In this document: positions 1 to 40,127 of the stretch, in pieces
How positions within the stretch are numbered: position 1 is the first letter of the stretch
Layout: each line of letters begins with the position of its first letter
From: an uncultured Lachnospiraceae bacterium
Lineage (GTDB): Bacteria; Bacillota; Clostridia; Lachnospirales; Lachnospiraceae
Reading direction: 5' to 3'
Assembly (NCBI GenBank): GCA_946616835.1
Contig: CAMOJK010000015.1
Coordinates: 1-40,127 of the forward strand
Length of the DNA stretch: 40,127 nucleotides
The notes under the pieces: generated by a model
Told to the model about the DNA's origin: nothing
The model's input: only the letters and a program-made list of their open reading frames with translations
The model's database searches: none
Translations under genes and position numbers: made by a program

Positions 1-420
1 GCGGTTATGAGCTTTAAGGAAAATAAATGGGGCGGTATCGTATCCCAGGGAATTGGTACTTCCATGCTGCAGATGCCTAATATAATAAAGAATCCCCGCG
101 TTTGGATAGCGCCTATAGTGACAAGTGCCATAACAGGCCCTCTTGCAACATGTGTGTTCAAGCTTCAGATGAACGGTGCACCGGTATCATCTGGTATGGG
201 TACCTGCGGACTGGTAGGACAGATAGGAGTATTTACCGGCTGGACTAATCCAAGTGAAGCAGCACTTACGCAGGGGGCAGTGGCTATAACTCCCGGTGCA
301 TGGGAGTGGATAGGGCTTATACTGATATCCTTTGTACTGCCTGCGGTAATTGCACCGCTTGTCAATATGGTATGCAGGAAGATTGGCTGGGTAAAGGACG
401 GCGATCTCAAATTGGAGTAA
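1..420 (+). CDS. PTS-IIC-like membrane transporter, C-terminal part (5' end outside window)
   Basis: The reading frame is open to the left window edge, so only about the last 139 residues are present. The ATG at 7 is internal, not a proven start. The segment GIGTSMLQMPNI, then the stretch around GPLATCVFKL and GMGTCGLVGQIG, resemble the C-terminal half of the membrane proteins annotated as PTS sugar transporter subunit IIC of the non-classical (PTS_EIIC_2) type. The last hydrophobic helix (WIGLILISFVLPAVIAPLV) is followed by a short charged tail. No EIIA or EIIB gene is visible on this side. The substrate cannot be told. The family call rests on recognition of the motifs, and the fold and cytoplasmic-membrane location are fairly safe. 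Confidence 0.7.
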   Translation, partial: AVMSFKENKWGGIVSQGIGTSMLQMPNIIKNPRVWIAPIVTSAITGPLATCVFKLQMNGAPVSSGMGTCGLVGQIGVFTGWTNPSEAALTQGAVAITPGAWEWIGLILISFVLPAVIAPLVNMVCRKIGWVKDGDLKLE

Positions 421-471
421 TACAGGATCTATGGATGCGTAGTTTGTGGAAAAAATTATTGAGGGTTTGCT

Positions 472-1884
472 ATGAGTATGAAATTAAAACTGATGCTGGT
501 ATTTCTGATATTAGGTTTAGTGATGTTCTTTCCTTCGGTAAAGAATGTCATTGCGCTTTCCAAACCTGCGGTGGATCTGTATGAGCTGGATGATGCAGGA
601 TTTGCGGCGCTTAAGAACGGTCAGCATGTTGCAGTGGATGTCAGGTGCGTCTGGGGACAGCCTATTTCTGTTGTAACCCAGCATAAGACCTTTGGCGTTG
701 TTACCTCCGAAAGGGAGACTTCCGGATATTTTGAAGTCCCGATAATATATCAGGACAGCAATGGTGAGATGTGTTGGGATCATTCCATTATCATTGCTGC
801 CGGAACATCACAGTATTCCATGTTCGAAAGCCAGATGGATAAGACTTGGAACTGGTATGAAAGCAGTCTTTGCTCCTATGAGAACATGCCAACCACCATA
901 TTCAGGGCAGATGGAGTACTCAAGAAGTTTTCAAATGAGGACATAGACCTGCTCATGGAATATAATGAGGCGACCGGCCTTTCTCTTTCAAGAGAGGAAA
1001 CCCTGGCATACTACACTCCTTACTACATTGTACAGGATAAAGGTCAGCATCGTACAACGCTTATACTTGGTGTCATATTTATAATTATTGGTCTGGTATG
1101 TCTGGCTCTGTTAATAAAAGAGCGCAGGGATGAGAATTTTATGAATGCCATGGCGCCTAAGACTGCAAGAGAGTATTACGGACCACAGGGTAATGACCAG
1201 GATGATTTTAATGCATCCGATATAAAATCGGCTTTTTCAAGTTCGGCAAAGGTAGATACTGAAGCGGTATCGGCAGGGTTTGCGACACAGGGTGGAGCCG
1301 TTACGGCATATGGTAAGTCGGTTGAAAATTTTACTCCACAGACTGCACCTTCGGAAACACCCGATGCTCTTAAAAATGTTAATCCAATGTTTGGAAATCA
1401 GGCGGTTGCACCGGAAATAGTAGGCAATGCTGCTGAAAGCAAGCCTGTCAACAATCCTAATCCTTTTGCACAGACTGCAGGAGGAAGCATGGATTCTTAT
1501 CTGGGAGGCGGTGCACCTCAGCCTGTAAGCACTTTTGAAAGCAGGACCGCAGGACTTAATGGCAATGGCCTTCAGGCACAGATCCCAGGAGGCAGTACAT
1601 CCATGGATCCGATCCTTGGCAGTGTATCTCAACAGCCCGCAGAAAATGTCTTTTCCGGAAACGGCCTTTCGCAGGATTATAACAGTGTGAATACATATGG
1701 AAATAATTCCGGAACAGGCCTGTATGGTACACCTCAGAGCCAGGGAGCTGCAGCACAGGGAGCAGGAAGCCTGAACAGTCTTGGAAATAAGGATCCTTTC
1801 GGAAATGCAGATACCTTTGGAAATAACAATACCTTTGGAAATAACAATACATTTGGAAATGGTCAGGGGGGAAATCCTGTATAA
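472..1884 (+). CDS. Membrane-anchored protein with Asn/Gly-rich C-terminal tail, function unknown
   Basis: A 470-residue protein that I do not recognise. It has a hydrophobic N-terminal helix at about residues 5-29 and a second membrane helix at about 193-216 (LILGVIFIIIGLVCLALLI). The ~160 residues between them contain conserved-looking Trp and Cys and would lie outside the cell if both helices span the membrane. The remaining ~250 residues are low complexity (Ala, Ser, Gly, Asn, Gln) and probably cytoplasmic and disordered. The tail ends in a run of hexapeptides of the form G-N-x-x-x-F, coded by an 18-bp tandem repeat. A weak GAGGG ribosome site precedes the ATG at 472. It follows the PTS-like gene on the same strand with a 51-bp gap and could be co-transcribed. 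No enzymatic motif is visible. Confidence 0.8.
   Translation: MSMKLKLMLVFLILGLVMFFPSVKNVIALSKPAVDLYELDDAGFAALKNGQHVAVDVRCVWGQPISVVTQHKTFGVVTSERETSGYFEVPIIYQDSNGEMCWDHSIIIAAGTSQYSMFESQMDKTWNWYESSLCSYENMPTTIFRADGVLKKFSNEDIDLLMEYNEATGLSLSREETLAYYTPYYIVQDKGQHRTTLILGVIFIIIGLVCLALLIKERRDENFMNAMAPKTAREYYGPQGNDQDDFNASDIKSAFSSSAKVDTEAVSAGFATQGGAVTAYGKSVENFTPQTAPSETPDALKNVNPMFGNQAVAPEIVGNAAESKPVNNPNPFAQTAGGSMDSYLGGGAPQPVSTFESRTAGLNGNGLQAQIPGGSTSMDPILGSVSQQPAENVFSGNGLSQDYNSVNTYGNNSGTGLYGTPQSQGAAAQGAGSLNSLGNKDPFGNADTFGNNNTFGNNNTFGNGQGGNPV
1783..1860 (+). repeat. 18-bp tandem repeat, about 4.3 copies, coding GNxxxF hexapeptides
   Basis: In-frame units start at 1783, 1801, 1819 and 1837, with a partial unit from 1855. 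Each begins with ggaaat and ends with a phenylalanine codon. The translated units are GNKDPF, GNADTF, GNNNTF and GNNNTF. The last two DNA units are nearly identical, which suggests recent expansion by slippage. Confidence 0.9.
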
Positions 1885-1941
1885 ATCAGGAAAAGCCCTT
1901 ACAGACAGGAATTGTCAGCGTGTTAAACGCAGAAAATTAAT

Positions 1942-2556
1942 TTAGGTTTCGGAAGCAAGAAGGGTATCAAGCTTCGTATGTGCGTCTTCGTAATTCTTGA
2001 AAACAAAGGCGTTTATGCGGAGCTTTTTTGCTGCTTCCACATTGGCCTCGCGGTCATCCATGAAGATGCATTCCTCGGGAATAAGAGCATATCTGTCCAA
2101 AAGAATTTTATAGATTTCTGGTTCAGGTTTGTTTATTTTTTCAAAGCCGGATATTACCATGCCATCTGCAAGGTCAACAAAGGTGAATTTCTTTTTCCTG
2201 TGCAGTTCAAAGTAGTCTTTTGAGTAATTTGAGAGAAGATAAATTCTGTATCCTTTTGTCTTTAATTCCTCGATCCAGGGGCGGCTGTAGTCGTAGGAGT
2301 TTATGATATCTGCTATGCGGTCAAAGAAAATCTCTGCCTCGTCGTGGTATTCGGGAACTCTGGATTTCATTTCGCTTACAACATCATCAAGGGGAATTGC
2401 ACTCCGGTCAATCTCATTCCAGAGAGGATTCTCGACTATGCGTTCCTTAAAGATTCTTATGGTTTTTTCATCGAATCCAAGGTCGTCACGCATATATGCT
2501 TCATATCTGAAATCAGCAAGTACCATTCCTATGTCGAAGATTATATTTTTTATCAT
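1942..2556 (-). CDS. HAD-superfamily hydrolase (YihX-like phosphatase)
   Basis: A 204-residue haloacid-dehalogenase-fold hydrolase, probably a cytoplasmic sugar-phosphate or other small-molecule phosphatase. Motif I is FDIGMVLADF with the expected nucleophile Asp8. The usual second Asp (DxD) is absent, as in the YihX-type DxGNV branch, and here the Asn of that motif is Met. Motif II is LLSNYS (Ser109), motif III is INKPEPEIY (Lys143), and motif IV is FMDDREAN (Asp167, Asp168). A helical cap lies between motifs I and II, giving subfamily IA. A strong GGAGG site sits just upstream of the start at 2556. The gene is transcribed opposite to its neighbours and appears monocistronic. The substrate is not inferable from sequence. 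Confidence 0.9.
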   Translation of the reverse strand: MIKNIIFDIGMVLADFRYEAYMRDDLGFDEKTIRIFKERIVENPLWNEIDRSAIPLDDVVSEMKSRVPEYHDEAEIFFDRIADIINSYDYSRPWIEELKTKGYRIYLLSNYSKDYFELHRKKKFTFVDLADGMVISGFEKINKPEPEIYKILLDRYALIPEECIFMDDREANVEAAKKLRINAFVFKNYEDAHTKLDTLLASET

Positions 2557-2970
2557 AATTCCTCCGTGATTTCAGTGAATTCCTTACACAGTATAATCTT
2601 GCCTGCCGGTGTAAGGTGAGCCGTGCGATTGGCCCCATCGGCAGGTGAGCTATCGCTGTGGGAAGTTTCAGTAGATAACACTTATCGTGTAAATCATACA
2701 ACAGTACGAAGAAAAAGCAAGAGATCGAATAATCTGCAATTGTGAAAAATTGTTTCCCAAGGGCTGCCTATTGCCATATTTTTATGCATATTACACAAAT
2801 GAAATGCCTTGAATTATGGCAAATTGAGTGGTAACATAACTCATAGATTAAATGTACTGAAACAAGGGGGTTTCAAAGTATGGACATTTGTCCTGTCTTT
2901 GGAATTTTTTGATTTTAGGGCATTTGGTCAATGGGAGGCAGAATAATCTGCGTAAAAAAGGAGGCAAATT
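2557..2970. promoter_or_regulatory. Divergent intergenic region and leader upstream of livJ
   Basis: This 414-bp gap separates the minus-strand HAD gene from livJ. A moderate promoter-like pair, TTGAAT (2809-2814) and TAACAT (2832-2837) with 17-bp spacing, could drive livJ. An 8-bp inverted repeat, ttgccata (2771-2778) and tatggcaa (2815-2822), overlaps the -35 side and could be an operator. A short hairpin of the form gaaac/gtttc lies near 2857-2875 in the presumed leader. A strong AAGGAGG ribosome site immediately precedes the livJ ATG. I see no open frame or known riboswitch motif. Confidence 0.4.
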
Positions 2971-4221
2971 ATGAAAAAGAAACTTTTGGGTATGCTTCTT
3001 GCAGGTGTTATGTCAGTAACAGCTCTTACTGCATGTACATCAGGAAGCGGCGAGACGACAGGCACAGAGACTCAGACAACAGGCGATGAAGGCGCAGGTA
3101 CTGAGGCTCAGACAACAGGTGAAGGCGGTGAGCTTACAGGTACTCTTAATGTAGGTGTTATCGGACCTATGACAGGCGCTGCTGCAATTTACGGAACAGC
3201 TGTAAAGAACGGCGCAACGATCGCTGTTGATGAGATCAATGCACTTGGTACAGGTTTCCAGATGACTCTTGATCCTCAGGATGATGTACATGATCCTGAA
3301 ATCTCTGTAAACGCATATCATACACTGCTTGACAATGATGTTCAGGTTATAGTAGGTACTGTTACTACTTCTCCCTGCGTAGCTGTTTCTGCAGAGGCTA
3401 ATTCTGATCGTGTATTCATGCTTACACCTTCAGCTTCTTCACCTACAGTTACCGAAGGCAAGGACAATGTATTCCAGCTGTGCTTCTCAGATCCTAACCA
3501 GGGTGCAGCATCAGCTCAGTACATCGTTGACAATGCACTTGCAACAAAGGTTGCAATAATCTACAACAATGGTGATGCTTATTCATCAGGTATCTATCAG
3601 ACATTCAAGGCAAAGGCTGATGAGCTTGGTCTTGAGGTTGTTTCAGAGACAACATTTACTGATGATACTGCTACAGACTTCAAGGTACAGCTTGGCGCTG
3701 CAAAGGATGCTGGAGCAGATCTTCTTTTCCTTCCTATCTACTACCAGCCTGCTTCACTTATCTTAAGACAGGCATCTGAGATGGGATATGCACCAAAGAT
3801 GTTCGGTGTTGACGGTATGGACGGTATCCTTACTCTTGAGGGATTCGATACATCACTTGCAGAGGGCGTAATCCTTCTTACACCTTTCTCAGCAGACGCT
3901 ACTGATGAGAAGACACAGAGCTTCGTAGCAAAGTACAACGAGAACTACAACGAGACACCTTCACAGTTCGCTGCTGACGGTTATGACTGCCCTTACGCTA
4001 TCTACAGCGCTCTTCAGTACTATGCAGCAAATAACGGCGGTCTTGATGTAACAGGTATGTCTCACGATGAGCTTTGCGAGATCCTTATCTCTGTATTTAC
4101 AGATCCTAATTTCTCTGCTGACGGTATCACCGGTGCAGGTATGGTATGGAGCAGCAATGGTGAGGTAAACAAGGCACCTAAGGCTGTTGTGATCCAGAAT
4201 GGTGCATATGTAGGTATGTAA
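2971..4221 (+). CDS. livJ: Branched-chain amino acid ABC transporter, substrate-binding lipoprotein
   Basis: A 416-residue periplasmic-binding-protein type I receptor that would capture leucine, isoleucine, valine or a related ligand outside the membrane and hand it to LivHM. Residues 1-22 form a lipoprotein signal peptide with the lipobox LTAC (lipidated Cys22). A Thr/Gly/Glu-rich linker (about 23-54) with an imperfect internal duplication (TETQTTG, TEAQTTG) tethers the domain. The mature domain opens with TLNVGVIGPMTGAAAIYG, typical of the LivJ/LivK family. The strong ribosome site AAAAAGGAGG fixes the start at 2971. It is first in the livJHMGF cluster but is cut off from livH by a 340-bp gap with a terminator, which fits the common need for excess binding protein. 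Ligand specificity is inferred from the family only. Confidence 0.93.
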   Translation: MKKKLLGMLLAGVMSVTALTACTSGSGETTGTETQTTGDEGAGTEAQTTGEGGELTGTLNVGVIGPMTGAAAIYGTAVKNGATIAVDEINALGTGFQMTLDPQDDVHDPEISVNAYHTLLDNDVQVIVGTVTTSPCVAVSAEANSDRVFMLTPSASSPTVTEGKDNVFQLCFSDPNQGAASAQYIVDNALATKVAIIYNNGDAYSSGIYQTFKAKADELGLEVVSETTFTDDTATDFKVQLGAAKDAGADLLFLPIYYQPASLILRQASEMGYAPKMFGVDGMDGILTLEGFDTSLAEGVILLTPFSADATDEKTQSFVAKYNENYNETPSQFAADGYDCPYAIYSALQYYAANNGGLDVTGMSHDELCEILISVFTDPNFSADGITGAGMVWSSNGEVNKAPKAVVIQNGAYVGM

Positions 4222-4285
4222 TAAATGTCAGGACAGCCCGAAGCACTTGCTGCTAAGGGCATACGATCAGACACTAAGCATTACA

Positions 4286-4321
4286 GGGGCTGTCCGGATG
4301 AGGGACAGCCCCTTATTCTTT
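4286..4321 (+). terminator. Intrinsic terminator after livJ, with a competing upstream strand
   Basis: A perfect 10-bp stem, ggggctgtcc (4286-4295) with ggacagcccc (4303-4312), has a 7-nt loop and is followed by ttattctttt. The 9-mer ggacagccc also occurs at 4231-4239 and could pair instead with 4287-4295, which would prevent the terminator from forming. Confidence 0.85.
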
Positions 4322-4341
4322 TACAGCATGAGCTGATAAAA

Positions 4342-4520
4342 GAGCAGATGTGATGAAAATGTACTCGATAGTAGAGTTTTTGATCAGTACGAAATGCTTA
4401 CATCTGGGGGGCGCACTAAAGAGTAAAATTACCCTCGATTTAGTGCGGAAAATGTAGTAAAATAGAAACTTGTTGAGTGTTTTTTCATCACATTTGTTTA
4501 AATATTTTATGGCAAATGTG
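4342..4520 (+). promoter_or_regulatory. Inverted-repeat-rich leader upstream of livH
   Basis: This segment has several mutually exclusive pairings. A (4345-4359) pairs with C (4482-4496) over 15 bp with one G-U, extendable outward by a few weak pairs. The first 7 nt of A (4345-4351) also pair with B (4400-4406). The 3' part of C (4489-4496) also pairs perfectly with D (4513-4520). Between B and C an independent 9-bp hairpin joins cgcactaaa (4412-4420) to tttagtgcg (4439-4447). It may be a cis-regulatory RNA or a short mobile repeat with terminal inverted repeats. The sequence alone does not decide. Confidence 0.45.
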
Positions 4521-4561
4521 GATTTTGCAGCAGGATACTTTCATATGATAGGGAGAACGCT

Positions 4562-5470
4562 ATGCTGACTTATTTAATAAACGGAATCAGCCTGGGAAGT
4601 GTATATGCGATAATAGCTCTTGGCTATACTATGGTTTATGGTATAGCAAAGATGCTGAATTTCGCACACGGAGACGTCATAATGGTAGGAGGGTATGCAT
4701 CTTTCTGTACCATGACATATCTGGGATGGCCCCCCGCACTTGCAGTACTCTTTTCCATGGTGGTCTGCACCATATTGGGTATTGTTGTGGAAAGGCTGGC
4801 ATACAAGCCACTGCGTAATGCCACATCCCTTGCGGTACTAATAACTGCAATAGGTGTGTCGTATTTTCTGCAGAATGCCGCACTGCTTATATGGACATCT
4901 AATCCCAAGGTTTTCCCGGACATATTTGCATCCATTCCACCTCTGGTTATAGGACATGCAGAGGTGGCTGCTGATGGGACACAGAGCGGTGGAATAGTTA
5001 TTTCGGCTACAACTCTCATTACAATACTTGTGAATATTGCTATAATGGTCGGTCTTACGCTGTTTACCAGCAAGACTAAGATGGGAAAGGCAATGCGTGC
5101 AGTCTCCGAGGATAAGGGTGCTGCAACTCTTATGGGAATAAATGTTGATTTTACCATATCAATGACTTTTGCAATAGGTTCGGGACTGGCTGCGATTGCA
5201 GGAGTGTTGCTTTGTACCGCTTATCCCAACCTGGTGCCTACTACCGGAGCAATGCCCGGTATCAAGGCTTTCGTGGCAGCGGTATTCGGCGGTATTGGTT
5301 CCATACCCGGCGCGATGTTAGGCGGGATTCTTCTTGGCGTGATAGAGATAATCGCAAGGGCGCTGGTTCCTTCGGTTCCCTCCGATATATTTGTATTTGC
5401 AGTACTTATCATTGTCCTTCTGGTTAAGCCGAGCGGACTGCTTGGTAAACAGATCAGGGAAAAGGTCTGA
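4562..5470 (+). CDS. livH: Branched-chain amino acid ABC transporter permease LivH
   Basis: A 302-residue integral membrane permease of the LivH family. It forms half of the translocation channel with LivM. The N-terminus MLTYLINGISLGSVYAIIALGYTMVYG, the following motif MLNFAHGDVIMVG, and the C-terminal region FVAAVFGGIGSIPGAMLGG are hallmark LivH segments. Roughly eight hydrophobic helices are visible. A ribosome site, AGGGAGA, lies 6 nt before the ATG. It opens the permease/ATPase block: livM follows after 15 bp, then livG and livF. It is preceded by a structured leader rather than directly by livJ, so its expression may be set separately from the binding protein. Confidence 0.95.
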   Translation: MLTYLINGISLGSVYAIIALGYTMVYGIAKMLNFAHGDVIMVGGYASFCTMTYLGWPPALAVLFSMVVCTILGIVVERLAYKPLRNATSLAVLITAIGVSYFLQNAALLIWTSNPKVFPDIFASIPPLVIGHAEVAADGTQSGGIVISATTLITILVNIAIMVGLTLFTSKTKMGKAMRAVSEDKGAATLMGINVDFTISMTFAIGSGLAAIAGVLLCTAYPNLVPTTGAMPGIKAFVAAVFGGIGSIPGAMLGGILLGVIEIIARALVPSVPSDIFVFAVLIIVLLVKPSGLLGKQIREKV

Positions 5471-5485
5471 GAAAGGAGGCATATA

Positions 5486-6580
5486 ATGGCGGAAGAAAAA
5501 ATGACAAAAAAGAAAATGAGCAAAGCTTCAAAGAATGCCTTCTTAAACTATGGTATTGTGCTGGCATTTTTCGTAATATTCCAGGTGCTGTCATCTACAG
5601 GAATATTAAGCAATTCACTTAAAGGGCAGCTGATACCTGTGGTTTCCTACATGATAATGGCTGTATCCTTAAATCTGGTGGTTGGCATATCAGGTGAGCT
5701 GAGTCTTGGACATGCAGGATTCATGTCCATAGGCGCATTTACAGGAGTGGTGGTAGAGGCGGTGATCCTCTCCAATTCACCTGCAGCAGCAACCCTTTCG
5801 AAAAATCTCGGATTGCAGATACTGATACTTGTGGCATCAATTGTGGCAGGTGCTATTATCGCAGGCGTGGCAGGTGTGCTGATAGGCATACCGGTACTTA
5901 GGTTAAACGGTGATTACCTGGCCATTGTTACACTTGCTTTTGGTGAGATCATTAAGAACCTGCTTTACTGTCTGTATATTTATATAGATGATACGGGGCT
6001 TCATTTTTCACTGGATCCCACATCCTTAGCAGGGACAACAGTCTTAAATGGTCCCATGGGTGCGACATCCATAAAGAAGATTTCTATATTTGCTGCAGGA
6101 ATTGTTCTTTTACTGGTGGTACTGGTGATTGTGCAGAACCTTGTAAATTCCAGATCGGGAAGAGCTATTATGGCTATCAGGGATAACCGTATAGCGGCTG
6201 AGGCATCAGGGCTGCATATCACAAAGTACAAGATGATGGCTTTTGTTACATCATCAGCTCTGGCAGGAGCAGCAGGAGCACTCTATGCCCTCAACTATTC
6301 AACCATAGTTCCGAAGAAATTCGACTTTAACACATCAATACTGATACTGGTATTTGTGGTGCTTGGCGGAATAGGAAATATGACAGGTGCACTTATTGCG
6401 GCGGCCGTCCTTACGGTTCTTCCGGAGATGTTAAGAGATTTCCAGGACTATAGAATGCTTGTATATGCTATTGTTCTCATACTGGTAATGCTGCTTACAA
6501 ATAACGAAAGAGTCAAGGTATTTTTAGCAGGCTTATTCAATAAAAAGAAGAGTAAAGATGATGCAAAGGAGGTGGCATGA
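5486..6580 (+). CDS. livM: Branched-chain amino acid ABC transporter permease LivM
   Basis: A 364-residue membrane permease, partner of LivH. After a basic N-terminal cytoplasmic stretch (about 1-20, Lys-rich) come multiple membrane helices. Diagnostic segments are SLNLVVGISGELSLGHAGFMSIGAF (about 55-80), the loop IPVLRLNGDYLAIVTLAFGEI (about 135-155), and FNTSILILVFVVLGGIGNMTGALIAA near the end. A strong AAAGGAGG ribosome site precedes ATG 5486. The C-terminal tail is highly charged. Its stop codon overlaps the livG start (ATGA), indicating translational coupling within one operon. Confidence 0.95.
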   Translation: MAEEKMTKKKMSKASKNAFLNYGIVLAFFVIFQVLSSTGILSNSLKGQLIPVVSYMIMAVSLNLVVGISGELSLGHAGFMSIGAFTGVVVEAVILSNSPAAATLSKNLGLQILILVASIVAGAIIAGVAGVLIGIPVLRLNGDYLAIVTLAFGEIIKNLLYCLYIYIDDTGLHFSLDPTSLAGTTVLNGPMGATSIKKISIFAAGIVLLLVVLVIVQNLVNSRSGRAIMAIRDNRIAAEASGLHITKYKMMAFVTSSALAGAAGALYALNYSTIVPKKFDFNTSILILVFVVLGGIGNMTGALIAAAVLTVLPEMLRDFQDYRMLVYAIVLILVMLLTNNERVKVFLAGLFNKKKSKDDAKEVA

Positions 6581-7443
6581 TGTCTGATAATAATGAGAAG
6601 AAAACTGCCTCTGAAAGCAATATAGTTAATCTCCCAAGTGATACTTTCATAAACAAGAGGGATATGGATAAGCCTCTTGTGCTTGAGACCAGACATCTTG
6701 GAATAGATTTTGGCGGTCTTACTGCAGTTGATGAATTTAATATTGGTGTGGGTGCTACGGAGATAATGGGACTGATCGGACCAAATGGTGCCGGTAAGAC
6801 AACTATCTTTAACCTGCTCACAAAGGTTTATCAGCCTACCAGAGGAACGATCCTTCTTTGTGGTAAGGATACACACGGAATGACTCCTGCAGCGGTAAAT
6901 GAGGCCGGCATTGCCAGGACATTCCAGAATATCAGGCTTTTTGACAAGCTCACCGTGGAAGAAAATGTTAAGATAGGTCTGCATAATCATATTAATTACA
7001 GTATGGCAAGCGGTATCTTCAGATTGCCTTCTTACTGGAAGGAAGAGAAGAAGGCTCATGAAAAGGCACTGGAGCTTCTTGATATATTCGGTATGGCAGA
7101 TCAGGCTGATGTACCGGCAGATTCACTTCCGTACGGTGCACAGAGAAGACTTGAGATAGTGAGAGCCCTGGCGACAGAGCCTAAGATCCTTCTGCTGGAT
7201 GAGCCGGCAGCGGGCATGAATCCCTCAGAGACGGATGAGCTTATGGCAAATATCCGCAAGATAAGAGACGAGTTCGGTATAGCTGTTATGCTTATCGAGC
7301 ATGATATGAAGCTGGTTATGGGCATATGCGAGACAATTGCAGTGCTTAATTTCGGCCGGATAATAGCAAAAGGCACCCCTGTTGAGATTCAGAATAATCC
7401 ACAGGTTATAGAGGCTTATCTCGGCTCCAAAAAGGATGAGTAA
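6577..7443 (+). CDS. livG: Branched-chain amino acid ABC transporter ATP-binding protein LivG
   Basis: A 288-residue cytoplasmic ATPase that powers LivHM. Walker A is GPNGAGKT (68-75). The signature helix is the LivG-type variant SLPYGAQR (183-190), Walker B is ILLLDEP (204-210), and the D-loop AAGMNPSE and H-loop IEHDMK follow. The C-terminal IVI-type tail (EAYLGSKK) is typical of this family. The first ~32 residues, polar and acidic, precede the usual start of LivG proteins and form an extension of unknown use. The ATG at 6577 is supported by an AAAGGAGGTGG site and by the 4-bp overlap with livM. An internal start would lack such a site. Confidence 0.95.
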   Translation: MMSDNNEKKTASESNIVNLPSDTFINKRDMDKPLVLETRHLGIDFGGLTAVDEFNIGVGATEIMGLIGPNGAGKTTIFNLLTKVYQPTRGTILLCGKDTHGMTPAAVNEAGIARTFQNIRLFDKLTVEENVKIGLHNHINYSMASGIFRLPSYWKEEKKAHEKALELLDIFGMADQADVPADSLPYGAQRRLEIVRALATEPKILLLDEPAAGMNPSETDELMANIRKIRDEFGIAVMLIEHDMKLVMGICETIAVLNFGRIIAKGTPVEIQNNPQVIEAYLGSKKDE

Positions 7444-7542
7444 TAAATCCTTTCATTTGAATCCCGGAGAAAAAGCTGTTTTGGAGTGTAAAAACGCAGC
7501 TGACATCCGGGGAGCCGCAAGATAGCGGCAGAAGGAGGAAAT

Positions 7543-8253
7543 ATGGCAGCAATGCTGGAAGTTAATGATCTGAATGTGTTTTACGGAAGCATTCATGCGA
7601 TAAAGGGCATATCCTTCGAGGTAAACGAGGGCGAAATTGTTACGCTCATCGGAGCCAACGGTGCCGGGAAGTCTACAACCCTCAATACCGTGGGGGGACT
7701 GCTTAAGGCTAAAAGCGGCAGCGTTAAGTTTTGTGGCAAGGATCTGACTACGACTCCTGCGCATAAGATACTGAGGGAAGGTATGGCACTCTGCCCGGAA
7801 GGCAGGCGCATATTCCAGCAGCTTACCGTCAAGGAAAATCTTGAGATGGGCGCATATACCAGGAATAATGCAGAGGCCTTGGAGACTATAGAAAAGGTCT
7901 TCGAACAGTTCCCAAGACTTAAGGAGAGACAGAAGCAGATCGCAGGAACTCTTTCAGGCGGTGAGCAGCAGATGCTCGCTATGGGCAGAGCTCTTATGAG
8001 CAAGCCCAGACTTATGATGCTTGATGAACCCTCCATGGGGCTTGCTCCCATTCTTGTAGAACAGATTTTTGATATAATCAGTGCGCTTAATAAGGACGGT
8101 ACTACAATTCTTCTTGTTGAACAGAACGCGCAGATGGCATTGTCCATTGCGGACAGGGCATATGTGCTTGAAACCGGCAGGATAGTTAATTCCGGCACAG
8201 GCGAGGAACTCCTTCATGATGATTCTGTAAGGAAGGCATATTTGGGAGACTGA
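7543..8253 (+). CDS. livF: Branched-chain amino acid ABC transporter ATP-binding protein LivF
   Basis: A 236-residue cytoplasmic ATPase, the second nucleotide-binding subunit of the Liv importer. Walker A is GANGAGKS (37-44), the signature is LSGGEQQ (137-143), Walker B is LMMLDEPSMGLAP (157-169), and the H-loop lies in VEQNAQ. CPEGRRIFQQLTVKENLEMG is typical LivF sequence. A strong AGAAGGAGG site precedes the ATG. The 99-bp gap after livG holds a small GC hairpin (gccgc/gcggc, about 7512-7527) next to the ribosome site but no terminator, so it is probably the last gene of the livHMGF operon. Confidence 0.95.
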   Translation: MAAMLEVNDLNVFYGSIHAIKGISFEVNEGEIVTLIGANGAGKSTTLNTVGGLLKAKSGSVKFCGKDLTTTPAHKILREGMALCPEGRRIFQQLTVKENLEMGAYTRNNAEALETIEKVFEQFPRLKERQKQIAGTLSGGEQQMLAMGRALMSKPRLMMLDEPSMGLAPILVEQIFDIISALNKDGTTILLVEQNAQMALSIADRAYVLETGRIVNSGTGEELLHDDSVRKAYLGD

Positions 8254-8304
8254 TATCAATAAATAAATACAAATTAATGCATAGAAAGGTTTGATGACAG
8301 AGAA

Positions 8305-8862
8305 ATGGTATTTTGCAGTAAATGCGGAAATAAATGTGAAGATGATGCGGGAAAGTGTCCTAAATGCGGCACAGTGCTTATGAGTGCTGAAAAACTGGAA
8401 ACAGTGTTAGAGGCATCCAGAACAATAAAAGAAATGGAGAAAGAGGCTGAAGCAGATATAGAAAAGGAAAAGGAAGATAAGACGAAAGCTGAATGGATAG
8501 TGGTTATAGTTGGGATCGTCATATATGTAGCTGCTTTAATAGGGGTTATTTATTTGTATGTATCAAATAACAATATATTAGATCAGATAAGAAACGAGGG
8601 CTTTATGAATGTGATTGGCGGGATTCTGTTTCTTTTTACCATGGTTCCGCTTCTTTTTGCCGGTACACCTGCCGGTTTCCTGGCAACCACAAAGATACGA
8701 GAAAGTAAACCTATGGTTGTGCTGAAATGTTTTGTGCCCATTGGAACGATTGTATGGTTTGGTTTAAATCTTGAATTGTCAATGATATGTGGAATGCTTG
8801 CCTTACCGTATTACATTATAAAACGTATATTCATTATTGTTAAAGAAAAGAAAGCAAGTTGA
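8305..8862 (+). CDS. Zinc-ribbon membrane protein, function unknown
   Basis: A 185-residue protein. It has an N-terminal zinc ribbon (Cys4-x2-Cys7 and Cys18-x2-Cys21, with an extra Cys11), then a highly charged, probably coiled helix (about 28-62). Three or four hydrophobic helices follow (about 63-86, 100-126, 138-153, 156-178) and a basic C-terminus. Such ribbon-plus-membrane proteins are common and functionally mixed. I cannot assign a role. The start at 8305 is chosen because the ribbon begins at once in that frame (MVFCSKCGNK). The only AGAAAGG site is about 15 nt away, so translation may be modest. A good terminator follows, so it is the end of a transcription unit. Confidence 0.8.
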   Translation: MVFCSKCGNKCEDDAGKCPKCGTVLMSAEKLETVLEASRTIKEMEKEAEADIEKEKEDKTKAEWIVVIVGIVIYVAALIGVIYLYVSNNNILDQIRNEGFMNVIGGILFLFTMVPLLFAGTPAGFLATTKIRESKPMVVLKCFVPIGTIVWFGLNLELSMICGMLALPYYIIKRIFIIVKEKKAS

Positions 8863-8867
8863 GCCGG

Positions 8868-8893
8868 GGCGGGTATGATTACCCGCCTTTTTT
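8868..8893 (+). terminator. Intrinsic terminator after the zinc-ribbon gene
   Basis: A perfect 8-bp stem, ggcgggta (8868-8875) with tacccgcc (8880-8887), has a tetraloop tgat and a run of six T. Confidence 0.9.
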
Positions 8894-9112
8894 GTGGTAT
8901 CTGAGGGCTTTACATTTATTTTATCGCTCGCTATAATGTATCCATAAGCAACTTTTCGTATATCAAGCATGTATTGTAGTATTCTATGATCAGATCTTAA
9001 TCCGTTCGAAAATTCTTGCTTATGATCACATTTATTTGTAGGCAGGGATGAGATGGATACAGGCTCTTTATATCGCTTACCTCCTGCCGGTATCAAAATG
9101 GAAGGAGAAAAC

Positions 9113-9997
9113 ATGAGCGAAAAAAGAGTAATGAAGAACTACGAGGAACTGTGTTTTAGGGATGACTTTATGTTCGGGAAAGTCATGGAGGATCCGGAAC
9201 TGTGCAGAGAGGTGCTGGAGTGCCTTTTGCAGGAACCAGTGGGTGTACTTAAGAAGCTGCAGATACAGCGGGAAATCCGCTATACTGCAGACGGCAAACC
9301 GATACGGCTGGATGTGTATAATGAAGACAGTGGCGGAGCGGTATATGATGCCGAAATGGAGAATTTAAATCATAAGTCGGTCAATTCGCATCAGCTGCCC
9401 AAGAGAAGCCGTTATTATCAGGGGGCGATAGATATCGACTACATGGATAAAGGCAATTCGTATAAGAGCCTTCCGGACAGCAGTGTGATGTTTATCTGTA
9501 CATTTGATCCGTTTGGAAAAGGACTCAGCAGATATACATTTCGGGAAAGATGTGAAGAAGATTCGGCACTCAGGCTGGGGGACGGAACGAGGAAAATATT
9601 CTATAACTGCAACTATATGGGAGAGGATCTTTCGGAGGATTTAAGAAAACTGTATGATTATGTTGAGGGAGGCAGACCTGAAAGTAAGCTGACTCAAAAG
9701 ATTGAAAATGCAGTAAATAAAGGAAGAAAGAATGCGATATGGAGGACGCAGTATATGAAAGAGTGGGTTATTTTACAGGATGCGAAGGATGAAGGCAGAG
9801 AAGAAGGTCGGGATGAACATTTGATCAGCCAGGTCTGCAGGAAGCTACGTAAAGGAAAACAGCTGCAGCAGATCGCGGATGAGCTGGAAGAAGATGAGAT
9901 CCGCATAAAAGTGATCTGCGATGTTGCGGAAGCGTATGCTCCGGATTATGATGAAGAAAAAGTTATTGCGGCAGTTGGGGCAGGGGTTCTGGCGTGA
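9113..9997 (+). CDS. Rpn-family PD-(D/E)XK nuclease / putative transposase
   Basis: A 294-residue protein of the Rpn (recombination-promoting nuclease, PDDEXK_2) group that is abundant in Lachnospiraceae. The N-terminus FRDDFMFGKVMEDPELCREVLECLL is characteristic. The nuclease core shows IRLDVYN (Asp67) and YDAEMEN (Glu81), followed by the RSRYYQG segment (Arg98-Gly104). This gives D...E-x-E in place of the more usual D...E-x-Q/K. The C-terminus is highly charged and helical (EGREEGRDEHL), as is typical of the family. The longer frame opens at 9053, but AAGGAGAAAAC directly upstream supports ATG 9113. Family members cut DNA and promote recombination. The in vivo role here is unknown. There are no flanking inverted repeats that would mark it as a mobile element. 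Confidence 0.88.
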   Translation: MSEKRVMKNYEELCFRDDFMFGKVMEDPELCREVLECLLQEPVGVLKKLQIQREIRYTADGKPIRLDVYNEDSGGAVYDAEMENLNHKSVNSHQLPKRSRYYQGAIDIDYMDKGNSYKSLPDSSVMFICTFDPFGKGLSRYTFRERCEEDSALRLGDGTRKIFYNCNYMGEDLSEDLRKLYDYVEGGRPESKLTQKIENAVNKGRKNAIWRTQYMKEWVILQDAKDEGREEGRDEHLISQVCRKLRKGKQLQQIADELEEDEIRIKVICDVAEAYAPDYDEEKVIAAVGAGVLA

Positions 9998-10064
9998 ATG
10001 CTAAAATGTAAGCGGGAGCTGCAGGCAACATATAAATAACATAGTAAATCAGAATTTTCAATGT

Positions 10065-10093
10065 TTGACATAAAACTCTTGTTTTGCTATAAT
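10065..10093 (+). promoter_or_regulatory. Perfect-consensus sigma-A promoter with extended -10
   Basis: TTGACA (10065-10070), a 17-bp spacer and TATAAT (10088-10093), with TG at 10085-10086 giving the extended -10 form TGCTATAAT. The expected transcript start is near 10100, about 45 nt before the downstream ATG. Confidence 0.92.
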
Positions 10094-10145
10094 GTGACTG
10101 TAACTGTAGGTTGTTGCATTATTATTCAGAAAGGAATGGTGAATT

Positions 10146-10754
10146 ATGAGCGTAAACGGAATTACGGCTAATGCAGCAGCGGTGCAAAGTCAGTATGCAT
10201 ATGACAGCACAAAGTCTGCGAAGAGCACTGAAGAAAAGAGTGCTCTCACATCGGCAACAGGATCTGAAGGCGTGGTTTATGAACGCAGTGAAGCGGCTGA
10301 TGCTGAATCGGCTAAAAAGACTTACACACCTAATACAGAACTTGTAGCAAAGCTTAAGCAGGAGAATCTTGCGCGTACACAGCAGCTGGAAGATATAGTC
10401 AATAAGCTTATCTCCGGTCAGGGTAAGGCTTTCTCCATGGCTACCGGCAATCTCAAGGATTTCTTTGCAAATCTTGAGGTGGACGAGGCTACAAGGAAAC
10501 AGGCACAGGAGGATATCTCCGAGGACGGATACTATGGTGTAAAGCAGACTTCCGAAAGGATTTTTGATTTTGCCATGGCTCTGACAGGCGGAGATCCGGA
10601 CAAGATGGAAGAGATGCGTGCAGCATTTGATAAGGGCTTCAAGCAGGCTACCGGAGCATGGGGCGGTGAGCTTCCCGAGATCAGCCAGAAGACACGTGAT
10701 GCAGTGCATGATCTTTTCGACAAGTACAAGGAGTCAAACACAGTAGCTGAATGA
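10146..10754 (+). CDS. Conserved hypothetical protein (possible DUF5610-like)
   Basis: A 202-residue soluble protein with no signal peptide or membrane helix. The first ~60 residues are Ala/Ser/Thr-rich and look disordered. A charged helical segment follows (about 66-90, LVAKLKQENLARTQQLEDIV), and then the conserved-looking C-terminal block GGDPDKMEEMRAAFDKGFKQATGAWGG plus ELPEISQKTRDAVHDLFDKY. That block resembles the DUF5610 type of uncharacterised bacterial proteins, but this is from memory and unverified. The disordered N-terminus is reminiscent of secreted flagellar-type substrates, although no flagellar gene lies in this window. It is monocistronic: a perfect promoter precedes it, AAAGGA lies before the ATG, and a terminator follows. 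It is therefore likely to be highly expressed. Confidence 0.8.
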   Translation: MSVNGITANAAAVQSQYAYDSTKSAKSTEEKSALTSATGSEGVVYERSEAADAESAKKTYTPNTELVAKLKQENLARTQQLEDIVNKLISGQGKAFSMATGNLKDFFANLEVDEATRKQAQEDISEDGYYGVKQTSERIFDFAMALTGGDPDKMEEMRAAFDKGFKQATGAWGGELPEISQKTRDAVHDLFDKYKESNTVAE

Positions 10755-10801
10755 GCGTGGCTCTGATAGCTGGTTCGTTGGATAACGGTTTAATTATTAT
10801 T

Positions 10802-10834
10802 AAACGCCTTCCGTAAAGCGGGAGGCGTTTTACA
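10802..10834 (+). terminator. Intrinsic terminator after the 202-aa gene
   Basis: A 12-bp stem with one G-U: aaacgcct plus tccg (10802-10813) pairs with cggg plus aggcgttt (10819-10830) around the loop taaag, ending in gtttta. The A-rich left flank would let it act weakly in the other direction too. Confidence 0.8.
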
Positions 10835-10849
10835 GTCGGAGAATACAAA

Positions 10850-11932
10850 ATGGTAAGGGAAGAACTGGTACAGGATATTGAAGAAAGCATATCTGAATTA
10901 AGGCAGGAAGAAAAAATCCTTTCGGAAAGGATTGCAAGTCTCGAAGAACTTCTGAAGCAGACAAGGGAATGTGATGAAGATGAACTTGGAAGGCTGGCAG
11001 ACAGATTCCGGGGCGGAGTTAACGGCGGAACAGAATCTGATGGCGAAAGGCCGATCCCTGAGGGTCATGCGTCTGAAAAGATAACTGAAGGCTGTCTTGT
11101 CATAGAGGGCGGCGCTTTCAGAGGTGGCGCTTATGACAGCGGTGTGCTGGACTGCCTTATGGTAAATGATATTAATTTTCAATGTGTTCTGGGAGTCTCT
11201 GCCGGTGCTATCACGGGGCTTGACTATATGTCAGGGCAGATAGGCCGCTCTGCGAGACTCAATATAGGATTCCGCCACGATCCCAGATATGTGGGTTATA
11301 AGGCGCTGTATAGTGATAAGAGTCTTGTGGGCTTTACTTTTTTATATGATACCTATAATGAGATTGAGCCATTCGATGAGGATTTTTTCAAAAGGAAGTC
11401 GAGACGGTTTATTACGGTTGCAACGGATATGCATACCGGAAAGCCGGTATTTTTCGAAAGAGGGAAATGCCGCAGTATAAAGCGTGCAGTAAGAGCTTCT
11501 GCTTCGATGCCGCTAGTGACCAAGCCGGTTGTGATGAACGGAGTTCCATACCTGGATGGAGGATGTTCGGACAAGATTCCCTACGACTGGGCTCTTGAAC
11601 AGGGCTTTGAAAAGATCGTGGTCATTAGAACCAGGGAGCGCGAATACCGAAAGAAAGCCATAAGCAAGGCTGAAAGAAAGGCTCTTGAGACTGTTTACCG
11701 GAGGTTTCCGGATTTTATAAGGTCAGCTACCGCCAGTAACGACCAGTACAATACGCAGTGCGAGGAACTGGAACGGCTGGAAAAAGAAGGCCGGCTTATG
11801 ATCCTTGAGCCCAAGACACCTGTTACCATAGGAAGACTCGAGTCGGATATGGAAAAGATAAAAGCTCTGTACTGGCAGGGATATCGGGAGACAGAGGAAG
11901 CGCTGGAGAGACTGCGGGAGTACCTTGCCTGA
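10850..11932 (+). CDS. Patatin-like phospholipase with N-terminal coiled coil
   Basis: A 360-residue serine acyl hydrolase of the bacterial patatin (YjjU-like) family. Expected activity is cleavage of acyl esters of phospholipids or lysophospholipids near the membrane. The oxyanion-hole motif is EGGAFRGGAYDSGVLD (86-101), the nucleophile elbow is GVSAG (Ser117), and the catalytic aspartate is in DGG (Asp236), so the Ser-Asp dyad is intact. Residues 1-50 form a predicted coiled coil rich in Glu/Leu/Lys, which is not part of the standard domain and may mediate oligomerisation. The C-terminal ~110 residues are helical and charged. CGGAG precedes the ATG. A terminator just upstream makes it the start of a new unit; recU follows after 75 bp. 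Confidence 0.9.
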   Translation: MVREELVQDIEESISELRQEEKILSERIASLEELLKQTRECDEDELGRLADRFRGGVNGGTESDGERPIPEGHASEKITEGCLVIEGGAFRGGAYDSGVLDCLMVNDINFQCVLGVSAGAITGLDYMSGQIGRSARLNIGFRHDPRYVGYKALYSDKSLVGFTFLYDTYNEIEPFDEDFFKRKSRRFITVATDMHTGKPVFFERGKCRSIKRAVRASASMPLVTKPVVMNGVPYLDGGCSDKIPYDWALEQGFEKIVVIRTREREYRKKAISKAERKALETVYRRFPDFIRSATASNDQYNTQCEELERLEKEGRLMILEPKTPVTIGRLESDMEKIKALYWQGYRETEEALERLREYLA

Positions 11933-12007
11933 ACTTTGTACGTGTGCCTCAAAGCATTAGGAAAGTAAGAAAATTGAAGTCATACAGTAAATATCGGGAG
12001 ATTACGA

Positions 12008-12544
12008 ATGGCAACCTGGTCATCGAGAGGACTCAGAGGATCAGCCTTTGAGGAAATGATCAACAGGACAAATGAAAAATACAGGGACGGAGGCCTTGCA
12101 CTGGTGCAGAAGATCCCGACTCCGATCACGCCTATTAAGATAGACAAGGAGACGAGCCACATTACCCTTGCTTATTTTGACCAGAAGAGTACAGTGGATT
12201 ATATCGGAGTGGTTCAGGGCTATCCTCTCTGCTTTGATGCAAAGGAATCAGCAACTGATACATTTTCCCTACAGAATATACATGAGCACCAGGTGCAGTT
12301 TATGCTGGATTTTAAGAAACAGAAGGGCATAGCTTTTTTTCTGATCAATTATTCCAAGCGGGATATATATTATTATCTGAGCATAGATGCGCTTATGCCT
12401 TTCTGGGAGAGGGCAAAGAACGGGGGACGGAAGAGCTTCCGGTTTGAAGAGCTGGATACGGAATGGATACTGCCGCAAAAGCGGGACCTGTTTGTTCCTT
12501 ATCTGGACATGGTGGATAAGTATCTGAATATAATAAACGCATAA
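12008..12544 (+). CDS. recU: Holliday junction resolvase RecU
   Basis: A 178-residue endonuclease of the Firmicute RecU family, which resolves four-way junctions in recombination and helps chromosome segregation. The N-terminus RGLRGSAFEEMINRTNEKY, the segment KIPTPITPIKI (35-45), and the catalytic region STVDYIGVVQG (Asp64) then CFDAKES (Asp77-x-Lys79) are recognisable, as is the FSLQNIHEHQVQFM motif (86-100). The usual E-x-K of the active site is D-x-K here, a conservative change. The protein is slightly shorter than the ~200-residue Bacillus enzyme, missing the N-terminal arm. GGGAG lies 7 nt before the ATG. The common partner gene for a class A penicillin-binding protein is not adjacent. 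Confidence 0.92.
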   Translation: MATWSSRGLRGSAFEEMINRTNEKYRDGGLALVQKIPTPITPIKIDKETSHITLAYFDQKSTVDYIGVVQGYPLCFDAKESATDTFSLQNIHEHQVQFMLDFKKQKGIAFFLINYSKRDIYYYLSIDALMPFWERAKNGGRKSFRFEELDTEWILPQKRDLFVPYLDMVDKYLNIINA

Positions 12545-12566
12545 GATAGCAGAAATGCCCTGATTA

Positions 12567-12575
12567 TGCTATAAT
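12567..12575 (+). promoter_or_regulatory. Extended -10 promoter for the 151-aa gene
   Basis: TGCTATAAT with TATAAT at 12570-12575, but no convincing -35 at the right spacing. It lies 34 nt before the GTG start of the next gene. Confidence 0.6.
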
Positions 12576-12608
12576 TAACCGGTCGCAATCAATACGGAGG
12601 GGTACATT

Positions 12609-13064
12609 GTGAGTGATAATGAAAATGTTTTTGCAGGCCGGAGGCCGATGTCAAGCAAGCAGATCGAGCGGCGGACTCTCAGCAGGGAGGAGCTTGATAA
12701 GTGGCTGGAAGAATCGTCATTAACCAAGGTGGAGTATCGGAACTATCGTGATACTGAGGAACAGATCCAGGTATCAGTGCCCGGGGATGAGTATCTGGTC
12801 TTTGTCGGCAGGGGGAGCGAACTGACCGCTAAGATATGGACTGTTCTGGACAGGGATACTCCGCATACTGCCTTTATTCTGCGGCCTACTGATGATATAA
12901 AATACAGGCTTGGCTCTTCTGAGGGCGTACTTTTAAGATTCCAGTTTAAGGATGAAGTCAGGATATTTAATGCGAATGAACTGGTGACAGTAATAGAGGG
13001 CGGAAGTATTACCGTTTTCCAGAAAAATGATGATGTTATCATAAAGATTGATGAATTGCGTTAG
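12609..13064 (+). CDS. Conserved hypothetical protein, 151 aa
   Basis: I do not recognise this protein. It is soluble, with no signal peptide or membrane helix. The first ~45 residues are charged (RRPMSSKQIERRTLSREELDK). The remaining ~100 residues look like an all-beta domain with alternating hydrophobic strands (EYLVFVGRG, TAFILRP, GVLLRFQF, ELVTVIEGGSITVFQK). Translation starts at GTG 12609, supported by the strong site CGGAGGGG 6 nt upstream; no ATG in frame has a comparable site. An extended -10 promoter precedes it. It sits between recU and aspS on the same strand. Confidence 0.75.
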   Translation: MSDNENVFAGRRPMSSKQIERRTLSREELDKWLEESSLTKVEYRNYRDTEEQIQVSVPGDEYLVFVGRGSELTAKIWTVLDRDTPHTAFILRPTDDIKYRLGSSEGVLLRFQFKDEVRIFNANELVTVIEGGSITVFQKNDDVIIKIDELR

Positions 13065-13081
13065 AAGACAGTCTGCGATCG

Positions 13082-13152
13082 ATTAAAGCTGCTGATTAAA
13101 ATTTACCACTTGCAGTCGTACCGGATTACTAAACAGGTGGGAGAGCTTTAAT
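13082..13152 (+). promoter_or_regulatory. Nested inverted repeats in the aspS leader region
   Basis: An outer 9-bp pairing, attaaagct (13082-13090) with agctttaat (13144-13152), encloses a 7-bp pairing, ccacttg (13106-13112) with caggtgg (13134-13140, one G-U). It is followed by A-rich rather than T-rich sequence, so it is not a plus-strand terminator. The T-box core sequence is absent. A TAAAAT box at 13164-13169 could be the aspS -10 element. Confidence 0.3.
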
Positions 13153-13223
13153 AATAAAAATGTTAAAATGTAACTGTGAAGGCTGTAACAGGCCCATTCA
13201 GTTAGGAAAATAGGAGAAATAAA

Positions 13224-14987
13224 ATGATACAATCGAGAACACATACCTGTAACGAGCTGAGGCTTTCCGATGTGGGAAAGACCGTGACCCTTGCCGGGTG
13301 GTATGAAAACCTCAGGCAGGTGAGCAAAAATCTTGCGTTCCTGATCCTCAGGGATTTTTATGGCGTGACACAGCTGGTATTTGAAGACGAAGCAATGCTT
13401 TCTAAGCTGGACGGCATAAACAAGGAATCCACCATTCAGGTTACCGGTGTGGTAAGGGAGCGATCCAATAAGACGGATAAGCTTGCTACCGGTGACATAG
13501 AAGTGGTTCCCACGGAAGTAAAGATTCTTGGAAAGTGTATTTACAATGAGCTGCCTTTTGAGATCAGGCAGTCCAGAAATGCTGATGAAAATTTCAGATT
13601 AAAGTACAGATATCTTGATTTAAGAAATCCCGAAGTTAAGGATCGGATAGTACTTAGGAGCAAGGTGGTAACAGAGCTCAGGAACCGCATGAATGCAGAG
13701 GATTTCACTGAGATCACTACTCCCATACTTACATGCTCATCACCGGAGGGAGCCAGAGACTATCTTGTGCCTTCAAGAAAATTCCCGGGACATTTTTATG
13801 CTCTTCCCCAGGCTCCCCAGCAGTTCAAGCAGATCCTTATGGCTTCGGGCTTTGACAGATATTTCCAGATAGCACCGTGCTTCAGGGATGAGGATGCCAG
13901 GGCCGACAGAAGCCCCGGAGAGTTTTACCAGCTGGATATGGAGATGGCTTTTGCAGGACAGGAAGATGTTTTCAGTGTTATCGAAAAGGTACTTCCTCCC
14001 GTATTTGAAAAATATGGAACATACAACAGGGCTTCACAGGTTCCGTTCAAGCGCATACCTTATCTTGAGAGCCTGGAAAAGTACGGAACAGATAAGCCTG
14101 ACCTGCGCATAGATCTGATCGTTCAGGATGTGACAGAGCTTCTTGGCCGTACTGAATTTGAGCCATTTAAGGATGCTGTCATAAAGGCTGTTGTAACAGA
14201 TGGCTATAAGGCTACCCGTAAAGAGATTGACAAGATGATCGCTGATGTTGAGACAGAGAGCGGTAGCAAGTCTTATTGGTTCAGGGTAGATGAAAATGGC
14301 GAGTATGTAGGAGGCATATCTAAGTTCCTTGCGGATATCAAGGCAGAACTTAATGAAAAGCTGGGATTAAAGCCAGGTTGCTTTGTGGCTGTAAGTGCAG
14401 GCAAAAAGGGTGCTGCAATAAAGACTGCAGGCGTGCTGCGTCGTGTTCTCGGTCAGGCATCAGAAGGACATTTTGATAAGGAATGCTATGAATTCTGCTG
14501 GATAGTTGATTTCCCCATGTATGAGATCGGAGAGGAATCCGGTGAGCTTGAGTTCTGCCACAATCCTTTCTCAATGCCTCAGGGAGGGGCAGAGGCTCTT
14601 GATGCAGAGGATCCCTTAAGCATACTGGCATACCAGTATGACCTGGTGTGCAACGGCGTGGAGCTTTCCAGCGGTGCCGTGAGAAACCATGATCCCGAGA
14701 TAATGGTCAAGGCATTTAAGCTTGTGGGACTCGGAGAGGATGATGTGAAGGCTAAGTTTCCTGCCATGTATAATGCTTTCTGCTATGGTGCGCCTCCTCA
14801 CGCAGGTATCGCACCCGGCGTGGACAGAATGGTAATGCTTCTTGTGGGCGAGGATTCCATCAGGGAGATCATTCCTTTCCCTATGAACAAGCAGGCTCAG
14901 GATATAATGATGGGTGCACCTGCGACAGTAGAGCAGAAGCAGCTTGATGAAATACATATTGCAGTAAAGGATGTAGAGAACGAATAA
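13224..14987 (+). CDS. aspS: Aspartyl-tRNA synthetase
   Basis: A 587-residue class II aminoacyl-tRNA synthetase of the bacterial type, charging tRNA-Asp in the cytoplasm. An N-terminal OB-fold anticodon-binding domain (about 1-110, GKTVTLAGWYENLRQV) is followed by the catalytic core. Motif 2 is FRDEDARADRSPGEFYQLDME (from about 220), and motif 3 is GIAPGVDRMVMLL plus the REIIPFP segment (from about 527). The bacterial GAD insertion domain lies between them at about 290-420. Length matches the family (~590). AGGAGAAAT precedes the ATG. Whether it is a discriminating or non-discriminating (Asp/Asn) enzyme cannot be judged here. hisS, often its direct neighbour in Firmicutes, lies 6 kb downstream with a signalling block in between. 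Confidence 0.97.
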   Translation: MIQSRTHTCNELRLSDVGKTVTLAGWYENLRQVSKNLAFLILRDFYGVTQLVFEDEAMLSKLDGINKESTIQVTGVVRERSNKTDKLATGDIEVVPTEVKILGKCIYNELPFEIRQSRNADENFRLKYRYLDLRNPEVKDRIVLRSKVVTELRNRMNAEDFTEITTPILTCSSPEGARDYLVPSRKFPGHFYALPQAPQQFKQILMASGFDRYFQIAPCFRDEDARADRSPGEFYQLDMEMAFAGQEDVFSVIEKVLPPVFEKYGTYNRASQVPFKRIPYLESLEKYGTDKPDLRIDLIVQDVTELLGRTEFEPFKDAVIKAVVTDGYKATRKEIDKMIADVETESGSKSYWFRVDENGEYVGGISKFLADIKAELNEKLGLKPGCFVAVSAGKKGAAIKTAGVLRRVLGQASEGHFDKECYEFCWIVDFPMYEIGEESGELEFCHNPFSMPQGGAEALDAEDPLSILAYQYDLVCNGVELSSGAVRNHDPEIMVKAFKLVGLGEDDVKAKFPAMYNAFCYGAPPHAGIAPGVDRMVMLLVGEDSIREIIPFPMNKQAQDIMMGAPATVEQKQLDEIHIAVKDVENE

Positions 14988-15045
14988 TCTAATGATGAAA
15001 GATAATGATGTGTGACATCAGAAAATATGTATAGGAGGGTTGCGT

Positions 15046-15789
15046 ATGTCGGATATTGAAAAACTTCAGGAACTTATAGACAGTTCAAACAACATAGTTT
15101 TCTTTGGCGGTGCCGGAGTTTCCACGGAAAGCGGCATACCTGATTTCAGGAGCGTGGATGGACTTTATCACCAGAAGTTCAAGTATCCGCCTGAGACCAT
15201 GCTTTCACACAGTTTCTATGTGACACATAAGGAAGAATTCTATGAGTTCTACCGTGACAAGCTGTTGCTTAAGGTAGTTGGAACACCGGAGGTCACCAAG
15301 GCAGAGCCTAATGCCGCACATAAGTTTTTGGCGGAGCTTGAAGAAGCAGGTAAGCTTAAGGCAGTAGTTACACAGAATATTGACGGCTTGCATCAGTCGG
15401 CAGGCTCGAAGGTTGTATATGAGCTGCATGGCTCAGTGCTCCGTAATTTCTGCTTAAGCTGCCATAAACAGCATTCTGCAGAAGAGATATTTAATTCACA
15501 GGGAGTGCCTAAATGCGCCTGCGGCGGTGATATAAAGCCGGATGTGGTGCTTTATGAGGAAGGCCTTGATATGGATGTCATGCAGGGGGCAATCAGAGCC
15601 ATAAGCAATGCAGACATGCTGATAATAGGCGGTACATCACTGGTGGTATACCCGGCTGCAGGGCTGGTGGATTACTACAGGGGAAAGAAGCTGGTTCTTA
15701 TTAACCGTGATCCTACTGACAGGGACTCTGTGGCTGATTATGTTTTCCATGGGAAGATAGGCGAGATATTCTCACAGCTTCATGTGTAA
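15046..15789 (+). CDS. Sir2-family NAD-dependent protein deacylase
   Basis: A 247-residue sirtuin that would remove acetyl or other acyl groups from lysines, using NAD. The NAD motif is GAGVSTESGIPDFRS (23-36), then TQNIDGLHQSAG (109-120), the catalytic His128 in ELHGS, and a four-cysteine zinc site (Cys136, Cys139, Cys157, Cys159). The ribose-binding IGGTSLVVYPAAGL (194-207) and LINRDPT follow. The family's FGE near the substrate channel reads YEE here. The start is set at ATG 15046 because AGGAGGG lies 6 nt upstream; an in-frame TTG at 15040 is less likely. It follows aspS after 58 bp and ends before a strong terminator, so it may be co-transcribed with aspS. Confidence 0.94.
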   Translation: MSDIEKLQELIDSSNNIVFFGGAGVSTESGIPDFRSVDGLYHQKFKYPPETMLSHSFYVTHKEEFYEFYRDKLLLKVVGTPEVTKAEPNAAHKFLAELEEAGKLKAVVTQNIDGLHQSAGSKVVYELHGSVLRNFCLSCHKQHSAEEIFNSQGVPKCACGGDIKPDVVLYEEGLDMDVMQGAIRAISNADMLIIGGTSLVVYPAAGLVDYYRGKKLVLINRDPTDRDSVADYVFHGKIGEIFSQLHV

Positions 15790-15850
15790 GACTGTGGATC
15801 ATGCTGACGACGGCAGAGTATCCTGGCACGGCATTTATGATTAAGAAACA

Positions 15851-15888
15851 AAGCGGATAGCCGTGGAAGGCGTGGTTATCCGCTTTTT
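15851..15888 (+). terminator. Intrinsic terminator after the sirtuin gene
   Basis: aagcggata plus gcc (15851-15862) pairs with ggt plus tatccgctt (15874-15885) to make a 12-bp stem with one G-U and an 11-nt loop, followed by a T tract. Confidence 0.9.
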
Positions 15889-15965
15889 ACATGTGTTTTA
15901 TTTGTTTTTGCTCCTTCACATTAGGAACAAGGCTAAGAGTTTTGTTTTGGACGGTATTTGATGAT

Positions 15966-15994
15966 GTGACAGATCCGTTGCATTTATATAAGAT
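15966..15994 (+). promoter_or_regulatory. Putative promoter of the ATP-grasp pair
   Basis: GTGACA (15966-15971) and TAAGAT (15989-15994) with 17-bp spacing, 5/6 and 4/6 matches. It lies between the sirtuin terminator and the ATP-grasp gene at 16040, where a promoter is required. Confidence 0.45.
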
Positions 15995-16039
15995 TACATC
16001 AGATTTTGTAAGTGTAATACAACGAAAAAGGAGTGCCCT

Positions 16040-16915
16040 ATGAAAGGCTGGCTGGTTGTAAACGAATTTGTGAAAAGTGATAAATTCAGGGAGCTTTTTG
16101 AAATGCTTGAGACTGCTGCTGAGCGGGAAAGCATAGGACTTGAGTGCAGATCAAATGCGGCCGTGTGGGAAAAGCTTGCTGTAGATGATTACTCGCTTAA
16201 AGCTGCTGACCGGCCTGATTTCGTCCTGTTTTGGGACAAGGACATAAAGCTTGCGTACGAGCTGGAAAGAGAAGACTTAAGACTTTTTAACAGAGCTCAG
16301 GCTATCGCTGACTGCGATGATAAGTCCTTGACATATCTTAAACTTAAAGGCAGCGGAATAAGACAGCCGGCCACCTTTATTTCGCCTAAGAAATTCCATG
16401 CGGACGGACTTCTCCCTGAAGATCTTATAAGAAGCGCCGGTAACAGTCTTGGCTTCCCTATGGTGATGAAGGAATGTCTGGGATCTTTCGGTGCACAGGT
16501 ATATCTGGCAGAAACGCCGGAGACTCTTAATAAAAAGATCACTGAGACGGGGGAAAGACCGTATATTCTGCAGGAGTATATTGCTGCTTCCAAGGGCAGG
16601 GATACCAGACTGCAGGTAGTAGGTGACAGAGTGATAGCAGCAATGCTGCGACATAATGAAAATGACTTCAGGGCCAACATAACAAATGGCGGCAGCATGG
16701 AACGCTTTGAACCGTCCGGGGAGATGAAGGAAATGGCTGTAAAGGCCTGCCGTATACTGCAGCTTGATTTTGCAGGCGTGGATATACTTTTCGGGGTGGA
16801 CGGACCGGTTCTGTGTGAAGTCAATTCCAATGCGCATTTTAAGAATCTCTATGATTGTACGGGAGTCAATGCGGCAGAGTATATCATAAAGCATATAAAA
16901 TCGAGTATGGGCTGA
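16040..16915 (+). CDS. RimK-like ATP-grasp ligase (first of a tandem pair)
   Basis: A 291-residue ATP-grasp enzyme similar to RimK-type amino-acid ligases, which activate a carboxylate as acyl phosphate and join it to an amine. The ATP-binding lysine sits in FPMVMKECLGSFGAQV (Lys144). The second ATP-binding strand is YILQEYIAASKGRDTRLQVVG (Glu179, Arg187, Arg190). The RimK-type NDFRANITNGG follows at 208-218. Metal ligands are Asp248 (FAGVDILFG) and the E-V-N triad Glu260/Asn262. All key residues are present, so it should be active. The N-terminal ~100 residues form the preATP-grasp domain. AAAAAGGAG precedes the ATG. Substrate unknown; no lysine/glutamate biosynthesis or obvious precursor-peptide gene is adjacent. 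Confidence 0.9.
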   Translation: MKGWLVVNEFVKSDKFRELFEMLETAAERESIGLECRSNAAVWEKLAVDDYSLKAADRPDFVLFWDKDIKLAYELEREDLRLFNRAQAIADCDDKSLTYLKLKGSGIRQPATFISPKKFHADGLLPEDLIRSAGNSLGFPMVMKECLGSFGAQVYLAETPETLNKKITETGERPYILQEYIAASKGRDTRLQVVGDRVIAAMLRHNENDFRANITNGGSMERFEPSGEMKEMAVKACRILQLDFAGVDILFGVDGPVLCEVNSNAHFKNLYDCTGVNAAEYIIKHIKSSMG

Positions 16916-16942
16916 TCACAGTCTGCTATTTTCTGCTACCGA

Positions 16943-16948
16943 TATAAT
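16943..16948 (+). promoter_or_regulatory. Possible -10 box between the two ATP-grasp genes
   Basis: A perfect TATAAT lies 29 nt before the second ATP-grasp start but has no good -35. It may give the second gene some independent transcription. Confidence 0.3.
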
Positions 16949-16977
16949 GGACGTAAAACACTCAGACTGGTGAGATT

Positions 16978-17859
16978 ATGAACTGTTACCTAATATATCA
17001 GAAAGAAGATATAGATTATAACCGGGCATACATAGATATGTATTTCCGTTCGTGTGCCAAAAGAGATATCCATTTGGAGCTTATCACGCCGGATGTATTT
17101 TTTGATAAAGCGGAAATGCCTGTTAAAGGGATAAGAACGGATATTGTCATAAACCGCTCCAGGGACATTAATGTTGCCCTGATGTGCGAGAGAATGAGTA
17201 TTCCCGTATTTAACGGTTCAAAGATATGCAGGCTTGGAAATGATAAACTTGCGGCAGTGAATTATGCAGAGGAAAAGGGAATAAGGGTAATGCCTACATT
17301 CGAGAGTGCGGAAGGTCTTGATTTTCCCTTTGTTATGAAGAGCAGGGACGGACATGGTGGTAAAGAAGTATTCATGATAAAAAATGAACGGGAGTATGCT
17401 TCTGTAATGGAGATGGCGGGGGCATTTATTACGGACAGCAGGGATATTCGGGAATATCCGGATAAGGGAGTTTCTGAAATAAAGGAAGCTGTGTCATCGG
17501 CTAGGCTGGATAGCAGATGGATATACCAGAAAGCCGCATCGGATACAGGAAGGGATCTGAGGGTATATATAACCGGCAACAGGATCACCGCGGCTATGCT
17601 CCGCACATCGAAAACCGATTTTCGCAGCAATTTTTCCCTTGGTGGAAGTGCATCTGTTTATGAGCTGTCAGCAGAAGAAAGGCAGCTGGTGGAAAGACTG
17701 ACTGATGGCCTTGATATAGGCCACTGTGGTATAGATTTTATATTTGATCACGGTGAACCGGTTTTTAATGAGATAGAGGATGTGGTCGGTTCCAGGATGC
17801 TGTATAAATACACGGATATCGATGTGGTGGAGGATTACATAGATTACATTACTACCTAA
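16978..17859 (+). CDS. RimK-like ATP-grasp ligase (second of a tandem pair)
   Basis: A 293-residue ATP-grasp protein, a diverged paralogue of its upstream neighbour. Lys121 in FPFVMKSRDGHGGKEV and the IYQKAASDTGRDLRVYITG strand (Lys185, Arg192, Arg195) match ATP-binding sites. TDFRSNFSLGG (213-223) is the RimK-type loop. The metal region has Asp253 (CGIDFIF), but the usual E-V-N triad reads E-I-E (Glu265-Glu267). About 25 residues (148-175, ITDSRDIREYPDKGVSEIKE) are inserted relative to the first protein, at the lid. These differences suggest a different substrate rather than redundancy. The ribosome site is weak (GGTGAG). It is 62 bp downstream of the first gene on the same strand and convergent with the Rel-like gene. 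Confidence 0.87.
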   Translation: MNCYLIYQKEDIDYNRAYIDMYFRSCAKRDIHLELITPDVFFDKAEMPVKGIRTDIVINRSRDINVALMCERMSIPVFNGSKICRLGNDKLAAVNYAEEKGIRVMPTFESAEGLDFPFVMKSRDGHGGKEVFMIKNEREYASVMEMAGAFITDSRDIREYPDKGVSEIKEAVSSARLDSRWIYQKAASDTGRDLRVYITGNRITAAMLRTSKTDFRSNFSLGGSASVYELSAEERQLVERLTDGLDIGHCGIDFIFDHGEPVFNEIEDVVGSRMLYKYTDIDVVEDYIDYITT

Positions 17860-17959
17860 AAATTCCACCACCGTCAAGCAAGCTACCGGGCACCAAAGCG
17901 CCAAATGAATGATTCGCAGCAAAACAATGGTCTGTGATCAGAAAACAGGGAAGTGCGGC

Positions 17960-19492
17960 TCATTCACCTACGATGAGATGGTTCATCTGGAAATAGCGTA
18001 TCAGCTTATCTTTGGCTTTGCTTGTTGTAATATATCTGAACCATTCAATTGAAGGTCTGACATTCATATTGCAGACGATCTCTATGGTGTCATTTTCATT
18101 TACCCTGGTATAGGCACCCATTTGTGTCTTTGAATTGTTTATGAGTGCATAGGCGAAGTGGAGTCCTATATCCGTATGTACCTGGAAAGCAAAGTCCAGG
18201 ACAGAAGCACCTGCTTCGATAGTATCTCTAAGACCGTTTTTTCTAAATACCGTAATGCGCGGCACATAAGTATCTCTGGGTTCTATTTCATTTACATCAT
18301 AATTGAGCACTGAGTCATCATCTATCATGATCTTACCGAAGCAATAGTCATAATACTCGGATTCTGTACGGACAAACAGCCTGTAAGAATTGAGAGAGCT
18401 GTCCTGGAGCTTAAAATATGAGGACACATCATTTGTGGTCTTCTTTATCTTGATGGCATAAATCTCATTGGGAATAAGTGCATTCTGCAGGTAAGCAAAG
18501 AAAAGATCCTGCTTGGAGACAGTGGAGTTGTTTATTGCTACTGAGTCGTCCAGTATGAGCATCAGGTCGTAAAGGGCCACATTGCGTCGATTCATGACGC
18601 CACTATCCAGTACATCATTAACATTGCCGCTTATGGTCTGCAGGTAGCGGAATACTGAGATCATGTATCTCTTGTCTACACTGAAATCGGTTATCCTTCC
18701 GCAGAAAGCATCAGTGTGGTACTTTTCCTGCGTAGAGACTTCATCTTTATTGAAGCATTTACGCATAAGCTCCAGAGTATTGTCTGTGCCGTAGCTGCTC
18801 ATATCCAGAAGTCTTTCATAGCGCTCACTGATCTTTCCGTAGAGGTTTTTATATACAGTCTTGAAACAGAGTTCTTCCAGAATGTCTGCCAGCATGTATG
18901 CGCCCACATCCCTTATCATGGGGAGGATGATCTCGCGGGTGCGCTGTGCCTTTTTGAGCTGTTTTTCCTCAGGCATGGCATCGATGGTGTTCAGATTGTC
19001 AATTCGGTCAGCTGCCTTTACTAACAGTCCTCTGGGATTCATCACACTCTGCATCTTTACTTCGGACATGATATCCAGCTCGGCCTTTGACAGATCTGGA
19101 TCAGTCTGGCTGTCCAGCTGGGTTACTGCATTTACGATATCAGCAACGGACTGACCATAGTCCGCAGCCAGTACGATAAGGGAAGCTCCTTTTTCCTTGC
19201 AGTCTTCTACCACATCATGAAGTATGGCCGCAGTAACGGTATCGGCATCGGCACCGCAGAGCGCTACGGTATAGGCTACACGCAAAGGGTGGGTGATGTA
19301 TGGCTCTCCGCTTCTTCTGAATACGCCTTCATGCATTTTCGCAGCGTAATTATAGGCGCGGACCAGCATTTCTTCATCAAAAAATTTATGGTGCTCACGG
19401 ACTTCTTCCAGCACCTTTTCAAAGCTGCAGTCAGTCTCGTAGTTGTCCATCTTTTCGAGAAATTTTTTTATTGTTCTGCTTTTTTCATGCAT
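17960..19492 (-). CDS. RelA/SpoT-like HD-TGS protein with no recognisable synthetase motifs
   Basis: A 510-residue homologue of the long (p)ppGpp synthetase/hydrolases. The N-terminal HD hydrolase domain (about 35-200) looks complete: RRSGEPYITHP (His68), LHDVVED (His92, Asp93, Glu96, Asp97) and AADRIDNLNT (Asp162, Asn166). The linker LADILEELCFKTVYKNLY also matches Rel proteins. The synthetase domain (about 215-405) cannot be recognised: the family's GYxSxH and EIQIRT signatures are missing. A TGS domain follows (PRITVFRKNG to ENDTIEIV, about 411-473), then the conserved RPSIEWFRYITTSKAKDKL. The chain stops there, without the helical, zinc-finger and ACT parts. I infer a (p)ppGpp hydrolase or a regulator without synthetase activity. 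GGAGG fixes the start. It lies 39 bp behind an XRE regulator gene. Confidence 0.85.
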   Translation of the reverse strand: MHEKSRTIKKFLEKMDNYETDCSFEKVLEEVREHHKFFDEEMLVRAYNYAAKMHEGVFRRSGEPYITHPLRVAYTVALCGADADTVTAAILHDVVEDCKEKGASLIVLAADYGQSVADIVNAVTQLDSQTDPDLSKAELDIMSEVKMQSVMNPRGLLVKAADRIDNLNTIDAMPEEKQLKKAQRTREIILPMIRDVGAYMLADILEELCFKTVYKNLYGKISERYERLLDMSSYGTDNTLELMRKCFNKDEVSTQEKYHTDAFCGRITDFSVDKRYMISVFRYLQTISGNVNDVLDSGVMNRRNVALYDLMLILDDSVAINNSTVSKQDLFFAYLQNALIPNEIYAIKIKKTTNDVSSYFKLQDSSLNSYRLFVRTESEYYDYCFGKIMIDDDSVLNYDVNEIEPRDTYVPRITVFRKNGLRDTIEAGASVLDFAFQVHTDIGLHFAYALINNSKTQMGAYTRVNENDTIEIVCNMNVRPSIEWFRYITTSKAKDKLIRYFQMNHLIVGE

Positions 19493-19531
19493 AATGAGCC
19501 TCCGGGCAGGGCACTCTCAGACCGTAATAAT

Positions 19532-20647
19532 CTATTCTTCAGACTTTATGCCATAATACTTTATAATATGATACCAATCGTCATCATCCACCTCGGAAAC
19601 CTTGGCATAACGCATAAGATTCCTTGTGAGGCTTTCCTTTATTATCCTTTCGATATTGGACTGGATGAGGATCTGCCGCTGGGATTCAGTGAAAGAGAAA
19701 CCGGTATTCTCATCATTCATGTACAGGTTTTTGAATGTCCTTATCATTTCGTCGGTTTCCTGAGTGGCATGATAATTGGGATAATTCAAAAGCATGGTAT
19801 GGTAAATGTCTTCTTCTGACATATTGAGTGCATAGCGTGAAAAGCCTATGAATTGAACTGTCGGCATGTGTTGTCTCCCGCGGGAAACGGAATTGACGGT
19901 ACCTATACCGCCGATATATTTAGGCTTTCTGCTGTTGGGACGATGGAGTATGATCGCAATCTTATCTTCATTTTCGTGAGAAAGGGAAAGATAATAGTGA
20001 TCGCTCGAAGTGCGGATTTTTCCGTAGTAGATGTATTTGCTTAAATGTTCTTCAGTAAGACAGCCGATGATCTCATCGATGGAATTACAACCGTCGAGAT
20101 TTTTTTTAATCTTTCTGATAAGCTCTCTGTCCTTTTTGCCGAACATGGCAATACAGTCATATGTGGGTTTTCCGGTCACGGTATTGGTTTCGATGATAGA
20201 AAGGATACCATAGTTCATGGCAGCATCGGCAGGATTCATATCCTTGCCTTTGTAGTTTTCCGTGTCAAGATAATAGCAGAAGAAATTCCCGCAGAGTCTG
20301 CTGAGTTCCTCAGGACTTTCGCTTTCAAACTGGCCCCGGAATTCATCGGAGGATGTGTTTATTTCCGTCTGCTCGCGCACCTTTTCAAAGTAGATGTCCT
20401 CGGGGCTGTCCGTACGCGTAAGAAATTCATCAATGGAAATCTCAAATTTATCCTTAAGTGCTAAAAGGAATCTGTAGTCAGGCATGGCTTTGCCGTCGCA
20501 GTAGTCATTTATTATATCAACAGGGTAGTCGAGGCGGTCTGCAAATCTTTCCCGTGTTGTGGAAAGCCTCTCTATCAGATGCCGCAGGTTCGCTGAAGTG
20601 ATCTCGATGATCCTTTTGTCCAGAGTTTCTAATTCCCGTCTGCTCAC
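19532..20647 (-). CDS. XRE-type HTH regulator with large uncharacterised C-terminal region
   Basis: A 371-residue protein. The N-terminal ~75 residues fit a Cro/cI-type helix-turn-helix (LRHLIERLSTTRERFADRL then GKAMPDYRFLLALKDKFEISIDEFL). The remaining ~290 residues are soluble, charged and not recognised. They include YDCIAMFGKKDRELI, a YYLSLSHENEDKIAIILHRP beta segment, and a helical C-terminus. The frame is open to 20710, but AGGAGG lies 8 nt upstream of the GTG at 20647 and inside any longer version, so the GTG is the better start. A minus-strand TATAAT at 20704-20699 is a likely -10. It is probably co-transcribed with the Rel-like gene and may control it. Confidence 0.8.
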   Translation of the reverse strand: MSRRELETLDKRIIEITSANLRHLIERLSTTRERFADRLDYPVDIINDYCDGKAMPDYRFLLALKDKFEISIDEFLTRTDSPEDIYFEKVREQTEINTSSDEFRGQFESESPEELSRLCGNFFCYYLDTENYKGKDMNPADAAMNYGILSIIETNTVTGKPTYDCIAMFGKKDRELIRKIKKNLDGCNSIDEIIGCLTEEHLSKYIYYGKIRTSSDHYYLSLSHENEDKIAIILHRPNSRKPKYIGGIGTVNSVSRGRQHMPTVQFIGFSRYALNMSEEDIYHTMLLNYPNYHATQETDEMIRTFKNLYMNDENTGFSFTESQRQILIQSNIERIIKESLTRNLMRYAKVSEVDDDDWYHIIKYYGIKSEE

Positions 20648-20807
20648 GGTAAACACCTCCTGCATAAAGAAAATATCCCACAAAAGAATTTGTGATATAT
20701 TATACATCATCCACAGGAAAAAGGAGAATAGTTTTTTGAATTAAGAAAAAGCCGTAAAAAGCATCCGGAAAAGTGTCGGTTACCAAGGATAGCGAATGCA
20801 CTGCGAT

Positions 20808-20818
20808 TGTGGTATAAT
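20808..20818 (+). promoter_or_regulatory. Extended -10 promoter of hisS
   Basis: TGGTATAAT with TATAAT at 20813-20818. No consensus -35 is seen. It lies about 60 nt before the hisS ATG, in the divergent gap with the XRE regulator. Confidence 0.65.
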
Positions 20819-20878
20819 CCACTCCGTGTGAAAATGATAACTGTTTTCGTAATAAGCTTATTATGTTAGGAGAAAAAT

Positions 20879-22240
20879 ATGGCTAATAATATAATCAAAC
20901 CGTCAATTCTGTCAGGATTTATGGAACTTCTGCCGGATGAGCAGAGAGTCTTTGATGATATGAAGAGAGTCTTGGAGGAGGTTTTTGCTTCCTACGGTTT
21001 TTATGGGTTGGACACCCCGGTGCTTGAGCGCTCAAGTGTGCTTCTTGCAAAGGGCGGCGGCGAGACCGAAAAGCAGGTATACAGATTCGACAGGGGAGAT
21101 ACCGATATAACCATGCGCTACGACTTAACAGTGCCTTTAGCAAGGTATGTGGCCATGCATTATTCAGATCTTTCTTTCCCGTTCAAAAGATATCAGATAG
21201 GCAAGGTATACAGAGGGGAGCGAAGCCAGAAGGGACGCTTCAGGGAATTCTATCAGTGCGATATCGATATAATCGGTGACGGAACTCTCGGGATCATAAA
21301 TGAAGCTGAGTGCCCCAGCGTAATGAGTAGCGCTCTTCGTGCTCTTGGTATAGAAGATTTCTGCATCAGACTGAATAATAGAAAGATCCTTAACGGGCTT
21401 TTCGAGATTTACGGAGTGGGCGAGCGATCCATGGAAGTAATGCGTGAGATCGACAAGTATGAGAAGATAGGGCGTGATAATGTCATAGCCGGCATAAAAG
21501 AGCTGGGAGTGTCGGAAGAAAATGCCAATGCACTTCTGGATTTTGTAACATTCAACGGAAGTGATGCTGAAGTATTTGCAAAGCTTGACACTCTGGCAGG
21601 AAAGAATGAGACTCTTGATACCGGCGTAAGCGACCTTAAGCAGGTGACCGAGATAATGAAAGGCTTCGGATGTCAGGAGAAGAATTTCAAGGTGGACTTA
21701 AGCATAGCAAGAGGTCTTGATTATTATACTGGAACTGTGTTTGAGACTTGTTTCCTTCCGGATCCTTCTATAGGAAGTATATGCAGCGGTGGCAGATATG
21801 ATGATCTGGCTGGCTACTTTATCGACAGACCGCTTCCGGGGGTAGGCATGTCAATTGGTCTTACTAGACTGTTCTACATACTTAGTGAAAAGAATCTTTT
21901 AAATAAGTCATTTTCCGCACCGGCAGATGCTTTGGTGCTTCCAATGACCGATGATATTGCAGGAGCGGCAAAGATTGCTTCTGAATTAAGAAATGAAGGA
22001 ATAAGCGTACAGCTCTATGGCGAGCAGAAAAAGTTTAAGAAGAAGATGGAATATGCCAACAAACTGGGCATTCCTTATGTGGTGATCATAGGTGAAGACG
22101 AGATCAAAGAGGGCAAGGTATCACTTAAGGACATGGCTAAAGGCGAGCAGGCTATGTATGACATTCCGGAAGCTGCGGCAGTCATACGGTCTGGCAGATC
22201 TGAGCGGAACACGGGGAAGTGCGTGATATCCGGAAACTGA
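20879..22240 (+). CDS. hisS: Histidyl-tRNA synthetase
   Basis: A 453-residue class II synthetase charging tRNA-His. Motif 1 surrounds SGFMELLPDEQRVFDDM. Motif 2 is VYRGERSQKGRFREFYQCDID (around 107-127). The histidine-binding signature is ARGLDYYTGTVFE (about 279-291), and motif 3 contains CSGGRYDDLAGYF and PGVGMSIGLTRL. The C-terminal Rossmann-like anticodon-binding domain (ADALVLPM to VVIIGEDEIKEGKV) is present. This supports hisS rather than the regulatory paralogue hisZ, which lacks that domain. About 20 extra residues trail the domain. AGGAGAAA precedes the ATG. A terminator shared with the convergent EAL gene follows. Confidence 0.95.
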   Translation: MANNIIKPSILSGFMELLPDEQRVFDDMKRVLEEVFASYGFYGLDTPVLERSSVLLAKGGGETEKQVYRFDRGDTDITMRYDLTVPLARYVAMHYSDLSFPFKRYQIGKVYRGERSQKGRFREFYQCDIDIIGDGTLGIINEAECPSVMSSALRALGIEDFCIRLNNRKILNGLFEIYGVGERSMEVMREIDKYEKIGRDNVIAGIKELGVSEENANALLDFVTFNGSDAEVFAKLDTLAGKNETLDTGVSDLKQVTEIMKGFGCQEKNFKVDLSIARGLDYYTGTVFETCFLPDPSIGSICSGGRYDDLAGYFIDRPLPGVGMSIGLTRLFYILSEKNLLNKSFSAPADALVLPMTDDIAGAAKIASELRNEGISVQLYGEQKKFKKKMEYANKLGIPYVVIIGEDEIKEGKVSLKDMAKGEQAMYDIPEAAAVIRSGRSERNTGKCVISGN

Positions 22241-22290
22241 CTATGTGCGCATAGGTTTGCCTTAACGCATAATTTTGAAGTTTTTTGAAT

Positions 22291-22324
22291 AAAAATGGAG
22301 TCTTTTGCAAGGCTCCATTTTTTA
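22291..22324. terminator. Bidirectional terminator between hisS and the EAL gene
   Basis: aaaaatggagtc (22291-22302) pairs with ggctccattttt (22311-22322), giving 12 bp with one G-U and an 8-nt loop. It has A-rich and T-rich flanks, suited to both converging transcripts. Confidence 0.88.
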
Positions 22325-22345
22325 TTATATGGTTTAGAAAAGCGG

Positions 22346-24043
22346 TTATTTCAGTAAGAGTTTTTTGAAATCTTCTTCCGGCAGAGGCTTGGAGAAATAG
22401 TAGCCCTGTATCATGTCACAGTCAAAATCCTGAAGGAGCTTAAGCTGCTCCTTTGTCTCCACGCCTTCTGCAACAACCTTCATTCCTAACTCTTTTGCCA
22501 TCTGTGCCATATGCCGTACAATGATCATGGACTTTTCGGAGGTGGACAGCTTTGAGATAAAGCTTATATCGATTTTTACAACATCTATGGACATGTCCTG
22601 TAAAGCCTTCAGGGAGGAATAACCGATACCGAAATCATCCATCTCTATGATGAAGCCTGCTTTTTTTAGGCTTTCTACTGCTTCATAAGAGCGCTGGATG
22701 TCTTCGACACGGGCACTTTCCGTTATCTCAAGCCTAAGCTCGTCTGATGTAATACCGTAAGCTGACATCAGTTTTTTCAGATCCCTGCTTAGGGAAGGCT
22801 GGAAAAGATTTACCCTCGAAACATTTACGCTGATTGGAATACGATTGTCACAGGTTTCACGGATATCCTTCAAAAGCCTGCAGGTAGATTCCCACACATA
22901 GTGGTCAAGCTTGGCAATCATGCCGTTTTTCTCAAAGAGGGGAATGAACTTGTCGGGAGGGAGCAATCCCTGGGAAGGATGCTTCCACCTGACAAGAGCC
23001 TCAGCTGTAACCACCTTGCCTGTTCGCATATCGTAGATAGGCTGAATATGTATACAGAAATCGCCGCGTTTTATTGCGTCCTCTGTATCATTTACAAGCT
23101 CTAGGTCAAGCAGGATCTTATTTTTTACTTCGCTGTTGTATTCGATATGACGGCTTAAAAGGTTGCCTTTGATGGTCTGGATGACCATGCTCATACGATC
23201 GAGAATGAGTTTGACGGGGAGATTCAGTTCATCAATTTCATATATGCAGCTGTAGAAAATGATCTTGTATCCGTTTATCAGAGCGGCTGCGTGTTTTTCC
23301 AGATCTTCAACGATATTTAAAGGCTTGAACTTGTCGGTAGGGAAAAGGGCAACATAAACATCATTATAAATTCTTGCACATATTCCGCTGCCTCCAAGTG
23401 TTGATTTTAAATATTCGGCGCAGGCTTTTAAAACTTCCTTCGATTTATCGTTACCGAAAAGCTCTGCCACTGCCTTGAAATGGTCTATGTCCAGAAGGAG
23501 CAGGCTGTACTGTGTGTCAGGATTGCCCTGCAGGATTACAGATGCGTTGTTACAGAAACCGAATTCTGACAGAATGCCGGTCTCGGAGTCAGTTTCAGCA
23601 AGCTTGCGCATACGCTCATAGCTTACTTTTTCAATTTCTGCCTCTACCATCTGCTTTTGAAGCTCCCTGGTGGTAATGACATTATTAACTCTGTGTTTGG
23701 CAATTTCTACATTATATGGCTTTGTTATGAAATCCGCGGCTCCCTTGGACAGGGCGCGAAGCTCGTTTTCTTCCTGACCGAATTGGGTATTTACTACGAC
23801 AGGTATTTTACGGAGGTCCTTATCGCTGTTTATGAAATCAAGAAGCTGGAAACCGTCCACATGCGGCATGTTAAGATCTAGAATTATGATAGCAAACCTG
23901 ACACGCTTTAAGAGTTCTTTTGCCTCCAGGCCGTCAGCAGCTTCGACGATGGAAAAATCATCCTCAAATATGCCGCGCAGGATCGCACGGTTAGTCTTGC
24001 TGTCGTCAACTAACAGCATGTATTTCTTATCAGTCCGGTCCAT
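22346..24043 (-). CDS. Response regulator: REC, degenerate GGDEF, EAL (c-di-GMP phosphodiesterase)
   Basis: A 565-residue cytoplasmic signalling protein. The receiver domain (about 8-125) has the acidic pair Asp13/Asp14, phospho-acceptor Asp56 (IILDLNMP), Thr86 and Lys108. A helical linker leads to a GGDEF-fold domain (about 150-310) whose signature is IYNDVY (225-230), so diguanylate cyclase activity is not expected. The EAL domain (about 320-560) keeps the expected catalytic set: AEALVRW (Glu348), Asn407 (NVS), Glu439 (LEITES), Asp469/Asp470 (DDFGIGYSS), Lys490, Glu526 (AEGVET) and Gln546. It should hydrolyse c-di-GMP under phosphorylation control. The frame opens at 24091, but GGGGGTG 8 nt before ATG 24043 supports the shorter start. 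No partner kinase is adjacent. Confidence 0.93.
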   Translation of the reverse strand: MDRTDKKYMLLVDDSKTNRAILRGIFEDDFSIVEAADGLEAKELLKRVRFAIIILDLNMPHVDGFQLLDFINSDKDLRKIPVVVNTQFGQEENELRALSKGAADFITKPYNVEIAKHRVNNVITTRELQKQMVEAEIEKVSYERMRKLAETDSETGILSEFGFCNNASVILQGNPDTQYSLLLLDIDHFKAVAELFGNDKSKEVLKACAEYLKSTLGGSGICARIYNDVYVALFPTDKFKPLNIVEDLEKHAAALINGYKIIFYSCIYEIDELNLPVKLILDRMSMVIQTIKGNLLSRHIEYNSEVKNKILLDLELVNDTEDAIKRGDFCIHIQPIYDMRTGKVVTAEALVRWKHPSQGLLPPDKFIPLFEKNGMIAKLDHYVWESTCRLLKDIRETCDNRIPISVNVSRVNLFQPSLSRDLKKLMSAYGITSDELRLEITESARVEDIQRSYEAVESLKKAGFIIEMDDFGIGYSSLKALQDMSIDVVKIDISFISKLSTSEKSMIIVRHMAQMAKELGMKVVAEGVETKEQLKLLQDFDCDMIQGYYFSKPLPEEDFKKLLLK

Positions 24044-24150
24044 AAAGTACACCCCCATGATGAATTGTAAATCTGCTGTAAGGCCGTACAAACGAAGTCA
24101 CGGTCAGAAACAGACAGCAGACAGACTCCTAAAAATACAATACATCATAA

Positions 24151-24179
24151 ATTATAACATATCAGTCATTCAAATTGAA
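24151..24179 (-). promoter_or_regulatory. Minus-strand extended -10 promoter for the REC-EAL gene
   Basis: On the minus strand, TATAAT (24156 to 24151) is preceded by TGT, giving an extended -10. A weak TTCAAT lies 17 bp further upstream. Confidence 0.65.
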
Positions 24180-24240
24180 TAATATGGGATAACAAAATGT
24201 GTACGGAGTATATCGGAAATGTACCGGATATCATACACAT

Positions 24241-24269
24241 TTGACATAAGCCGCAGCTTTGTTTATAAT
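24241..24269 (+). promoter_or_regulatory. Perfect-consensus promoter of tRNA-Pro
   Basis: TTGACA (24241-24246), a 17-bp spacer and TATAAT (24264-24269). The tRNA begins 12 nt after the -10 box. Confidence 0.93.
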
Positions 24270-24281
24270 CTCATTTGTTCT

Positions 24282-24355
24282 CGAGGTGTGGCCCAGTTTG
24301 GTGGGGCACCTGGTTTGGGACCAGGGGGTCGCAGGTTCGAATCCTGTCACCTCGA
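24282..24355 (+). tRNA. tRNA-Pro (anticodon TGG)
   Basis: The acceptor stem is cgaggtg with cacctcg, followed by discriminator A. The anticodon stem is cctgg/ccagg around the loop tttggga, anticodon TGG. The T arm is gcagg-ttcgaat-cctgt. The D arm is gccc/gggc. CCA is not encoded. Single gene with its own promoter and terminator. Confidence 0.96.
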
Positions 24356-24360
24356 TAGGT

Positions 24361-24398
24361 CCAACTCCTTTGTAAATACTGGGGTTGGGCTTATTTTT
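24361..24398 (+). terminator. Terminator of tRNA-Pro
   Basis: ccaactcc (24361-24368) pairs with ggggttgg (24381-24388), 8 bp with one G-U, and is followed by a T-rich run ending in ttttttt. Confidence 0.8.
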
Positions 24399-24420
24399 TT
24401 GTTTGACATATCTTTGATAC

Positions 24421-24585
24421 TTAAGCAATTCTGAGTTCTTTCTTATGAGATTTACCTTTTATATTTACCTCATAGAGAGCCCTGTTATAGTGCCCAGCCA
24501 CTTCCAATGTGCTATGGCTTGCAAGATGTTGTATAATGTATTCCTGAAATCCAATTTCATACAATTTTGTTATAGCAAAAAACGA
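24421..24585 (-). pseudogene. Remnant of a tyrosine recombinase (C-terminal end)
   Basis: The minus-strand frame ending at TAA 24423-24421 encodes about 50 residues, including LYEIGFQEYIIQHLASHS and then TLEVAGHYNRALYEV. This fits the C-terminus of phage-type integrases: L-x2-G-x4-IQ, a GHS-like box read as SHS, and a tyrosine nine residues after that histidine. The frame is closed upstream by a stop near 24588, and no integrase N-terminus or core is present, so it is a fragment. It points toward tRNA-Pro, a usual arrangement for elements that integrate at tRNA 3' ends. I infer the scar of a lost mobile element. It is too short for certainty. Confidence 0.55.
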
Positions 24586-24612
24586 ATCTTATGGTTTTAA
24601 GGAGAGGATGTT

Positions 24613-26106
24613 ATGGATTTAAGGGGCAGAACCAAACGCTTGAGACTGTTGTCTTTTATATTAGCTGCAATATTTATGCTGGCAGGATGTGACGCAGGTG
24701 GTGACACTGCTTCAAATGAGGAAGGGCCAATAGAGCTTATCTGGTGGACATACACGCCTGACGGAACAGCACCTGATGCACTTGAAGAGGTTATGGCTAA
24801 AGCAAATGAGATGTCTGCTGAAAAAATAGGCGTTACGGTAAAAATGATCTATAAGACAGATGACCAGTTCGAACTGGATCTTTCCACCGGCGAGTATTAC
24901 GATATGACATTCAGCTGTGACTGGTGTAACGATTTTGATACGAATGCGTCAAATGGCTACTACTATGATATAACTGAACTTGTTCAGACGGAAACTCCGG
25001 AATTATATTCCGGCGTTGATCCCTGGTGGGAGGTAGGTACGCTGAATGACAGGATTTATGGTGTTCCTATGCTAAAGGACCTGGGAGCCGAAGTTTTCTT
25101 CCGTATGAACAGCGATTATTTTGAACAGGAGAAGGGGCTTACGCTTCCTGATGAAATGGAATTTGAGGATTTAGAGCCGTATCTTCAGATGTGGAAGGAA
25201 GACCATCCGTCTGAATATCCCTTTTATCTGCCGTCGGCGGGAGTGAGCGGTTTGTATCAGGTACATGAAAGGATTGTCGGAAAATATCTTGTTATTCCCT
25301 ACAGTAAAGCAGGTACGCCGGATGGCACAAAGATAATTCCTGTCTTTGATGATGAAGAATATATAGGCATGCTCCGTAAACTTCACGAATGGTATGAAAA
25401 AGGTTATATAAATCCTGATGCGGCTACGACTGACGAGGTGCCCTATTCAATAAAAACGCCTGTCAGGACAGGTACAGCCTGGACCGGCTTTAAGGGATGG
25501 TCCGATCCGGAATCTATAGGTTTTAATGTGAAGCTTGTCAGATTTATAGGCCCCAATATGTCGAGGGCTACCCAGCAGGGATCGCTTATAGCGATAAATG
25601 CGGCAGCTTCGGAGGAAAAAGCCAAGGCATGTCTTAAATATATGCAGCTGCTTTATACAGACAGGGAGTTCCGTGATACCTTGGCATACGGAATAGAAGG
25701 GAAACATTTTAATTACTATGAAGGTACTGTTATCCGTACTGATGAGGGGAGCGAACATTATATGCAGGATAATTATATTACAGGACCTGCCATATCTGCG
25801 TCTGTTGTTTCCGCAGGCAAGGATAATCTTGCTGATCCTGATCAGTGGAAACATGTATATGAAGGATATCAGGGTGTTCAGATGAGTGATACTCAGGGCT
25901 TCAGCTTTGACCCGACGCCTGTGGAGGCTGAAATTGCAGCACTTGATGCTATATGGGACAGTTATATGTCGGAGTTTGTTACCGGTACTGCAGACACAGA
26001 CCGGGAAATGGAACTGATCCGTGATCAGATGGAGAAGGCAGGTCTGGAAAAGGTTCGCGAGGAAGCCCAGAGACAGCTGGATGAATATTTAAGTAATCAC
26101 GGGTGA
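24613..26106 (+). CDS. Sugar ABC transporter substrate-binding lipoprotein
   Basis: A 497-residue extracellular solute-binding protein of the type paired with LplB/YtcP permeases, binding an oligosaccharide outside the membrane. The signal peptide (basic RTKRLR, then a hydrophobic core) ends in lipobox LAGC with Cys26. The mature part starts with IELIWWTYTPDG and contains YDMTFSCDWCNDF, YYDITELV and DRIYGVPMLKD, as expected for this family. The C-terminal DSYMSEFVTGTADTDREMELIRDQMEKAG is typical. AAGGAGAGG precedes the ATG. It is the first gene of an operon with an ABC protein and two permeases; the next start follows after 3 bp. The sugar is not identifiable by eye. Confidence 0.92.
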   Translation: MDLRGRTKRLRLLSFILAAIFMLAGCDAGGDTASNEEGPIELIWWTYTPDGTAPDALEEVMAKANEMSAEKIGVTVKMIYKTDDQFELDLSTGEYYDMTFSCDWCNDFDTNASNGYYYDITELVQTETPELYSGVDPWWEVGTLNDRIYGVPMLKDLGAEVFFRMNSDYFEQEKGLTLPDEMEFEDLEPYLQMWKEDHPSEYPFYLPSAGVSGLYQVHERIVGKYLVIPYSKAGTPDGTKIIPVFDDEEYIGMLRKLHEWYEKGYINPDAATTDEVPYSIKTPVRTGTAWTGFKGWSDPESIGFNVKLVRFIGPNMSRATQQGSLIAINAAASEEKAKACLKYMQLLYTDREFRDTLAYGIEGKHFNYYEGTVIRTDEGSEHYMQDNYITGPAISASVVSAGKDNLADPDQWKHVYEGYQGVQMSDTQGFSFDPTPVEAEIAALDAIWDSYMSEFVTGTADTDREMELIRDQMEKAGLEKVREEAQRQLDEYLSNHG

Positions 26107-26109
26107 TCT

Positions 26110-28212
26110 ATGAAGATAAAAGGTGTGCTCACAAATGAATCCATCGACAGGTCAATAGAGAGCGTTCTTTCGGATCTTGAGAAACTTGGAGTATTGTCTG
26201 ATGATATGATCCGTTTTCAGCTTACGATAGAGGATATACTCCTGGACTACCATTACAAGTTAGGGGAGGATGTTCCTTTTTGTGTCGTAGTAAAAAAGAA
26301 GCGTACAGGGGTAACTGTCGAACTTAGAGTTAAGGGAGAAAGCTATGATGCCATAGGACTTACGGATTCGCTTATTTTACTCAAGTCTGTTCATGGATGG
26401 ACGTCTGCACCGTCGTGGCACTATGATAAAGGGAAAAATGTTATCAGATATGATTTCCATCTCAGGAATTCCCTGAAGGATAATCTTGGTTTTACCTGGA
26501 AATATGCAGGCCCCCATAAAAAATATCTTTTTCTTGCACTCTTTCTGCAGCTTACAGGTGTAGGGCTTATGATACTGGCACCTATTCTTGGTGCAAAGAT
26601 CATAGTGAACCTTACCAGTGAGGCGCTGGATCAGCTTCTGCTTACAGCATTAATGTTATTTGTGGTCAATATAGTATCTACCTCTGTGCTGTTAGCTACT
26701 AACTGGGCACATAATGTGCTTTACAATAAGACCTTAAATGCCCTGGAAATAGACATATCCGATAAAGTGTTAAAGATAAAGAATTCAGCCATTGACGAGC
26801 ATGGCACAGGTCTTTTCATTCAGCGTCTTACCGTTGATACCAATAATCTGGCAACCGCATTTTCAACTTTTGCCGACAACCTTTCAAATACAGTTCAGTA
26901 TTTGGGCATTCTGATTGCGATGCTTGTAATAAATCCTGTTGTTTTTCTGGTCACTGTCATACTTCTTGGAATCCAGATATGGCTTGAAATAAGGCGTGAG
27001 AAGACAAATGAAAAAAATGGCCGTTTATACCGGAATGCAAATGAGAGATATACAGGACTTGTTGGTGAGATAGTTCGCGGTTCAAAGGATATCAAGCTGA
27101 TACATGCCGAGAAGGAATTGAAGAGTGAGCTGAATCAGAGAATAATAAAAGCAAACTCCTCCAGAATGTATCTGGATGCGATCAACAGAATATTCAGGCT
27201 GGTGGGGGGAGGACTGCGTGAGCTTGCCGCACTGCTGTTTATAATCCTTCTGATGTGCCTGTTAAAGAATCATTCAATTGAGGTGGCCACCGCACTGATA
27301 CTTTATAATTACTATACAAATCTGGGAACACCGGCCATTACGCTGCTTGGCGTTATAATGGATTTCTTTGCTGATTTTAACCTGTCCTGTGAGAGGCTTC
27401 ATGCTTTAACCGATGATCATTTATTCCCGAAGGAGTCCTTTGGAGAGCTTTCAAAGAAGGATATTAAGGGCAAGGTGTCCCTGGAAAAAGTCTGCTTTTC
27501 ATATAATGTTTCAAAGCTTAACAGTTCAACAAGGTGGGTACTGTATGACACGAACCTGACTATAAATGCCGGCGAGACAGTGGCTTTGGTTGGAAGAAGT
27601 GGATCCGGTAAAACCACTATATTCAATCTGTTATCCAAGCTATACCAGCCCTTTAGTGGTAAAGTCATGCTGGATGATATAGATATACGGGAGCTTGATA
27701 GTGACAGCCTGCGTGGTTCTATGTCGGTGGTTACTCAGTCGCCCTATATATTCCATATGTCGATCCGAGATAATCTGAAGCTTGCTAAACCGGATATGAC
27801 TGATGAGGAGATGAAGACCGTAGCTAAGCAGGCATGTATAGATGAGGATATTGAGGCTATGCCGGAGGGCTATGACACTATAGTGGGTGAAGGCGGAGTC
27901 AACCTGTCAGGCGGTCAGAGGCAAAGACTTGCTATAGCCAGAGGGCTGCTTCATGATTCTAAGATACTGCTTTTGGATGAAGCAACCAGTGCCCTTGATA
28001 ATATAACGCAGGCAAAGATCAGAGAAACCCTTCAGAGAATACATGGAAAATGTACTGTCATAATGATCGCACACCGTTTGTCAACGGTTATCGGTGCTGA
28101 TCGTATACTTTATATTAAAGATGGCAAAATTATTGCTGATGGCAGGCATCATGCGCTGATAGAATCATGCCCGGAATATAGAGAACTATATGAAACAGAA
28201 GTGTCGATATAA
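26110..28212 (+). CDS. Exporter-type ABC transporter (membrane domain plus ATPase) with extra N-terminal domain
   Basis: A 700-residue half-transporter. Residues ~135-430 form a six-helix type IV (exporter-like) ABC membrane domain. Residues ~450-700 are the ATPase: Walker A GRSGSGKTT (495-503), signature LSGGQRQR (599-606), Walker B ILLLDEATSALD (619-630), H-loop His655. Residues 1-130 are an additional soluble domain (MIRFQLTIEDILLDYHYKLG, then VKKKRTGVTVELRVKGESYD) with weak resemblance to a GHKL/anti-sigma-like ATPase fold in which the Glu and Asn of the N-box would both be Asp (Asp42, Asp46). It lies between the binding protein and the sugar permeases and overlaps the next gene by 23 bp. 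Sugar importers of this class normally use a separate ATPase encoded elsewhere, so its role here is unclear. Confidence 0.9.
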   Translation: MKIKGVLTNESIDRSIESVLSDLEKLGVLSDDMIRFQLTIEDILLDYHYKLGEDVPFCVVVKKKRTGVTVELRVKGESYDAIGLTDSLILLKSVHGWTSAPSWHYDKGKNVIRYDFHLRNSLKDNLGFTWKYAGPHKKYLFLALFLQLTGVGLMILAPILGAKIIVNLTSEALDQLLLTALMLFVVNIVSTSVLLATNWAHNVLYNKTLNALEIDISDKVLKIKNSAIDEHGTGLFIQRLTVDTNNLATAFSTFADNLSNTVQYLGILIAMLVINPVVFLVTVILLGIQIWLEIRREKTNEKNGRLYRNANERYTGLVGEIVRGSKDIKLIHAEKELKSELNQRIIKANSSRMYLDAINRIFRLVGGGLRELAALLFIILLMCLLKNHSIEVATALILYNYYTNLGTPAITLLGVIMDFFADFNLSCERLHALTDDHLFPKESFGELSKKDIKGKVSLEKVCFSYNVSKLNSSTRWVLYDTNLTINAGETVALVGRSGSGKTTIFNLLSKLYQPFSGKVMLDDIDIRELDSDSLRGSMSVVTQSPYIFHMSIRDNLKLAKPDMTDEEMKTVAKQACIDEDIEAMPEGYDTIVGEGGVNLSGGQRQRLAIARGLLHDSKILLLDEATSALDNITQAKIRETLQRIHGKCTVIMIAHRLSTVIGADRILYIKDGKIIADGRHHALIESCPEYRELYETEVSI

Positions 28213-29146
28213 AAATAAAAAAAACAGGTTTGGCGAGAAGAACTTATGCTTAACCCTCTTATCAGCGCCGACACTTATATGGTATCTGGTTTTTTGTTAT
28301 TTTCCGCTGTTTGGAATAATCATGGCATTCAAGCGTTACAGACTTGTTCCTGGCAAAGGATTTTTCTACAGTCTTATCTATGGAAGTGATTGGGTAGGTT
28401 TTGATAATTTCCGTTTTCTTTTCTTAAATCCCGAAATAGGAAGAGTAGTCAGGAACACTGTTCTGTATAATCTTGTATTTCTTATTTTGGAAACGGTCAT
28501 TCCGGTAGTACTTGCCATATGGATGTCTTATATTCATTCTAAGATAGTCAGGACCTTTGCGCAGATTTCTCTGCTGCTGCCTTATTTTATGTCCTGGATC
28601 ATAGTCAGCTATCTGGTATATGCTTTTTTATCACCTGACCGGGGCACTGTAAACGCACTTCTTGAAAAACTGGATATGACGGGGATAAGCTTTTACCAGC
28701 GGCCTGAGTTCTGGCCGTTTATTCTTTGTTTTGTTCAGATATGGAAGTCCTCCGGATATATCATGATGTTATATTATGCCAGGATGGTTACGATAGATAG
28801 TGAACTGTTTGATGCGGCGGCAGTGGACGGTGCATCTGTAACCCGGGTTATAAGGCATATAATCCTGCCGGAACTAAAAAGTGTTATAGTGGTTATGACA
28901 CTGCTTAACCTTGGGCATTTGTTTTCTACGGATTTTGGCCTTTTTTACCAGGTAACAAGAAATGCCGGTTCGATTCTTTCTTCTACTGAAACCATAGATG
29001 TATTTATCTATAAGGCTCTTATGGAACAGTCTAATTATGGCTTTAGTGCTGCTGCAAGTCTGATTCAGAATGGGATAGGCTGTATAATCCTCATTTTTGC
29101 AAATCAGATATTAAAACGAACGGGGACTGAGGGAAGGATTCTATGA
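28190..29146 (+). CDS. Sugar ABC transporter permease, LplB/UgpA type
   Basis: A 318-residue membrane permease of the binding-protein-dependent (MetI-fold) family. A Lys-rich cytoplasmic N-terminus precedes the first helix (LLSAPTLIWYLVFCYFPLFGIIMAFKRY), the LplB-type pattern. The EAA loop that contacts the ATPase is seen as ELFDAAAVDGASVTRVIRHI followed by ILPEL (about residues 206-228). Six helices are visible. Its start lies 23 bp inside the upstream ABC gene, and its stop overlaps the next start (ATGA), so all four genes are translationally coupled. It would form a heterodimer with the next permease. Confidence 0.9.
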   Translation: MKQKCRYKNKKNRFGEKNLCLTLLSAPTLIWYLVFCYFPLFGIIMAFKRYRLVPGKGFFYSLIYGSDWVGFDNFRFLFLNPEIGRVVRNTVLYNLVFLILETVIPVVLAIWMSYIHSKIVRTFAQISLLLPYFMSWIIVSYLVYAFLSPDRGTVNALLEKLDMTGISFYQRPEFWPFILCFVQIWKSSGYIMMLYYARMVTIDSELFDAAAVDGASVTRVIRHIILPELKSVIVVMTLLNLGHLFSTDFGLFYQVTRNAGSILSSTETIDVFIYKALMEQSNYGFSAAASLIQNGIGCIILIFANQILKRTGTEGRIL

Positions 29147-30060
29147 TAAAGAAAAATAAAGACGAAGACAACTATTATATCCGGGGGCTTGGAAGGGGAT
29201 CTGATACTGTACTTAGTGCATTGCTTTTCATTATATCTTTTATATCGATCCTTCCGGTAATACTTATTATTATCGTGTCATTTTCCTCGGAGGATTCTGT
29301 GGTAGCGAATGGATACAGCTTCTTTCCTGACAAGTGGTCCCTTGAGGCCTATAGTTATCTGTCGGGAAATATAAAGACTATCATGATGTCCTTTGGAGTA
29401 ACTGCTGCAGTTACTCTTGCGGGAACTTTTCTGTCACTGTTTTTTATAAGCACCATGGCATATGCACTTAGCCAGAAGGATTTTCATTTCAACAGGATAT
29501 TTACCTATGTAGTTATGATCCCTGTCTTTTTTGGCGGTGGGGTAGCAGCTTCTTATGCTGTGAATACCCAGATGCTTGGAATGAAGAATACTATATTTGC
29601 ACTTATTCTTCCGCCGGCATGTTCCAGCTGGTATATCATAGTAATGAGGACATATTTTTTAAATAATATTCCTCCGGAGATACTTGAGGCGGCCAGGCTG
29701 GACGGGGCATCAACCTTCAGAATTTTCAGGAAGTTTGTACTTCCGCTGTCAAAGCCGATCCTGATAACAGTAGGTCTTTTTGAAGCGTTTTCATATTGGA
29801 ATATCTGGTATGAAAATCTGTTATATACGGATTCAAATCACAGTAGGTTATACACGCTTCAGTATGTTCTATACAACATGCAGAAGAATGCATCTTTTAT
29901 ATCTTCAAATGACAGTATTACCGGAGCTGTGGTTACACGGGTTCCCACAGAATCCTTCAGGATGGCACTTGTCGTCGTTATAATACTTCCGATCCTTGTG
30001 ACTTATCCGCTTTTTCAGAGGTATTTTAAGAAAGGACTCTTATCCGGCTCAGGAAAATAA
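29143..30060 (+). CDS. Sugar ABC transporter permease, YtcP/UgpE type
   Basis: A 305-residue membrane permease, partner of the preceding gene. The typical features are the first helix with ISFISILPVILIIIVSFSSE, the segment NGYSFFPDKWSLEAYSYL after it, and the EAA loop PPEILEAARLDGASTFRIFRKF at about residues 177-198. The C-terminal FQRYFKKGLLSGSGK is a hallmark of the YtcP/LplC group. The start overlaps the upstream stop by 4 bp. It ends the operon; no intrinsic terminator is evident before the regulatory region of the next gene. No MsmX-like ATPase follows. Confidence 0.92.
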   Translation: MIKKNKDEDNYYIRGLGRGSDTVLSALLFIISFISILPVILIIIVSFSSEDSVVANGYSFFPDKWSLEAYSYLSGNIKTIMMSFGVTAAVTLAGTFLSLFFISTMAYALSQKDFHFNRIFTYVVMIPVFFGGGVAASYAVNTQMLGMKNTIFALILPPACSSWYIIVMRTYFLNNIPPEILEAARLDGASTFRIFRKFVLPLSKPILITVGLFEAFSYWNIWYENLLYTDSNHSRLYTLQYVLYNMQKNASFISSNDSITGAVVTRVPTESFRMALVVVIILPILVTYPLFQRYFKKGLLSGSGK

Positions 30061-30098
30061 ATTATCTTTTCTTTGTGTATAATTCCATACAAATTTGA

Positions 30099-30126
30099 TA
30101 TAATTTATACTGTATAGTATACAGTA
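30099..30126 (+). promoter_or_regulatory. -10 box with adjacent perfect 19-bp palindrome (operator candidate)
   Basis: TATAAT at 30099-30104 is followed 4 bp later by TACTGTATA-G-TATACAGTA (30108-30126), with perfect 9-bp arms around one central base. It overlaps the expected transcription start of the LacI-EAL gene, a classical repressor position. No consensus -35 is present. The leader from here to the ATG at 30237 is about 110 nt. Confidence 0.7.
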
Positions 30127-30236
30127 GAGCTGTTCATTAATATCCGGGGCAAATTGCCTGGGGGCAGGCGATAGGAAAGTGACAACAGAGAGAAGTTATA
30201 ATGCCTGCGTACATGTAGTCTTTATTGGAGAAATTT

Positions 30237-33200
30237 ATGGGTTTGAATTCAGGGGGAAAGAAGAGACTGGCGCTTCTGGTCGGACAGCCGGAAGAGTATT
30301 GTCAGGAAGAGTTTATCAAGGGCTTTTCTGAAAGGATGTTCAAGGAAAATTTTGATATATGTGTATTTGCCATGTTTCGAAAATTCCAGGATTCACCCAA
30401 TCGCGAAAAAGGTGAGAGCAATATTTATTCCCTTATCGATCTTGGTTCTTTTGACGGAATATGCATTATGGCAGATTCCATCCAGACCCCCGGTGTAGTG
30501 GAATCACTGACTGAAACTTTAAAAAAAGAATATAAGGGTAAGGTACTTTTCGTTGAAAAAGAAGTGGAAGGTTTCCCTTATGTCCTTCAGGATAATTATA
30601 CCCCTATTAAAAAAATGATATCCCACCTGATAGAGAAGCATGGCTATAAAGATATAGCCTATCTCACAGGTAAGTCCTGGCATGAACATTCCAAGAAGCG
30701 TTTGCAGGCGTATAGGGACTGTATGGCAGAACATGGTCTTGAAGTTCGTGAAGATCGTGTTTTTTATGGTGATTTCTGGTATACCAGTGGCGAGAATACT
30801 GCTGAAAAACTCATAAGGTCGGGAAATCTGCCGGAAGCAGTTGCCTGTGCAAATGACTGTATGGCTTTAGGTCTCGCAAAAACATTTATAGCTCGTGGGA
30901 TCAGAGTTCCTGAAGATGTAGCTGTAATAGGTTATGACTGTAATGATGAAGGTATGCATGCACCTATTCCTATTACCAGTGCACCGCTTCCTTTTGAGAG
31001 CTTCGGAAAATATTCCGCAGAAACTATGCTGGGACTTATGGAAGGAAAAGAAATACAGCCATTTGAAGCAGATGTGGAAATGTTTATCGGAAAGACCTGC
31101 GGCTGCAATGGCGACAGCATGAAGGCTGTTTATGAAGTCCGGTCAGAATGGGATACTGCTATTTCCGAAAATTCCTTCAGCTCAGTTTTCAGCGGATTTA
31201 ATGAAGATATGATGTTGCAGACTGCCTTCCGCGGATTACTTACGACGATTTATTCCTATGTTTACCAGATAGGAAATTATGATACATTTACCATTTGCCT
31301 TAATGAAGGCTGGATGATGCCGAGGACCACCTATACGGCAAGATTGTTGCGGGCTATAGACTGCTGCCGTACTGATGATGGCCGGGACAGTGTGGATCTG
31401 GATGATTTTTTTGACAAATCCGTTATGCTGCCTGCACTTCTTGATAAATGTGACAAACCCAGGCTGTTTTATTTCCTTCCGCTGTTTTTTGAGGATGAGA
31501 GTCTTGGTTATGCAGCTTTGGGCTTTGTTGACAGATACTGCCCATTCTCAGCAGGTGTCAGGGTGTGGCTGAGGTCTGTTATGTTTGGCCTGGAGGCTTT
31601 CAGACGATCCAGCGAGCTTGACAGCAGTCGCAAGCTGGTTGAAATGGGAACTAATTATGACGCACTGACAGGCCTTCCGAATTATAAGGGCATGCTCAGT
31701 GATGTAGATTCCATTATGGAGAGGATACGAGAGGCGGGAGGATATGTTGATGTTGTTGCATATGACATCCGGGGACTTGCGCAGTTTAATGACCTGAGGG
31801 GAAGGGATGCCGGAGATCGCGTGATCGTGGGTATATCCACGACACTTCAGTCGGTTTTTAACAGCCCGGAGTGTTACAGCTGTTATACCGGCAGTGGAGA
31901 GTTTGTGGTGATGTATTTCTCTTCGATTGAAAACGGCGAGACATTCAAGCGATACTGTGAGGAATTCAAGGAGGCAATGAAGATATTCAATGCCGATCCC
32001 GATGTAATATCCCAGACGGAACTGTATCATGGACATGAAAGCGGACATCCCGAGAATGCGGCAGCATTAGAGCGTATAGTCAATGTTGCCATAAGCAGGA
32101 AGAACGGTTTTAAGTATGGCTCACGCTCCAAGAAGGATTATTCCGTATTGGATGAGGATGAAGTAAAGCTTGCCGGCAGGGTAATGGAGGTGCTGGATAA
32201 TAATAAGTTCAATTATCATTTCCAGCCTATTATAAGCGCGGCAAATGGCGATATATATGCCTATGAGGCACTTATGAGGCCGGATACGGAGCCCTATATC
32301 GCACCACCTGTTATACTAAAATATGCTGATTTCCTTGACAGGCTTTATGATGTGGAAAAGGCAACCTTTGTCAATGTACTTAACCGTCTGGCAAAGGAAC
32401 AGGTATTCATGGAGAATAACCGCAAGGTATTTATAAATTCCATTCCCGGAGAACATTTAAAGGGAGATGAGCTTGATTTTGTAGAATCTTCCATAAGGAA
32501 GTTTGCGGGGAATATTGTCATAGAACTTACTGAACAGACAGAGCTTTCTGACGAGGAGCTGGCAGAGGTTAAGGCTGTATATGCCAATATGGGAGCTGGA
32601 ACAGCAGTTGATGATTATGGCACGGGATATTCCAATGTGGTAAATCTCTTAAGGTATATGCCTGATTATGTGAAGATAGACCGCTCTCTGATAACCGATA
32701 TACAGAGTAGTCCCCAGAAGCAGCATTTCGTAAAGGATATAATCAGTTTCTCACATGATAATGGCATTCTGGCTCTGGCAGAAGGCGTAGAGACACATGA
32801 TGAACTAAAGACTGTCATAAAGCTTGGTGCAGATCTTATACAGGGGTATTATACGGCAAGACCTTCAGCAACGCTGCTGGCAGATACGCCTGATGATATT
32901 AGGCGCGAGATTGTGGAGCTTAAGAAGAGTGCACTGTCATCTTCTGTGGGAGTGTATATACCGGGAAGGGACGGACGAGTGCTTCTGTCCAAACTGGAGG
33001 AAGAAGGCACGGAAAAGATTTCTGTCAGCAGAAAGGAAATGACATTCATAGACTTTACCGTTGCAGGAGCCCCCGGAATAAAGAGTCCTGTCACAATAGA
33101 TGTGCTTAACGGATACCATGGAACCATTACTCTTGAAAATTGCGGGCTGGGATTTTCAGAGTCGGAGGCAAACGGCATATCTGTGGCAGAAGGCTGTGCA

Positions 33201-33785
33201 GTGACACTGGTGCTTACAGGCTATAATTACCTGAAGGGCGGAATATATGTGGCAAAAGGCGGCTCGCTCAATATCGAAGGCGATGGTACTCTTGAAATTC
33301 AGGGCAAATATGATGACTGTTTTGGAATAGGTGCTGGTACCGACAGGGAGTGCGGCTCTGTAGTGATAGACACAGCCGGTGTCATATTGGTCAGGTCAAA
33401 AAGCAGCAGTGGGGCAGCTATAGGCATAGGTGCCGGTCTCGGTGCTGAAAAACTTGAAATAATGCATGGAAAGTATGAAATGCAGATCAAGGGGGAAAGT
33501 GTCGTGGCAATTGGCGCACTGTCCTCGGATGATCAGAAGATTAAGCTGTCGGAATGCAGCATAAATTTGGAACTGCAGGGTGAAAAGCTTTGCGGTATAG
33601 GCTGCCTGTCAGGAAGGGCCGAAATGGAATTTAATAATTCGGACATCAGTTTTACGGCTTGCGGTGACGGTGTGCTCATGGGCTCAATGGATGGTTTATC
33701 TGAACTTTCAGAGAACGGATGCAGCATAGCACATACCGTTGAATGCGGCGATGTCGTGATATACGGTGTTGCGGGAAGGGAATAA
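30237..33785 (+). CDS. LacI-type sensor, degenerate GGDEF, EAL phosphodiesterase, beta-helix-like C-terminus
   Basis: A 1182-residue protein without signal peptide or membrane helix. Residues ~8-290 form a LacI-type sugar-sensing domain (KRLALLVGQ, GYKDIAYLTGK, RVPEDVAVIGYDCND) that lacks the DNA-binding helix-turn-helix. A ~170-residue helical or GAF-like linker follows. The GGDEF-fold domain (~466-620) reads GSGEF (552-556), and the position that would support cyclase activity is weakened. The EAL domain (~645-880) keeps Glu677 (YEALMRP), Asn734, Glu763, Asp792/Asp793 (VDDYGTGYSN), Lys813, Glu849 and Gln869. Residues ~905-1182 repeat IG(A/I)G-type rungs about 30 residues apart, as in beta-helix folds. 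I infer sugar-controlled c-di-GMP hydrolysis. GGAG 6 nt upstream favours ATG 30237 over the in-frame TTG at 30225. It follows the sugar transporter operon. Confidence 0.92.
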   Translation: MGLNSGGKKRLALLVGQPEEYCQEEFIKGFSERMFKENFDICVFAMFRKFQDSPNREKGESNIYSLIDLGSFDGICIMADSIQTPGVVESLTETLKKEYKGKVLFVEKEVEGFPYVLQDNYTPIKKMISHLIEKHGYKDIAYLTGKSWHEHSKKRLQAYRDCMAEHGLEVREDRVFYGDFWYTSGENTAEKLIRSGNLPEAVACANDCMALGLAKTFIARGIRVPEDVAVIGYDCNDEGMHAPIPITSAPLPFESFGKYSAETMLGLMEGKEIQPFEADVEMFIGKTCGCNGDSMKAVYEVRSEWDTAISENSFSSVFSGFNEDMMLQTAFRGLLTTIYSYVYQIGNYDTFTICLNEGWMMPRTTYTARLLRAIDCCRTDDGRDSVDLDDFFDKSVMLPALLDKCDKPRLFYFLPLFFEDESLGYAALGFVDRYCPFSAGVRVWLRSVMFGLEAFRRSSELDSSRKLVEMGTNYDALTGLPNYKGMLSDVDSIMERIREAGGYVDVVAYDIRGLAQFNDLRGRDAGDRVIVGISTTLQSVFNSPECYSCYTGSGEFVVMYFSSIENGETFKRYCEEFKEAMKIFNADPDVISQTELYHGHESGHPENAAALERIVNVAISRKNGFKYGSRSKKDYSVLDEDEVKLAGRVMEVLDNNKFNYHFQPIISAANGDIYAYEALMRPDTEPYIAPPVILKYADFLDRLYDVEKATFVNVLNRLAKEQVFMENNRKVFINSIPGEHLKGDELDFVESSIRKFAGNIVIELTEQTELSDEELAEVKAVYANMGAGTAVDDYGTGYSNVVNLLRYMPDYVKIDRSLITDIQSSPQKQHFVKDIISFSHDNGILALAEGVETHDELKTVIKLGADLIQGYYTARPSATLLADTPDDIRREIVELKKSALSSSVGVYIPGRDGRVLLSKLEEEGTEKISVSRKEMTFIDFTVAGAPGIKSPVTIDVLNGYHGTITLENCGLGFSESEANGISVAEGCAVTLVLTGYNYLKGGIYVAKGGSLNIEGDGTLEIQGKYDDCFGIGAGTDRECGSVVIDTAGVILVRSKSSSGAAIGIGAGLGAEKLEIMHGKYEMQIKGESVVAIGALSSDDQKIKLSECSINLELQGEKLCGIGCLSGRAEMEFNNSDISFTACGDGVLMGSMDGLSELSENGCSIAHTVECGDVVIYGVAGRE

Positions 33786-33799
33786 AGCATCATAACAGC

Positions 33800-34129
33800 A
33801 TGGAATGCAGGGAGTATCACAAATACTTTAATTCTTTTATAAATGGTGAATTGGACTATAAGGAAACCAGGATGCTTCTGCTTCATATAAGTCAGTGCAG
33901 GGACTGTGATGCAGACCTGCACAGTCAGTATATTATGATAAGCGGTTTGCGCAAGATAGATCTGAAAGAGGGAGATCCCCCTATACCAGAATATGAAGAA
34001 CTTATAAAGAAAGAAACAAAGCGGTGCCGGCGGGAAGGTATCATCCGCCGGGCATTTGTTGAGCTGTCTATTCTGGCACTTATTGTTTCGGTTATATTTG
34101 TATTGAAAGGAATATTATGGATAAATTAG
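33800..34129 (+). CDS. Small membrane protein with anti-sigma-like zinc-binding motif
   Basis: A 109-residue protein. Residues ~1-38 carry a zf-HC2-like pattern (MECREYHKYFNSFINGELDYKE, then H-I-S-Q-C-R-D-C), as at the N-terminus of ZAS anti-sigma factors. A charged linker follows and a C-terminal membrane helix (FVELSILALIVSVIFVLKGI) ends at the membrane with almost no extracellular part. No sigma factor gene is adjacent, so the anti-sigma role is only suggested. The start is uncertain: the frame opens at 33743 inside the EAL gene, and no clear ribosome site precedes the ATG at 33800. It may be translated by coupling to the stop 15 bp upstream. It overlaps polA by 13 bp. Confidence 0.7.
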   Translation: MECREYHKYFNSFINGELDYKETRMLLLHISQCRDCDADLHSQYIMISGLRKIDLKEGDPPIPEYEELIKKETKRCRREGIIRRAFVELSILALIVSVIFVLKGILWIN

Positions 34130-36783
34130 TACTTATTGATGGGCATAGCATCCTTCACAGGGCATTTTACGGCGTGCCTGACCTTACCAATTCCGAGGGA
34201 CTTCATACGAATGCCATATATGGTTTTTTGAATATAATGTTTCATATACTGGATGAAGAAAAGCCGGATTATTTCATAGTGACATTTGATGAGCATGCAC
34301 CGACTTTCAGGCATGAGATGTTTGATGCATATAAAGGTACGAGAAAACCTATGCCGGAAGAATTAAGGTCACAGGTTCCGCTTATGAAGGAAATGCTTTC
34401 AGCCATGGGGGTACTTGTGATATCGAAGCCCGGATTTGAAGCGGATGACCTTATGGGGACTCTTGCAAGGGAAGGCGAGAGGATGGGATTGGAAGTTGCC
34501 ATAATATCCGGTGACAGGGATCTTTTGCAGATCGCGTCAGAGCATATTATGATAAGGATTCCTAAGACAAAAAAGGGCGGTACCGAAATAGAAAATTACA
34601 AGGCTGCGGATGTTAAGGAAAAATATCAGCTTACGCCTGCGCAGTTCATAGAATTAAAGGCACTGATGGGGGATACTGCGGACAATATTCCCGGTGTTCC
34701 CAAGGTGGGAGAGAAGACGGCAACAGAACTTATGCTTCAGTACGGTTCTATTGATGCAATATATGAACATATTGAAGAGATAAAGAAGAATTCCATAAGG
34801 GAGAGTCTAAGGGAAAACAGGGAGTTAGCAGACTTAAGCCTTAAGCTTGCGACTATTAAGACGGACTGTGAGCTGGATGTTCATCCGGGTGATGCTCCGG
34901 TTCCTGATTTTTACACAAAAGAAGCCTATGAGCTTTGCAGAAAGCTTGAGCTTAAGAGCTTCTATAAAAGGTTTGATGACGCTGTAACCGGTGCGGGTAC
35001 AGAAGGCAGTAAGGCAGAGATCATAAGCCTGGATGAAAGCGGGCTTGAGGAACTATTGGAAAAAGCAGCAGCCTCAGGGACAGAACTTGCCGTGATTTTA
35101 CGGGATTTAACAGCCGAAGAGTATGCTGTTTCTTTTTCAAATGAGGCCGGGAAGGCTTACTGTACTGACAATACAAAAGTACCTTATGAAAAGCTGCGCG
35201 GAGTATTAAGAAAGTATTATTCTGCCGGTATGAAAGTGGTCACCTACGATATAAAAGTCCTTTATCCTCTGCTATGTGCTGCTGAGGATTACAAGGGGAA
35301 AAGCGCAGAGGATATGTCGTCCGGTGCGGATGATGTGATGCTAATGGCATATCTCCTGGATCCTACTAAGGGCAGCTATAAAACGGAAGATATGGCAGGT
35401 ATATACCTGTCCGAGGATAGAAAAAGCTTTGATGAACTTTTTATAAAAAAAGGTACTATTACAGTAAGTGCAGATGATGATGCGTTAAGGGATTACATGG
35501 GACAGGCTGCCTGCGATGTACGGGCATTATATGCGGAACTAAAAAACAGGCTTGAATCCACAGGAATGTTTGATCTCTACAGGGATATGGAAATGCCTCT
35601 TTCTTTTGTCCTTTTCAGAATGGAGACAGAAGGAATCGCTGCATCGGCAGAGGCGCTGGCAGAATACAGTGCTGAACTGGATAAGAGTATAAAAGAGCTT
35701 GAAAAAAAGATATATGATGCTGCCGGAGAGGAATTTAATATAAATTCACCTAAGCAGTTAGGGGTGATACTTTTTGAAAAAATGGGTATCCCGGGAGCAA
35801 AGAAGACAAAGACCGGATATTCCACGGCAGCAGATGTTTTGGAGAAGCTGGCAGCAGAATATCCTTTTGTAAATGATATCCTTGAGTATAGGACATATGC
35901 AAAATTAAAATCTACATATGCGGACGGGCTGGCAGGTTATATTGCAGGAGATGGAAGGATACATACAAGCTTTAATCAGACTGTGACTGCTACCGGCAGA
36001 CTTTCGTCAACGGAGCCTAATCTGCAGAATATTCCCATGAGATACGAACTTGGACGCAGGATCAGGAGAGTTTTTCTGCCAAGGGAAGGCTATATCTTTG
36101 CGGATGCGGATTATTCACAGATAGAATTAAGGATACTGGCGTCCATGTCAGGGGATGCTGAGCTTATTGCAGCATACCGGTCGGAAGAAGATATACACAG
36201 GATAACGGCTTCAAAGGTTTTCCATGTGCCCTTTGACGAAGTAACAGACTTGCAGCGAAGAAATGCCAAAGCGGTAAATTTTGGGATCGTTTATGGAATA
36301 TCCTCATTTGGACTGAGTCAGGATCTGTCCATCAGCAGGGAAGAAGCAAAGACATATATTGAAGAGTACTTTGCTACATATCCGGGTGTAAAGGCTTTTC
36401 TTGACAGCGCAAAAGAAAATGCAAAGAAAGACGGCTATTCTGTGACAATGTATGGAAGACGCAGACCTATTCCGGAGCTTAAGTCATCCAATTTCATGCA
36501 GAGACAGTTCGGAGAAAGAGTGGCCATGAATGCACCTGTGCAGGGAACCGCTGCGGATATTATAAAGATTGCAATGATAAAGGTTTATAACCGGCTGGAG
36601 CGTGAAGGACTTAAATCGAAGCTTCTGCTGCAGATCCACGATGAGCTTCTGGTGGAAACTGCTTTAGAAGAAAAGGATGCGGTGCTTGACATCCTGAGGG
36701 AAGAAATGCAGGGAGCGGCGGATCTTCCGGTGATGCTAACTGTTGAGGCACATACCGGAAAGGACTGGTACGAGGCAAAGTGA
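34117..36783 (+). CDS. polA: DNA polymerase I
   Basis: An 888-residue family A polymerase for Okazaki fragment processing and repair. Residues ~1-290 form the 5'-3' exonuclease (LVLIDGHSILHRAFYG, FEADDLMGTLA, ISGDRDLLQ, LMGDTADNIPGVPKVGEKTA). Residues ~300-480 occupy the place of the 3'-5' exonuclease, but the first motif (normally D-x-E) reads AVILRDLT, so proofreading is probably lost, as in Bacillus PolA. The polymerase part has motif A DADYSQIELRILA (around 662), motif B RRNAKAVNFGIVYGIS (around 713) and motif C QIHDELLVE (around 838). AAAGGA precedes ATG 34117. The stop overlaps the coaE start by one base (TGATG). Confidence 0.96.
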   Translation: MDKLVLIDGHSILHRAFYGVPDLTNSEGLHTNAIYGFLNIMFHILDEEKPDYFIVTFDEHAPTFRHEMFDAYKGTRKPMPEELRSQVPLMKEMLSAMGVLVISKPGFEADDLMGTLAREGERMGLEVAIISGDRDLLQIASEHIMIRIPKTKKGGTEIENYKAADVKEKYQLTPAQFIELKALMGDTADNIPGVPKVGEKTATELMLQYGSIDAIYEHIEEIKKNSIRESLRENRELADLSLKLATIKTDCELDVHPGDAPVPDFYTKEAYELCRKLELKSFYKRFDDAVTGAGTEGSKAEIISLDESGLEELLEKAAASGTELAVILRDLTAEEYAVSFSNEAGKAYCTDNTKVPYEKLRGVLRKYYSAGMKVVTYDIKVLYPLLCAAEDYKGKSAEDMSSGADDVMLMAYLLDPTKGSYKTEDMAGIYLSEDRKSFDELFIKKGTITVSADDDALRDYMGQAACDVRALYAELKNRLESTGMFDLYRDMEMPLSFVLFRMETEGIAASAEALAEYSAELDKSIKELEKKIYDAAGEEFNINSPKQLGVILFEKMGIPGAKKTKTGYSTAADVLEKLAAEYPFVNDILEYRTYAKLKSTYADGLAGYIAGDGRIHTSFNQTVTATGRLSSTEPNLQNIPMRYELGRRIRRVFLPREGYIFADADYSQIELRILASMSGDAELIAAYRSEEDIHRITASKVFHVPFDEVTDLQRRNAKAVNFGIVYGISSFGLSQDLSISREEAKTYIEEYFATYPGVKAFLDSAKENAKKDGYSVTMYGRRRPIPELKSSNFMQRQFGERVAMNAPVQGTAADIIKIAMIKVYNRLEREGLKSKLLLQIHDELLVETALEEKDAVLDILREEMQGAADLPVMLTVEAHTGKDWYEAK

Positions 36784-37373
36784 TGCGGACTATAGGCGTG
36801 ACCGGTGGTGTGGGCTCCGGAAAATCAGTGGTGTTAGATTATCTCCGTGATCGCTATGGGGCAAGAGTTATAGTTGCGGATGAGGCGGCCCGTCAGCTTG
36901 AAGAACCGGGGCAGGCTTGCTATAATGAGCTGTTGGAGCTGCTAGGGAAAGAAGTGCTTGGCAGTGACGGATATTTTGATAACAGAAAATTTGCGGCAGC
37001 TATTTTTTCTGATGAGAAGAAGCTTGCTGCTGTGAATGCCATAGTCCATCCGGAAGTAAAGCGATACATTCTTTCGGAAATGGAGAAAGAAGAAAAAAAC
37101 GGCTGCAGATACTTTGTAGTTGAAGCTGCACTTCTTATAGAAGAAAACTATGATGAAATACTTGATGAACTCTGGTATGTATATGTACCTGAGGAAATCA
37201 GGCGGGGACGGCTTAAGTCAAGCCGGGGCTACAGTGACGAAAAGATAGACAGTATTTTTGCGGTTCAGCTATCGGAACAGGAATTCAGGGACCGTTGCAG
37301 ATATGTTATAGATAATAGTGATGAACTGTCGAAAACTTGCAGGCAGGTTGATAAGCTTATGGGATGTGCCTGA
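36783..37373 (+). CDS. coaE: Dephospho-CoA kinase
   Basis: A 196-residue P-loop kinase catalysing the last step of coenzyme A synthesis, phosphorylating the ribose 3'-OH of dephospho-CoA. The P-loop is GGVGSGKS (residues 8-15), followed by the conserved IVADEAARQLEEPGQ (Asp-containing substrate loop), HPEVK, and the lid VYVPEEIRRGRL. Length fits the family (~200). An in-frame GTG at 36780 is one codon upstream. ATG 36783 overlaps the polA stop as TGATG and has GAGG inside the end of polA. The polA-coaE pairing is common in clostridia. Confidence 0.95.
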   Translation: MRTIGVTGGVGSGKSVVLDYLRDRYGARVIVADEAARQLEEPGQACYNELLELLGKEVLGSDGYFDNRKFAAAIFSDEKKLAAVNAIVHPEVKRYILSEMEKEEKNGCRYFVVEAALLIEENYDEILDELWYVYVPEEIRRGRLKSSRGYSDEKIDSIFAVQLSEQEFRDRCRYVIDNSDELSKTCRQVDKLMGCA

Positions 37374-37425
37374 TGTGAAGGCTATTGCAGCGAAGGTCGT
37401 TTGTTAGACAGACGGGATATTAACG

Positions 37426-39783
37426 ATGGAAAACAGGCGGGGTGACATGGCAAGGAAAATGGAACAGACAAAAGAATCAAAGCAGAGGAAAAGCGTAAAG
37501 AAGGCAGCAGCATCAAAGAATCTGACAAATGAGAATAAGACTGCCAGGAGTACGCAAAAGAGTATAGATACGGACAAGCTTGTATTCGGTCTGGATATAG
37601 GTACAAGAAGTATAGTGGGTACGGTAGGCTACCGTGAAGGCAGTAATTTCCATGTTCTGGGACAGGAGTCTAAGGAACATGAAACACGGGCCATGCTTGA
37701 CGGTCAAATCCACGATATAGGAGCTGTCAGCAATTCTATTGTGTATGTAAAACATAAGCTTGAGGAAAAGCTGGATATAACGCTTTCGAATGTCTGTATT
37801 GCGGCAGCCGGAAGAGTGCTTAAGACGGAGGTTGTGTCCGTAAATATGGATCTTGATGAAGAAAAGACCATCAGTGCGGAAGATGTGGCCAGGCTTACAG
37901 CTATGGGCGTAGAGCAGGCCTATGAGCGTTTTATTAAGGAAAATGATACGGGACTTAAATTTTTCTGCGTAGGTTCGTCTGTCATAAAGTATTACCTGAA
38001 TGGTTACCAGATAGGAAATCTGGAGAATCATAAAGCGCACAGTATAGGCTGCGATATGATAGCTACTTTCCTTCCGGAGGATGTGGTAGACGGCCTTTAT
38101 AAGGCAGTTGAGATGTCGGGACTCAGGGTTATCAATATGACGTTAGAGCCTATTGCGGCCATCAGCGTTGCCATTCCTGAAAATTACAGAATGCTTAATA
38201 TCGGACTTGTGGATGTGGGCGCAGGTACCAGTGATATCTGCATAACCAAGGATGGCTGCGTGGTTGCTTACGGTATGATACCGGTTGCCGGTGACAGGCT
38301 TACTGAGATAATAGCACAGAACTATCTTGTCGATTTTAATACGGCGGAGACCATCAAGTGTGGTATTTCCGATTCTGAAACGGTTGAATATAAGGATATT
38401 ATGGGACTTCCGCAGAAGGTAAGCCGTGAAGAGGTACTTAAACTCCTTGATCCCCAGATAGAGGAAATGGCAGATCTCGTGGCAGAGAAGTTCAAAGAAC
38501 TTAACGGCGGGAAGCCTGTAAGCGCTGTCTTTGTAGTAGGTGGCGGTGGAACGGTGGAAGGCTATACGAAGAAGCTTTCGGAACATCTGGGCATTATGGC
38601 AGAGCGTGTGGCTGTAAGGGGCGAGGAAGTCATGGGGCACATCATTTATCAGGATGATGTGAAGAAGGATTCCAGGCTGGTTACCCCTGTGGGAATCTGC
38701 CTGAATTTTTATGATCAGAGCAGCAATTTCATATATGTCACATTTAATGATCAGCATATTAAGCTTTACGACAGCGGAAATCTTGCCGTGGTTGATGCGG
38801 CCATGCATGCGGATTTCCCGAATGACGGGCTTTTCCCTAAGAGGGGTGAAGCGATAAATTACCGCATAAACGGAAAGCTGGCAATGAAGCGTGGGCTTCC
38901 GGGAGATCCTGCGGTCATAACCGTTAACGGAGAGGAAGCTGATATGCATACCCCTATAAGGGCTAATGATGTGATAAGGGTTAAAGAATCAACGGTAGGG
39001 GCGAAGGCAAAAGTTACCCTTTCCGAACTTCCGGAATTTAAGTCTATGATCACCGTATATACAAACCAGAGCAAAATACTCCTGCCTAAATTCGCAGAAG
39101 TAAACGGCGAGATAAAGACAGGCTATTATGAGATAGAAGACGGCGATGATATAGTCATGAGGAACTATTATACGCTTAAGGAAGTCCGTGAATTCATGGA
39201 TGTTATACTGGATGAGTCAATGGCTGTTCTTGTAAATAATGAGCCTGCTGATGACGATACAAAGGTCTTTGAAAACTTCAACATAAAGTGGGGCATAAAG
39301 GAGCAGATACTTAAGGATTACGAAGCAATAAAGGCTAAGAATGCCGCTGCCCAGGAAGAGGCTGAGAGAAATGCTGCAAACAAGGCAGAAGCGGAAAAGT
39401 CAGAGTCTTATGAAGAGATTTATGATGAGACAGGCACGGGTGAAACTGATGAAGAAGTAAAGGATGCAGCGACTGATACTTTCGAAAACCTCCCTGATGA
39501 CGATGGTGAGGCGGAAATAAAGAGACCTGTCAGGGAAGAACCTGAAAAAAAGGAAGAGGAAACCACGGTCATACCCCGGTCCATCATTGTCAATGTAAAC
39601 GGATCTGATGTAAAGCTTGAAGGAAAAGAGTCCTATGTTTTTGTGGATGTATTTGACAGGATAAATTTTGACCTTAAGAATGTGCAGGGAACCAGGGTAG
39701 TGACAGAGCTCAACGGCAGACCTGCCATGTATATGGAACAGCTCAATTCCGGCGATCGTCTGGTCATAAAGTGGGAGGACTAA
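37426..39783 (+). CDS. FtsA-like actin-fold ATPase with long C-terminal extension
   Basis: A 785-residue protein. Residues ~1-50 are basic and disordered. Residues ~52-400 match the FtsA/Hsp70-actin fold: phosphate-1 loop FGLDIGTRSIVG (54-65), an SHS2-type FtsA subdomain between, phosphate-2 loop GLVDVGAGTSDICIT (about 258-272), and the adenosine loop FVVGGGGTVEGY (about 368-379). Residues ~440-640 hold beta-rich segments resembling small beta-grasp modules (VITVNGEEADMHTPIRANDVIRV; ITVYTNQSKILLP). An acidic coiled stretch (~640-720) and a final ~60-residue beta module (SIIVNVNGSDVKLEGKESY) follow. FtsA is usually ~420 residues and ends in a membrane-binding helix, which I do not see. It is likely a cytoskeletal or division-related ATPase. 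The start may instead be ATG 37447, preceded by GGCGGGGTGA. Confidence 0.85.
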   Translation: MENRRGDMARKMEQTKESKQRKSVKKAAASKNLTNENKTARSTQKSIDTDKLVFGLDIGTRSIVGTVGYREGSNFHVLGQESKEHETRAMLDGQIHDIGAVSNSIVYVKHKLEEKLDITLSNVCIAAAGRVLKTEVVSVNMDLDEEKTISAEDVARLTAMGVEQAYERFIKENDTGLKFFCVGSSVIKYYLNGYQIGNLENHKAHSIGCDMIATFLPEDVVDGLYKAVEMSGLRVINMTLEPIAAISVAIPENYRMLNIGLVDVGAGTSDICITKDGCVVAYGMIPVAGDRLTEIIAQNYLVDFNTAETIKCGISDSETVEYKDIMGLPQKVSREEVLKLLDPQIEEMADLVAEKFKELNGGKPVSAVFVVGGGGTVEGYTKKLSEHLGIMAERVAVRGEEVMGHIIYQDDVKKDSRLVTPVGICLNFYDQSSNFIYVTFNDQHIKLYDSGNLAVVDAAMHADFPNDGLFPKRGEAINYRINGKLAMKRGLPGDPAVITVNGEEADMHTPIRANDVIRVKESTVGAKAKVTLSELPEFKSMITVYTNQSKILLPKFAEVNGEIKTGYYEIEDGDDIVMRNYYTLKEVREFMDVILDESMAVLVNNEPADDDTKVFENFNIKWGIKEQILKDYEAIKAKNAAAQEEAERNAANKAEAEKSESYEEIYDETGTGETDEEVKDAATDTFENLPDDDGEAEIKRPVREEPEKKEEETTVIPRSIIVNVNGSDVKLEGKESYVFVDVFDRINFDLKNVQGTRVVTELNGRPAMYMEQLNSGDRLVIKWED

Positions 39784-39811
39784 GCCGGATTAAGCGGCAG
39801 AAAGAGGAAAT

Positions 39812-40127
39812 ATGAGAATGAAGAGTATTGCCAGCGGAAGCAGCGGCAATTCAATTTATGTAGGCACGGATGATACGCATATACTGGTTGATGTGGGAAT
39901 CAGCAGGAAAAAAATAGAAAACGGTTTAAGCGAGCTGGATCTGTGCGGGGATGACTTAAAGGCTATACTTATTACCCATGAGCATAGTGACCATGTATCG
40001 GGGCTGGGAGTTTTTTTACGAAAATACTGTGTGCCGGTATATGCTACGCAGGGGACGATAGATGCAATAAACAGGATGTCAAATCTGGGAGAGTTTGACA
40101 GAAGCCTGCTTCATGTAATAGGAAATG
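39812..40127 (+). CDS. MBL-fold metallo-hydrolase, YycJ/WalJ-like (3' end outside window)
   Basis: Only the first 105 codons are present. The N-terminus MRMKSIASGSSGNSIYVG is the typical opening of YycJ-type metallo-beta-lactamase-fold hydrolases, and the metal-binding motif THEHSDHVSGL (H-x-H-x-D-H) is complete. Members of this group are predicted exonucleases linked to replication and cell-wall stress in Firmicutes. AAAGAGGA lies 6 nt before ATG 39812. It follows the FtsA-like gene after 28 bp and probably belongs to the same polA-coaE operon. Confidence 0.9.
   Translation, partial: MRMKSIASGSSGNSIYVGTDDTHILVDVGISRKKIENGLSELDLCGDDLKAILITHEHSDHVSGLGVFLRKYCVPVYATQGTIDAINRMSNLGEFDRSLLHVIGN

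Follow-up and report, generated by a model that had tools for sequence, protein, structure and literature searches.

The gene at 30237..33785 of the window (the whole stretch of 40,127 nucleotides that was analyzed) appears to encode a soluble c-di-GMP phosphodiesterase that belongs to a single group of EAL proteins, the hallmark of which would be a beta-helix attached immediately after the EAL domain. In our preferred reading, to which we give slightly less than an even chance, the enzyme is tuned by a ligand bound to its LacI-type domain, the beta-helix tail is a platform for docking or self-association, and the neighboring transporter is there by chance. Descriptions of c-di-GMP enzymes usually center on their N-terminal sensors; in this protein, the accessory part that is conserved is C-terminal, sits on the catalytic domain and is modeled with the fold of a carbohydrate-binding adhesin. 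The features of the gene and its surroundings are as follows.

24281..24356, forward strand: tRNA-Pro(TGG), an insertion site beside the transporter block.
24613..30060, forward strand: transporter block (DUF3502 substrate-binding protein, ABC exporter-type protein, two permeases), not a conserved neighbor.
30237..33785, forward strand: the whole gene for the EAL/beta-helix protein, 1182 aa from ATG 30237.
30237..31079, forward strand: LacI/periplasmic-binding-protein-like ligand domain without HTH (Pfam Peripla_BP_3 at residues 134-279, Peripla_BP_1 at 94-270).
31125..31634, forward strand: middle region of ~170 aa without a Pfam match, also present in LacI-bearing relatives and GAF-like by eye only.
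31653..32045, forward strand: degenerate GGDEF domain (GSGEF), from Pfam and its motif.
32187..32864, forward strand: EAL phosphodiesterase domain, from Pfam, with its catalytic positions in place.
32928..33782, forward strand: predicted adhesin-type beta-helix tail, residues ~902-1186, from an AlphaFold model, fold comparison and alignment.

The gene occupies a single open frame running from a TTG at 30225 to 33785. Since GGAG is found at 30227-30230, six bases ahead of the ATG at 30237, this ATG, the start chosen in the preliminary description, was preferred over the in-frame upstream TTG; residue numbers count from TTG 30225 and are converted to ATG-based numbering by subtracting 4. At its 3' end, the gene shares 43 bases with an open reading frame for a zf-HC2 zinc-finger protein (window 33743-34126), which is followed by polA. 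The source organism is a rumen-type bacterium, and orthologous genes were found in the Lachnospiraceae records UBA4364, RGIG9225 (a water-deer rumen metagenome) and AB2028.

Pfam recovered Peripla_BP_3 (E 1.3e-25; 90.9 bits vs. a cut-off of 26.5), GGDEF at residues 477-607 (E 1.6e-10) and EAL (PF00563) at residues 655-880 (E 2.2e-47; 161.8 bits vs. a curated cut-off of 31.3), with no match in the tail after residue 880. No LacI HTH model was among the Pfam matches, and the protein begins at its ligand domain without the N-terminal HTH of a LacI-type transcription factor. Despite its Pfam match, the GGDEF domain reads GSGEF at 556 and lacks the GGDEF motif (PF00990) that we take to mark active diguanylate cyclases, so the domain is degenerate, in line with the preliminary description of it as dead. 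It is probably regulatory, and it is dispensable: 23 of 60 relatives in the genus set, including the same-genome paralogue, are missing it (two of the 23 are N-terminally cut). The EAL positions E681, N738, E767, D796, D797, K817, E853, and Q873, presumably catalytic or metal-binding, are all in place; these eight are invariant in 53 relatives and occupy the same columns in 30 diverse rows, and L087 has EGL instead of EAL with the glutamate retained. Since no 19-residue window reached a hydropathy of 1.6, the threshold used for transmembrane-like stretches (maximum, 1.31), the protein was taken as soluble. Pfam, alignments and hydropathy thus agree with the earlier picture of a soluble chain that joins a LacI-type ligand domain without HTH to an EAL domain with intact catalytic residues, and as a phosphodiesterase the protein should hydrolyze c-di-GMP. 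Known GGDEF-EAL phosphodiesterases (PF00563), such as DosP and the "Motility regulator" 4rnh, share the EAL fold, the catalytic positions and a GGDEF domain in front; in contrast to these, the proteins of the window's group carry a beta-helix directly behind the EAL domain, and such EALs cluster in trees.

The C-terminal part had been read as a beta-helix from its regularly spaced IG turns. An AlphaFold model of the tail (pLDDT 88.4, pTM 0.87) was beta throughout with one short helix and aligned with solved beta-helix proteins, confirming this reading. The turns also stand where they had been placed, and their glycines are near-invariant: in the alignment of 91 tails, glycine occupies positions 1036, 1069, 1097 and 1126 in 87/87, 85/86, 86/86 and 86/86 of the filled rows, respectively. 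The closest solved fold was that of Cthe_2159 (PDB 4phb; PF14262), a carbohydrate-binding beta-helix with 16% identity to the tail, followed by the L. reuteri SRRPs (PDB 5ny0 and 5nxk; rmsd 4.5 and 3.6), which, unlike the tail, are surface adhesins. The model supports a tail fold of the type found on secreted carbohydrate-binding proteins and adhesins. However, although the tail shares the beta-helix arrangement of the Cthe_2159 family, it falls below the Pfam cut-off and is fused to an intracellular enzyme. Only one of 58 scanned tails gave a Cthe_2159 match, at E 0.14, with none for the window tail; the L139 tail scored 13.5 bits vs. a cut-off of 25.8. A tail profile compared with solved structures gave a best E of 0.58. 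Bactofilin (PF04519) likewise matched one of 58 tails below its cut-off (E 0.74), and bactofilins were absent among the 50 fold matches listed, which excludes nothing. The secreted-looking GIG-repeat proteins L090, L138 and L229 gave weak profile or BLAST matches and share, by eye, a GxN...GGIxV...GxGxLxI...GIG pattern with the tail; they differ in having no EAL domain and, by eye, secretion-type N-termini, and L090 also has Flg_new and Big_2. L229:1760-9184 is a 2474-aa secreted-looking protein with three separate stretches that match the tail profile.

These closest folds bring in the main rival to docking, namely that the tail is an intracellular carbohydrate sensor for glycogen or nascent membrane polysaccharide, which would tie the EAL domain to carbon storage or matrix building. 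We consider this unlikely. Carbohydrate binding has been reported for these folds: the passages of PMC9210967 concerned call Cthe_2159 carbohydrate binding and give pectic acid binding for the SRRP comparison. Against it, the scanned tails stay below the Cthe_2159 cut-off, and tryptophan makes up 0.12% of the tails vs. 0.47% of six secreted relatives.

The tail was searched for first by single sequence and then by profile in wider genome sets. The single sequence matched 33 of 35 genomes of the window's genus (its own included), one of 25 other genomes of the family and none of 38 others of the order, while the profile matched 21 of 299 genomes in the family set (two weakly), 14 of 392 in the order set (five weakly), 17 of 391 in the class set (four weakly), and two of 299 in the phylum set, namely the window's own genome and one of its family. 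The fetched loci leave out the single-sequence matches G007:C185, G022:C39 and G017:C106 and the order and class profile matches in G660, G722, G858, G915, G963, G506 and G977; a weak family match in G368 did not recur in the ORF scan of its locus, L137. In the fetched loci, 96 ORFs matched the tail profile at E 1e-5 or better, and in 91 of these 10-21 residues separate the end of an EAL domain from the tail match. The other five have no EAL domain, score 37-53 bits (vs. 80-457 for EAL-plus-tail proteins) and begin like secreted proteins, as does L090, which was found through BLAST. The fusion of an EAL domain to a beta-helix tail, first noticed in a single protein, thus recurs in 91. Since so many proteins share it and tail dN/dS is low in orthologues (see below), it is not a chance event. 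Phages searched with the window tail and plasmids searched with the paralogue's tail gave no match.

The region ahead of the EAL domain was found to vary. Among 84 N-termini scanned (this number excludes L068, which contains N, and six contig-end fragments), Peripla_BP_3 was present in 55, GGDEF in 50, GNAT in one and a 7TM region in one; L140, cut by a contig end, has GNAT too. L126, L127, L218 and L227, proteins of ~690 aa, have just 79-82 residues ahead of EAL, which speaks for carbohydrate sensing since the tail is the obvious candidate sensor in such proteins. Considering that the EAL-tail pair recurs behind many different sensors, the tail seems to belong to the enzyme rather than to the sugar sensor, and tail and EAL domain are inherited together with the N-terminal part being exchanged. 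The tail had earlier been proposed as a scaffold or a second carbohydrate sensor; the second part of this proposal is weakened, since the tail accompanies EAL across many exchanges of the sensor and few of its polar or aromatic positions are conserved. Transmembrane-like stretches were found in five of the 91 proteins, in all five before the EAL domain (L132 has at least one further hydrophobic window within the tail). Since no membrane-crossing-like stretch lies between EAL and tail, the tail should lie on the cytoplasmic side with the EAL domain. Cysteine content was rejected as proof of cytoplasmic residence, there being no clear difference between the 91 tails (2.44%) and the six secreted relatives (1.68%).

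Since the proteins above had been chosen by their tails, a profile of the EAL domain by itself was run on 299 family genomes, which matching handles suggest are the same as those of the tail-profile family set; no more than 9 candidates were scored in any one genome, so the resulting counts are lower bounds. At least 32 EALs scored 307 bits or more, of which 25 are tailed, six are tail-less and one is cut by a contig end. At least 19 further EALs, at 207-250 bits, had no tail match, and in the 10 of them that were fetched the protein stops no more than 31 residues after the EAL domain. The window's own genome holds 19 EAL matches, one of them a fragment; two are tailed and the remaining 16 tail-less. 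In a first EAL tree (115 rows), the tailed rows of which were picked by tail, 91 tailed proteins and one tail-less protein (L213) fell in one clade (100/99). A second tree of 99 rows, thinned by shared 5-mers from 126 and with L205_3419, L212, L214, L215 and L216 dropped as aberrant, needed six changes of tail label, at least three of them forced by supported branches; its bootstraps are not fully settled, and L272, one of the group's seven rows without a tail, is truncated at a contig end. A single gain of the tail followed by several losses fits as the simplest reading, though there may have been more than one gain.

Constraint was measured in the four orthologous genes (six pairs). Values of dN/dS were 0.017-0.035 for EAL, 0.039-0.108 for LacI and 0.055-0.089 for the tail, with dS near saturation in five of the six pairs (the exception being AB2028 vs. 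RGIG9225), and the C-terminal half of the tail was the fastest-evolving of the parts compared by dN in five of six pairs. Among 85 complete tails, which also leave out the six contig-end fragments, 73 measure 349-388 aa, five are longer and seven are 300 aa or less; the short ones are those of the window and its three orthologues (298-299 aa) and of L040, L046 and L050 (133-176 aa). The window tail is shorter than 78 of the 85 (complete relatives and orthologues counted), and since it and its three orthologues are among the seven short tails, its lineage has a shortened tail form. Such shortening, together with the fast C-terminal half and the six tail-less members, could indicate an evolutionary passenger, i.e., a stable fold that was acquired in a single fusion, now contributes little and is degenerating in the window's lineage. 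We regard this as quite improbable, considering the low dN/dS of the tail, its narrow length range, and its retention in 25 of at least 32 group members across many genera.

Among the columns occupied in the window tail, those in which one residue reaches 80% or more of the 91 tails are Gly, Leu, Ile, Val or Pro, with the exception of N1001 (82/90) and E895 (80/91), the latter at the EAL-tail junction; another 78 columns are filled in at least 60 rows, and a single one of these (Gly, 81/82) reaches 80%. By residue class, position 911 is aromatic in 91/91 tails, 927 and 943 are acidic in 72/91 and 78/91, respectively, 929 is aromatic in 73/91 (Thr in the window) and 1033 is aromatic in 66/87. 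Conserved acidic or aromatic positions are thus few, and most class-conserved tail positions are in the cap next to the EAL domain. The reading of the tail as a working lyase, epimerase or hydrolase was rejected, since no catalytic polar set is conserved over the 91 tails. Some class conservation is what a carbohydrate sensor would show; however, no acidic cluster or aromatic platform is evident in the same 91 tails. Conservation of 911-943 and E895 in the cap, the short junction, and retention of the cap part in the shortest tails would also suit an intramolecular regulator, in which the N-terminal cap packs on the EAL domain to transmit or block activity and the rest stabilizes it. This is a slim prospect, since the full length of most tails is more than a cap needs.

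Docking or self-association is suggested by the persistence of the tail while sensors are exchanged, by its defined length and by the absence, on the helix body, of a polar site common to the tails. In such a mechanism, binding of a small ligand, most likely a sugar or a related metabolite, to the LacI-type domain would change the dimer via the middle region and degenerate GGDEF domain, thereby tuning c-di-GMP hydrolysis. The tail, a less certain step than ligand binding, might place the enzyme at a partner or cluster it, so that c-di-GMP would be removed locally, with the conserved cap perhaps forming the connection to EAL. Several observations count against docking: positions 911, 929, 943 and 1033 might form a patch for binding or touch the EAL domain, six group members have no tail, L040, L046 and L050 keep only 133-176 aa of it, and no recurrent partner gene was recognized among the neighbors of tailed loci. 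The largest neighbor group there is an SDR-like gene (by eye) that accompanies 18 loci, in most cases on the opposite strand; it is read as local synteny, 17 of the 18 being in the window's genus.

The EAL/beta-helix fusion was not found in published literature (open-licence PMC papers). In the passages concerned, PMC3584217, PMC11264596, PMC2847200 and PMC7824862 mention beta-helices and EAL or GGDEF domains in separate proteins. According to a review, LacI/PBP-like domains, known from LacI regulators too, occur in c-di-GMP proteins and may bind sugars (PMC8846402); the window protein has this ligand domain in common with them, but a beta-helix tail is not mentioned in that part of the paper. 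The parts are thus already known, and the fusion is the element not found in print. It is conceivable, if rather doubtful, that these proteins form a new class of phosphodiesterase in which an adhesin fold inside the cell is a sensor of stored or nascent polysaccharide or a platform for clustering, destroying c-di-GMP where polysaccharide is made or stored. If the tail positions the enzyme, it offers a handle on local c-di-GMP removal in these Clostridia; intracellular polysaccharide sensing, if true, would be the more remarkable finding. In members that have hardly any sequence ahead of EAL, the question can be put directly to small proteins.

The preliminary description had also tied the gene to the adjacent sugar transporter, with sugar from an LplB/YtcP transporter binding the LacI domain and gating EAL, and the tail acting as scaffold or second sugar sensor. 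The spacing is indeed operon-like, the YtcP frame ending 165 bases before TTG 30225, and in one other genus two EAL-plus-tail genes lie 133-173 bases behind LplB-YtcP-SBP homologues. However, none of the three orthologous loci has the transporter block. In AB2028 (L144) and RGIG9225 (L143), 24356-30204 is absent, the match stopping at 24355 and resuming at 30205, and the gene follows tRNA-Pro by ~110 bases. In UBA4364, integrase-like and phage-like genes (by eye, ~33 kb) follow tRNA-Pro, and the last 20 tRNA bases are repeated at the far end, just ahead of the gene, as expected for integration of a prophage at this site. UBA4364 matches the window from 30048 on, which takes in the final 13 bases of the YtcP frame and the spacer; since the match begins inside the frame, the transporter may once have been present there and been lost without loss of the gene. 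In the flanks examined for the 91 tailed proteins, LplB, YtcP and SBP homologues were found only for the window, L126 and L227 (the latter two in the one other genus). Transporter synteny was therefore rejected, the block being missing at orthologous loci and tRNA-Pro being an insertion hotspot, and the transporter appears to be a chance neighbor at a tRNA insertion site. The model of transporter-fed gating is accordingly very unlikely, the least probable of the readings weighed here.

Across the window and loci L142-L144, L235 and L236, the tRNA-Pro(TGG) site is followed by the transporter block (in the window), the ~33-kb prophage (in UBA4364), or neither (in AB2028 and RGIG9225). The 700-aa ABC exporter-type protein of the block (window 26110-28209; MsbA-like profile match) lies between the substrate-binding protein and the LplB/YtcP-type permeases. 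A tail-less response-regulator GGDEF-EAL protein is encoded at window 22349-24091 and is the divergent neighbor of the gene in AB2028 and RGIG9225. In L238 and L239 (one genus), EAL-plus-tail genes without a separate sensor lie behind LplB-YtcP-SBP homologues and a gene that resembles, by eye, one for glycerol kinase.
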